From contig CANJIM010000032.1 of the NCBI GenBank assembly GCA_947474495.1, positions 1 to 37,132 of the forward strand: a stretch of DNA of 37,132 nucleotides, given 5' to 3'. A model generated the notes under the pieces. The model made no database searches. It saw only the letters and a list, made by a program, of their open reading frames with translations, and was not told where the DNA came from. This DNA is from Rhodospirillaceae bacterium (lineage in GTDB: Bacteria > Pseudomonadota > Alphaproteobacteria > SMXQ01). Below, one piece after another: positions 1 through 37,132 of the stretch (its first letter is position 1; the number at the start of each line of letters is the position of its first letter). The position numbers and the translations under genes are program-made.

Positions 1-63
1 CAGTACGATCTCTGCCTCGCGCAGCTTGCCGATGATCTCTTCAGGCCCGTGTCTCTTGCCCAT
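1..63 (-). CDS. IS3-family transposase OrfA, N-terminal fragment
   Basis: The first 21 codons of OrfA are present, starting MGKRHGPEEIIGKLREAE, a typical opening of the helix-turn-helix OrfA proteins of IS3-family elements (KRHxPEQIIxKLREAE pattern). OrfA binds the terminal repeats and is usually joined to OrfB by a programmed frameshift to give the active transposase. The start at 63 is supported by an AAGGAGAG ribosome-binding site just upstream on the minus strand. The rest of the gene lies left of the window, so intactness cannot be judged. Confidence 0.85.
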   Translation of the reverse strand, partial: MGKRHGPEEIIGKLREAEIVL

Positions 64-126
64 TTTCTCTCTCCTTCAGGGTCCACACTAAAATAGTCGA
101 TGGACCACTCTGAAGGGGGCAGATCA
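1..126 (-). mobile_element. IS3-family insertion sequence, one end (partial, runs off the left edge)
   Basis: This is the orfA-side end of an IS3-family element lying on the minus strand. Read on the minus strand, the outer tip (126 inward) begins TGATCTGCCCCC and ends in GAGTGGTCCA at about 101. The element at the right edge starts TGATCGGCCCCC at 36733 and also continues to GAGTGGTCCA, so the two are matching terminal inverted repeats of one IS type. The boundary at 126/127 coincides with the point where glutamate dehydrogenase homology begins. Any target-site duplication cannot be read because the other flank lies outside the window. Confidence 0.88.
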
Positions 127-1947
127 CTGTCGCCGCACATCAAGCTGCTCGGCGCATTCAATCACCTGCATATCTTCATCGACCCCACCCCCGATCCGGC
201 GGCGAGTCTGGCCGAGCGTCAACGCCTCTTCGCGCTGCCGCGCTCGTCTTGGTCCGATTATGACGCCAAGCTGATCTCCAAGGGCGGCGCGGTGTTCGAC
301 CGCAAGGCCAAGTCGCTCAAGCTGACGCCGGAGATTCAGGGCCTGTTCGACATCAAGCAGGACGCCATCGCGCCCAACGACTTGATTCGCATCCTGCTCA
401 AAGCGCAGGTCGAGCTCTTGTTCTTCGGCGGCATCGGCACCTACATCAAGGCGGCGACGGAAGTCCAAGCTGAAGCGGGAGATCGCGCCAACGATGTGCT
501 GCGCATCGATGGCCATGAAGTGCGCGCCAAGGTGATCGGCGAGGGTGCCAATCTCGGCATGACCCAACTCGGCCGTATCGAATATGCCAAGACTGGCGGG
601 CGGCTGAACACCGACGCGGTCGACAATTCGGCTGGCGTCGACGCCTCTGACCATGAGGTGAACATCAAGATCCTCACCGGCGCGGTGGTTGCCGAGGGCG
701 ATCTGACGCTCAAGCAGCGCGACAGCATGCTCACCCAGATGACCGACGAATTGGCCGGCCTGATCTTGCGCGACAATTACCTGCAGACTCAGGCGATCAG
801 CGTGATGGCAGCGCAAGGCGCGAGCCTGCTCGATTCGCAGGTCCGCTTGATCCACGACCTGGAAAAGGCCGGCAAGCTCAACCGCGAGGTCGAGAAGTTG
901 CCGAATGACGCGGCCCTGGCGTTGCTCGCGACTTCGGGCAAGGGCCTGACGCGGCCGGAGCTCTCGGTGCTGCTCGCCTATGGCAAGATGACGCTCTACG
1001 AGACCTTGCTCGAGAGCAACCTGCCCGACGAGGCTTTCCTCGGCGAGGATCTCCATCGCTATTTCCCGGCGGCCTTGCGCGAACGCTTCCCGCAGGCCAT
1101 CGACAAGCACCGCTTGCGCCGCGAGATCATCGCGACCGTGGCGACCAACAGCATGGTCAATCGCGTCGGCCCGACCTTCGTCAACGATCTGCGCAATCGC
1201 ACCGGCTGCGCCGAGGGCGACATCGCCCGCGCTTACACCGTGACGCGCGATGCCTTCGCCCTGCGCGATCTGTGGGCGGGAATCGAGGCGCTCGACGCTA
1301 AGGTGCCGGCGAGCCTGCAGACGGCGATGATCCTCGAATCGGGCAAGCTGGTCGAACGCGCCACTCTGTGGTTCGTGCAGAACCGGAGCCATCCGATCGA
1401 CGTCGCCGCCGCCATGACAAGCACGGCGCCGGCTATCGCTGCATTGAAGGCGTCCTTGCCGGAGGCCTTGCCGCCGGCAGCGCGCGCGCGCTTCGATGCG
1501 ACGGTCGCGGCCTACGCCAAGGACGGCGCGCCGATCGATCTCGCCAGCGAGGCGGCCAAGCTGCCGGCGCTCGCCGGCGCCACCGATATCGTGAAATTGG
1601 CGGACGGCGATGCCGGCAAGATCGCCAAGGCGGCGGAAGTCTATTACGCCGTCGGCGACCGGCTGTCGCTCGATTGGCTCCGTTTGTCGGCGCAAGGCAT
1701 CGCGGCTAGCACCTCTTGGCAGAAACAAGCTGTTGCCGCCATCGTCGACGAGCTGTTCGCCTTCCAAGCGGAACTCGCGGCGCGCGTGCTCACCAGCGGC
1801 CAGAAGGCCGATGAGTGGTTGGCGGCGCGCGGCCCGGTGTTCTTGCGCGCACAGCAAATCCTCGGCGAGATGCAGACGGCGGGTGCCGTCGATCTGGCGA
1901 TGTTGGCGGTGGCGAATCGGCAATTGCGTGCTTTAATCACGGCATGA
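127..1947 (+). pseudogene. NAD-specific glutamate dehydrogenase (large, ~1600-aa type), C-terminal fragment cut by IS3 insertion
   Basis: This is the last ~606 residues of the large NAD-glutamate dehydrogenase, which deaminates glutamate to 2-oxoglutarate and ammonia in the cytoplasm. Homology begins abruptly at 127 with LSPHIKLLGAFNHLHIFIDP, normally preceded by a GNGML segment, exactly at the IS3 tip. Retained parts include the FFGGIGTYIKA loop, the Rossmann-domain VIGEGANLGMTQLGRIEYA segment, SAGVDASDHEVNIKIL, and the helical C-terminal region. The N-terminal regulatory domains and the catalytic lysine/aspartate region lie upstream and are separated by the IS. The IS tip supplies an in-frame ATG at 100, which would open a 615-codon frame, but the product could not be an active dehydrogenase. 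The stop overlaps the start of the next gene (ATGA). Confidence 0.9.
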
Positions 1948-3248
1948 GCCAAACCGCCGGTCCTCCGTCCTCTCGCGTGAAGCCGCCCTACGCGAGCAAA
2001 CGCGCCCTCGTCGCCTGGTGCCTCTACGATTGGGCCAACTCGGCCTTCGCGGCGGTGGTCCTCACCTTTGTCTTTGCCGCCTATTTCACACAAGGCGTGG
2101 CGGAGAACGAAGTCGCCGCCACGGCGCAGTGGGGCTATGCGCTGACGCTGTCGGCCATCGCTATCGCCATCCTGTCGCCGATCCTCGGCGCCATTGCCGA
2201 CCAAGGCGGCCGGCGCAAGCCGTGGCTCGGCTTTTTCACTACGCTGTGCGTGCTGGCGACGGCGAGCTTGTGGTTCGTCAAACCCGATCCCAGCTTCGTG
2301 CTGGTCGCACTGTTGGGCGTGGCGGTTGCCAATCTCGCCTTCGAGTTCGGCATCGTCTTCTATAACGCCATGCTTAACGATCTGGTGCCCGAGAAGATGC
2401 TCGGCCGCCTGTCGGGCTGGGGTTGGGGCCTCGGCTACGCCGGCGGCCTCGTCTGCCTCGTCATCGTGCTGATGGGCTTCGTCAGCAATGCCGAGCCGTG
2501 GTTCGGCATCGGCCGCGAGGCGGCGGCCCATGTGCGCATCGCCGCGCCCATCGCGGCGCTGTGGATCGCGGTCTTCGCTTGGCCGATCTTCGTCTTCACG
2601 CCCGACCATAAGGCGAGCGGTCTGCCCTGGGGCACGGCGATTTCGCGCGGTATCCGCACCCTCGGCAAGACCATCCGCGATCTGCCGAAGTACCGCAACG
2701 TCGCGCGCTATCTGATCGCTCAGATGATTTACACCGACGGGCTCAACACGCTGTTCGCCTTCGGCGGCATTTACGCCGCTGGCCAGTTCGGCATGAAGGT
2801 CGAAGAGGTGATCTGGTTCGGTATCGCGCTGAACCTTACCGCCGGTCTCGGCGCCGCCGCCTTCGCCTGGATCGATGACTGGATCGGCGCCAAGCGCACG
2901 GTGCTGATCGCGCTGACCGGCTTGTTCCTGGTCGGCGCGGCAATCCTCGTCACCGAGGACAAGCTGGTGTTCTGGGGTTTGGGTCTGGCGCTCGGCATTT
3001 TCTTCGGCCCCGCTCAGGCGGCGAGCCGGTCGCTGATGGCGCGCCTCGCGCCGCCCGACATGCAGACCGAGATGTTCGGGCTCTATGCGCTGACCGGCAA
3101 GGCGACCGCTTTCATTGGTCCGGCGCTGTTCGGCTTCGCCACCAGCCAGTTCGGCACCCAGCGCGCCGGCATGGCCACCGTGCTGATCTTCTTCGTGATC
3201 GGCGGCGCCATCCTGTGGTTCGTTAAAGAACCGAAGCGGCAGATTTAA
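1944..3248 (+). CDS. UMF1/Atg22-like MFS transporter
   Basis: A 434-residue polytopic membrane protein of the major facilitator superfamily. The N-terminal motif LVAWCLYDWANSAFAAVVLTF is the signature of the UMF1 (Atg22-like) family, whose bacterial substrates are mostly unknown (amino-acid efflux is the activity of yeast Atg22). About twelve hydrophobic segments are visible. The loop after the second segment carries GAIADQGGRRKPWLG, the usual MFS G-x-x-x-D-x-x-G-R-R signature. The start at 1944 is chosen because its ATG overlaps the stop of the glutamate dehydrogenase gene (ATGA), implying translational coupling in the ancestral operon. With that gene disrupted, expression may now depend on promoters in or near the IS. 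Substrate is not predictable from sequence. Confidence 0.85.
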   Translation: MSQTAGPPSSRVKPPYASKRALVAWCLYDWANSAFAAVVLTFVFAAYFTQGVAENEVAATAQWGYALTLSAIAIAILSPILGAIADQGGRRKPWLGFFTTLCVLATASLWFVKPDPSFVLVALLGVAVANLAFEFGIVFYNAMLNDLVPEKMLGRLSGWGWGLGYAGGLVCLVIVLMGFVSNAEPWFGIGREAAAHVRIAAPIAALWIAVFAWPIFVFTPDHKASGLPWGTAISRGIRTLGKTIRDLPKYRNVARYLIAQMIYTDGLNTLFAFGGIYAAGQFGMKVEEVIWFGIALNLTAGLGAAAFAWIDDWIGAKRTVLIALTGLFLVGAAILVTEDKLVFWGLGLALGIFFGPAQAASRSLMARLAPPDMQTEMFGLYALTGKATAFIGPALFGFATSQFGTQRAGMATVLIFFVIGGAILWFVKEPKRQI

Positions 3249-3296
3249 TTTATAAATCAACCACTTAAGACGGCGCGAGGGCAAAGGCCGGGGGAC

Positions 3297-3310
3297 TTGA
3301 TCCAGATCAA
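3297..3310 (+). promoter_or_regulatory. FNR/FixK-type binding site upstream of the bicupin gene
   Basis: TTGATCCAGATCAA is a perfect match to the FNR/FixK consensus TTGAT-N4-ATCAA. Its centre is 69 bases upstream of the ATG at 3373. A class II arrangement (centre at -41.5) would put the transcription start near 3345, giving a leader of about 28 bases that contains the AGGAGG ribosome-binding site. The site lies in the 124-bp gap after the MFS gene, so the only downstream candidate is the bicupin. Confidence 0.75.
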
Positions 3311-3372
3311 TGAACTATTAGATATCTAAGGAATATGGTGGGTTCATGTTCATTGAGCCGAGGAGGGCCCCC

Positions 3373-4512
3373 ATGGCGACGTTCCAGGATATCGAATGCA
3401 ATTTGGTGGACGCTTGCGGGCGTCAAACCCCCGAGACGAAAGCTTGGGGCGATCACAATCTGCCCATGTGGGAACCGGTGAAGATTCCCAAGAAGCGCAT
3501 CGAGCAGGAAATCGAGCGCCTCGCGTCCGTCGCCAAGCCGGATAACGGCGTCCGCCGCACCCACTTCATCCATCCGCGCTGCACTGACGGCAGCAAGGCG
3601 TTCGCGCCGGGCGTTGACGTGTCGCTCAACGTGCTGTTGCCGGGCGAGCGGACCGCGCCGGTGCGCCAGAACTCCTCCGTCGTCGATTTCTGCATCCAAG
3701 GTGGCGGCACGGCGATCGCCAACGGCAAGGCGCACGCCTTCAAGCAGTATGACACGTTCACCTCGCCGTCGATGTCGGTGCACCAATACGTCAACGACAC
3801 CAAAGAGATCCAGGTGCGGCTGCGCTACTCAAACGGCGCGCTGCTCGAAAAGCTCTGCACGCACTATATCGATGAGAACCCGCCGACCGACGCCATGCAG
3901 GCCGCCGCGGCGCCCAAAGCATCCGAATTGCGCGTCGATCATCGCAATCCGTTCGGCAGCTTCCAGCTGACCGAGGAGGGCACTTGGCTCGCGCCTTACG
4001 AGCAACTCGTCAATCCTGAGCCGGTCGAGTACAAGCCGAAGCTCTGGGCTTGGCAGGATGTGAAGCGCGAACTCGACAAGCTCGCCGATCTGGGCGCGAA
4101 CTACAAAGGCCGCCGCCTCTATCTGCTGTGGGATCCGGTGACGGGCCGCGCCAACGGCGTGACGCCGAACTTCTTCTCGACGATCACCGTGCGCCCCGGT
4201 GGCATCACCGATCGCCCGCACCGCCATGTCTCGGCGGCGATGAACTACATCTTCGGTGGTCGCGGTCACTCGATGGTCCAGGGCAAGCGCTACGAATGGG
4301 AGGCCGGCGACTTCATGTTCACGGCGCCCGGCTGGGCGATCCATAGCCATTCGGCCGACGAAGGCCCGGTCTACGAAATGACGATCCAGGACTTCGCGTT
4401 CAACATCAATGCCGACTCGCTGCTGTGGCAGGAAGATATTAAGGGTCCGATCACGCTGCTCGGCTCGCACGCCGGCTTCGAGACCAACCGGACGCTGGTC
4501 GCCGCCGTCTGA
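3373..4512 (+). CDS. Bicupin protein resembling gentisate 1,2-dioxygenases
   Basis: A 379-residue cytoplasmic protein with two cupin barrels (roughly 80-155 and 265-345). The second carries the metal-site pattern HRH (H283, H285) followed by APGWAIHSH (H324, H326), closely resembling ring-cleaving gentisate/1-hydroxy-2-naphthoate dioxygenases. In the first cupin the equivalent residues are RQN, and only H137 is a plausible ligand, so the metal site seems to be in the C-terminal cupin. The start at 3373 is preferred over the in-frame ATG at 3346 because AGGAGGG lies six bases upstream. The gene is monocistronic, with an FNR/FixK-type box before it and a strong terminator after it. No aromatic-degradation genes are nearby, so the substrate is unknown. 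Confidence 0.75.
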   Translation: MATFQDIECNLVDACGRQTPETKAWGDHNLPMWEPVKIPKKRIEQEIERLASVAKPDNGVRRTHFIHPRCTDGSKAFAPGVDVSLNVLLPGERTAPVRQNSSVVDFCIQGGGTAIANGKAHAFKQYDTFTSPSMSVHQYVNDTKEIQVRLRYSNGALLEKLCTHYIDENPPTDAMQAAAAPKASELRVDHRNPFGSFQLTEEGTWLAPYEQLVNPEPVEYKPKLWAWQDVKRELDKLADLGANYKGRRLYLLWDPVTGRANGVTPNFFSTITVRPGGITDRPHRHVSAAMNYIFGGRGHSMVQGKRYEWEAGDFMFTAPGWAIHSHSADEGPVYEMTIQDFAFNINADSLLWQEDIKGPITLLGSHAGFETNRTLVAAV

Positions 4513-4532
4513 TCACAGCGGCCACCAACGAG

Positions 4533-4567
4533 AAAAGGCGGCGGGCTTACCACCCTCCGCCTTTTTC
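4533..4567. terminator. Bidirectional rho-independent terminator between bicupin gene and purH
   Basis: The arms AAAAGGCGG (4533-4541) and CCGCCTTTT (4557-4565) pair around a 15-base loop. T-rich tails follow in both directions, fitting the convergent genes on either side. Confidence 0.85.
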
Positions 4568-4589
4568 TTTGGCTAAGCCCGTTGGTCGA

Positions 4590-6182
4590 TCAGTGGCGGA
4601 AGTGGCGAATGCCGGTAAAGACCATGGCGAGGCCGGCGTCATCCGCCGCCTTGATCACTTCATCGTCGCGAATCGAGCCGCCGGGCTGAATGACGGCGGT
4701 GGCGCCGGCCTCCGCCGCGGCCAGCAAGCCATCGGCGAAGGGGAAGAAAGCATCCGAGGCGACGACCGAACCCTTGGCGCGCGTTTCGCTCTCGCCGGCC
4801 GCCTTCGCCGATTCCTGCGCCTTCCAGGCAGCGATGCGCGAACTATCGACACGGCTCATCTGCCCCGCGCCAATGCCGACCGTCGCGCCATCCTTCACAT
4901 AGACGATGGCGTTCGACTTCACATGCTTGGCGACCGTGAAGGCGAACAGCATGTCGGCGATCTGCGCCGGGGTCGGCTGCTTCTTGGTGACGACCTTGAG
5001 GTCGCCAGCCGTCAGGCGGTGCGAATCGCGGGTCTGTAGCAGATAGCCGCCGGACAGCGAGCGGATCGTCTGGCCGGGCTTCGACGCATCGGGCATCGCG
5101 CCGGTCTCGAGCACGCGCACGTTCTTCTTGGCCGCCAGCAAGGCCTTAGCCTTGTCGTCGATCTTAGGCGCGATCACCACTTCGACGAACAGCTTGGCGA
5201 TCTCGGCGGCGGTCTCTTCGTCGAGTGTGCCGTTGGCGGCGATGATGCCGCCGAAGGCCGACACCGGATCGCAGGCCAGCGCGCGTAAGTACGCTTCCTT
5301 CAGCGTCTTGCCCTGTGCCACGCCGCAGGGATTGGCGTGCTTGATGATGGCGATCGCCGGGCCGCCGGTGAACTCGCCGGCCAGCTCGAAGGCGGCGTCG
5401 GTGTCATTGAGATTGTTGAAGCTGAGTTCCTTGCCCTGAATCTGCGTCGCCGTGGCGAGGCCGGGGCGCGGATCGCTCGTATTGGCGTAGAAGGCAGCCG
5501 ACTGATGCGGGTTTTCGCCGTAGCGCAACTCCTGCTTCAACTCGCCGGCGAACACCGCGCGCGGCGGATAGGCGACGCCGTTCTGGTTTGAGAACCAGGC
5601 GGAAATCGCGGCGTCGTAGGCGCCGGTGCGGGCATAAGCCTGCGCGGCGAGTTTACGGCGCAGCGCCAAGGTCGTCTGGCCCTTGTTGGCGGTCATCTCG
5701 GCCTGCACGGCGGCGTAGTCAGACGCGTCGGTCAGCACGGCGACCCAGGGATGGTTCTTCGAGGCGCCGCGAATCAGGGCCGGGCCGCCGATGTCGATGT
5801 TCTCGATGCAGGTCTCGAAGTCCGCTCCCTTGGAAACGGTCTGCTCAAACGGATAGAGATTGATAGCGACGAGATCGATCGGCGGGATGTTGTGCGCCTT
5901 CATCGCCGCCGCATGTTCGGCATTGTCGCGGATGGCGAGAAGGCCGCCGTGAATGACGGGATGCAGTGTTTTGACGCGGCCATCCATCATCTCGGGAAAG
6001 CCGGTTGCCTCGGACACGTCGATCACCTTGAGCCCGGCGTCGCGCAATGCCTTGGCGGTACCGCCGGTCGACAGCAGCTCGACACCTTGGCTCGCGAGAA
6101 ATGTGGCGAAGGCGACGAGGCCGGTTTTATCGGAGACCGAGATGAGAGCGCGGCGGACGGCAACGAGATCGGGAGTGGACAT
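4590..6182 (-). CDS. purH: Bifunctional AICAR transformylase / IMP cyclohydrolase
   Basis: This enzyme performs the last two steps of IMP synthesis: formyl transfer to AICAR, then ring closure. The 530 residues match the usual length. The N-terminal cyclohydrolase domain shows [20 protein letters not shown] and DGRVKTLHP. The transformylase domain shows RYGENPHQ (220-227) and IIKHANPCG with the catalytic Lys281-His282 pair. A GGAG ribosome-binding site lies just upstream of the start at 6182. purH is the last gene of a minus-strand series beginning at htpX, only 26 bases behind the polysaccharide dehydratase gene, and shares a terminator with the convergent bicupin gene. In related Rhizobiales it usually follows the heparinase-like gene directly; here three glycan genes intervene. 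Confidence 0.97.
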
Positions 6183-6208
6183 GAAAGCTCCGAAACGGGC
6201 GGTGGATG

Positions 6209-8149
6209 TTATTTAGCGGCGCTATGATCCGGCGCGGCATATTCGGGAACGAGACGGCCGACGAGGGCGAGCAGACCGGCGCGGTCGCGTTGGCGCGCGG
6301 CGGCTTCCAGGGCGGCGAGGCCGTCTTTCAAGGTGGCGGCATCGACGCCGCGCGGATGGGCGGTCTGGATGCCGGGATAACGCGTCGGGGTCAGCGCCTC
6401 GGCATCGTGAAACAATTCCTCAAAGAGCTTTTCGCCGGGGCGCATACCGGTGAAGGCGATCTTCACGTCGCGGTCGGGGCGCAGGCCGGCGAGGCGGATC
6501 ATCTGGCGCGCGAGGTCGGCGATCTTCACCGGCTCGCCCATGTCGAGCACGTAGATATGGTCGTTGCGCTCGCCCGAACTTTCCTCTGCGCCGAGCACGG
6601 AGGCTTCGAGCACCAGTTCGACCGCTTCGCGCACGGTCATGAAATAGCGCGTGACCTCGGGATGCGTCACGGTCAGCGGGCCGCCGGCTGCGAGCTGGCG
6701 CTGGAACAGCGGCACCACCGAGCCAGTCGAGCCGAGCACATTGCCGAAGCGCACGACGACATAGCGTGTTTGCGGATTGGCGGCCCCCACGGTCTGCACG
6801 GCGCATTCGGCGATGCGCTTGGTGGCGCCCATGACGGAGGACGGGTTGACCGCCTTGTCGGTCGAGATCATCACCATGGCGGCGACATGTGCGCGGGCGC
6901 AGGCTTCGGCGACATTGCGCGTGCCGACCACGTTGGTCAGCACGCCTTCGGCCGGATGCAGTTCGACCATCGGCACATGCTTGAGGGCGGCGGCATGGAA
7001 CACCAGCTCCGGCTTTTCTTCGGCAAAGATCGCATCGATGCGGCCGCCGTCGCGCACATCGGCGAGGATGGCGGCGCGCGGCAAGGCCGGCGCGCGCTCG
7101 CCGATTTCCAAGTCGATGGAATAGAGCGCGAATTCCGAATGATCGAGCAGGGCGAGGCGTGCCGGGCCGTAAGTGGCGATCTGGCGCGTCAGCTCGCCGC
7201 CGATGGTGCCGCCGGCGCCGGTCACCAGCACGCGCTTGCCGGCGATCAGGTCGGCCATGCGGCTGCGGTCGAGCACGGTCTGCGGCCGGCCGAGCAGGTC
7301 TTCGATCGCGATAGGCCGCACGTCGATGGCGGCGACGCCGCCGTCTTGGGCGCGAAAATCAGTGAGCTTGGGCAGGCGGGCGACGGTGAGGCCGAGGCCG
7401 TCGGCTTGCTCAACGAGAGCGCGCAAACGGCGGCCCTGCAGGCTGTCTTCGCTGGCGATCAGGCGCTGCGGCCTGTCGCCGCTCTTGGCGAGGCGGTCGA
7501 TGACGTCCGCGAGATCGTCGAGGCCACCGAGCACGGTCAGGCCGTGAATCTGCCGGCCGACGCGCGTGCCTTTGTCGTCGATCAGGCCGACGACGCGATA
7601 GGTCGCGCGGGCATTGGCGTTGATCGACCGGATGAACAGCTCGGCGCCGTCGCCGGCGCCGATCAGTAGCACCGGCACGCGCCCGCTGGCCGACGCGGCC
7701 GGATGCGGCGTCAGCAGGCCCTTCAGGCCGCGGTCCTTGAACATGCGATAGGCGAGGCGCGAGCTGCCCATCAGCGCGATGAGCAGGATGGCGGCGATGA
7801 TCAGCGCCGACCGCGGCATGGCTTCGAGGCGCGTGATGAAGAACAGCAGGAGGACGAAGAGCAGCACCGTGAGGACGGCGGCGCGGGCGATCTGCAGCAG
7901 TTCGCCGGTCGAGACGTAACGCCAGACCGCGCGATAGAGCCCGAGCATGATGAAGACGGCGATGGCGCAACCGACGAACAGCGGCGTGCCGAGCTGAATC
8001 AGGTCGGGGGAATAAGCGTAAGCGCCGCCGCCGAGCCGTAGCTGCAGGGCCAGCCAATAGGCGAGCGCCGCCATGATCCCGTCATGGACGAGGATCAGCG
8101 CGGCGCGCTGCAGCATGGTCATTCGGGCGGAGAGAGGCGGCGTGCTCAC
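6209..8149 (-). CDS. CapD/WbpM/FlaA1-like nucleotide-sugar 4,6-dehydratase (membrane-bound)
   Basis: A 646-residue inner-membrane enzyme of the long FlaA1/WbpM type, expected to convert UDP-GlcNAc to a 4-keto-6-deoxy sugar for surface polysaccharide. About four transmembrane segments fill the first 130 residues. A Rossmann-like domain ([11 protein letters not shown]) follows, then the catalytic SDR domain with [13 protein letters not shown] and [18 protein letters not shown]. In that last motif Met replaces the usual SDR tyrosine (Ser-Met-Lys triad), as is known for WbpM. The GTG at 8149 is chosen because the membrane domain begins soon after it; an in-frame ATG exists at 8254, and ATGs also occur at 8122 and 8116, so the exact start is uncertain. 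It lies between the WecA-like gene and purH on the same strand. Confidence 0.88.
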
Positions 8150-8321
8150 GCCGAAATCTTTCTGGCTGGACGGGTCATATGGGAACCGCTGGAGAGGCCC
8201 CGGATGGCGGGGCCCGGCGAATGGCATAGCGAATTTTGCGGCATATTGGTCCACATGCCCGGCCTATGCAACGCGCCAGACGCGAGGACGAAAAACCCCG
8301 ATTTTCCGCCGAAAATGCCGA

Positions 8322-9338
8322 TCAACGCGCGCGGCCGGCGCGGGCGAGCCAGGCGAGCAGAAGCGCCACCACGACCACGGCGCCGGCCAGCGCAGGCAAA
8401 AGGTCGCCATCGGCCGCGGCGAGGGCCAGGACGACCAGCAGGACATTGCCGCCAGCAATGGGCCAGACGATCCGATTATGCGGCAGGCCGCGCAAGACCG
8501 GGCGCTGATAGAAATGTTCGCGATGGGCGCGCCAGACCTTTTCGCCGCGCGCGGCACGCCGCAGCAAGGTGAGGGTGGCATCGGCGAGATAGTAGAGCGG
8601 CAAGATCAGGGCGGGCGCCCAATGGCCCGCCGCGGCGGTCTCGAGCAACAGCCAGCCGAGCAGAAAGCCGAGCGGCACGCTGCCGACGTCGCCCAGGAAG
8701 ATGCGCGCCGGATGCCAGTTCCACAGCAGAAAACCGAATGCCGCGCCGGCGGCGGCCAAGCCGAGCCAGCCCTGCAGGACCAACAGACCGGGCAGCAGCA
8801 GCGATAGGGCGAACAGCCCGAGGCCGATGCTCATCGTCTCGACGCCGGTGATGCCGTCGATGCCGTCCATGAAATTGTAGAGATTGATGAACCAGATCCA
8901 CAGCAGGCCGGCGGCGATGCGGTCGAGCAGCGGCGGCAGCAGGCCTTGGAAAATCTGCGCGTCCGCCGGCAGCATCGTCAAGGCGACGACGACCACCAAT
9001 ATATGAATGGAAAAGCGCAAGGCGGCAGAGAGGTCCATCAGGTCGTCGAGCCAGGACAGCAGCGCCAGTGCCGCCATGCCACCAATCACGATGGAGAGTT
9101 CGAGACGCGCGGTGGGCAAATGAATCGCCAGCGCGCCGCCGACGAGGAGCAGAACGGCTGTCACTGCGAGGCCGCCGCCGCGCGGCGTCGGACGGCTGTG
9201 ACTCGAGCGCTCGTTCGGCTGGTCGAGAATCGCACGGCGTTCGAGATAAGCGAGGACAATGCGCGTGGCGAGCCAAGATACCACGGCGATGCCGATGAAC
9301 ACGACGGCAGCGACGCCGATGACAAGCAGATCGATCAT
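8322..9338 (-). CDS. WecA/MraY-family undecaprenyl-phosphate sugar-1-phosphate transferase
   Basis: A 338-residue polytopic membrane protein of glycosyltransferase family 4. It probably transfers a GlcNAc- or similar sugar-1-phosphate to undecaprenyl phosphate, starting a lipid-linked glycan. Family motifs in order are DQPNERSSHSRPTPRGGG (39-56), the Asp pair in SWLDDLMD (D98, D99), NLYNFMDGIDG (152-162), and FLGDVGSVPLGFLLGW. About ten hydrophobic segments are present. The ATG at 9338 overlaps the stop of the ligase gene (ATGA). With the adjacent ligase, dehydratase and heparinase genes it forms a small polysaccharide locus. The exact donor sugar cannot be read from sequence. Confidence 0.88.
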   Translation of the reverse strand: MIDLLVIGVAAVVFIGIAVVSWLATRIVLAYLERRAILDQPNERSSHSRPTPRGGGLAVTAVLLLVGGALAIHLPTARLELSIVIGGMAALALLSWLDDLMDLSAALRFSIHILVVVVALTMLPADAQIFQGLLPPLLDRIAAGLLWIWFINLYNFMDGIDGITGVETMSIGLGLFALSLLLPGLLVLQGWLGLAAAGAAFGFLLWNWHPARIFLGDVGSVPLGFLLGWLLLETAAAGHWAPALILPLYYLADATLTLLRRAARGEKVWRAHREHFYQRPVLRGLPHNRIVWPIAGGNVLLVVLALAAADGDLLPALAGAVVVVALLLAWLARAGRAR

Positions 9339-10606
9339 GTCGTTTCTTGCGGGAGCGGGGGCAAGAAGAGAGCGATCAGCGCAGCGGCGAGCCCGAGGGT
9401 GGCGAGCCACCAGGCCTGCCAGGCGCCGAAGCTGAGACAGGCGATGACGAAGGCGGCGGCGAAGCCGCCGATGGCGATGGCACGCGCGGCGCGTCCGGCG
9501 GACTGTCCTGCGATCAGGCGCAGCGCGAAGAGCCAGAGGCCCGCCATCAGTGCCGCGCCGGGCAGGCCGAGCTCGAGCCACCATTGCAGGGGCGCGTTAT
9601 GGGTATGCAGCGGCAGTTTCTCGCCCATGACGGGCGCCGGTCCCGGAATTAGCACGACCTTCTCCTTGCCGCCGGGAATGGCGCGCGCCGCGTTCATGCC
9701 CCAGCCGGTGAGCGGCTTCTCGGCGATGCGTTCGGCGGAAAACTGCCAGACGATGATGCGATGCGCGATCGACACGTTGTGGGTGCGGGCGGTGAGGGTG
9801 TCGGTATCGACGGTCTGGACCGTCAAGGGCGGCAGCAAAGGAACAGTGACGACGAACAGCGCGATCACTGCGCCGATGAGCCAGGGTGCGGCGCGCTGCA
9901 GCGCCAGCGCGAGCAGCACTGCGAGCAGCGCCACGCCAACGGCGAGCTGCAGCGATGATCCGTAATAGGCCATGACCAGCGCGCTGACGAGCACACCCAG
10001 GACAAGACGCGTGATCGCGCCAGCGAGCGCGAGAAGCGCCGGCGCGGTCAACAACAGCAGCACCGTCAGGCCGCGGTTGTAGCGCGAGAAGACCTGGTCC
10101 GGGCTGATGTCGCGCAGATCGCTCAACTGGCGGGCGATCGCGGCGTCGTCCGCCAGTTCGACGGCCAGAAATGCCAGGGCGCAGATCACGCCGGCCAGCA
10201 GCGCGGCGCCGATGAACCGCCGCGTCGCGCCATCGATGCGGCGTATGGCGGCGAGATGAACGGCGGCGGCGCAAGCGACGCCGAAGACTTGTCCGGTGGC
10301 GAGCAGAGCTTGCGGCGGCTCGACCGCCCACGCCGTCGTGGCGAGTGCCCACAGGCAGACCAGTCCGCCAAGCAGCGCGAACTGGCGTAGCGAATTCGAG
10401 TCTCGGACGGCGGCGATCAGGCCACGCGGCAGGCCGCGTGAGCGCAGCATGTCGGCGACGAGCAGCGCGAGCGCGCCGGCAGTGAACAGCGGCGCCATGC
10501 CGAGCGGCGCATAGATCGAGAGCAGCGGTGCGATGAAGGCGGAGAAGGCGACGATGCAGCCGTCCGGGCCGGCCGCCGATGCGCGGGCGCGCAGAGCCAG
10601 GCTCAT
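9335..10606 (-). CDS. O-antigen ligase/polymerase-like membrane protein (WaaL/Wzy family)
   Basis: A 423-residue protein with about eleven transmembrane segments. Its large periplasmic loop near the C-terminal third contains HTHNAPLQWWLELGLPGA, matching the H-x-H-N signature of the O-antigen ligase domain (Wzy_C). Such proteins join or polymerise undecaprenyl-linked glycans on the periplasmic side. A WaaL ligase and a Wzy polymerase cannot be separated from sequence alone. The start at 10606 overlaps the stop of the heparinase-like gene (ATGA), and its own stop overlaps the WecA-like start, so three genes are translationally coupled. Confidence 0.82.
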   Translation of the reverse strand: MSLALRARASAAGPDGCIVAFSAFIAPLLSIYAPLGMAPLFTAGALALLVADMLRSRGLPRGLIAAVRDSNSLRQFALLGGLVCLWALATTAWAVEPPQALLATGQVFGVACAAAVHLAAIRRIDGATRRFIGAALLAGVICALAFLAVELADDAAIARQLSDLRDISPDQVFSRYNRGLTVLLLLTAPALLALAGAITRLVLGVLVSALVMAYYGSSLQLAVGVALLAVLLALALQRAAPWLIGAVIALFVVTVPLLPPLTVQTVDTDTLTARTHNVSIAHRIIVWQFSAERIAEKPLTGWGMNAARAIPGGKEKVVLIPGPAPVMGEKLPLHTHNAPLQWWLELGLPGAALMAGLWLFALRLIAGQSAGRAARAIAIGGFAAAFVIACLSFGAWQAWWLATLGLAAALIALFLPPLPQETT

Positions 10607-12465
10607 TTATCGCTCACGCGACGCAGCGCCCATTTGACGGTGACGCCTTCCGGCGCCAGCTGGCCCTGCACGACGATCTGTTCGCTGCGGCGCGGCTCGC
10701 CGCGCGCGCCCTGATAGACGCTCTCTTCGAGCGAGAGGGTCGAGGCGCCGGCCGCGCGAAAACGCCAGCCGCTGCCGGCCAGACGCAGCAGGATCGCCGC
10801 GCCGTTCTGCACCAGGGACGTCCGCACCGATGGATGCAAATGAAAGCGCAGCGTGAAGGGCAAGCCGACGGCGCCGCGTTTGAGGCTACCGGCGCTGAAC
10901 GGCACACCATCGTGGGATGGGCCATCGGCGGTCTTCAGCGCCTCGGGCGGCAGGAAGCTGTCTTCGCCGCGTACATCGTCGCCGCCGGGCGAGAGGTACA
11001 ATCGGCGGCGATGGATCAGGCCATAAGGCTTGAGATAGCCGTCATGGTTGCCTTCGATCCAGATCGCGCCATCGGCTTCATCGCGCCGGCAGGCAACGCG
11101 GTCGGGCCGCCGGCCGATCAGGCGGCTCGGCGGGCGGGCATCGGTGCCAGGCAGATCGAAGATCTCGGCGATGTTGAGATCGGCGATCGTGCCGGTCGAA
11201 TGGGCGGCGGAGGATTGCATGGCCTGGCGCCAAGCGCGCGCCGGATTGGCCGCGGCGCCGCCGTTGACGATCAGACGCTCTTTGCCGACGCTCATCTCGA
11301 AGGCGAGCGTGCCGGCGAAGCCGTGGGCTTCGTAGCCGGGCGGCGGCGGCGCGCCGACATCGACGATCAGCAATGTGCGGTTGGCGGTGGCGCGCTCGAA
11401 ACCGCTATGCGGCGCGGAGGCCAACGGTTTGCCCTTGGCGTCGGCCTGGGCGAGCGCGAGGTCGATGAGCCAGGCTTCGTTCTCGACGCTGTCGTTGAAG
11501 AGCGCCAGCGCGCCGTCGCCATGGCGGAAGAAGCGCAGCATCGGCGCCATGCGGTCGATGCCGATCTGCACGGCGTCGGGCACTTCCATCTTGGCGGCGA
11601 TCAACACGGCGCGCATGTCGATCAGGTCGCGCAGAATGGCGAGCTGTAGGCGCGGGCTGCGTTCGGCGTTGCCGCCGTCGCCGAGCAATTCCTTGGCCAT
11701 CTCGCGCGCGAGCAGGCTGCCGGCGCGCGCCAATAACTTGTCCTGCTGCGCCGTCCCTTGCGCGAGGCAGGCGGCGGCATAGATGAGGCCCTTGATGCCG
11801 CCGATCAGCCGCGCGCCGGTCAATTCGCCGGGCAGCGCGCGCGACAATTGCCGCGCTTGCCGGGCGAGGCAGTCGCGCAAGCGCTGGGCGAAGACGGGAT
11901 CGTCGTTCTCCAACATGTCGGCGGCGGTGAGCCAGGCGCAGATGCGGCTCGCCAGCACGTCGGCGCGCCAGGCGAGGCGGCTCCAGCGGCGGCCGTCCTG
12001 CGCGATCCAACTGGCGACCAGCATGCGGGCGCGCTGGCGCGGCGCTTCGCCGCCGACGACGCGCAAGTCTTTCAGCCAGCTGAAACCATGCAGCGCGGCG
12101 CGCCATTCGCTGTCGGTACCGGACGGCGACCAGGCGACCGGCGCGGCGGGATTATCGGCCGCGAAAACCGGAACGGCGCGGCCCGAGAAATTGAACTGGC
12201 CGTCGAGAATGTTGCGGCCATGATCGGCGTCGCCCGGCCAGGGATCGGGCGGCAGCAGACGCAGATGCGCCGGCGTGCGGCCGACCAGCGTGGCGGCATA
12301 GCCGGGACAGGCGAAGACGAGCGCTTCGATACGGCTGAAGGCGCGCCGCACATGCTGGGCGATCGGGCGCTGCAATTCGGCGCCGAGCAGCGCGAGGCTT
12401 TTGCCGTTGGGTTGCTTGTCGGCGGTCTCGCCGCCGCGGGAGCCTGTCGCGCCGTTTGCGGACAT
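10603..12465 (-). CDS. Heparinase II/III-like protein
   Basis: A 620-residue protein of the heparinase II/III superfamily. An alpha-helical toroid-like N-terminal half is followed by a beta-sheet C-terminal half; FNFSGRAVP and the LTAADML/LARQARQL helices fit the first, LIVNGGAAANPARAWRQAMQ and SAAHSTGTIADLNIAEIF the second. No signal peptide is visible, so a cytoplasmic location or non-standard export is implied. The family includes polysaccharide lyases, but the role of this conserved alphaproteobacterial member is unknown. It follows rpe by 15 bases and overlaps the O-antigen ligase gene by 4 bases, supporting a link to glycan metabolism here. Confidence 0.8.
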   Translation of the reverse strand: MSANGATGSRGGETADKQPNGKSLALLGAELQRPIAQHVRRAFSRIEALVFACPGYAATLVGRTPAHLRLLPPDPWPGDADHGRNILDGQFNFSGRAVPVFAADNPAAPVAWSPSGTDSEWRAALHGFSWLKDLRVVGGEAPRQRARMLVASWIAQDGRRWSRLAWRADVLASRICAWLTAADMLENDDPVFAQRLRDCLARQARQLSRALPGELTGARLIGGIKGLIYAAACLAQGTAQQDKLLARAGSLLAREMAKELLGDGGNAERSPRLQLAILRDLIDMRAVLIAAKMEVPDAVQIGIDRMAPMLRFFRHGDGALALFNDSVENEAWLIDLALAQADAKGKPLASAPHSGFERATANRTLLIVDVGAPPPPGYEAHGFAGTLAFEMSVGKERLIVNGGAAANPARAWRQAMQSSAAHSTGTIADLNIAEIFDLPGTDARPPSRLIGRRPDRVACRRDEADGAIWIEGNHDGYLKPYGLIHRRRLYLSPGGDDVRGEDSFLPPEALKTADGPSHDGVPFSAGSLKRGAVGLPFTLRFHLHPSVRTSLVQNGAAILLRLAGSGWRFRAAGASTLSLEESVYQGARGEPRRSEQIVVQGQLAPEGVTVKWALRRVSDK

Positions 12466-12480
12466 CTCGGCGCTCGCCGG

Positions 12481-13146
12481 TCAGTGCCCGCCGCGAACGC
12501 GGCGGATATTGTCGGCGTAAGCGTTCGGGCCGCCCTGGAAGGTCGCCGTGCCGGCGACCAGCACGTCGGCACCGGCCTTGATCACCTCAGCGGCGTTCTC
12601 GGCATTGATACCGCCGTCGACCTCGAGGTCGATCTTCTTGCCGAGCTTGTCGATGCGTTGGCGCAGCAGTCGAATTTTTTCCAGCTGCGATGCGATGAAG
12701 GATTGTCCACCGAAGCCGGGATTGACGCTCATCACCAGCACGAGATCGAGATCGGGCAGCACGTAGTCGATGGCGCCCAGCGGCGTCGCCGGGTTGAGCG
12801 CCACGCCCGCCTTCTTGCCGAGCGACTTGATGAGCTGGATCGTGCGGTGCAGATGGGCGCCGGCTTCGGGATGCACGGTGATGATGTCGGCGCCGGCTTC
12901 GGCGAACTGCGGCACGAAGACATCGATCGGCGAGATCATGAGGTGGACGTCGAACGGTTTGGCGCTATGCGGGCGCAGCGCCTTGACCACCGCCGGGCCG
13001 ATGGTGAGATTGGGCACGAAATGCCCGTCCATCACGTCGACATGGATGTAGTCGGCGCCTGCGACATCGACCGCTCTGACTTCTTCGCCCAGTTTGGCGA
13101 AGTCGGCGGACAGGATGGACGGCGCGATTTTTGTCGGCTGCTGCAC
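12481..13146 (-). CDS. rpe: Ribulose-phosphate 3-epimerase
   Basis: This cytoplasmic TIM-barrel enzyme interconverts ribulose 5-phosphate and xylulose 5-phosphate in the pentose-phosphate and Calvin pathways. The 221 residues match the family length. The sequence opens [10 protein letters not shown]. Metal and catalytic residues are visible in [12 protein letters not shown] (H35, D37), DVHLMI (H68) and LEVDGGIN (D177), and the phosphate-binding loop is SVNPGFGGQ. It lies 47 bases after rsmB and 15 bases before the heparinase-like gene on the same strand, an arrangement common in Rhizobiales. Confidence 0.96.
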
Positions 13147-13193
13147 GCTTGTTAGGTACCAGCTAACGCCCTGAATCGCAAGGGAAGCGGGCT

Positions 13194-14597
13194 TTATTTC
13201 GCCTTGCGCAGGCGGGCGGCGTAGAAGCCGTCGAAGCCGCCGAGGGCCGGCTGGGCGGGGTCGGCCAGCTGGCTCGGCAGGCTGCGCAGATCGCCCCGTT
13301 GGGTGATCAAAGCCTCAAGACCGCCGACCTCGGCCGGCTTGATCGGCAGGCGCTCCAGGCTGGGATTGTCGTTCAAGAGGCTGCCGATGCGGCGCGGACC
13401 CTCGTCGGCTTCGAGCGAGCAAACGGCGTAGACCAGCACGCCGCCCGGCTTGAGCATGGCGATGGCGTTCTTGAGCAGGCGGTCCTGCACCGGGCCGAGC
13501 TTGACGATGTCGTCGGCGCGCTTGCTGCGGGCGATGTCGGGGTGGCGCCGGATGGTGCCGGTGGCGCTGCAGGGGGCGTCGAGCAGCACGCCGTCCAGGG
13601 CTTGCGCCGGCCGCCATTCGCCGGCGTCCGCCTGCAGCACCTCGGCGGTCAGCCGCAGGCGTGCCAGATTCTGGCGCAGGCGGTCGAGCCGGGTAGCGTT
13701 GACGTCGAGGGCGATGACGCGGGTGCCGGCGATCTTGTTCAAGGCGGCGGCGAGCTGGGCGGTCTTGCCGCCCGGGGCGGCGCAGAGATCGACGACTTGG
13801 GCGGCTTTGGTTTTGGCGAGCGCACCCAGCAACAATTTGGCAGGCAGCGCGGCGGCGGCGTCCTGCACCCACCAGCGGCCCTCCTCATAACCCGGCAATT
13901 CGGCAATAGCGCCGCTGAGATCGGCGGCCCTGCGCAGCGCCCCTGTGCTCAGCAGCGTGGCGCCCAGCCGTTCGGCCCATTGACCGGCATGCTCGCCAGG
14001 CATCAGCGTGATGTCGAGCGGCGGATCGGCGAGATGCGCCGTGGCGATGGCGCGCGTCGTCGCCTCGCCGTAAGCGCCGACCCAGGAGCGCCACAGCCAG
14101 TCGGGCGTGTTCAGCTTGGCGGCGTCCTGCGCGTCCCGCAGGGCCTCGCCTTCGCGCGCGATGCGGCGGAGCACGGCGTTGATGAGTTTCTTATGCGCCG
14201 TGAGCTTGGCGAATTCGGCGTGATCGACGGCGGCGCTGACCGCCGCATGGGCCGGCGTGCCGAGGAACATCAACTGCGCCGTGCCGATGCGCAGGATATG
14301 CTGCGCCATCAGGCCGGCGCGTGGAATCGGCCGTTCCAGGCAATGTTTGATCATGGCGTCGATCTGGCCGAGACGGCGCACCGCCGTGGCGACGAGCAGC
14401 CGCGCGAAGGCACGATCGCGCGATTCGAGATCGCCGTAACCCGGCACCGCCGACAGCGCCTCTTCGAGCGGCCGGCGATGCTCGATCACGGCGGCAAGCG
14501 CCTCGGTCGCCGCGGCGCGCGCGGCGATTCCGGGCGGTAGCTTCACCGCTTTCGGCTTGGGACGGGCGGGCTTCTTGGCTGGGGCGCTATCGCTCAT
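13194..14597 (-). CDS. rsmB: 16S rRNA (cytosine-967-C5)-methyltransferase RsmB
   Basis: A 467-residue SAM-dependent m5C methyltransferase that modifies C967 of 16S rRNA. The N-terminal NusB-like RNA-binding domain (about 25-165) is followed by the methyltransferase fold. The SAM-binding motif is [17 protein letters not shown] (268-284), and the two catalytic cysteines lie in DAPCSATG (C343) and [10 protein letters not shown] (C393). A lysine-rich N-terminal tail (residues 8-19) is typical of alphaproteobacterial members. It lies between the small cupin gene and rpe on the same strand. Confidence 0.95.
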
Positions 14598-14638
14598 GGC
14601 GCCGGTTTACAGGACCCGGCTCCGAGAGTCACGCAAGG

Positions 14639-15115
14639 CTAATAGGAGGTGCCGTCCTTGTGCAGAAAGGCCCATTGGCCGGGCCCTTTGAACTCGGCGA
14701 CGATATCGTCGTCCGGATAGCTGCCGGCATCCCCGGCGCTGCGGTCGCCGATCTCGAGATAGATCACGTCGCGGTCGGTGCGGTTGACGAGATGATGGGC
14801 ATCGCCGGTGCCGGCCTTGAAGCCGGCGCACATGCCGGGGGCGAGCGGCGTCTCGCCGGCATCGGTGATCAGCACCGGATGGCCTTCGACGATATAGACG
14901 AACTCGTCCTGCTTCGTGTGGGCATGGCGCAGCGCCGATTCGCCGCCCGGATGGATGTGCGTGAGGTTGACGCCGAAATTTGTCAGGCCGAACAGGTCGC
15001 CGAGCGGCCGCTTGAGGCGCTTGCCCATGCGTGAGAAGAACGGTTCGGGATAGTTCGACGGCTTGCTGCGGGGCGTGGCGTCGATGGCGCGCAGGGCGAC
15101 GAGTTTCTCGGGCAT
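14639..15115 (-). CDS. Single-domain cupin protein
   Basis: A 158-residue cytoplasmic protein with one cupin barrel (about 45-125). The complete metal-site pattern is present: H64, H66 and E71 in ALRHAHTKQDEFVYIVEG and H107/H108 in GDAHHLVN. It resembles conserved proteobacterial cupins often annotated as possible sugar-binding or isomerase-like proteins; no substrate can be named. An AAGAGAG ribosome-binding site precedes the ATG at 15115. It sits between htpX and rsmB on the same strand. Confidence 0.82.
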   Translation of the reverse strand: MPEKLVALRAIDATPRSKPSNYPEPFFSRMGKRLKRPLGDLFGLTNFGVNLTHIHPGGESALRHAHTKQDEFVYIVEGHPVLITDAGETPLAPGMCAGFKAGTGDAHHLVNRTDRDVIYLEIGDRSAGDAGSYPDDDIVAEFKGPGQWAFLHKDGTSY

Positions 15116-15188
15116 GGCGGCTCTCTTGCGGTGGGGGCGGCGGTGAGCGCGCTATTGTTGCGCCGCACCATCGGTGCCGCAAGAGGCC

Positions 15189-16082
15189 TTAGGCGGACTT
15201 GCCCCAAAAGCTCGGCTTGGCCGCCGGCGCCGTCACGCCGGCCAACTCGCGCAGCCGGCGGACGCGGTTCTCGGTGCTCGGGTGGGTCGAGAACAGTCCG
15301 TCCATCGCATGGGCGTGCAACGGATTGACGATGAACATATGCGCCGTCGCCGGGTTGCGTTCGGCGTCCGGATTGTCGATCGCCCGGGCGCCGCTGTGCA
15401 GGTTTTCCAACGCCGAGGCCAGCCACAGCGGACGGCCGGAGATTTCGGCGCCGACGCGGTCGGCTTCGTACTCGCGGGTGCGCGAGATGGCGAACTGCAC
15501 CATCATCGCCGCCATCGGCGCGAGGATCATGACCATCAAGCTGACGATGATGTTGCCGCCATTGCTGTTGCCGTTGCTGTCGCGGTTGCCGCCGAAGAAG
15601 AAGGCAAAGTTGGCGAGCATGCCGATGGCGCCGGCGATCGTCGCAGTGATCGTCTGAATCAGCGTGTCGCGGTTCTTCACATGGGCGAGTTCATGGGCCA
15701 TGACGCCGGCAACTTCTTCGTGGCTGAGATTGCGCAGCAAGCCGGTGGTGGCAGCGACCGCCGCGTTCTCCGGGTTGCGCCCGGTGGCGAAGGCGTTCGG
15801 TTGGTCGTTGTCGATGATATAGACCTTGGGCATCGGCAGCTCGGCGCGCGCCGCCAATTGCTCGACGATGCCGTAGAGCGCGGGAGCGCTTTGCGCATCC
15901 ACTTGGCGAGCGCCATACATCGACAAGACCATCTTGTCGGAATTCCAATAGGCGAACAGATTCATCGCTGCCGCGACGGCAAGCGCGATGATCATGCCGG
16001 TCGGGCCGCCGATCAGGTAGCCAATCGCCATGAAGAGGGCGGTGAGGCCGGCGATGAGAAGAAAGGTGCGGGTGGTGCTCAT
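15189..16082 (-). CDS. htpX: Membrane zinc metalloprotease HtpX
   Basis: A 297-residue inner-membrane M48-family protease that degrades misfolded membrane proteins. Two N-terminal transmembrane segments (8-24 and 28-46) are followed by the zinc motif HELAH (H130, E131, H134) in [16 protein letters not shown]. Two more hydrophobic segments (about 145-160 and 180-200) follow, with a Gly/Asn/Ser-rich insert between them, and the third ligand is probably the Glu in [14 protein letters not shown]. It heads the minus-strand series leading to purH and is divergent from the SdhAF4-like gene across a 198-bp gap. I saw no clear heat-shock promoter in that gap. Confidence 0.95.
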
Positions 16083-16280
16083 GGTCCTTTGGGGGTAAGG
16101 GCGATGGGTAACCGAGTGTACCGGGTGGCGCGGCCTTTGTCGGTGCCCTATTGTCGCCGTATTGTCTCAGATTTTCCGGCAGTTTAGGGCGTTCCCGCCC
16201 TGGCATTCCCACATAGCGCGCGCTCCTGGAATTACATAGAGTGCGCGGCGTCGGCTTCAAGCCTCTCTGTTAGGTGCTGC

Positions 16281-16481
16281 ATGAGCGATCCGCAAAAGTC
16301 CCAACCGCCAGCCGTGTCTCAGACCGCGCAAACGCCGGCGCCAAAGCCGGCCGCACAGCCAGCACCGGGCGCACCGGCGCCGGCGGCCATTGCCCGCAAG
16401 CCGGAGATCGGCGGCCCCAAGGGTCCGGAGCCGACGCGCTATGGAGATTGGGAAAAAGCCGGCCGCTGCGTCGACTTTTAA
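16281..16481 (+). CDS. SdhAF4-like succinate dehydrogenase assembly factor (DUF1674)
   Basis: A 66-residue protein ending in EIGGPKGPEPTRYGDWEK, the C-terminal signature of the DUF1674/SDHAF4 family. In mitochondria and bacteria such proteins bind flavinylated SdhA during assembly of succinate dehydrogenase. The first 45 residues are a Pro/Ala/Gln-rich, probably disordered tail. No sdh genes lie in this window, so the link rests on the family. The following flavocytochrome gene starts 27 bases downstream on the same strand. Confidence 0.85.
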   Translation: MSDPQKSQPPAVSQTAQTPAPKPAAQPAPGAPAPAAIARKPEIGGPKGPEPTRYGDWEKAGRCVDF

Positions 16482-16508
16482 TCGCACCGCGTCAATTCAA
16501 AGCACAGT

Positions 16509-17972
16509 ATGACCGCAACTCCGCCGTCCACCGCCGCCGTCAGGCCCGCCCCGCTACCGCCCGGGGGCTTGCCGGCATGGCTGTTGATCGCCCTGTATGT
16601 CGGCATCGGTTCGCTGCCGTTGCTGCTCGCGTGGCATGAGAACGCGCCGGTCGGCGGCTTTTGGCGCGCCTTATCGAACGGCTTGGCGATGGTCGGCTTC
16701 GCTTTGCTGACGGTGCAGTTCTATATCTCCGGACGCATTCGCTGGGTGTCGAGCGATTTCGGTATCGATCGCCTGTTGCTGTTCCATCAGATGGCCGCGC
16801 GCGTCATCACCGTCGCGTTATTGGCGCATCCGTTCCTCTACGTCATGCAGGACCTGTTCGAGGAGGGTCCGCTCGCTGCCGGAACGACGCTTCTGCACAT
16901 GGTTGGCAATCCCGCTTTCACCAGCGGCTTGACCGCTTGGGCGTTGCTGATCGTCGTCATGGCGCTGGCGCTGGCGCTGGCGCTGCTGCGCGACTGGTTG
17001 CCGATCCGTTACGAAGCCTGGCGCATGAGCCATGGCCTAGGCGCCGCGGCCATTGTCTGCGCCGGCCTGCATCACACCATCACCATCGGCAGCTACAGCG
17101 AAGACCTGACCTTGGCGCAACTGTGGATCGTGCTCGGCGTCTTGGCGCTTGCCGGCTTGGCCTATCTCTATCTCGTGCGGCCGTGGCAGCTCGGTCAGCA
17201 ACCGTTCTACATTTCGGAGATCACGCGCGTCGGCGAGAGGCTGTGGAGCATCACGCTAGGACCGGCGAAAATGCAGCCGGTCGGCATCCTCTCCCGTGGC
17301 GCGAAGCCGCAGATCACGCAGCCCATCGTCTATGAAGCCGGCCAGTTCGCCTATGTCACCTTGGGCGGTTCGCCCTTCATCATGGCCGATCACCCCTTTT
17401 CCATCGCCTCGTCGCCGAGCGAAGGCAGCAAACTGCGCTTCCTCGTCAAAGAGGCCGGCGACTTCACCAAGGTCGTCGGCAGCTTGCCGGTGAACAGCCG
17501 CGCCTATGTCGACGGTCCCTTCGGCCGCTTCACGCTGCGCCAAGGCGAAGCGGCAGCGGGCGGCCGGGACAAGGTGGCGGGCATCGCCTTCATTGCCGGC
17601 GGTGTCGGCATCGCGCCGATTCTCGGCTTGCTGCGCGATGCGGGGGTGCGCGGCGAAACGCGGCCGCTGCGCCTGCTCACCGGCAATCGCGCCGCCAGCC
17701 AGTTGGTTTATGGCGAGGAGATGGAGAGTTGGGCGGCGGCACTGGATTTTCGCGCGCGCCATGTGCTGCAGGAGCCGCCGGCCGATTGGCATGGCGGCGT
17801 CGGCATGCTCGACGATGCGACGATCGCCGATTGGATCGATTGGCCCAACCCCGAAGGCTGGCTCTATTTCGTCTGCGGTCCGCGCGCGGTGCGCGAATTC
17901 ACCGAGCGAGCGTTACGCGCGCGCGGCGTACCGCCGTCACGCATCGTCGATGAAGCTTTCAAATACGAATAG
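16509..17972 (+). CDS. Ferric reductase/NOX-like flavocytochrome (FAD/NAD(P)H oxidoreductase)
   Basis: A 487-residue membrane protein combining a ferric-reductase-type heme domain with a ferredoxin-reductase-like domain. Two pairs of histidines are spaced as in NOX/FRE bis-heme proteins: H93/H107 in HQMAARVITVALLAH and H175/H188-189 in MSHGLGAAAIVCAGLHH. The soluble C-terminal half has a flavin-binding DHPFSIASS motif, the nucleotide-binding FIAGGVGIAPILGLLRD, and a C-terminal YFVCGPRAVREF motif. It would pass electrons from NAD(P)H through FAD and heme across the membrane to an unknown acceptor such as Fe(III), oxygen or a periplasmic protein. A 27-codon membrane peptide gene follows 13 bases downstream. 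Confidence 0.85.
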   Translation: MTATPPSTAAVRPAPLPPGGLPAWLLIALYVGIGSLPLLLAWHENAPVGGFWRALSNGLAMVGFALLTVQFYISGRIRWVSSDFGIDRLLLFHQMAARVITVALLAHPFLYVMQDLFEEGPLAAGTTLLHMVGNPAFTSGLTAWALLIVVMALALALALLRDWLPIRYEAWRMSHGLGAAAIVCAGLHHTITIGSYSEDLTLAQLWIVLGVLALAGLAYLYLVRPWQLGQQPFYISEITRVGERLWSITLGPAKMQPVGILSRGAKPQITQPIVYEAGQFAYVTLGGSPFIMADHPFSIASSPSEGSKLRFLVKEAGDFTKVVGSLPVNSRAYVDGPFGRFTLRQGEAAAGGRDKVAGIAFIAGGVGIAPILGLLRDAGVRGETRPLRLLTGNRAASQLVYGEEMESWAAALDFRARHVLQEPPADWHGGVGMLDDATIADWIDWPNPEGWLYFVCGPRAVREFTERALRARGVPPSRIVDEAFKYE

Positions 17973-17985
17973 GGGAGGGGACGGC

Positions 17986-18069
17986 ATGGCGCAATCGCGT
18001 GTCCAACGCCTGATCCTGGCGATCACTCTGGTCTTTGCGTTGGAAGTTCTACTGTTCGCCCTGCGTTAG
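17986..18069 (+). CDS. Putative 27-residue single-span membrane peptide
   Basis: This small frame encodes a peptide beginning MAQSRVQRLILAITLVFA and ending in Leu-Arg. It has a basic N-terminus, one hydrophobic helix (about residues 9-26) and one internal glutamate at residue 20. A purine-rich AGGGGAGGGG stretch (17971-17980) lies 5 bases before the ATG, a strong ribosome-binding site. It follows the flavocytochrome gene by 13 bases and could be an accessory subunit of it. Its stop codon overlaps the convergent cytochrome-like gene by 4 bases. No family was recognised; the case rests on the ribosome-binding site, position and hydrophobicity. Confidence 0.55.
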   Translation: MAQSRVQRLILAITLVFALEVLLFALR

Positions 18070-18368
18070 GGCGTGGCTGCGGCTTGCTGAGTCAGAAGCC
18101 AGGCAATAATCGCTTGGCGTTCCGCCGCGTCGCTGGCGTGATGACGGGTGAGAAACGCATCAAGGTCGGCCGCGCGAGTCGCATCGTCGGGCCGCTTCGC
18201 CATATAGCCTTGCAAGCGGGCGACCTGACGGCATCGGGCGCAACGCGCGTCAAATGCTGCCTTGCCAACGGCAACGCCGGTCGATTGGGCATGAACCAGT
18301 GGCGCTACGGCATAAGATGCCAATAACAAAACCACCGCGCCAAGACGTCCGAGCCATATCTGTTTCAT
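18066..18368 (-). CDS. Cytochrome c-like periplasmic protein with altered heme motif (CxxCR)
   Basis: A 100-residue exported protein with a signal peptide (MKQIWLGRLGAVVLLL to VHA, cleavage near residue 27). A cytochrome c-type domain follows: KAAFDARCARC, a central DAATRAADLDAFLTRHH-like region (here DDATRAADLDAFLTRHH), and a C-terminal helix AIIAWLLTQ. The heme motif should be CxxCH but reads CARCR; residue 47 is Arg, codon CGT at 18228-18230, one transition from CAT. The proximal heme ligand is therefore missing, so normal c-type heme binding is doubtful. The start at 18368 is chosen from the signal peptide; no ribosome-binding site is obvious. A perfect FNR/FixK-type box lies upstream. 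Confidence 0.7.
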   Translation of the reverse strand: MKQIWLGRLGAVVLLLASYAVAPLVHAQSTGVAVGKAAFDARCARCRQVARLQGYMAKRPDDATRAADLDAFLTRHHASDAAERQAIIAWLLTQQAAATP

Positions 18369-18402
18369 GATGAGCAGAATAGGCCTTTCCCGTTGTTTGT
18401 CG

Positions 18403-18416
18403 TTGATACAGATCAA
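18403..18416 (-). promoter_or_regulatory. FNR/FixK-type binding site upstream of the cytochrome c-like gene
   Basis: TTGATACAGATCAA matches TTGAT-N4-ATCAA perfectly. On the minus strand a TATTCT -10-like element lies at 18381-18376. A class II promoter would start transcription at about 18368-18369, which is the ATG itself, so a leaderless mRNA is predicted. Confidence 0.72.
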
Positions 18417-18473
18417 CGACCTAAAAAATACCGCCACCGAATCCGAGCGCGTCATGCCTCTGGCGCAGGCAAA

Positions 18474-18501
18474 GAAAAACCGCCAACACGGTTGGCGGTT
18501 T
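18474..18501 (-). terminator. Rho-independent terminator behind the Q/N-rich protein gene
   Basis: The arms AAACCGCCAAC (18477-18487) and GTTGGCGGTTT (18491-18501) form an 11-bp perfect stem with a 3-base loop. On the minus strand the stem is followed by a T-rich run (TTCTTT), so it ends transcription coming from 18587 and insulates the cytochrome-like gene. Confidence 0.85.
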
Positions 18502-18586
18502 AGGTGAGCTACCGGAGATTTATCGTCTTGGTGACAGTCGGCGGCTCGAATCCTTCAGGCCGTCGCCGCCGCTGGTGCCAAAACCC

Positions 18587-18790
18587 TTAGCGCTTCGGTT
18601 CTTGACCGGGCTGCTGAGTCTTGTTCGCCTGCTGATCCTGCTGGCGGTCTGCCTGCTTGTTCGAATCCTGCTTGTTCGGATCCTGCTGGTTCTGCTGCTG
18701 CGGCTTCTGCTGCTGCTGACCCGGCTGCTGGTTCGGATTCTGCTGACCCTGCTGCTGGGGCTTCTGGCTAGAATGCTTTTCGTCGGCCAT
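18587..18790 (-). CDS. Small Q/N/P/K-rich disordered protein, predicted general-stress gene
   Basis: A 67-residue protein starting MADEKHSSQKPQQQ, almost entirely Gln, Asn, Pro, Lys and Asp, with no hydrophobic core, signal peptide or cysteine; it is expected to be intrinsically disordered. I recognise no family. The start at 18790 is chosen because AGGAGAG lies just upstream on the minus strand, and the longer frame (to 18838) would begin before that site at the predicted transcription start. A GGAAC-N17-GTT promoter of the EcfG general-stress type lies 57 bases before the start, and a strong terminator follows. The setting suggests a stress-induced protein; its role is unknown. Confidence 0.7.
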   Translation of the reverse strand: MADEKHSSQKPQQQGQQNPNQQPGQQQQKPQQQNQQDPNKQDSNKQADRQQDQQANKTQQPGQEPKR

Positions 18791-18846
18791 GATGCTCTCC
18801 TGAATTTCGCGTGAACATGCGAAGCGGCTGCCTCGCATATGATGTT

Positions 18847-18871
18847 AACGCGAGGTCTTTGGCGCCGTTCC
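18847..18871 (-). promoter_or_regulatory. EcfG-type general stress promoter for the Q/N-rich protein gene
   Basis: On the minus strand, GGAAC at 18871-18867 (-35) and CGTT at 18850-18847 (-10) give GGAAC-N17-GTT, a perfect match to the alphaproteobacterial EcfG consensus. Transcription would start near 18839, about 50 bases before the ATG at 18790. Confidence 0.75.
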
Positions 18872-18912
18872 GACGGAACCGTCTGTTCCGCAGGAACCTA
18901 TCGCGAGCGTGA

Positions 18913-18990
18913 TCAGAGCACGTTGAATAGATAGAGCAGGATGATGATGGGGATCGGAATGCCGAGAACCCAGAGCAAAATGCCGCGCAT
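18913..18990 (-). CDS. 25-residue membrane peptide, predicted general-stress gene
   Basis: This short frame encodes a peptide beginning MRGILLWVLGIPIPII and ending in Val-Leu, almost wholly hydrophobic with a G-I-P-I-P kink in the middle, so one membrane span or a re-entrant helix is expected. A perfect AAGGAG ribosome-binding site lies 6 bases before the ATG, and an EcfG-type promoter lies 32 bases before it. Similar very short I-P-I-P-I peptides occur in Rhizobiales to my knowledge, usually unannotated or hypothetical. It lies between two other small genes on the same strand. Function unknown. Confidence 0.7.
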   Translation of the reverse strand: MRGILLWVLGIPIPIIILLYLFNVL

Positions 18991-19021
18991 GATCGTCTCC
19001 TTGCGTTGATATCGTCGAAAT

Positions 19022-19046
19022 AACGCAAAGTGACGGTCTAGGTTCC
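19022..19046 (-). promoter_or_regulatory. EcfG-type general stress promoter for the 25-residue membrane peptide gene
   Basis: On the minus strand, GGAAC at 19046-19042 and CGTT at 19025-19022 give GGAAC-N17-GTT, with the same spacing as the promoter at 18847-18871. The predicted transcription start near 19014 leaves a leader of about 24 bases with the AAGGAG site. Confidence 0.75.
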
Positions 19047-19080
19047 GCGTCCTAGGACGGGATCCTTCAGCAGTTGGCCT

Positions 19081-19350
19081 TCAGCGGTTAGGGCCGCGGT
19101 CTTTGAGCTGCCAGACAAAAAAGCCGGCAACCGCCAGCGGCACAATCAGAACGAATGCCTGAAAGGGCATGCTCGGCCATACCGAATAGAGCTTCAACAG
19201 CAGCAGCAATAAGCCAAGCGTGATGGCGAGCACCACCAGAGCGCCGAACAGGGCATAGCCCCGCGTTTTGCCGGCCTTATTCAAGACCATGCCGACGGCG
19301 GCGGCGGGCAGCAATGTGGACAGCAAGATGATGAGGAGTTCCGGCGACAT
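19081..19350 (-). CDS. Small membrane protein of unknown function (89 residues)
   Basis: An 89-residue protein with three hydrophobic stretches: 5-22 (LLIILLSTLLPAAAVGMV), 32-54 and 61-80, with a short basic loop NKAGKTRG between the first two and a charged tail. No family was recognised. No strong ribosome-binding site is visible before the ATG at 19350. It lies upstream of the two EcfG-promoted small genes on the same strand, but I could not find an EcfG site in front of it. Uninterrupted coding with membrane-protein character supports a real gene. Confidence 0.6.
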   Translation of the reverse strand: MSPELLIILLSTLLPAAAVGMVLNKAGKTRGYALFGALVVLAITLGLLLLLLKLYSVWPSMPFQAFVLIVPLAVAGFFVWQLKDRGPNR

Positions 19351-19452
19351 AGAAGGGGCGCTTCTGTAAAGATGTTGGGAACGCGGCGGGACTTTACCCG
19401 CCGCCGCTATCCGCCGTCCACATGCGATCTCGCAGGCTTGCGCGGGAGCCGT

Positions 19453-21390
19453 TTAGTCTTTGGCGCGATTCTCGATCAAATCCTTCACGACGCTAGGGTC
19501 GGCCAGCGTCGAGACGTCGCCGAGGTTGTCGTATTCGTTGGCGGCAATCTTGCGCAGGATGCGGCGCATGATTTTGCCCGAACGGGTTTTCGGCAGGCCC
19601 GGCGCCCATTGGATGATGTCGGGTGTGGCGATCGGTCCGATCTCCTTGCGCACCCACATCACCAGTTCTTTGCGCAGGGCCTCGTCCGCCGTCACGCCGA
19701 CATTGAGCGTGACATAGGCGTAGATGCCCTGGCCTTTGATGTCATGCGGAAAGCCGACGACGGCGGCTTCCGCCACGCCGGGATGCGCGACGAGGGCGCT
19801 TTCCACCTCGGCGGTGCCGAGGCGATGGCCCGAAACATTCAGCACGTCGTCGACGCGTCCGGTGATCCAGTAATAGCCGTCTTCATCGCGCCGGCAGCCG
19901 TCGCCGGTGAAATACTTGCCGGGGAAGGTGGTGAAGTAGGCTTCGATGAACCGCTTGTGGTCGCCATAGAGAGTGCGCATTTGGCCCGGCCAGCTATCCA
20001 AGATGCACAGATTGCCCTCGACCGCCCCGGCGAGCGGCTGACCCTCGCCATCGACGATTTCCGGCTTGATGCCGAAGAACGGCCGCGTCGCCGATCCGGG
20101 CTTGAGCGCCGTCGCGCCGGGCAGCGGCGTGATGAGATGGCCGCCGGTTTCGGTTTGCCACCATGTATCGACGATCGGGCAGCGCTCGTCGCCGACGACG
20201 CGGTGATACCACAGCCAGGCTTCCGGATTGATCGGCTCGCCGACACTGCCGAGGATGCGCAAGGAGGCGCGGCTCGTCTTCTTCACGGGCCCGTCGCCTT
20301 CGCGCATCAGGGCGCGGATCGCCGTCGGCGCGGTATAGAAGCTGTTGACCTTGTGCTTGTCGATGACTCGCCAGAAGCGCGAGGTATCCGGATAGTTCGG
20401 CACGCCTTCGAACATGAGTGTGGTCGCGCCGTTGGCGAGCGGACCGTAGAGGATGTAACTGTGCCCCGTCACCCAGCCGACGTCGGCGGTGCACCAGTAA
20501 ACCTCGCCGTCGTGATAATCGAACACATATTGGTGCGTCATGGCGGCAAAGACCATGTAGCCGCCGGTGGTGTGCAGCACGCCCTTTGGTTTGCCGGTCG
20601 AGCCCGAGGTGTAGAGGATAAAGAGAGGATCTTCGGCAGTCATCTCGGTCGGCGGGCAGTCCTCGGACGCCTTGGCCATCGCCATGTGGTACCAGACGTC
20701 GCGGCCTTCGACCCAGCCGATGTCGCCGCCGGTGCGCTTGACGACCAGCACGGTCTTGACGTCCGGGCATTTGGTCAGAGCTTCATCGCTGTTGGCCTTC
20801 AGCGGAATTTTCTTACCGCCGCGCACGCCTTCGTCGGCGGTGATGATGAAGCGCGAATCGCAATCTTGAATGCGGCCGGCCAGGCTGTCGGGCGAGAAGC
20901 CGCCGAACACCACGGAATGCACCGCGCCGATGCGGGCGCAGGCGAGCATGGCGTAAGCCGCTTCGGGAATCATCGGCATGTAGATGGTGACGCGGTCGCC
21001 CTTCTGGACGCCATGCGCCTTCATCACGTTGGCGAGCTTGCACACTTGGCGGTGCAGCTCGCGGTAGGTGATGTGGGCGTCTTCCTTCGGATCGTCGCCT
21101 TCCCAGATGATGGCCGTCTGATCGCCGCGCGCGGCAAGATGGCGGTCGAGGCAATTGGCGGAGGCGTTGAGCGTGCCGTCCTCGTACCACTTGATGCTGA
21201 CGTCGCCTTTGAAAGTCGTGTTCTTGACCTTGCTGTAAGGCTTGATCCAATCGAGGCGTTTGCCCTGTTCGCCCCAAAACTTGTCCGGGTTTTGGATCGA
21301 CTCGGCATACATCGTCTCGTAGGTCTTGGCGTCGATCCAAGCGGACTTGGCCAAGGCTGACGGCACCGGAAAAATCTGCGGACTGGACAT
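19453..21390 (-). CDS. acsA: Acetyl-CoA synthetase
   Basis: A 645-residue cytoplasmic enzyme of the ANL superfamily that activates acetate with ATP and CoA through acetyl-AMP. Motifs seen are [11 protein letters not shown] (ATP-binding P-loop-like), [30 protein letters not shown] with the hinge [13 protein letters not shown], and the C-terminal [12 protein letters not shown]606 in the last motif is the conserved catalytic lysine that is acetylated in this family. The start at 21390 gives the usual length, and the ORF upstream of it is not conserved-looking. The same-strand neighbours are the Rieske, EVE and YciI genes. Confidence 0.97.
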
Positions 21391-21532
21391 CGCGAGGCTC
21401 CCTGGCCGGCGGCCTGGATCGGCCGCCTGGCGTTCTTTGTCCTGGATTATGGGCGAAAGCGCGCCCGCGAAACAAGCGGCGCCGCGCAATTGCGAGCGCG
21501 CCGCGTTACCAGCGGGTGACGAGCCTTAAAGC

Positions 21533-21925
21533 TTAATCGGCCAGGAAAATGACGCCGTTTTCGACGCGCAACGCTACCTGTTCCAAGGCTTGGCCGGGGC
21601 AGGGGCCGCCCAGGCAGCTGCCGTCGCGCTTGTCGAAAGTGGCAGCATGGACGACGCAGAGAATCCGCGTCTTGTCGTAATTGAGAAAGACGTGCGGCTT
21701 CCAGTTGAGCGGTACGAAACGGTGCGGACAGACATTCACGTAGCCAAAGGCCTCGTCGCCCTCGCGGATGACTAAAATCTCTTCGCTCTCTTCGCCGCGC
21801 TGCATGATGAAGGCGCGGCTGTCCGGATCGGCCATCTCGTCGAGCCGGCACATGGCGTCGCCGGGCTTCACCGTCAGCACCGGCGGCGGGCCGTCGGGCG
21901 TGTGCGTGTCGGGGTGATCGACCAC
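21533..21925 (-). CDS. Small Rieske-type [2Fe-2S] protein
   Basis: A 130-residue protein with a Rieske iron-sulfur centre: box 1 is CPHR (C66, H68) and box 2 is CVVH (C90, H93), with the expected C-x-H and C-x-x-H pattern. Two further cysteines, C104 and C109 in GSCLGGPCPGQAL, follow box 2 in the usual GxCxxGPCPG loop. No signal peptide or membrane segment is present, so it resembles soluble Rieske ferredoxins or ferredoxin components of dioxygenases. No oxygenase gene is adjacent. The stop lies 142 bases before acsA and the start lies 8 bases behind the EVE gene, implying co-transcription. Confidence 0.88.
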   Translation of the reverse strand: MVDHPDTHTPDGPPPVLTVKPGDAMCRLDEMADPDSRAFIMQRGEESEEILVIREGDEAFGYVNVCPHRFVPLNWKPHVFLNYDKTRILCVVHAATFDKRDGSCLGGPCPGQALEQVALRVENGVIFLAD

Positions 21926-21933
21926 AGTGCGCC

Positions 21934-22347
21934 CTAAGCCTTATAGCCGCCGAGGCCGCAGATGATCTTCCACGAGGCGGCGTCGATCGGCATGACCGAC
22001 AGGCGAGACTGGCGGATCAAGGCGAGTTCCTGCAGGCGCGGATCGGCTTTGACCTGATCGAGCGTCACCGGCTTGGGAAAGGGCTTGAGCGCCTTGATCT
22101 CGACCATGCCGAACCGCGCCGTCTCGTCACTCGGATCCGGATGATGCAGCTTCGAGACCTCGACGACGCCGACGACACTCTTCTCGCTCACGGAGTGATA
22201 GAAGAATCCGAGATCGCCGAGCTTCATGGCCTTCATGTTGTTGTTGGCCTGGTAGTTGCGCACGCCGCTCCAACCGGTGCGCTTATCCTTGACCAGCTTA
22301 TCCCACGAATAGGCTTCGGGCTCCGACTTGAACAGCCAGTAGGCCAT
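21934..22347 (-). CDS. EVE-domain protein
   Basis: A 137-residue single-domain protein. It opens AYWLFKSEPEAYSWDKL and continues TGWSGVRNYQANNNMKAMKLGDLGFFYHS, the family signature of EVE domains, which belong to the PUA-like fold and read modified bases in nucleic acids. Its ligand is unknown. It starts 3 bases after the YciI-like gene and ends 8 bases before the Rieske gene, so these three are probably one operon. Confidence 0.9.
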   Translation of the reverse strand: MAYWLFKSEPEAYSWDKLVKDKRTGWSGVRNYQANNNMKAMKLGDLGFFYHSVSEKSVVGVVEVSKLHHPDPSDETARFGMVEIKALKPFPKPVTLDQVKADPRLQELALIRQSRLSVMPIDAASWKIICGLGGYKA

Positions 22348-22350
22348 CGC

Positions 22351-22650
22351 TCACTTCCCCGCGGCGGCCGGATAGAAGGTTATCAGCTTCCACGGCGTGA
22401 TGGTGCGGCTGGCGAATAAGCCGCCCTTGTAATAGGGATCGCCATTGGAAAAAGCCTCGGCGGCGGCGCGGTCGGGCGCCTCAAGAATGATCACGGTGCC
22501 GGTCATGGCGACGCCGTCGTCTGCCAGGGTCGGGCCGGCGACGAACACCTTCTCTTCGTGATCGTGAATATATTCGATATGCGTCGGACGGATCTGCATC
22601 CGCAGATCGAGGCTGTTCGGTTTATCAGCGCACTGGATCATAAACAACAT
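22351..22650 (-). CDS. YciI-family protein
   Basis: A 99-residue protein of the YciI/YCII superfamily (dimeric ferredoxin-like fold). It starts MLFMIQCADKPNSLDLR and contains HIEYIHDHEEKVFVAGPTL, with the family His-Asp pair and the G-P turn. A late DPYYKGGLFASRTITPWKL segment is typical. Its reaction is not established in most bacteria. The start at 22650 has AGAGGAA upstream; the longer frame to 22725 would read through a perfect inverted repeat and is rejected. The gene leads the EVE-Rieske series. Confidence 0.88.
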   Translation of the reverse strand: MLFMIQCADKPNSLDLRMQIRPTHIEYIHDHEEKVFVAGPTLADDGVAMTGTVIILEAPDRAAAEAFSNGDPYYKGGLFASRTITPWKLITFYPAAAGK

Positions 22651-22667
22651 GGGGCGGGTTCCTCTAA

Positions 22668-22699
22668 ATTGGGCGCTGCAATGTAACCGAGCGCCCAAT
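22668..22699 (-). repeat. 10-bp perfect inverted repeat in the YciI-gene leader
   Basis: ATTGGGCGCT (22668-22677) and AGCGCCCAAT (22690-22699) are perfect inverted copies separated by 12 bases. The repeat ends next to the AGAGGAA ribosome-binding site of the YciI-like gene. It may be an operator for a dimeric repressor or an mRNA hairpin beside the ribosome-binding site. Confidence 0.65.
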
Positions 22700-22727
22700 C
22701 CTTGCCAACATGGCCTTGCCAACACGG
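22700..22727. repeat. Tandem 14-bp direct repeat
   Basis: CCTTGCCAACATGG and CCTTGCCAACACGG follow one another directly with a single mismatch. The pair adjoins the inverted repeat, in the gap between the divergent YciI-like and OpgC-like genes. Confidence 0.6.
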
Positions 22728-22835
22728 CCCTGCGCCATCTAGGTGACCGGAATCGGGCCGCCGACTTGCCAAGTGGGGGCCTCGGGTGCAGAGTCGCCGC
22801 GATTATCCATTGACGATTGACGGCGCTGCCTCACG

Positions 22836-24119
22836 ATGACGATGCCGGATTCCAGCGCTTCGCTTCCCGCCGCCGCATCCGCGAGCGCGCCGTCGACGAA
22901 GCTGCACGCCGTCGCCCCGACGGCCCTCCCTCCCGGCGTCCGCGACCTGCGCCTCGATTTCTTTCGTGGCCTGGCGCTGCTCTGCATTTTCATCGACCAT
23001 ATCCCGGGCAATCGCATCGCCGATTACACTATTCGCGTGGTCGGCCTCAGCGACGCATCCGAACTGTTCATCTTCATCTCGGGCTATGCGGCGGGCCTCG
23101 TCTACATGTCGGCTGTCGCGCGCGAAGGATTTCTATTTTCCAGCCTGCGCGTCTGGCGCCGCGTCTGGCAGCTTTATGTCGCACACCTGTTCCTCTTCGT
23201 GATCTTCACTGCCGAGGTCGCCTGGACGTCGATGAAATTCGACAACCCGATGTATGTCGAGGAAATGAACATCGCGAGCTTCTTGAGCGAGCCGCATATC
23301 GCGATTCTCGAAGCGCTGCTGCTCAAGTTCAAGCCGGTCTATATGGATATCCTGCCGCTCTATATCGTGTTGTTGGTGTTCTTCCCGTTCGCGCTCTGGC
23401 TCATTCGTCAAAGCCGTTTGCTGGCGCTCGGCCTGTCGATCGCGCTCTACGCCACGGCGCGCATCTATCATCTCAACCTGCCGGCCTATCCGGAAGACGC
23501 CGAATGGTATTTCAACCCGCTGGCCTGGCAGCTCTTGTTCGTGATCGGCGCGATCCTCGGCGCGTCTACGCGCACGTTCGCCAATTCCGGCATGGACTTT
23601 CCGGTGCCACGCAACCGCTGGCTGCTCGGCGCCGCCATCGCCTATGCGCTGTTCGGCTTCGGCATGCAGTTCCTGTGGGAGCATGACCTGATCAGTCGGG
23701 TCTTCCCGCATGGCTCGGAAGCCTTCATTTTTCCCACCGACAAAACCAACTTGTCGGGCTGGCGTCTCAGCAATCTTCTGGCGCTTGCCTATATCACCGC
23801 TTATTTCCTGCGCGCCGACAGTCCAATGCTGCGCTGGCGGGTGTTCCACCCTTTGATCATGTGCGGCCAGCACTCGCTGAACATTTTCTGCCTCGGCGTG
23901 TTCCTGTCCTTCGCTGGCTTGATCGTGCTGGTCGAATTCAGCGATTCGCTGGCCTACCAATTGCTAGTGAACGGAACCGGCATCGCTATCATGATCGGCG
24001 CGGCGGCTTTGCTCGCTTGGTACCGCGCCAAGGAGCGCATGCCGCGCAAGCCGGCCGAAGGTCCGGCGGGCGGCGCCAATGTGAAATCGACGGCTCTCGG
24101 GGGAGGCTCTGCCGAATGA
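22836..24119 (+). CDS. OpgC-like membrane acyltransferase
   Basis: A 427-residue integral membrane protein of the OpgC family, related to acyltransferase-3. In enterobacteria OpgC adds succinyl groups to osmoregulated periplasmic glucans. The N-terminal DLRLDFFRGLALLCIFIDH and the following DASELFIFISGYAAG are the family signatures (R-x-D-x-x-R-G and S-E-x-F-x-F-x-S-G). About ten transmembrane segments follow, ending with an Ala/Gly-rich cytoplasmic tail. The ATG at 22836 is preferred for a complete signature region, with a Ser/Ala-rich N-terminal extension. Its stop overlaps the next gene by ATGA. No opgG or opgH lies in the window, so the glycan substrate is unknown. Confidence 0.87.
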   Translation: MTMPDSSASLPAAASASAPSTKLHAVAPTALPPGVRDLRLDFFRGLALLCIFIDHIPGNRIADYTIRVVGLSDASELFIFISGYAAGLVYMSAVAREGFLFSSLRVWRRVWQLYVAHLFLFVIFTAEVAWTSMKFDNPMYVEEMNIASFLSEPHIAILEALLLKFKPVYMDILPLYIVLLVFFPFALWLIRQSRLLALGLSIALYATARIYHLNLPAYPEDAEWYFNPLAWQLLFVIGAILGASTRTFANSGMDFPVPRNRWLLGAAIAYALFGFGMQFLWEHDLISRVFPHGSEAFIFPTDKTNLSGWRLSNLLALAYITAYFLRADSPMLRWRVFHPLIMCGQHSLNIFCLGVFLSFAGLIVLVEFSDSLAYQLLVNGTGIAIMIGAAALLAWYRAKERMPRKPAEGPAGGANVKSTALGGGSAE

Positions 24120-24904
24120 CCATTTTCCATTTTTCGCGGCGTGGATCGCTGGGGTGGCGAACCGCCGTTATGACGGTTCTGCTGATGGCGGCGTTCAGTC
24201 CTGGCGCTGACGCCGCCGAAGCGACGCCGCCGCAGGATCTGGCACAATTCTGCGCCGTGCCCGAGACCGTTCTTCCGAATGGCTTCCTCAAGCACGCGCG
24301 CGACGCCTATCGCGCCGGCAAACCGCTCCGCATCGTCGCCTTTGGCACCTCGTCGAGCGCCGGTACGGGCGCCGCGAGCCGCGCCGACGCCTATCCGGCT
24401 CGCCTGCAAGCGGACTTACAGGAGCGTTTTACCCTTCCCGCCGAGGTCATCAACAAGAGCGTCGGCGGCCAATCGGCCCGCCAGATGACGTCCCGCCTGG
24501 AAGACGATGTCGTCAGCCTGGAGCCCAGCCTGGTGATCTGGCAGACCGGCACGGTCGATTCGGTCGGCAACCTCCAGCTCGAGGATTTCGGCCGGGCACT
24601 TTCTCAAGGCATTGAAATGCTTGAGAAAGAGGGAATCGACGTGATTTTGATGAATATGCAATACTCGCGGCGCGTAGAATTGCTGGTAAATTATAGTCCC
24701 TATGTCGACATGATGAACGCGGTTGCCACCCAGTCGGGCGCGGCTCTCTTCGACAGGATCGAGATGATGCGTCACTGGGCGAGCAGCGGGCGCCTCGACT
24801 TCGACAATATGCCGCGTGCCGAACGTGCCAGCCGTGCCGCCAAGCTCCATGAGTGCATCGCCTTGCAGTTGGCCGATATGATCGAGAAAGCCGTTCGCCG
24901 CTAA
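24116..24904 (+). CDS. SGNH-like periplasmic protein, apparently lacking catalytic Asn and His
   Basis: A 262-residue exported protein with an N-terminal signal sequence (hydrophobic VMTVLLMAAF, cleavage near ADAAE). It is a paralogue of the gene 80 bases downstream. The block I region is FGTSSSAGTG, keeping the nucleophile position (S79), and DAYPARLQADL and NKSVGGQSARQM (block II) are kept. Block III reads IWQTGTVDS where the paralogue has IWQVGTNDS, so the oxyanion-hole Asn is Val147. The C-terminal DxxH motif has no counterpart; the aligned positions read Glu and Ser. An active esterase is therefore doubtful, and a glycan-binding or partner role for the OpgC protein is possible. The start overlaps the OpgC stop (ATGA). 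Confidence 0.8.
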   Translation: MTIFHFSRRGSLGWRTAVMTVLLMAAFSPGADAAEATPPQDLAQFCAVPETVLPNGFLKHARDAYRAGKPLRIVAFGTSSSAGTGAASRADAYPARLQADLQERFTLPAEVINKSVGGQSARQMTSRLEDDVVSLEPSLVIWQTGTVDSVGNLQLEDFGRALSQGIEMLEKEGIDVILMNMQYSRRVELLVNYSPYVDMMNAVATQSGAALFDRIEMMRHWASSGRLDFDNMPRAERASRAAKLHECIALQLADMIEKAVRR

Positions 24905-24983
24905 CACCGCGACCAGTAATCCGGGCATAGATCAACCGCAGTCGCCACCGCGTAACGTTGGATCAGTCAGGTTATCGCAGCCC

Positions 24984-25901
24984 GTGTCGCGCCTATCTCA
25001 ATCGCTTTCGACAGCCATCTTTCTGGCCGCCGCTTTCGGCGTTTGCGCCTTCGCGCAGGCGGCCGATGTGGCGACGAAATCTCTTGAGCAAAAAACGCAT
25101 CCGCAAAAAACGGGCGAGCAAAAATCCGGCGAACATAAAATAACTGCGCGTTTTGATACGTCGCGCTGCAATGTTCCCGATTCGCTGGTGACGCAAGATC
25201 AGTCTCTGCCGCATGTCGGCTTCAAGCTGCGCAACGATCTACCGATCAAGATCATCGCGATCGGCTCGTCCTCGACGCAGGGTCACGGCGCGTCCAGCCC
25301 GAGCCATGCTTATCCTGCGCGGCTCGCGGTCGAACTTTCAGAGCTTTGGCCGCGCGCGCAACTGACCGTGATCAACCGCGGTGTCGGCGGCGATCGCACG
25401 GCGCAGATGATGGCCCGCTTCGAGCGTGACGTGCTGGCCGAAAAGCCCGACCTGGTCATCTGGCAGGTCGGCACCAATGACAGCCTTGCTGGCGACACTA
25501 TTGATTCGATGCGCGAGCTGATCCTCGAAGGCATCGACACCTTGGAGATGGCCGGCATCGATGTCATTCTCATGTCGCCGCAATATGCGCCGCGTTTCAA
25601 CGAGCGCGACGATCATCTGCTGCGTGTCGAGGCGGTGCGCGGCACCGCGCACGAAAAGCATGTCGGGGTGTTTCGCCGTTTCGAGATCATGCAGAACTGG
25701 GTCGCGCGCGACAACATGAGCGTTGCGATGATGATCTCGAAAGATGGCCTGCACATGAACGATCTGAGCTATGGCTGCACGGCGCAGCTTTTGGCGCGAC
25801 AGATCGCGGCGGCGAGCAGCGTCATACCCAGCGCGGTGCAGGCGATTGCGCCGCAAGCCACGCCAAGCGCGGCGGCTATCGGCCCGAATACTCTGCGGTA
25901 A
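24984..25901 (+). CDS. SGNH/GDSL-family periplasmic hydrolase
   Basis: A 305-residue exported hydrolase. The signal peptide (SLSTAIFLAAAFGVCAFAQA) is followed by a Lys/Gln-rich linker with loose EQK/PQK repeats (about 35-52). The SGNH fold shows block I IAIGSSSTQGHG (S96), block II GVGGDRTAQM, block III QVGTNDS (N165), and the catalytic dyad in DGLHMND (D254, H257). Members remove or transfer acyl groups on carbohydrates. The start is GTG at 24984; a weak AGG lies upstream. The gene is in line with the OpgC-like and first SGNH genes, and its 3' end overlaps convergent gpsA by 26 bases. The three may form an acylation-deacylation unit for periplasmic or surface glycan. Confidence 0.82.
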   Translation: MSRLSQSLSTAIFLAAAFGVCAFAQAADVATKSLEQKTHPQKTGEQKSGEHKITARFDTSRCNVPDSLVTQDQSLPHVGFKLRNDLPIKIIAIGSSSTQGHGASSPSHAYPARLAVELSELWPRAQLTVINRGVGGDRTAQMMARFERDVLAEKPDLVIWQVGTNDSLAGDTIDSMRELILEGIDTLEMAGIDVILMSPQYAPRFNERDDHLLRVEAVRGTAHEKHVGVFRRFEIMQNWVARDNMSVAMMISKDGLHMNDLSYGCTAQLLARQIAAASSVIPSAVQAIAPQATPSAAAIGPNTLR

Positions 25902-26913
25902 AGGGCCGCGCGAGCAGGCCATCAATGGCGGCGTCGATGTCGTTGCCGCTATGCAGCACCGCATCGACCGCGAAACAGATCGGCATATCGACGCCATGGC
26001 GCTTCGCCAGTGCGACCACGGCGGGCGCCGAGAACACGCCTTCCGCCACCGAGCTTTTGCCGCCCAGCGCGCTCGCCAGATCCTCGCCGGCGCCGAGCGC
26101 GAAGCCGACCGAATAATTGCGCGACTTGGCGCTCATGCAGGTCAGCATCAGATCGCCAGCCCCCGAGAGGCCCATCAGCGTTTCCATGCGCCCGCCGAGC
26201 GCCGTGCCGAGGCGCACGATCTCATGCAAGCCGCGCGTGATCAGCGCGGCGCGCGCGTTTTCGCCGAGGCCGCGGCCGCTGACAATGCCGCTGGCGATCG
26301 CCATCACGTTCTTCACCGCGCCGCCGATTTGCGCGCCGACGAGATCGTCGGACAGATAAGGCCGCAAACGCTGCGAGCCGAGCGCGGCGACGAGCTTGGC
26401 GCCGAGCACGGCGTCGGCGCAGGCCAAGGTCACGGCGACGGGCAAGCCGCGCGCCGCTTCGCCCGCGAAGGTCGGCCCGGACAGCACGGCGAGCGGCGCT
26501 TGCGGCAGCGCTTCGCCGACCGCCTCGCTCATCAGCGCGCCGCTACCTTGCTCGATGCCTTTGGCGCAGATCACCGCCGGCACGCCTTCACGCCAATGGC
26601 TCGACAGCTTCGCGGCGGTGGCGCGCAGGAATTGCGCGGGGGCGACAAGCAGCACCGCGTCGGCATCGCAGACCCGCGCGGCATCGTCGGTCGCCATCAC
26701 GGCACTGGGTAGGGGAACGCCGGGCAAGAAACTGCGGTTCTCGTGGCGCGCGTTGATGTCGGCGACGACTTCGGGCTCGCGGGCCCACAACGTCACGCGC
26801 CGGCCGGCGCGCGCTGCGGCCGCGGCCAAAGCCGTGCCCCAGGCGCCGCCGCCAATCACGCCGATGCGCGTCATCGGCAGATCGCCGGTCTTATCTTGAG
26901 ATGAATCGGTCAT
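25876..26913 (-). CDS. gpsA: Glycerol-3-phosphate dehydrogenase [NAD(P)+]
   Basis: A 345-residue cytoplasmic enzyme that reduces dihydroxyacetone phosphate to glycerol 3-phosphate for phospholipid synthesis. The N-terminal Rossmann motif is RIGVIGGGAWGTALA. The family motifs ICAKGIEQGSG, VLSGPTFAGEAARGLP (substrate-binding Gly-Pro-x-Phe) and KNVMAIASGIVSGRGLGENARAALITRG are present, with LMGLSGAGDLMLTC following. Two starts are possible (26913 or the ATG at 26874); the first is reported. It lies 54 bases after tsaD on the same strand, its usual place in Rhizobiales, and its 3' end overlaps the convergent SGNH gene. Confidence 0.95.
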   Translation of the reverse strand: MTDSSQDKTGDLPMTRIGVIGGGAWGTALAAAAARAGRRVTLWAREPEVVADINARHENRSFLPGVPLPSAVMATDDAARVCDADAVLLVAPAQFLRATAAKLSSHWREGVPAVICAKGIEQGSGALMSEAVGEALPQAPLAVLSGPTFAGEAARGLPVAVTLACADAVLGAKLVAALGSQRLRPYLSDDLVGAQIGGAVKNVMAIASGIVSGRGLGENARAALITRGLHEIVRLGTALGGRMETLMGLSGAGDLMLTCMSAKSRNYSVGFALGAGEDLASALGGKSSVAEGVFSAPAVVALAKRHGVDMPICFAVDAVLHSGNDIDAAIDGLLARPFTAEYSGR

Positions 26914-26967
26914 GCGAGCCAGTTTGCCATTGCCGGGTGAGATGCGAAAGCGCTCATGCTTTTACAC

Positions 26968-28056
26968 TCAAGCCTTTACGCCGGCGCCGATGGCGCGCGG
27001 CGCGGTCGGATCGAGCGGCCAGCGCGGGCGCGGCGCGAAATCGAGCGGGTCGGTGAGGCCGAGTCGCAGGCGTTCCACGCCGGCCCAGGCGATCATCGCC
27101 GCGTTATCGGTGCAGAGCGCGAGCGGCGGCGCGACGAGACGCACTCCGCGCTTGTCGGCCAGAGTGGCGAGGCGCGCGCGCAACGCGCCGTTGGCGGCAA
27201 CGCCACCGGCGATGACGAGATTGCCTGTCGCCGCGTCGGGATGCCGGTGCAGGAACATGTCGAGCGCGTGACTCGCGCGGTCGGCCATCACGTCGGCGAC
27301 GGCGTCCTGAAAGGCGCCGGCGATGGCGGCGACGATCGGGTGCGTCGGCATGCCGTCGTCCAACTCGTTCGGTGGCAGGGCCTCGATCGTTTGACGCAGC
27401 GCGGTTTTGAGGCCGGAGAAGGAGAAGTCGCAGCCTGGCCGGCCGAGCAGCGGGCGCGGCAGCAGGAAGCGCCGCCGATCCGATAGCGAGCTTTCGGCGG
27501 CGGCGCGTTCGATCTCGGGACCGCCGGGATAGCCGAGGCCGAGCATCTTCGCCGCCTTGTCGAAGGCTTCACCGACCGCGTCGTCGATCGTGGTGCCGAG
27601 CCGCTTGTAGCGGCCGACGCCTTCGACGATGAGCAATTGGCAATGGCCGCCGGTCGCCAGCAGCAGCAAATAGGGAAACGGCAGATCGTCGGACAGGCGC
27701 GCGGTCAGCGCATGGCCTTCCAGGTGGTTGACGGCGATCAGCGGTTTGCGATGGACGAGGGCGAGTGCTTTGGCCGTGGTGATGCCGACGATGACGCCGC
27801 CGATCAGGCCCGGCCCGCCGGTGGCGGCAATGCCGTCGAGATCGCCGAGTCCGACGTTGGCTTCGGCAAGCGCTTCGCCGATCAGCCGGTCGAGATGGTC
27901 GAGATGGCTGCGCGCGGCGATCTCCGGCACGATGCCGCCGTAAGGCGCGTGCTCAAGAGTCTGCGACAGCACGCGGCTGCTCAAAATCGCGCGGCCATCG
28001 CTGACGATGGCGGCGGCGGTTTCGTCGCAGCTGGTTTCGATACCCAGAATCAGCAT
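26968..28056 (-). CDS. tsaD: tRNA N6-threonylcarbamoyladenosine transferase TsaD
   Basis: A 362-residue cytoplasmic ATPase-like protein that transfers the threonylcarbamoyl group to A37 of ANN-decoding tRNAs. It opens [16 protein letters not shown], has the metal-binding NHLEGHAL motif, [11 protein letters not shown], and the C-terminal [12 protein letters not shown] with its conserved Asp. The ATG at 28056 starts exactly at the conserved N-terminus; the in-frame ATG at 28095 would add 13 unconserved residues. It is divergent from hemC across a 183-bp gap, as in other alphaproteobacteria. Confidence 0.96.
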
Positions 28057-28239
28057 GGCCAGAATCGGTATGGGGGGTTCGGCATGGCGCGGCACTCTAC
28101 ACGCTCGCTTGCCGGATCACCATGCGCGCTATGGGCGTCGGTCGGCTCGGCCAAACGCCTGATTTCGCTGGGAAAGACTTTTGCATAGGGGGCTGCGGCG
28201 ACGGTTGCCTGAGAGCCGCGAAGCGACTAAACCCAAGGC

Positions 28240-29229
28240 ATGATGTCGTCCGTTTCCCCTCGCGATCCGCGCCGCCCTGGCGATCGAGCCGCCGCCGGCC
28301 GCCTCGTCCTCGCCACGCGGGGCAGCCCTTTGGCGCTCGCGCAGGCGAACCAGGTGCGCGCCCTGTTGCTGGCGCGGGAACCGGCGCTCGATATCGTCGT
28401 CGAATCCCTGCGGACCACCGGCGATACATTCCTCGACCGGCCGCTGTCCGAAATCGGCGGCAAGGGGCTGTTCACCAAGGAACTCGACGAGGCGTTGCTC
28501 GCCAAGCGCGCCGATATCGCCGTGCACTCGATGAAAGATTTGCCGACCCATCTGCCGCCGGGGCTCGCGCTCGTGGTGATGCTGGAGCGAGAGGATCCGC
28601 GCGATGTCTGGATCGGCCATGCCGGCGCATCGCTCGCCGATCTGCCGGCCGGCGCGCTGGTCGGCACCGCCTCGCTGCGGCGCGGCGCGCAGATTTTGGC
28701 GGCGCGGCCCGACCTGCGCACCGGCATCTTTCGCGGCAACGTGCAGACCCGTCTGAAAAAACTCGCGGCGGGCGAGGCCGCGGCGACATTGCTGGCGCTC
28801 GCCGGCCTACATCGCCTCGGCCTTAAGATCGGCGACGGCGAACTCGCTGGCGCCCGTGTCATGCCGATGGCGGAGATGTTGCCGGCGCCTGGCCAGGGCG
28901 CCATCGGCATCGTCTGCCGCGAAGATGACGATGCGATGCGCGAATTGTTGTCGCCGCTCGGCCATGCGGCGACCATGGCGACGGTGACGGCGGAACGCGC
29001 CGCGCTCGAAGCGCTCGACGGCTCTTGCCGTACGCCGATCGCCGCCTTCGCCGAAACGGACGGCAATGTGCTGTCGTTGCAGGTCGCGATCTTCTCGCCG
29101 GACGGCCGCAAATCATTCCGCACGGCGCGCAGCGGCGTAACGCGCGATGCGCAGGCCATGGGCATGGATGCCGGCGGCGAATTGCGCCGCCAAGCCGGCC
29201 CGAATTTCTTTGCGGAGTTGGCGCGATGA
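28240..29229 (+). CDS. hemC: Hydroxymethylbilane synthase (porphobilinogen deaminase)
   Basis: A 329-residue cytoplasmic enzyme that joins four porphobilinogen units to hydroxymethylbilane in heme and bacteriochlorophyll synthesis. Motifs are LATRGSPLALAQAN, SEIGGKGLFTKELDEALL, the catalytic Asp in HSMKDLPTHLP (D100), GTASLRRGAQI, RGNVQTRL, and the dipyrromethane-cofactor cysteine in LDGSCRTPIA (C263). The start at 28240 is the first of two adjacent ATGs (28240 and 28243). The TGA stop overlaps the start of hemD (ATGA), implying coupled translation of hemC, hemD and hemY. Confidence 0.96.
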   Translation: MMSSVSPRDPRRPGDRAAAGRLVLATRGSPLALAQANQVRALLLAREPALDIVVESLRTTGDTFLDRPLSEIGGKGLFTKELDEALLAKRADIAVHSMKDLPTHLPPGLALVVMLEREDPRDVWIGHAGASLADLPAGALVGTASLRRGAQILAARPDLRTGIFRGNVQTRLKKLAAGEAAATLLALAGLHRLGLKIGDGELAGARVMPMAEMLPAPGQGAIGIVCREDDDAMRELLSPLGHAATMATVTAERAALEALDGSCRTPIAAFAETDGNVLSLQVAIFSPDGRKSFRTARSGVTRDAQAMGMDAGGELRRQAGPNFFAELAR

Positions 29230-31277
29230 AAATTCTCGTCACCCGCCCGCGCGCCGATGCCGAGGAACTCGCCAAGCTTCTCGAAGCGCGCGGCCATGAC
29301 GTGTTGCTCGCGCCTCTGCTCGAGATCGTCTTCAGTCCGGGCGAGCCGATCGCGGCGAACGACACGCAGGCGTTGCTGTTCACCAGTGCCAATGGCGTAC
29401 GCGCGCTTGTCGAGCGAAACGCCAATGACCTTTCGGCAGTGCGCCACTTGCCGGTCTATACCGTCGGCGATGCCACCGGCCGCGCGGCGCAAGAGGCGGG
29501 GTTCGCCGAGGTGCTGTCAGCCTCCGGCGATGTGAAGGCGCTGGCCGCGCTGGTCATCTCGCGGGTGCGCCCCGAAGCGGGGCCGCTGTTGCATATCGCT
29601 GCCTCGGACGTCGCGGGCGATCTGAGCGGACTGCTGGCGGCGCAAGGCTTCACGGTGACGCGCGCGGTTCTCTATGAGACAAAAAAGACCGACGCTTTAT
29701 CACTGGAAACGTCAGACGCTTTACGGCGCGGCGATATTCCGGCGGCCTTGTTTTTCTCGCCGCGAACGGCGACCGCCTTCGTGGCTCTCGCAACTGCCGC
29801 CGATCTGGCGCCGGCGCTTGGCCGCACGACCGCCATTTGCTTGAGCCCTGCCGTCGCCGACGCGGTCGATGAGCTGCCTGGTGCGGCGAGCTGGCGCGAT
29901 ATTCTCACCGCTGCTGAACCGACGCAGGATGCGCTCTTGTCGGCGCTCGACCGTTTCGTCGAGCGTGAGACGCGGCCGAAAGCCGCTATGTCCGCCGCGC
30001 CGACCGAAAGCCCGGCTTCGCCTTGGACGACCGACGCGCCACAGCAAGATGCGTCGATTGAGGCAAGCGGCTTGCCGCTGCCGCCGCCGATCTTTTCCGA
30101 CAGCCACGCCGCTGCCTCGTCGTCGAGTGCTCCCGCATCCGAGCCGTCGCGAGACCGTGTGTCGTGGCAGAGTCGTCTGGCCCTTGCCATCGTCGCCCTG
30201 CTGCTGATCGGCGGCGTCGCGCTTTATCTCGCCAAGCCGGCGGCGCTGCGGACGGTCTTCGCCTTCGAATGGCTCAAGCTGCCGGGCGCGAAATTGACGC
30301 CGCAATCGGCGCCGCCGTCGCCAGCCGAGAGCAGCGCGTCCACGGCAGCAACGCCGGCCGACGCGTCGCCGGACAGCGCCGCAGTCATCGACGCTCTGCG
30401 CCGCGAATTGGCGCTGACCACCGCGCGCCTGATGGAAGCGCAGCGCGAACCGATTCTGCGGTCCCATGAAGCGCCGCCCGAGGCGTCAGCCGACACATCG
30501 GCGGAAACCTCTCCCGAACTGCTGTCACGCCTCGACGATTTGGAATCGCGGCTCGGCCGTCTCGCCGACCGACCAGCGGCGTCGGAAACCTTGCGCTATG
30601 CCACCGATGCCTTCTCCGCGCGCCTGACCCGCCTTGACGAAACGCTGAGCGCGCTCACGCAAAAACTCGAAGCGCAAACCGTGGCGCAGGAGGCCGAGCG
30701 CGTCCGCGCGGCGCGCGCGCAAACGCTGACCTTCGGCGCGCTGGCGCTACGCGAATCGCTCGACCGCGGCACGCCCTTCGCCGAGGCTATCGTCGACCTG
30801 CGGCCCTTGGCGCAGGAAGTGGGACTCGCCGCGCAGTTCGATCTCGTCCAACCCGCCGCTGCCAAAGGACTCGCCGCGCCGGACGAGCTGCGCGACCGTT
30901 TGATGGCATTGGTCGCCAGCGTCCTGCGAGCGGAAGCCGGCGCGCCCGACAATGGCCTGTTCGCACGGCTGTGGCGGAGCATGACGTCGGCTGTGGTGGT
31001 GCGCCGCGTTGCCGACGATGGCGTCATGTTGAATGCGGGCGATCCCGCCGACCGCTTGCTGTCGCGCGCCGAACGCCGCCTCGCCGCCGGCGATCTGGCG
31101 GAAGCCATCGCGCCGGTGCGGTTGCTCGCCAAGCGCGAATCCTTGTCGCCAGACTTGCGCGCCGCGTTGGAGGCCTGGATCGCCGATGCCCGCGCGCGCG
31201 ACGCGGCGGATCAATTGGCCGCTGCCTTGCTGCAGCGTGGCCTCGCCATGCGTTCGGCCACAGGTGCGCCGCGATGA
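29226..31277 (+). CDS. hemD: Uroporphyrinogen-III synthase fused to a membrane mitofilin/HemX-like domain
   Basis: A 683-residue protein in one uninterrupted frame. Residues 1 to about 240 are the HemD domain (opening KILVTRPRADAEELAKLLE, with LLFTSANGVRAL and ALFFSPRTA), which cyclises hydroxymethylbilane. A Pro/Ala/Ser/Thr-rich linker follows (about 245-312), then one transmembrane helix near 315-337 (RLALAIVALLLIGGVALYLA), another low-complexity stretch, a predicted coiled coil (about 400-510), and a C-terminal helical region like the alphaproteobacterial mitofilin/HemX-type proteins. In relatives these are normally two neighbouring genes. The fusion would tether HemD to the inner membrane, with the mitofilin part probably periplasmic. 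The start and stop both overlap neighbours by ATGA. Confidence 0.87.
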   Translation: MKILVTRPRADAEELAKLLEARGHDVLLAPLLEIVFSPGEPIAANDTQALLFTSANGVRALVERNANDLSAVRHLPVYTVGDATGRAAQEAGFAEVLSASGDVKALAALVISRVRPEAGPLLHIAASDVAGDLSGLLAAQGFTVTRAVLYETKKTDALSLETSDALRRGDIPAALFFSPRTATAFVALATAADLAPALGRTTAICLSPAVADAVDELPGAASWRDILTAAEPTQDALLSALDRFVERETRPKAAMSAAPTESPASPWTTDAPQQDASIEASGLPLPPPIFSDSHAAASSSSAPASEPSRDRVSWQSRLALAIVALLLIGGVALYLAKPAALRTVFAFEWLKLPGAKLTPQSAPPSPAESSASTAATPADASPDSAAVIDALRRELALTTARLMEAQREPILRSHEAPPEASADTSAETSPELLSRLDDLESRLGRLADRPAASETLRYATDAFSARLTRLDETLSALTQKLEAQTVAQEAERVRAARAQTLTFGALALRESLDRGTPFAEAIVDLRPLAQEVGLAAQFDLVQPAAAKGLAAPDELRDRLMALVASVLRAEAGAPDNGLFARLWRSMTSAVVVRRVADDGVMLNAGDPADRLLSRAERRLAAGDLAEAIAPVRLLAKRESLSPDLRAALEAWIADARARDAADQLAAALLQRGLAMRSATGAPR

Positions 31278-32644
31278 TCCGCGCTATCGCCTATTTTCTC
31301 ATGCTGGCGTCGGCCATCGCAGTGGCCGGCTGGTTCGCCTTGCGACCCGGCATCGTCACTCTTGAGTGGCTCGGCTGGCATGTCGAAGCGCCGGTCGGGA
31401 TTGTCGTCGCCGCGTCGCTGCTCCTGTTCGTGCTGCTGCTGGTGCTCTGGCGGTTCTGGCGCGCCGTGTTCGGCGCGCCGCGTCGTGTGCGTCATTGGCG
31501 GCAAAACCGTCGACGCGAGGCCGGCCATATGGAATTGACGCGCGGCATGATCGCCGTCGCTGCCGGCGATGCCACGGCGGCACGCCTCGCCGCCGAACGC
31601 GTGCGAAGCTTGGCCGCGCCGGAAGATATGTCGCTGTCCCTGCTGCTGTCGGCGCAGGCGGCGCAACTGCTCGGCGACGAGGCCGAAGCGGCGCGCTGCT
31701 TCACTGCCATGCTGGCGCGGCCGGACACGGAATTCGTCGGCTTGCGCGGCCTCTTGGCGCAAGCCCAACGCAACGGCGAGCGCGACAAGGCCTTGGAGCT
31801 GGCGCGCCGCGCCTATGCGCTCAAGCCGGAGACGCCGTGGCTGCTCGCCAGCATGTTCGATCTGTCGGTCCGCGCCGGCGATTGGCGCACCGCCGAGGAC
31901 GCGGTGACGCGCGGCGAGCGCCGCTACTTGCTGGCGCCCGAACAGGCTGATCGTCAGTCGGCGCTGCTCGCCTATCTCCAAGCGGTGCAAGCCGAACGCG
32001 GTGGCGAGAGCCAGAGCGCCTTGCGTCATGCCCGCAAGGCCCATCGCTCGCTGCCGGCGTCGGCGCCGCTTGCATCGCATCTGGCGCGGCTGTTGATCGC
32101 CGACGGTGCGCGCCGCGAAGCGGTCAAGACCATCGAGGCGACCTGGCCGTTGATGCCGAGCGCCGAACTGGCGCAGCTCTATCTCGACGCCCGCTATGAG
32201 CCCGATCCCTTGAAGGCCTTCGGCCGCATGGAACGCCTCGTCAAGCTCGCGCCCGAACATGTCGAAAGCCGCCTCGCCCTGGCGCGCGCCGCCATGGCGG
32301 CGAAGCTGTGGGGCACGGCGCGCGGCCAGCTCGTCGCCGCGACGGCGGCGGAGAGCGAGCCGCCGGCGCGCGCCTGGCGGCTGCTTGCCGAACTGGAGCA
32401 GCTTGAGCATCGCGACGACGGCGCGGCACGACGCGCGCTCGATCATGCCGCCACGGCGCGGCCCGACGAGGCCTGGACCTGCCGCGCCTGCAACGCGCGC
32501 ACGGCGGACTGGTCACCGATCTGCGGCTCGTGCGATGCGTTCGACAGTTTGGATTGGGCAAGTCCGACGCCGGTCAGCGCGCTCGCGCCGGCTATGATGC
32601 CGTCGCGGCTGACGTTGCGCGACGAGCTACCGCCGGCCGTTTAG
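31274..32644 (+). CDS. hemY: HemY-type membrane TPR protein with C-terminal zinc ribbon
   Basis: A 456-residue inner-membrane protein of the HemY_N family. Two N-terminal transmembrane helices (about 5-23 and 40-62) are followed by cytoplasmic TPR-like helical repeats to about 395. At the C-terminus two cysteine pairs (C403-x-x-C406 and C417-x-x-C420) in WTCRACN and WSPICGSCD form a rubredoxin-like zinc or iron knuckle, as in alphaproteobacterial HemY. It is not the flavoprotein protoporphyrinogen oxidase of the same name; its role in heme synthesis is unclear. The start overlaps the hemD fusion stop (ATGA). Confidence 0.88.
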   Translation: MIRAIAYFLMLASAIAVAGWFALRPGIVTLEWLGWHVEAPVGIVVAASLLLFVLLLVLWRFWRAVFGAPRRVRHWRQNRRREAGHMELTRGMIAVAAGDATAARLAAERVRSLAAPEDMSLSLLLSAQAAQLLGDEAEAARCFTAMLARPDTEFVGLRGLLAQAQRNGERDKALELARRAYALKPETPWLLASMFDLSVRAGDWRTAEDAVTRGERRYLLAPEQADRQSALLAYLQAVQAERGGESQSALRHARKAHRSLPASAPLASHLARLLIADGARREAVKTIEATWPLMPSAELAQLYLDARYEPDPLKAFGRMERLVKLAPEHVESRLALARAAMAAKLWGTARGQLVAATAAESEPPARAWRLLAELEQLEHRDDGAARRALDHAATARPDEAWTCRACNARTADWSPICGSCDAFDSLDWASPTPVSALAPAMMPSRLTLRDELPPAV

Positions 32645-32663
32645 GCCGATGACCTAAGTCAGC

Positions 32664-33260
32664 TTACAGGAACGGTGGGCCGACGATCCAGCCGACCATC
32701 GAGCGGCGCACGCCTTTGGTCACCGGCGTCACGCGATGCAGGATGAAGGACGGGAAGATGATGACGGAGCCGCGCGCGCGGATGCCGTCGATCTTCATGA
32801 TCTTGTTTTCCTCGCCGGGATCCTTCAACTCGAAATCGCCGCCTTCATACTCGTCGCCGTCGGTCAGCTGCATGGTGTAGGAGAGCTTGCGCGTCAGGCC
32901 CTTGTTGGCTCCGTCCTTGTAGGGATAAGGATGCTGATCGACATGCCAGTGATAATACTGGCCGGAGTTGTAGACGCCGTATTGCACCGGCTCGACCGCC
33001 GACAGCTTGAAGTTCCAATACTTCGTGTTGGCGGCGTTGATGAACTGCAGAATGTAATCGTAGAGCCAGCCGTATGCGGGCTCCTGCGGGAAGAACGTCA
33101 GCTCGGTGCTGCGGATCGTCGTGTCTTCGCGCTCGCCTTCGAACATGCCGACGGTGCCGGTCGCTTTGTGCGGCAGCTTCTCGCCTTCGGTGATGACCTT
33201 GTCGCAGAAGTCGGCCGGGAAGACGGCCTTCTGATAGACGTAAAACGGGCGGATGTTCAT
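32664..33260 (-). CDS. 2-oxoglutarate/Fe(II)-dependent oxygenase, prolyl-4-hydroxylase-like
   Basis: A 198-residue cytoplasmic oxygenase with the double-stranded beta-helix core. The iron triad is H106 and D108 (HWHVDQHPYP) plus H175 (SFILHRVTPV), and R185 or R186 would hold 2-oxoglutarate. The segment GDEYEGGDFELKD and a final IVGPPFL fit the PKHD/P4H-type family, which hydroxylates proteins, peptides or small molecules. The substrate is unknown. It is convergent with hemY. A perfect FNR/FixK-type box lies about 140 bases upstream. Confidence 0.87.
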   Translation of the reverse strand: MNIRPFYVYQKAVFPADFCDKVITEGEKLPHKATGTVGMFEGEREDTTIRSTELTFFPQEPAYGWLYDYILQFINAANTKYWNFKLSAVEPVQYGVYNSGQYYHWHVDQHPYPYKDGANKGLTRKLSYTMQLTDGDEYEGGDFELKDPGEENKIMKIDGIRARGSVIIFPSFILHRVTPVTKGVRRSMVGWIVGPPFL

Positions 33261-33293
33261 GGCGGCGACGGGGCTCGGCGATGGTGGAACGGC

Positions 33294-33312
33294 GACGTCA
33301 CTTGAGACGTCA
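33294..33312. repeat. Two 7-bp direct repeats in the oxygenase leader
   Basis: GACGTCA occurs twice with a 12-bp period (33294-33300 and 33306-33312), 34 bases upstream of the oxygenase start. Each GACGTC is itself palindromic, so the pair can also form a short hairpin. It could be a regulator site. Confidence 0.35.
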
Positions 33313-33394
33313 TCGCGACCCTAGCCCAGCCGGCGGTCGCCGGGCAAGCCGCGAGAATGCAGATAGTCAAAAATTCCCCTTTTCCATCAAGGGT

Positions 33395-33408
33395 TTGATT
33401 TATATCAA
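33395..33408 (-). promoter_or_regulatory. FNR/FixK-type binding site upstream of the 2OG oxygenase gene
   Basis: TTGATTTATATCAA is a perfect TTGAT-N4-ATCAA match. An overlapping second inverted pair, ATCAA-N4-TTGAT, precedes it (33387-33399). The nearest minus-strand gene is the oxygenase (start 33260); a class II site would start transcription near 33360. To the right the next gene is the tRNA, and no -10-like sequence fits in that direction. Confidence 0.65.
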
Positions 33409-33546
33409 GGACGGTGGGGCCGATCTTTCCCAGACGCCTAGCAGCCTGCGCAGTACGGTTTCCAGACGCCAGTAGCTATGCTACAACCCGCCCCCTTCGA
33501 GGCGTTTGCCTCGCGCGGACCGCGATTTGCCGGTCCGTCAGGGTTT

Positions 33547-33621
<75 letters not shown>

Positions 33622-33815
33622 TTTTTTTCAATGGGTTAGATTGTATTAGCGCTCTTTTTGTCGGGGCGCGTTTGCGGTGGGGCTTCGCCGGGGCTTCAGT
33701 TCTGTCGCGATAGGCTACCCATCGGCCGGCGATGTCGTGCAGATGGCGCCCATAATCGGGCAAGGGTGCGGAGTTGCTCATGCGGACGCCAGTCTAACGA
33801 CCAGAGCACCGTCGG

Positions 33816-34547
33816 TCATCCGCGCCGTGGCTGCAGCGTCAGCGCATTGCCGAGCGCCGCGCCGGCGGCGGTGTTGTCGAAGATCGCCCAGGCGGCAGCG
33901 CCGCGCGATCTTGCCGCTTGCAAGCGTTCTTCCAGACCGGCGAGCGCCGCTGCGTCGTAATCGGAGTAATAGATGCGCGGCGAGCCATGCCAGCGGTAAT
34001 AGACGAGGCCCTCCCAGCCGCCCGGCTCACCGGCCCCCTTGATCTTGGCGGGATCGGCGGCGACGCGGGCGATGCGCCGCGCAGCCAGCCAATCGCTCAT
34101 CTCCGGCGTGAACCAGCTGGCGTTGCGCGGCTCGCAGGCGACCGGCGCGGCGATGCGGCTCTGCAGGTCGGCGAAGAAGCGATCCGCCACCGCCGCGGCG
34201 AAGCGCAAAGACGGCGGCAATTGCACCAGAAGAACGCCGAGCTTGCCGCCGAGCCCCGTCACCTGCTCGGCAAAGACATCAAGCAATGCGCCGCAGTCGG
34301 CGAGCTTCTGCCCATGGGTCATCGCCTTTGGCAGTTTGACGGCGAAGCGGAAGTCGGCGGGCGTCGAGTCGGCCCAGCGCGCATAGGTCTTGCGCTGATG
34401 CGGTTTGTAGAATGAGGAATTGATCTCGGCGGCGGTCAGACGTTGGGCGTAACGCGCCAGATGCGTGCCGTCCGGCGGGAAGTCCGCCGCATAAGCGGGC
34501 GGAACGCTCCAGCCGGCGGTGCCGATGTAGATCGCCGGACCCTTCAT
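33816..34547 (-). CDS. DUF72-family protein
   Basis: A 243-residue protein of the DUF72 (YecE-like) family, a TIM-barrel fold of unknown function. Signatures are YIGTAGWSVPP near the N-terminus, LTAAEINSSFYKPH, FRFAVKLPKAMTH, LGVLLVQLPPSLRF, VACEPRNASWF, and the C-terminal YYRWHGSPRIYY and WAIFDNTAAG. The start at 34547 matches the conserved N-terminus and has AAAGGG upstream; the longer frame to 34958 overlaps the next gene and is rejected. It follows the ClpP-fold gene by 34 bases on the same strand. Confidence 0.9.
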   Translation of the reverse strand: MKGPAIYIGTAGWSVPPAYAADFPPDGTHLARYAQRLTAAEINSSFYKPHQRKTYARWADSTPADFRFAVKLPKAMTHGQKLADCGALLDVFAEQVTGLGGKLGVLLVQLPPSLRFAAAVADRFFADLQSRIAAPVACEPRNASWFTPEMSDWLAARRIARVAADPAKIKGAGEPGGWEGLVYYRWHGSPRIYYSDYDAAALAGLEERLQAARSRGAAAWAIFDNTAAGAALGNALTLQPRRG

Positions 34548-34581
34548 GCCCTTTGAACGATCCGCCGGTCGCTTCGCTCCC

Positions 34582-35586
34582 TTACGGCGAGGCGAGCAGA
34601 TTCTCGTCGAGGGCGTAGACGGCGCAAGGCTTGCCCTTGGCGCGCTCTTCGCAACGGCCGAGCGCCGTGGCCAAGGCGCCGTCGATGGTCTTGGCGGCGT
34701 TCCAGGCATATTGGCCGCCGTCCATCTGCTTGGCGAAGACCTTGGGCGCGGCGGCGGCGAGGAATCGCTCGTACTCGCGCAAGGCCGCGTCGCTCTTGAG
34801 GGGAAACTGCGCCATGTCGCTGGCGGCGACGCCGACGCGGACCGGCGGCAGCGCCGGGACGGTTTTGCGCAGCTCCGCCTGGTCGTTCGACGCCGCGAGG
34901 TCGAGTGAAGTGACGATGCCCATCTCCAGCGCGGTCTGCGCGATCGGTTCGCAGCCAAACATGCGGTTCTGCGTTTTCTCGCTGCCCTTGCACAGGAAGG
35001 TCGATCGGCCGCGCCAGGCGGCGATCGACGGATGGAAGAAATGCGCCGCGCCGGCCGGCAGCGGAATATGGATCCAGCGCGAGACGAGATCGGGGTCCGC
35101 CTTGCCGTCGGAATGTTTGATGATCCAGTCTTGCAGATTCAGGCGGTTAACGGCTTCCAGATTGATGAAACCGTTGCTGTAATTGCCGTGAAACGACAGA
35201 TGCGTGTATTCCGGCGGATAATCGCTGGAGAAATAGCGCGTCTTGCCGCCGAGGAACATGCGCGTGCAGGCGGACCAGCAATAGCCCGAAACGATGGTGC
35301 GCAGGCCCCGGTCGCGGATCAGTTCGCCGACGCGATAGCCGCTCTTGGCGTCGCCGCCGTGCGAATTGCGCAGCACCACCGTGGTGACGCCGGGATGGGC
35401 GCGCAGAGCATCGAGCAGTTCGAGGCGATCATCGCCGGTGACGGCGCCCGACAGGATAAGTTGATCGCCAACCGCCTTGATGTCCATGGCGGAGACTGGG
35501 GCGGAGACTGAGGCGGCAACGGCTCCGCTCATCAGCAGCGCGGCGGTGAACAGTTTGAAGACGGTGGAGCGGATGCTGCGATTCAT
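34582..35586 (-). CDS. Periplasmic ClpP/crotonase-fold protein (COG3904-like)
   Basis: A 334-residue exported protein. The signal peptide (FKLFTAALLMSGAVAASVSA) is followed by a ClpP-like domain: VTTVVLRNSHGGDAKSGYRV (an oxyanion-type G-G-D turn) and GYCWSACTRMFLGG (101-114), where S105 is the probable nucleophile. H133 in SFHGNYSNG may be the base. Further on lie four cysteines (two in LCKGSEKTQNRMFGCEP) and a C-terminal helix with GRCEERAKGKPCAVYAL. Such proteins are common in Rhizobiales, but no substrate is known. It lies between the DUF72 and GH43 genes on the same strand. Confidence 0.75.
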   Translation of the reverse strand: MNRSIRSTVFKLFTAALLMSGAVAASVSAPVSAMDIKAVGDQLILSGAVTGDDRLELLDALRAHPGVTTVVLRNSHGGDAKSGYRVGELIRDRGLRTIVSGYCWSACTRMFLGGKTRYFSSDYPPEYTHLSFHGNYSNGFINLEAVNRLNLQDWIIKHSDGKADPDLVSRWIHIPLPAGAAHFFHPSIAAWRGRSTFLCKGSEKTQNRMFGCEPIAQTALEMGIVTSLDLAASNDQAELRKTVPALPPVRVGVAASDMAQFPLKSDAALREYERFLAAAAPKVFAKQMDGGQYAWNAAKTIDGALATALGRCEERAKGKPCAVYALDENLLASP

Positions 35587-35658
35587 GGAGCGAGTTTAAT
35601 GGACCAACCTGGCCCGCGCCAGTTTGGCCGCGCCAGCCTCGGCGCGGCGGCCGAAAGG

Positions 35659-36588
35659 TCACTCCATGCGGATCGGCAGGATCGCGCCATCCGCCGCGAA
35701 GGCGACCGGTTGGATCGCGATGCGGCGCTGTCCCGTATAGGGGCCGTCGCCGCGTTGCCCTTCCCAGCGGTGATAGGCGATATACCAGCGGCCGTCCGTG
35801 GGGTCGCGCAGGAAAGCGTGATGCCCAGGCCCCTTGTATATGGCATCGCTCACCAGGATCGCGCCGGCATAAGACCATGGTCCGGTCGGCGCCGCCGCGG
35901 TCGCGTAATGCACCGAATAGCTCGACTCGCGCCATTTGCCGGACGAATAGGACAGATAATAGGTGCCGCCCCGCTCGAACATGAAGGCGCCTTCGGTGAA
36001 GCGCGGCGGCGTGGGGACCTGCAGCTCACGATCGAGACTGATCATGTCGGGCTTCAGCACCCAGGCGCGTAAGCGCGCCCCGGCGCTGCCGCCGGCATAG
36101 AGATAGGCCGTGCCGTCCTTGGGATCGACGAACACGGCGGGATCGATCGCCTCGAACCGGTTGCCGCCGTCATGGATCAGGGGTTTGCCGCTGTCGGCGC
36201 AGGGACCGGCTAGCGACCGGCAGAGCGCGACGCCGATGCGGCTCGGCGTCGGGTTCTGCGGGCCGACCGAATAGTAGAGATACCAGCGTCCGTTGGCGGC
36301 CACCATGTCGGGCGCCCAGAGAAAGTGGCGCGGCGCGCCGTCATCGCCGATCCAGCCGATTGCGTCGAGCGACAACAGCTGCGCGCCGCGCTGCCACTGC
36401 CGCATGTCGGGCGACGACCAGGCGAACAGCGCCTTGTCGCCCGTCGGGTAGAGCCAATAGCGCCCGTCGCCCGCCTCGAAGTCCGGATCGGCCCCTTGCA
36501 GGAGCGAGCCCCCCTGCTGCGCCTGACCGGCGGATGCGCCCGCGCAGCTCAGAAGCGCCGCCAAGGCCAGGTGACGAATGTTCATCAT
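35659..36588 (-). CDS. Secreted GH43-family glycoside hydrolase
   Basis: A 309-residue exported five-bladed propeller enzyme of GH43, a family acting on arabinan, xylan and related glycans. A signal peptide (LALAALLSCAGASAGQA) leads to the catalytic residues: the general base D34 in GADPDF, D149 in EAIDPAVFVD, and the acid E199 in FTEGAFMFER. Blade motifs include FLWAPDMVA, WYLYYSVG and YYLSYSSG. The ATG at 36588 (or the adjacent 36585) is chosen by the signal peptide; AAGGAGG lies 14 bases upstream, rather far, with a G run nearer. It lies 144 bases from the right-hand IS. An isolated GH43 gene here may point to acquisition by transfer. Confidence 0.85.
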   Translation of the reverse strand: MMNIRHLALAALLSCAGASAGQAQQGGSLLQGADPDFEAGDGRYWLYPTGDKALFAWSSPDMRQWQRGAQLLSLDAIGWIGDDGAPRHFLWAPDMVAANGRWYLYYSVGPQNPTPSRIGVALCRSLAGPCADSGKPLIHDGGNRFEAIDPAVFVDPKDGTAYLYAGGSAGARLRAWVLKPDMISLDRELQVPTPPRFTEGAFMFERGGTYYLSYSSGKWRESSYSVHYATAAAPTGPWSYAGAILVSDAIYKGPGHHAFLRDPTDGRWYIAYHRWEGQRGDGPYTGQRRIAIQPVAFAADGAILPIRME

Positions 36589-36732
36589 GCCCCCCGGCCG
36601 CGCCTCCTTAAGCCCTGCTTGGCGAATATGGTTGGGCATCAGGCGTCAAAGTCCCACCAAGCCGCACCGGTCGATGATTGGTCCATGGGGCGCCTTAGGG
36701 ACGTGCACCTTTCGCCTCCCGCCACCAGGAAA

Positions 36733-37132
36733 TGATCGGCCCCCATCGAGTGGTCCAGGTAGAATGTTAGTGCATTCGTCTCTCCTTCGCCATTGCCGGC
36801 TGAAGGTGGAGCGAAGCGGAACCGGAAGGCTGCAATGGCGGTGTCGCGGTTTCCGGGGCCGGCGGTCGGTAGCCGAGGCTGCTGTGCGGGCGGATTGTGT
36901 TGTAATGCCGCCGCCAGGCCTCGATCAGCACTTTGGCTTCGGCCAGGCTGTAGAAGATCTCGCCATTTAGAAGCTCGTCGCGCAGCGATCCGTTGAAGCT
37001 TTCGTTGTAGCCGTTCTCCCAGGGCGATGCCGGCGTGATGTAAAGCGTCTTCACGCCGACCTGGGCCAGCCATTTCTGAACTGCAGTCGCGATAAATTCC
37101 GGTCCATTGTCGGACCTGATATTTGCTGGCGG
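36733..37132 (-). mobile_element. IS3-family insertion sequence, other end (partial, runs off the right edge)
   Basis: The outer tip TGATCGGCCCCC at 36733, followed by GAGTGGTCCA, mirrors the terminal repeat of the element at 1-126. The stop of orfB lies 34 bases inside it. Both copies are in the same orientation and enclose 36.6 kb. The flank just left of the tip ends GGAA and shows no obvious disrupted gene. Confidence 0.87.
36767..37132 (-). CDS. IS3-family transposase OrfB, C-terminal fragment
   Basis: The last 121 residues of an IS3-family OrfB (DDE integrase core) are read on the minus strand, open to the window edge. The second catalytic Asp is in RSDNGPEF and the Glu in [34 protein letters not shown] is the usual C-terminal signature. 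The N-terminal part lies right of the window. With orfA at the left edge in the same orientation, both ends of one IS type are present. Confidence 0.92.

Follow-up and report, generated by a model that had tools for sequence, protein, structure and literature searches.

Two very small genes lie on the minus strand of the window, by which we mean the whole 37,132-nucleotide stretch of Rhodospirillaceae DNA that was analysed (contig C32 of an incomplete assembly, 96% complete in 127 contigs), and each follows a sequence resembling the promoters of the alphaproteobacterial general stress response. The locus thus raises the question of whether a stress sigma factor switches these genes on and what their products might do. 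The initial annotation had reported two minus-strand EcfG-type sites here, and both proved exact when written as GGAAC-N16-CGTT, which is equivalent to GGAAC-N17-GTT. P1 (GGAACCTAGACCGTCACTTTGCGTT, 19022-19046) is located 31 nt upstream of the start codon of a gene for a 25-residue membrane peptide, and P2 (GGAACGGCGCCAAAGACCTCGCGTT, 18847-18871) is located 56 nt upstream of a gene for a glutamine-rich protein. Both show the features of EcfG-type promoters: a -35 GGAAC, a -10 CGTT/GTT, a spacing of 16-17 to CGTT, and a gene close downstream. Base composition predicts ~0.25 exact N16 sites for the two strands of the window together, and only ~2e-4 same-strand pairs of exact N16 sites within 200 bp of each other, in line with the annotation's claim that the pair is unlikely to be due to chance. 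The annotation had also proposed examining conservation of the motifs upstream of orthologues. In the only other genome of the genus that was compared (G001, here the sister species), the two promoters are retained along with their genes; the promoters have the same 25-base length, with spacer identities of 8/16 for P1 and 10/16 for P2, and the DNA flanking the two genes is ~75% identical. The -35 element of P2 sits inside a tight inverted repeat (GGTTCCgtcGGAAC, 18865-18900, minus strand) that is also kept in the sister species, and in our species a second GGTTCC-N3-GGAAC copy is present just upstream of it. This repeat could be the site of an additional regulator.

Examination of the motif genome-wide showed that the bare pattern is not enriched, with 97 sites compared to 140 for the backward pattern, so a motif match alone means little. 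What separates true sites from background is position and conservation. When the flanks of all N16/N17 sites were taken (74 in our genome and 97 in the sister genome), 50 of our 74 sites had a positional match in the sister species. For permuted motifs in the same aligned blocks, the share matched was 34%, and each motif had only 0.42 conserved sites on average. The actual motif scored 51/52 in that test, a value that is biased upward because the sister loci had been chosen for having the motif; 50/74 is the fair figure. Downstream of our sites we found a CsbD gene divergent from a DUF3309 gene, as well as DUF3096, Transgly_assoc, Usp, and ferritin-like genes. PRC-barrel, S30AE/HPF ribosome-hibernation type, and pyridoxamine-oxidase-like genes were also present, the sites at the PRC-barrel and pyridoxamine-oxidase-like genes having no match in the sister species. 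The published Sphingomonas EcfG motif is GGAAC-N17-20-GTT, and the Sphingomonas EcfG regulon likewise includes a PRC-barrel gene (PMC6599016). Judged by conservation and gene content, the motif marks a true EcfG-type stress regulon of typical composition.

The lack of enrichment of the bare motif over its backward control would also fit a reading in which P1 and P2 are chance matches and the two genes depend on transcription that starts elsewhere, such as read-through from an 89-aa ORF at 19081-19350. The rarity of such pairs in the window makes this extremely improbable, as does the retention of both sites in the sister species despite their diverged spacers. Furthermore, the sites recur before other members of the peptide family, in many bacterial families and at a paralogue: both species carry a second copy of the peptide (MPIILWLLGVPFSIVILLLLFGVVSF) elsewhere, with an exact EcfG site located 33 nt upstream of the start. 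The annotation's assignment of P1 and P2 as EcfG stress promoters is thus supported by their conservation in the sister species, by the exact site at the paralogue, and by the typical EcfG regulon. The 89-aa ORF itself, on the minus strand between an acetyl-CoA synthetase-like gene and P1, is of a three-span membrane type and is conserved in the sister species; it matched no Pfam family above cut-off.

Both small genes have the good ribosome-binding sites that the annotation had described. The peptide gene (MRGILLWVLGIPIPIIILLYLFNVL, 18913-18990, minus strand) follows a Shine-Dalgarno sequence, AAGGAG (18997-19002, minus strand), that is kept in the sister species, and it is a conserved ORF whose codon changes are biased toward synonymous ones: nine codons differ synonymously and one by replacement, and the start changes from ATG to GTG. 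The second gene (18587-18790, minus strand) encodes a 67-aa Q/N-rich protein of disordered type and is preceded by AGGAG (18797-18801, minus strand) within a stretch identical in the sister species. The ORF as listed runs to 83 aa from an upstream ATG; we preferred the 67-aa start, which is preceded by the Shine-Dalgarno sequence and is itself conserved in the sister. Conservation of the Q-rich protein was assessed against the sister species only, in which the orthologue has 56 aa. The two differ by nine synonymous and eight replacement codons and by in-frame indels, while the ends MAD.K and QPGQEPKR and the Q-rich make-up are kept. We conclude that the Q-rich protein is the product of a true gene of the regulon. 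An intrinsic terminator with an 11-pair stem and a T tail (18477-18501, minus strand) ends the unit, and the sister species keeps the stem with paired changes. The 3' part gave no Rfam match above any gathering score, and the 3' untranslated stretch is ~79% identical between the species, near the local background; we therefore do not claim an RNA element there. That the peptide ORF is untranslated, the conserved element being an RNA or leader, is hardly credible given the nine synonymous changes to one replacement (start codon aside), the good Shine-Dalgarno sequences and start codons of most family members, and the conservation at the protein level across the class.

A profile search of 387 genomes of the class detected the family in 79 genomes at E ≤ 0.05 and in 63 at E ≤ 1e-4, so that at least 63 carry it. 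Members are 23-28 residues long, with a single hydrophobic span and, in most cases, a basic residue close to the N-terminus; a tryptophan, a glycine, and a proline are invariant across distant families in the arrangement W-x2-G-[IVM]-P. The peptide of the window fits this family definition, which is our own. No match to the family was found in Pfam, NCBIfam, or the PDB, nor did we find a description of it in the literature, and a tblastn search of a member against plasmids gave no match. Exact EcfG sites are positioned 15-70 nt upstream of 17 of 72 members (shuffles gave 0.05 and the backward motif none), including 13 of 68 outside our own genus. Sites with at least eight of nine matches are found upstream of 46 of the 72, compared to ~3 expected; the remaining 26 lack any site with at most one mismatch to the consensus. 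The family also co-occurs with NepR: 36 genomes have both (odds ratio 11.8, P = 2e-15, ignoring phylogeny and with incomplete NepR detection). From these searches we conclude that the predicted peptides form a class-wide, uncatalogued family. A small membrane protein of <30 aa, SEP6, has been described in Sinorhizobium (PMC10117765) and could be a relative, although it is likened here by its description and not by its sequence. In a small-genome alphaproteobacterium (G015; L013:1500-1800) in which NepR was undetected, a peptide gene is located directly 3' of a CsbD-like reading frame that apparently has no standard start, and no EcfG site is present upstream of the peptide gene.

In several genomes the peptide gene is located at or near the genes of the stress regulators themselves. 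In three species of one genus, it has its own exact EcfG site and lies between an EcfG-type sigma factor gene and phyR; in one of the three (G375), the PhyR was verified from the presence of a receiver and two sigma-like domains. Another genus has two species with the peptide gene 2.2 kb away from nepR, next to superoxide dismutase and further stress genes. In a third genus the distance to nepR is 0.4 kb, and the peptide gene lies behind a small gene that has an EcfG-like site. In two other genera (L314 and L316; L279 and L298), the peptide gene lies 3' of a small acidic gene with the pattern LT..K.K.L.QWE.DA....AE.EGM.GGEE. The one such acidic protein tested had no Pfam match, and it looks like another uncatalogued family of the stress regulon. 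We found no partner protein that is constant in the peptide neighborhoods, and any molecular role assigned to the peptide is for that reason a guess.

We also considered whether the 25-residue ORF could encode a hydrophobic peptide resembling a type I toxin, which would slow growth when induced under stress. Its size and hydrophobicity (GRAVY 2.10) are like those of small hydrophobic toxins. Against this, the tryptophan, glycine, and proline do not vary across distant families, the chromosomal positions are stable between species, one genus has the gene embedded within the stress-regulator locus, and no antitoxin-like element was seen in the sequence. We therefore regard a toxin as very unlikely. 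With its three invariant residues, the peptide more closely resembles a specific membrane protein with a single span than one that disrupts membranes. CydX, KdpF, and AcrZ, regulatory peptides of enteric bacteria that are short and have a single span, are similar to our peptide in size range and in having a single hydrophobic helix, and by analogy the peptide may work as they do, by binding a membrane complex. It differs from them in that there is no convincing match (one member matched CydX at E = 0.053) and no constant neighboring complex. Within its own genome, the peptide resembles DUF3309, DUF3096, and Transgly_assoc proteins in being short, hydrophobic, and under EcfG-type promoters. Unlike these, it is at most half as long, with one span, the W-x2-G-[IVM]-P signature, and no library model.

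Which sigma factor would read P1 and P2? ECF sigma factors with a PhyR_sigma2-like region 2 number two in our genome (on contigs C29 and C18) and three in the sister genome. The best match of our two among solved structures is 5uxx, which we take to be the Bartonella RpoE-NepR (EcfG) complex. The C29 factor has relatives in Betaproteobacteria at 44-49% identity, so this EcfG-like branch extends beyond Alphaproteobacteria. In the sister species, the third ECF paralogue is divergent from a 90-residue ORF that matches NepR (24.7 bits in the genome search compared to the curated cut-off of 25.7, and 23.8 on the protein alone), the pair lying at L051:1143-2404. An exact EcfG site is present upstream of this nepR and a one-mismatch site upstream of the sigma factor gene. 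The Pfam NepR model found no NepR in our own incomplete assembly, which misses the nepR-ecfG locus. A true absence of NepR from our genome, where the Pfam NepR and PhyR models had matched ECF sigma factor genes only, was considered and then set aside in view of the nepR-ecfG pair of the sister species. PhyR was not detected in either genome, both assemblies being incomplete, nor is there a phyR on either side of the pair on the sister nepR-ecfG contig.

The system thus resembles the PhyR-NepR-EcfG (ECF15) regulon in its GGAAC-N16/17-CGTT promoters, short leaders, and typical regulon genes, and in the sister's nepR adjoining an EcfG-like sigma factor gene, both with EcfG-type sites. It differs in that PhyR was not found in our genome or the sister's, where nepR and ecfG are divergent and lack an adjoining phyR. 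P1 and P2 might instead be read by an EcfG-like ECF sigma factor outside NepR/PhyR control. Such a reading would account for PhyR being undetected in both species of the genus, for the two factors on C29 and C18 standing alone without a NepR neighbor, and for their closest NCBIfam model being PRK12511, which they match below its cut-off. It is less readily reconciled with the NepR homologue that adjoins the third paralogue in the sister, with the EcfG-type sites at that locus, with 5uxx as the best structural match of both our factors, or with the general stress response content of the regulon, and we consider it unlikely. We strongly infer, from the sequence evidence, that the two genes are under stress regulation through an EcfG-type sigma factor.

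We consider it highly probable, on these comparisons, that P1 and P2 are EcfG-type promoters of stress-switched units for the peptide and for the Q-rich protein, and that the peptide family is a core output of the general stress response. Both promoters would be recognized by RNA polymerase with a sigma factor of the EcfG (general stress response) type, so that stress would turn on two separate small transcription units ending at the terminator. One would yield the 25-residue peptide of the inner membrane, and the other the soluble Q/N-rich protein of 67 residues. We would guess that the basic N-terminus of the peptide is cytoplasmic, that the helix bearing W-x2-G-[IVM]-P spans the inner membrane, and that its invariant residues contact a membrane-protein partner, such as a transporter, a respiratory enzyme, or a stress sensor kinase, whose activity or stability the peptide would adjust under stress. 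Binding to an inner-membrane partner is thus the most likely function that we can predict for the peptide, while the Q-rich protein is probably, again as a guess, a hydrophilic cytoplasmic protectant. The peptide, which one genus makes from the regulator locus itself, with the gene placed between ecfG and phyR, might be a feedback element as well as an output, acting on membrane sensor kinases or on another membrane component that controls PhyR, tuning or ending the response; we regard this more specific role as quite unlikely. The promoters and the regulon are of a known kind; what is new is the peptide, a member of the stress response that is absent from the catalogued families.

The alphaproteobacterial general stress response controls the survival of many free-living, symbiotic, and host-associated bacteria, and most of the genes that it switches on are without a known role. 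The peptide described here is too short for gene callers and family libraries, even though it is found throughout the class and some genomes encode it within the regulator locus. For an uncultured lineage in which PhyR was not found, the analysis predicts ~50 conserved EcfG-type promoters. Naming the family provides a definite, testable target in those laboratory alphaproteobacteria that carry the peptide.
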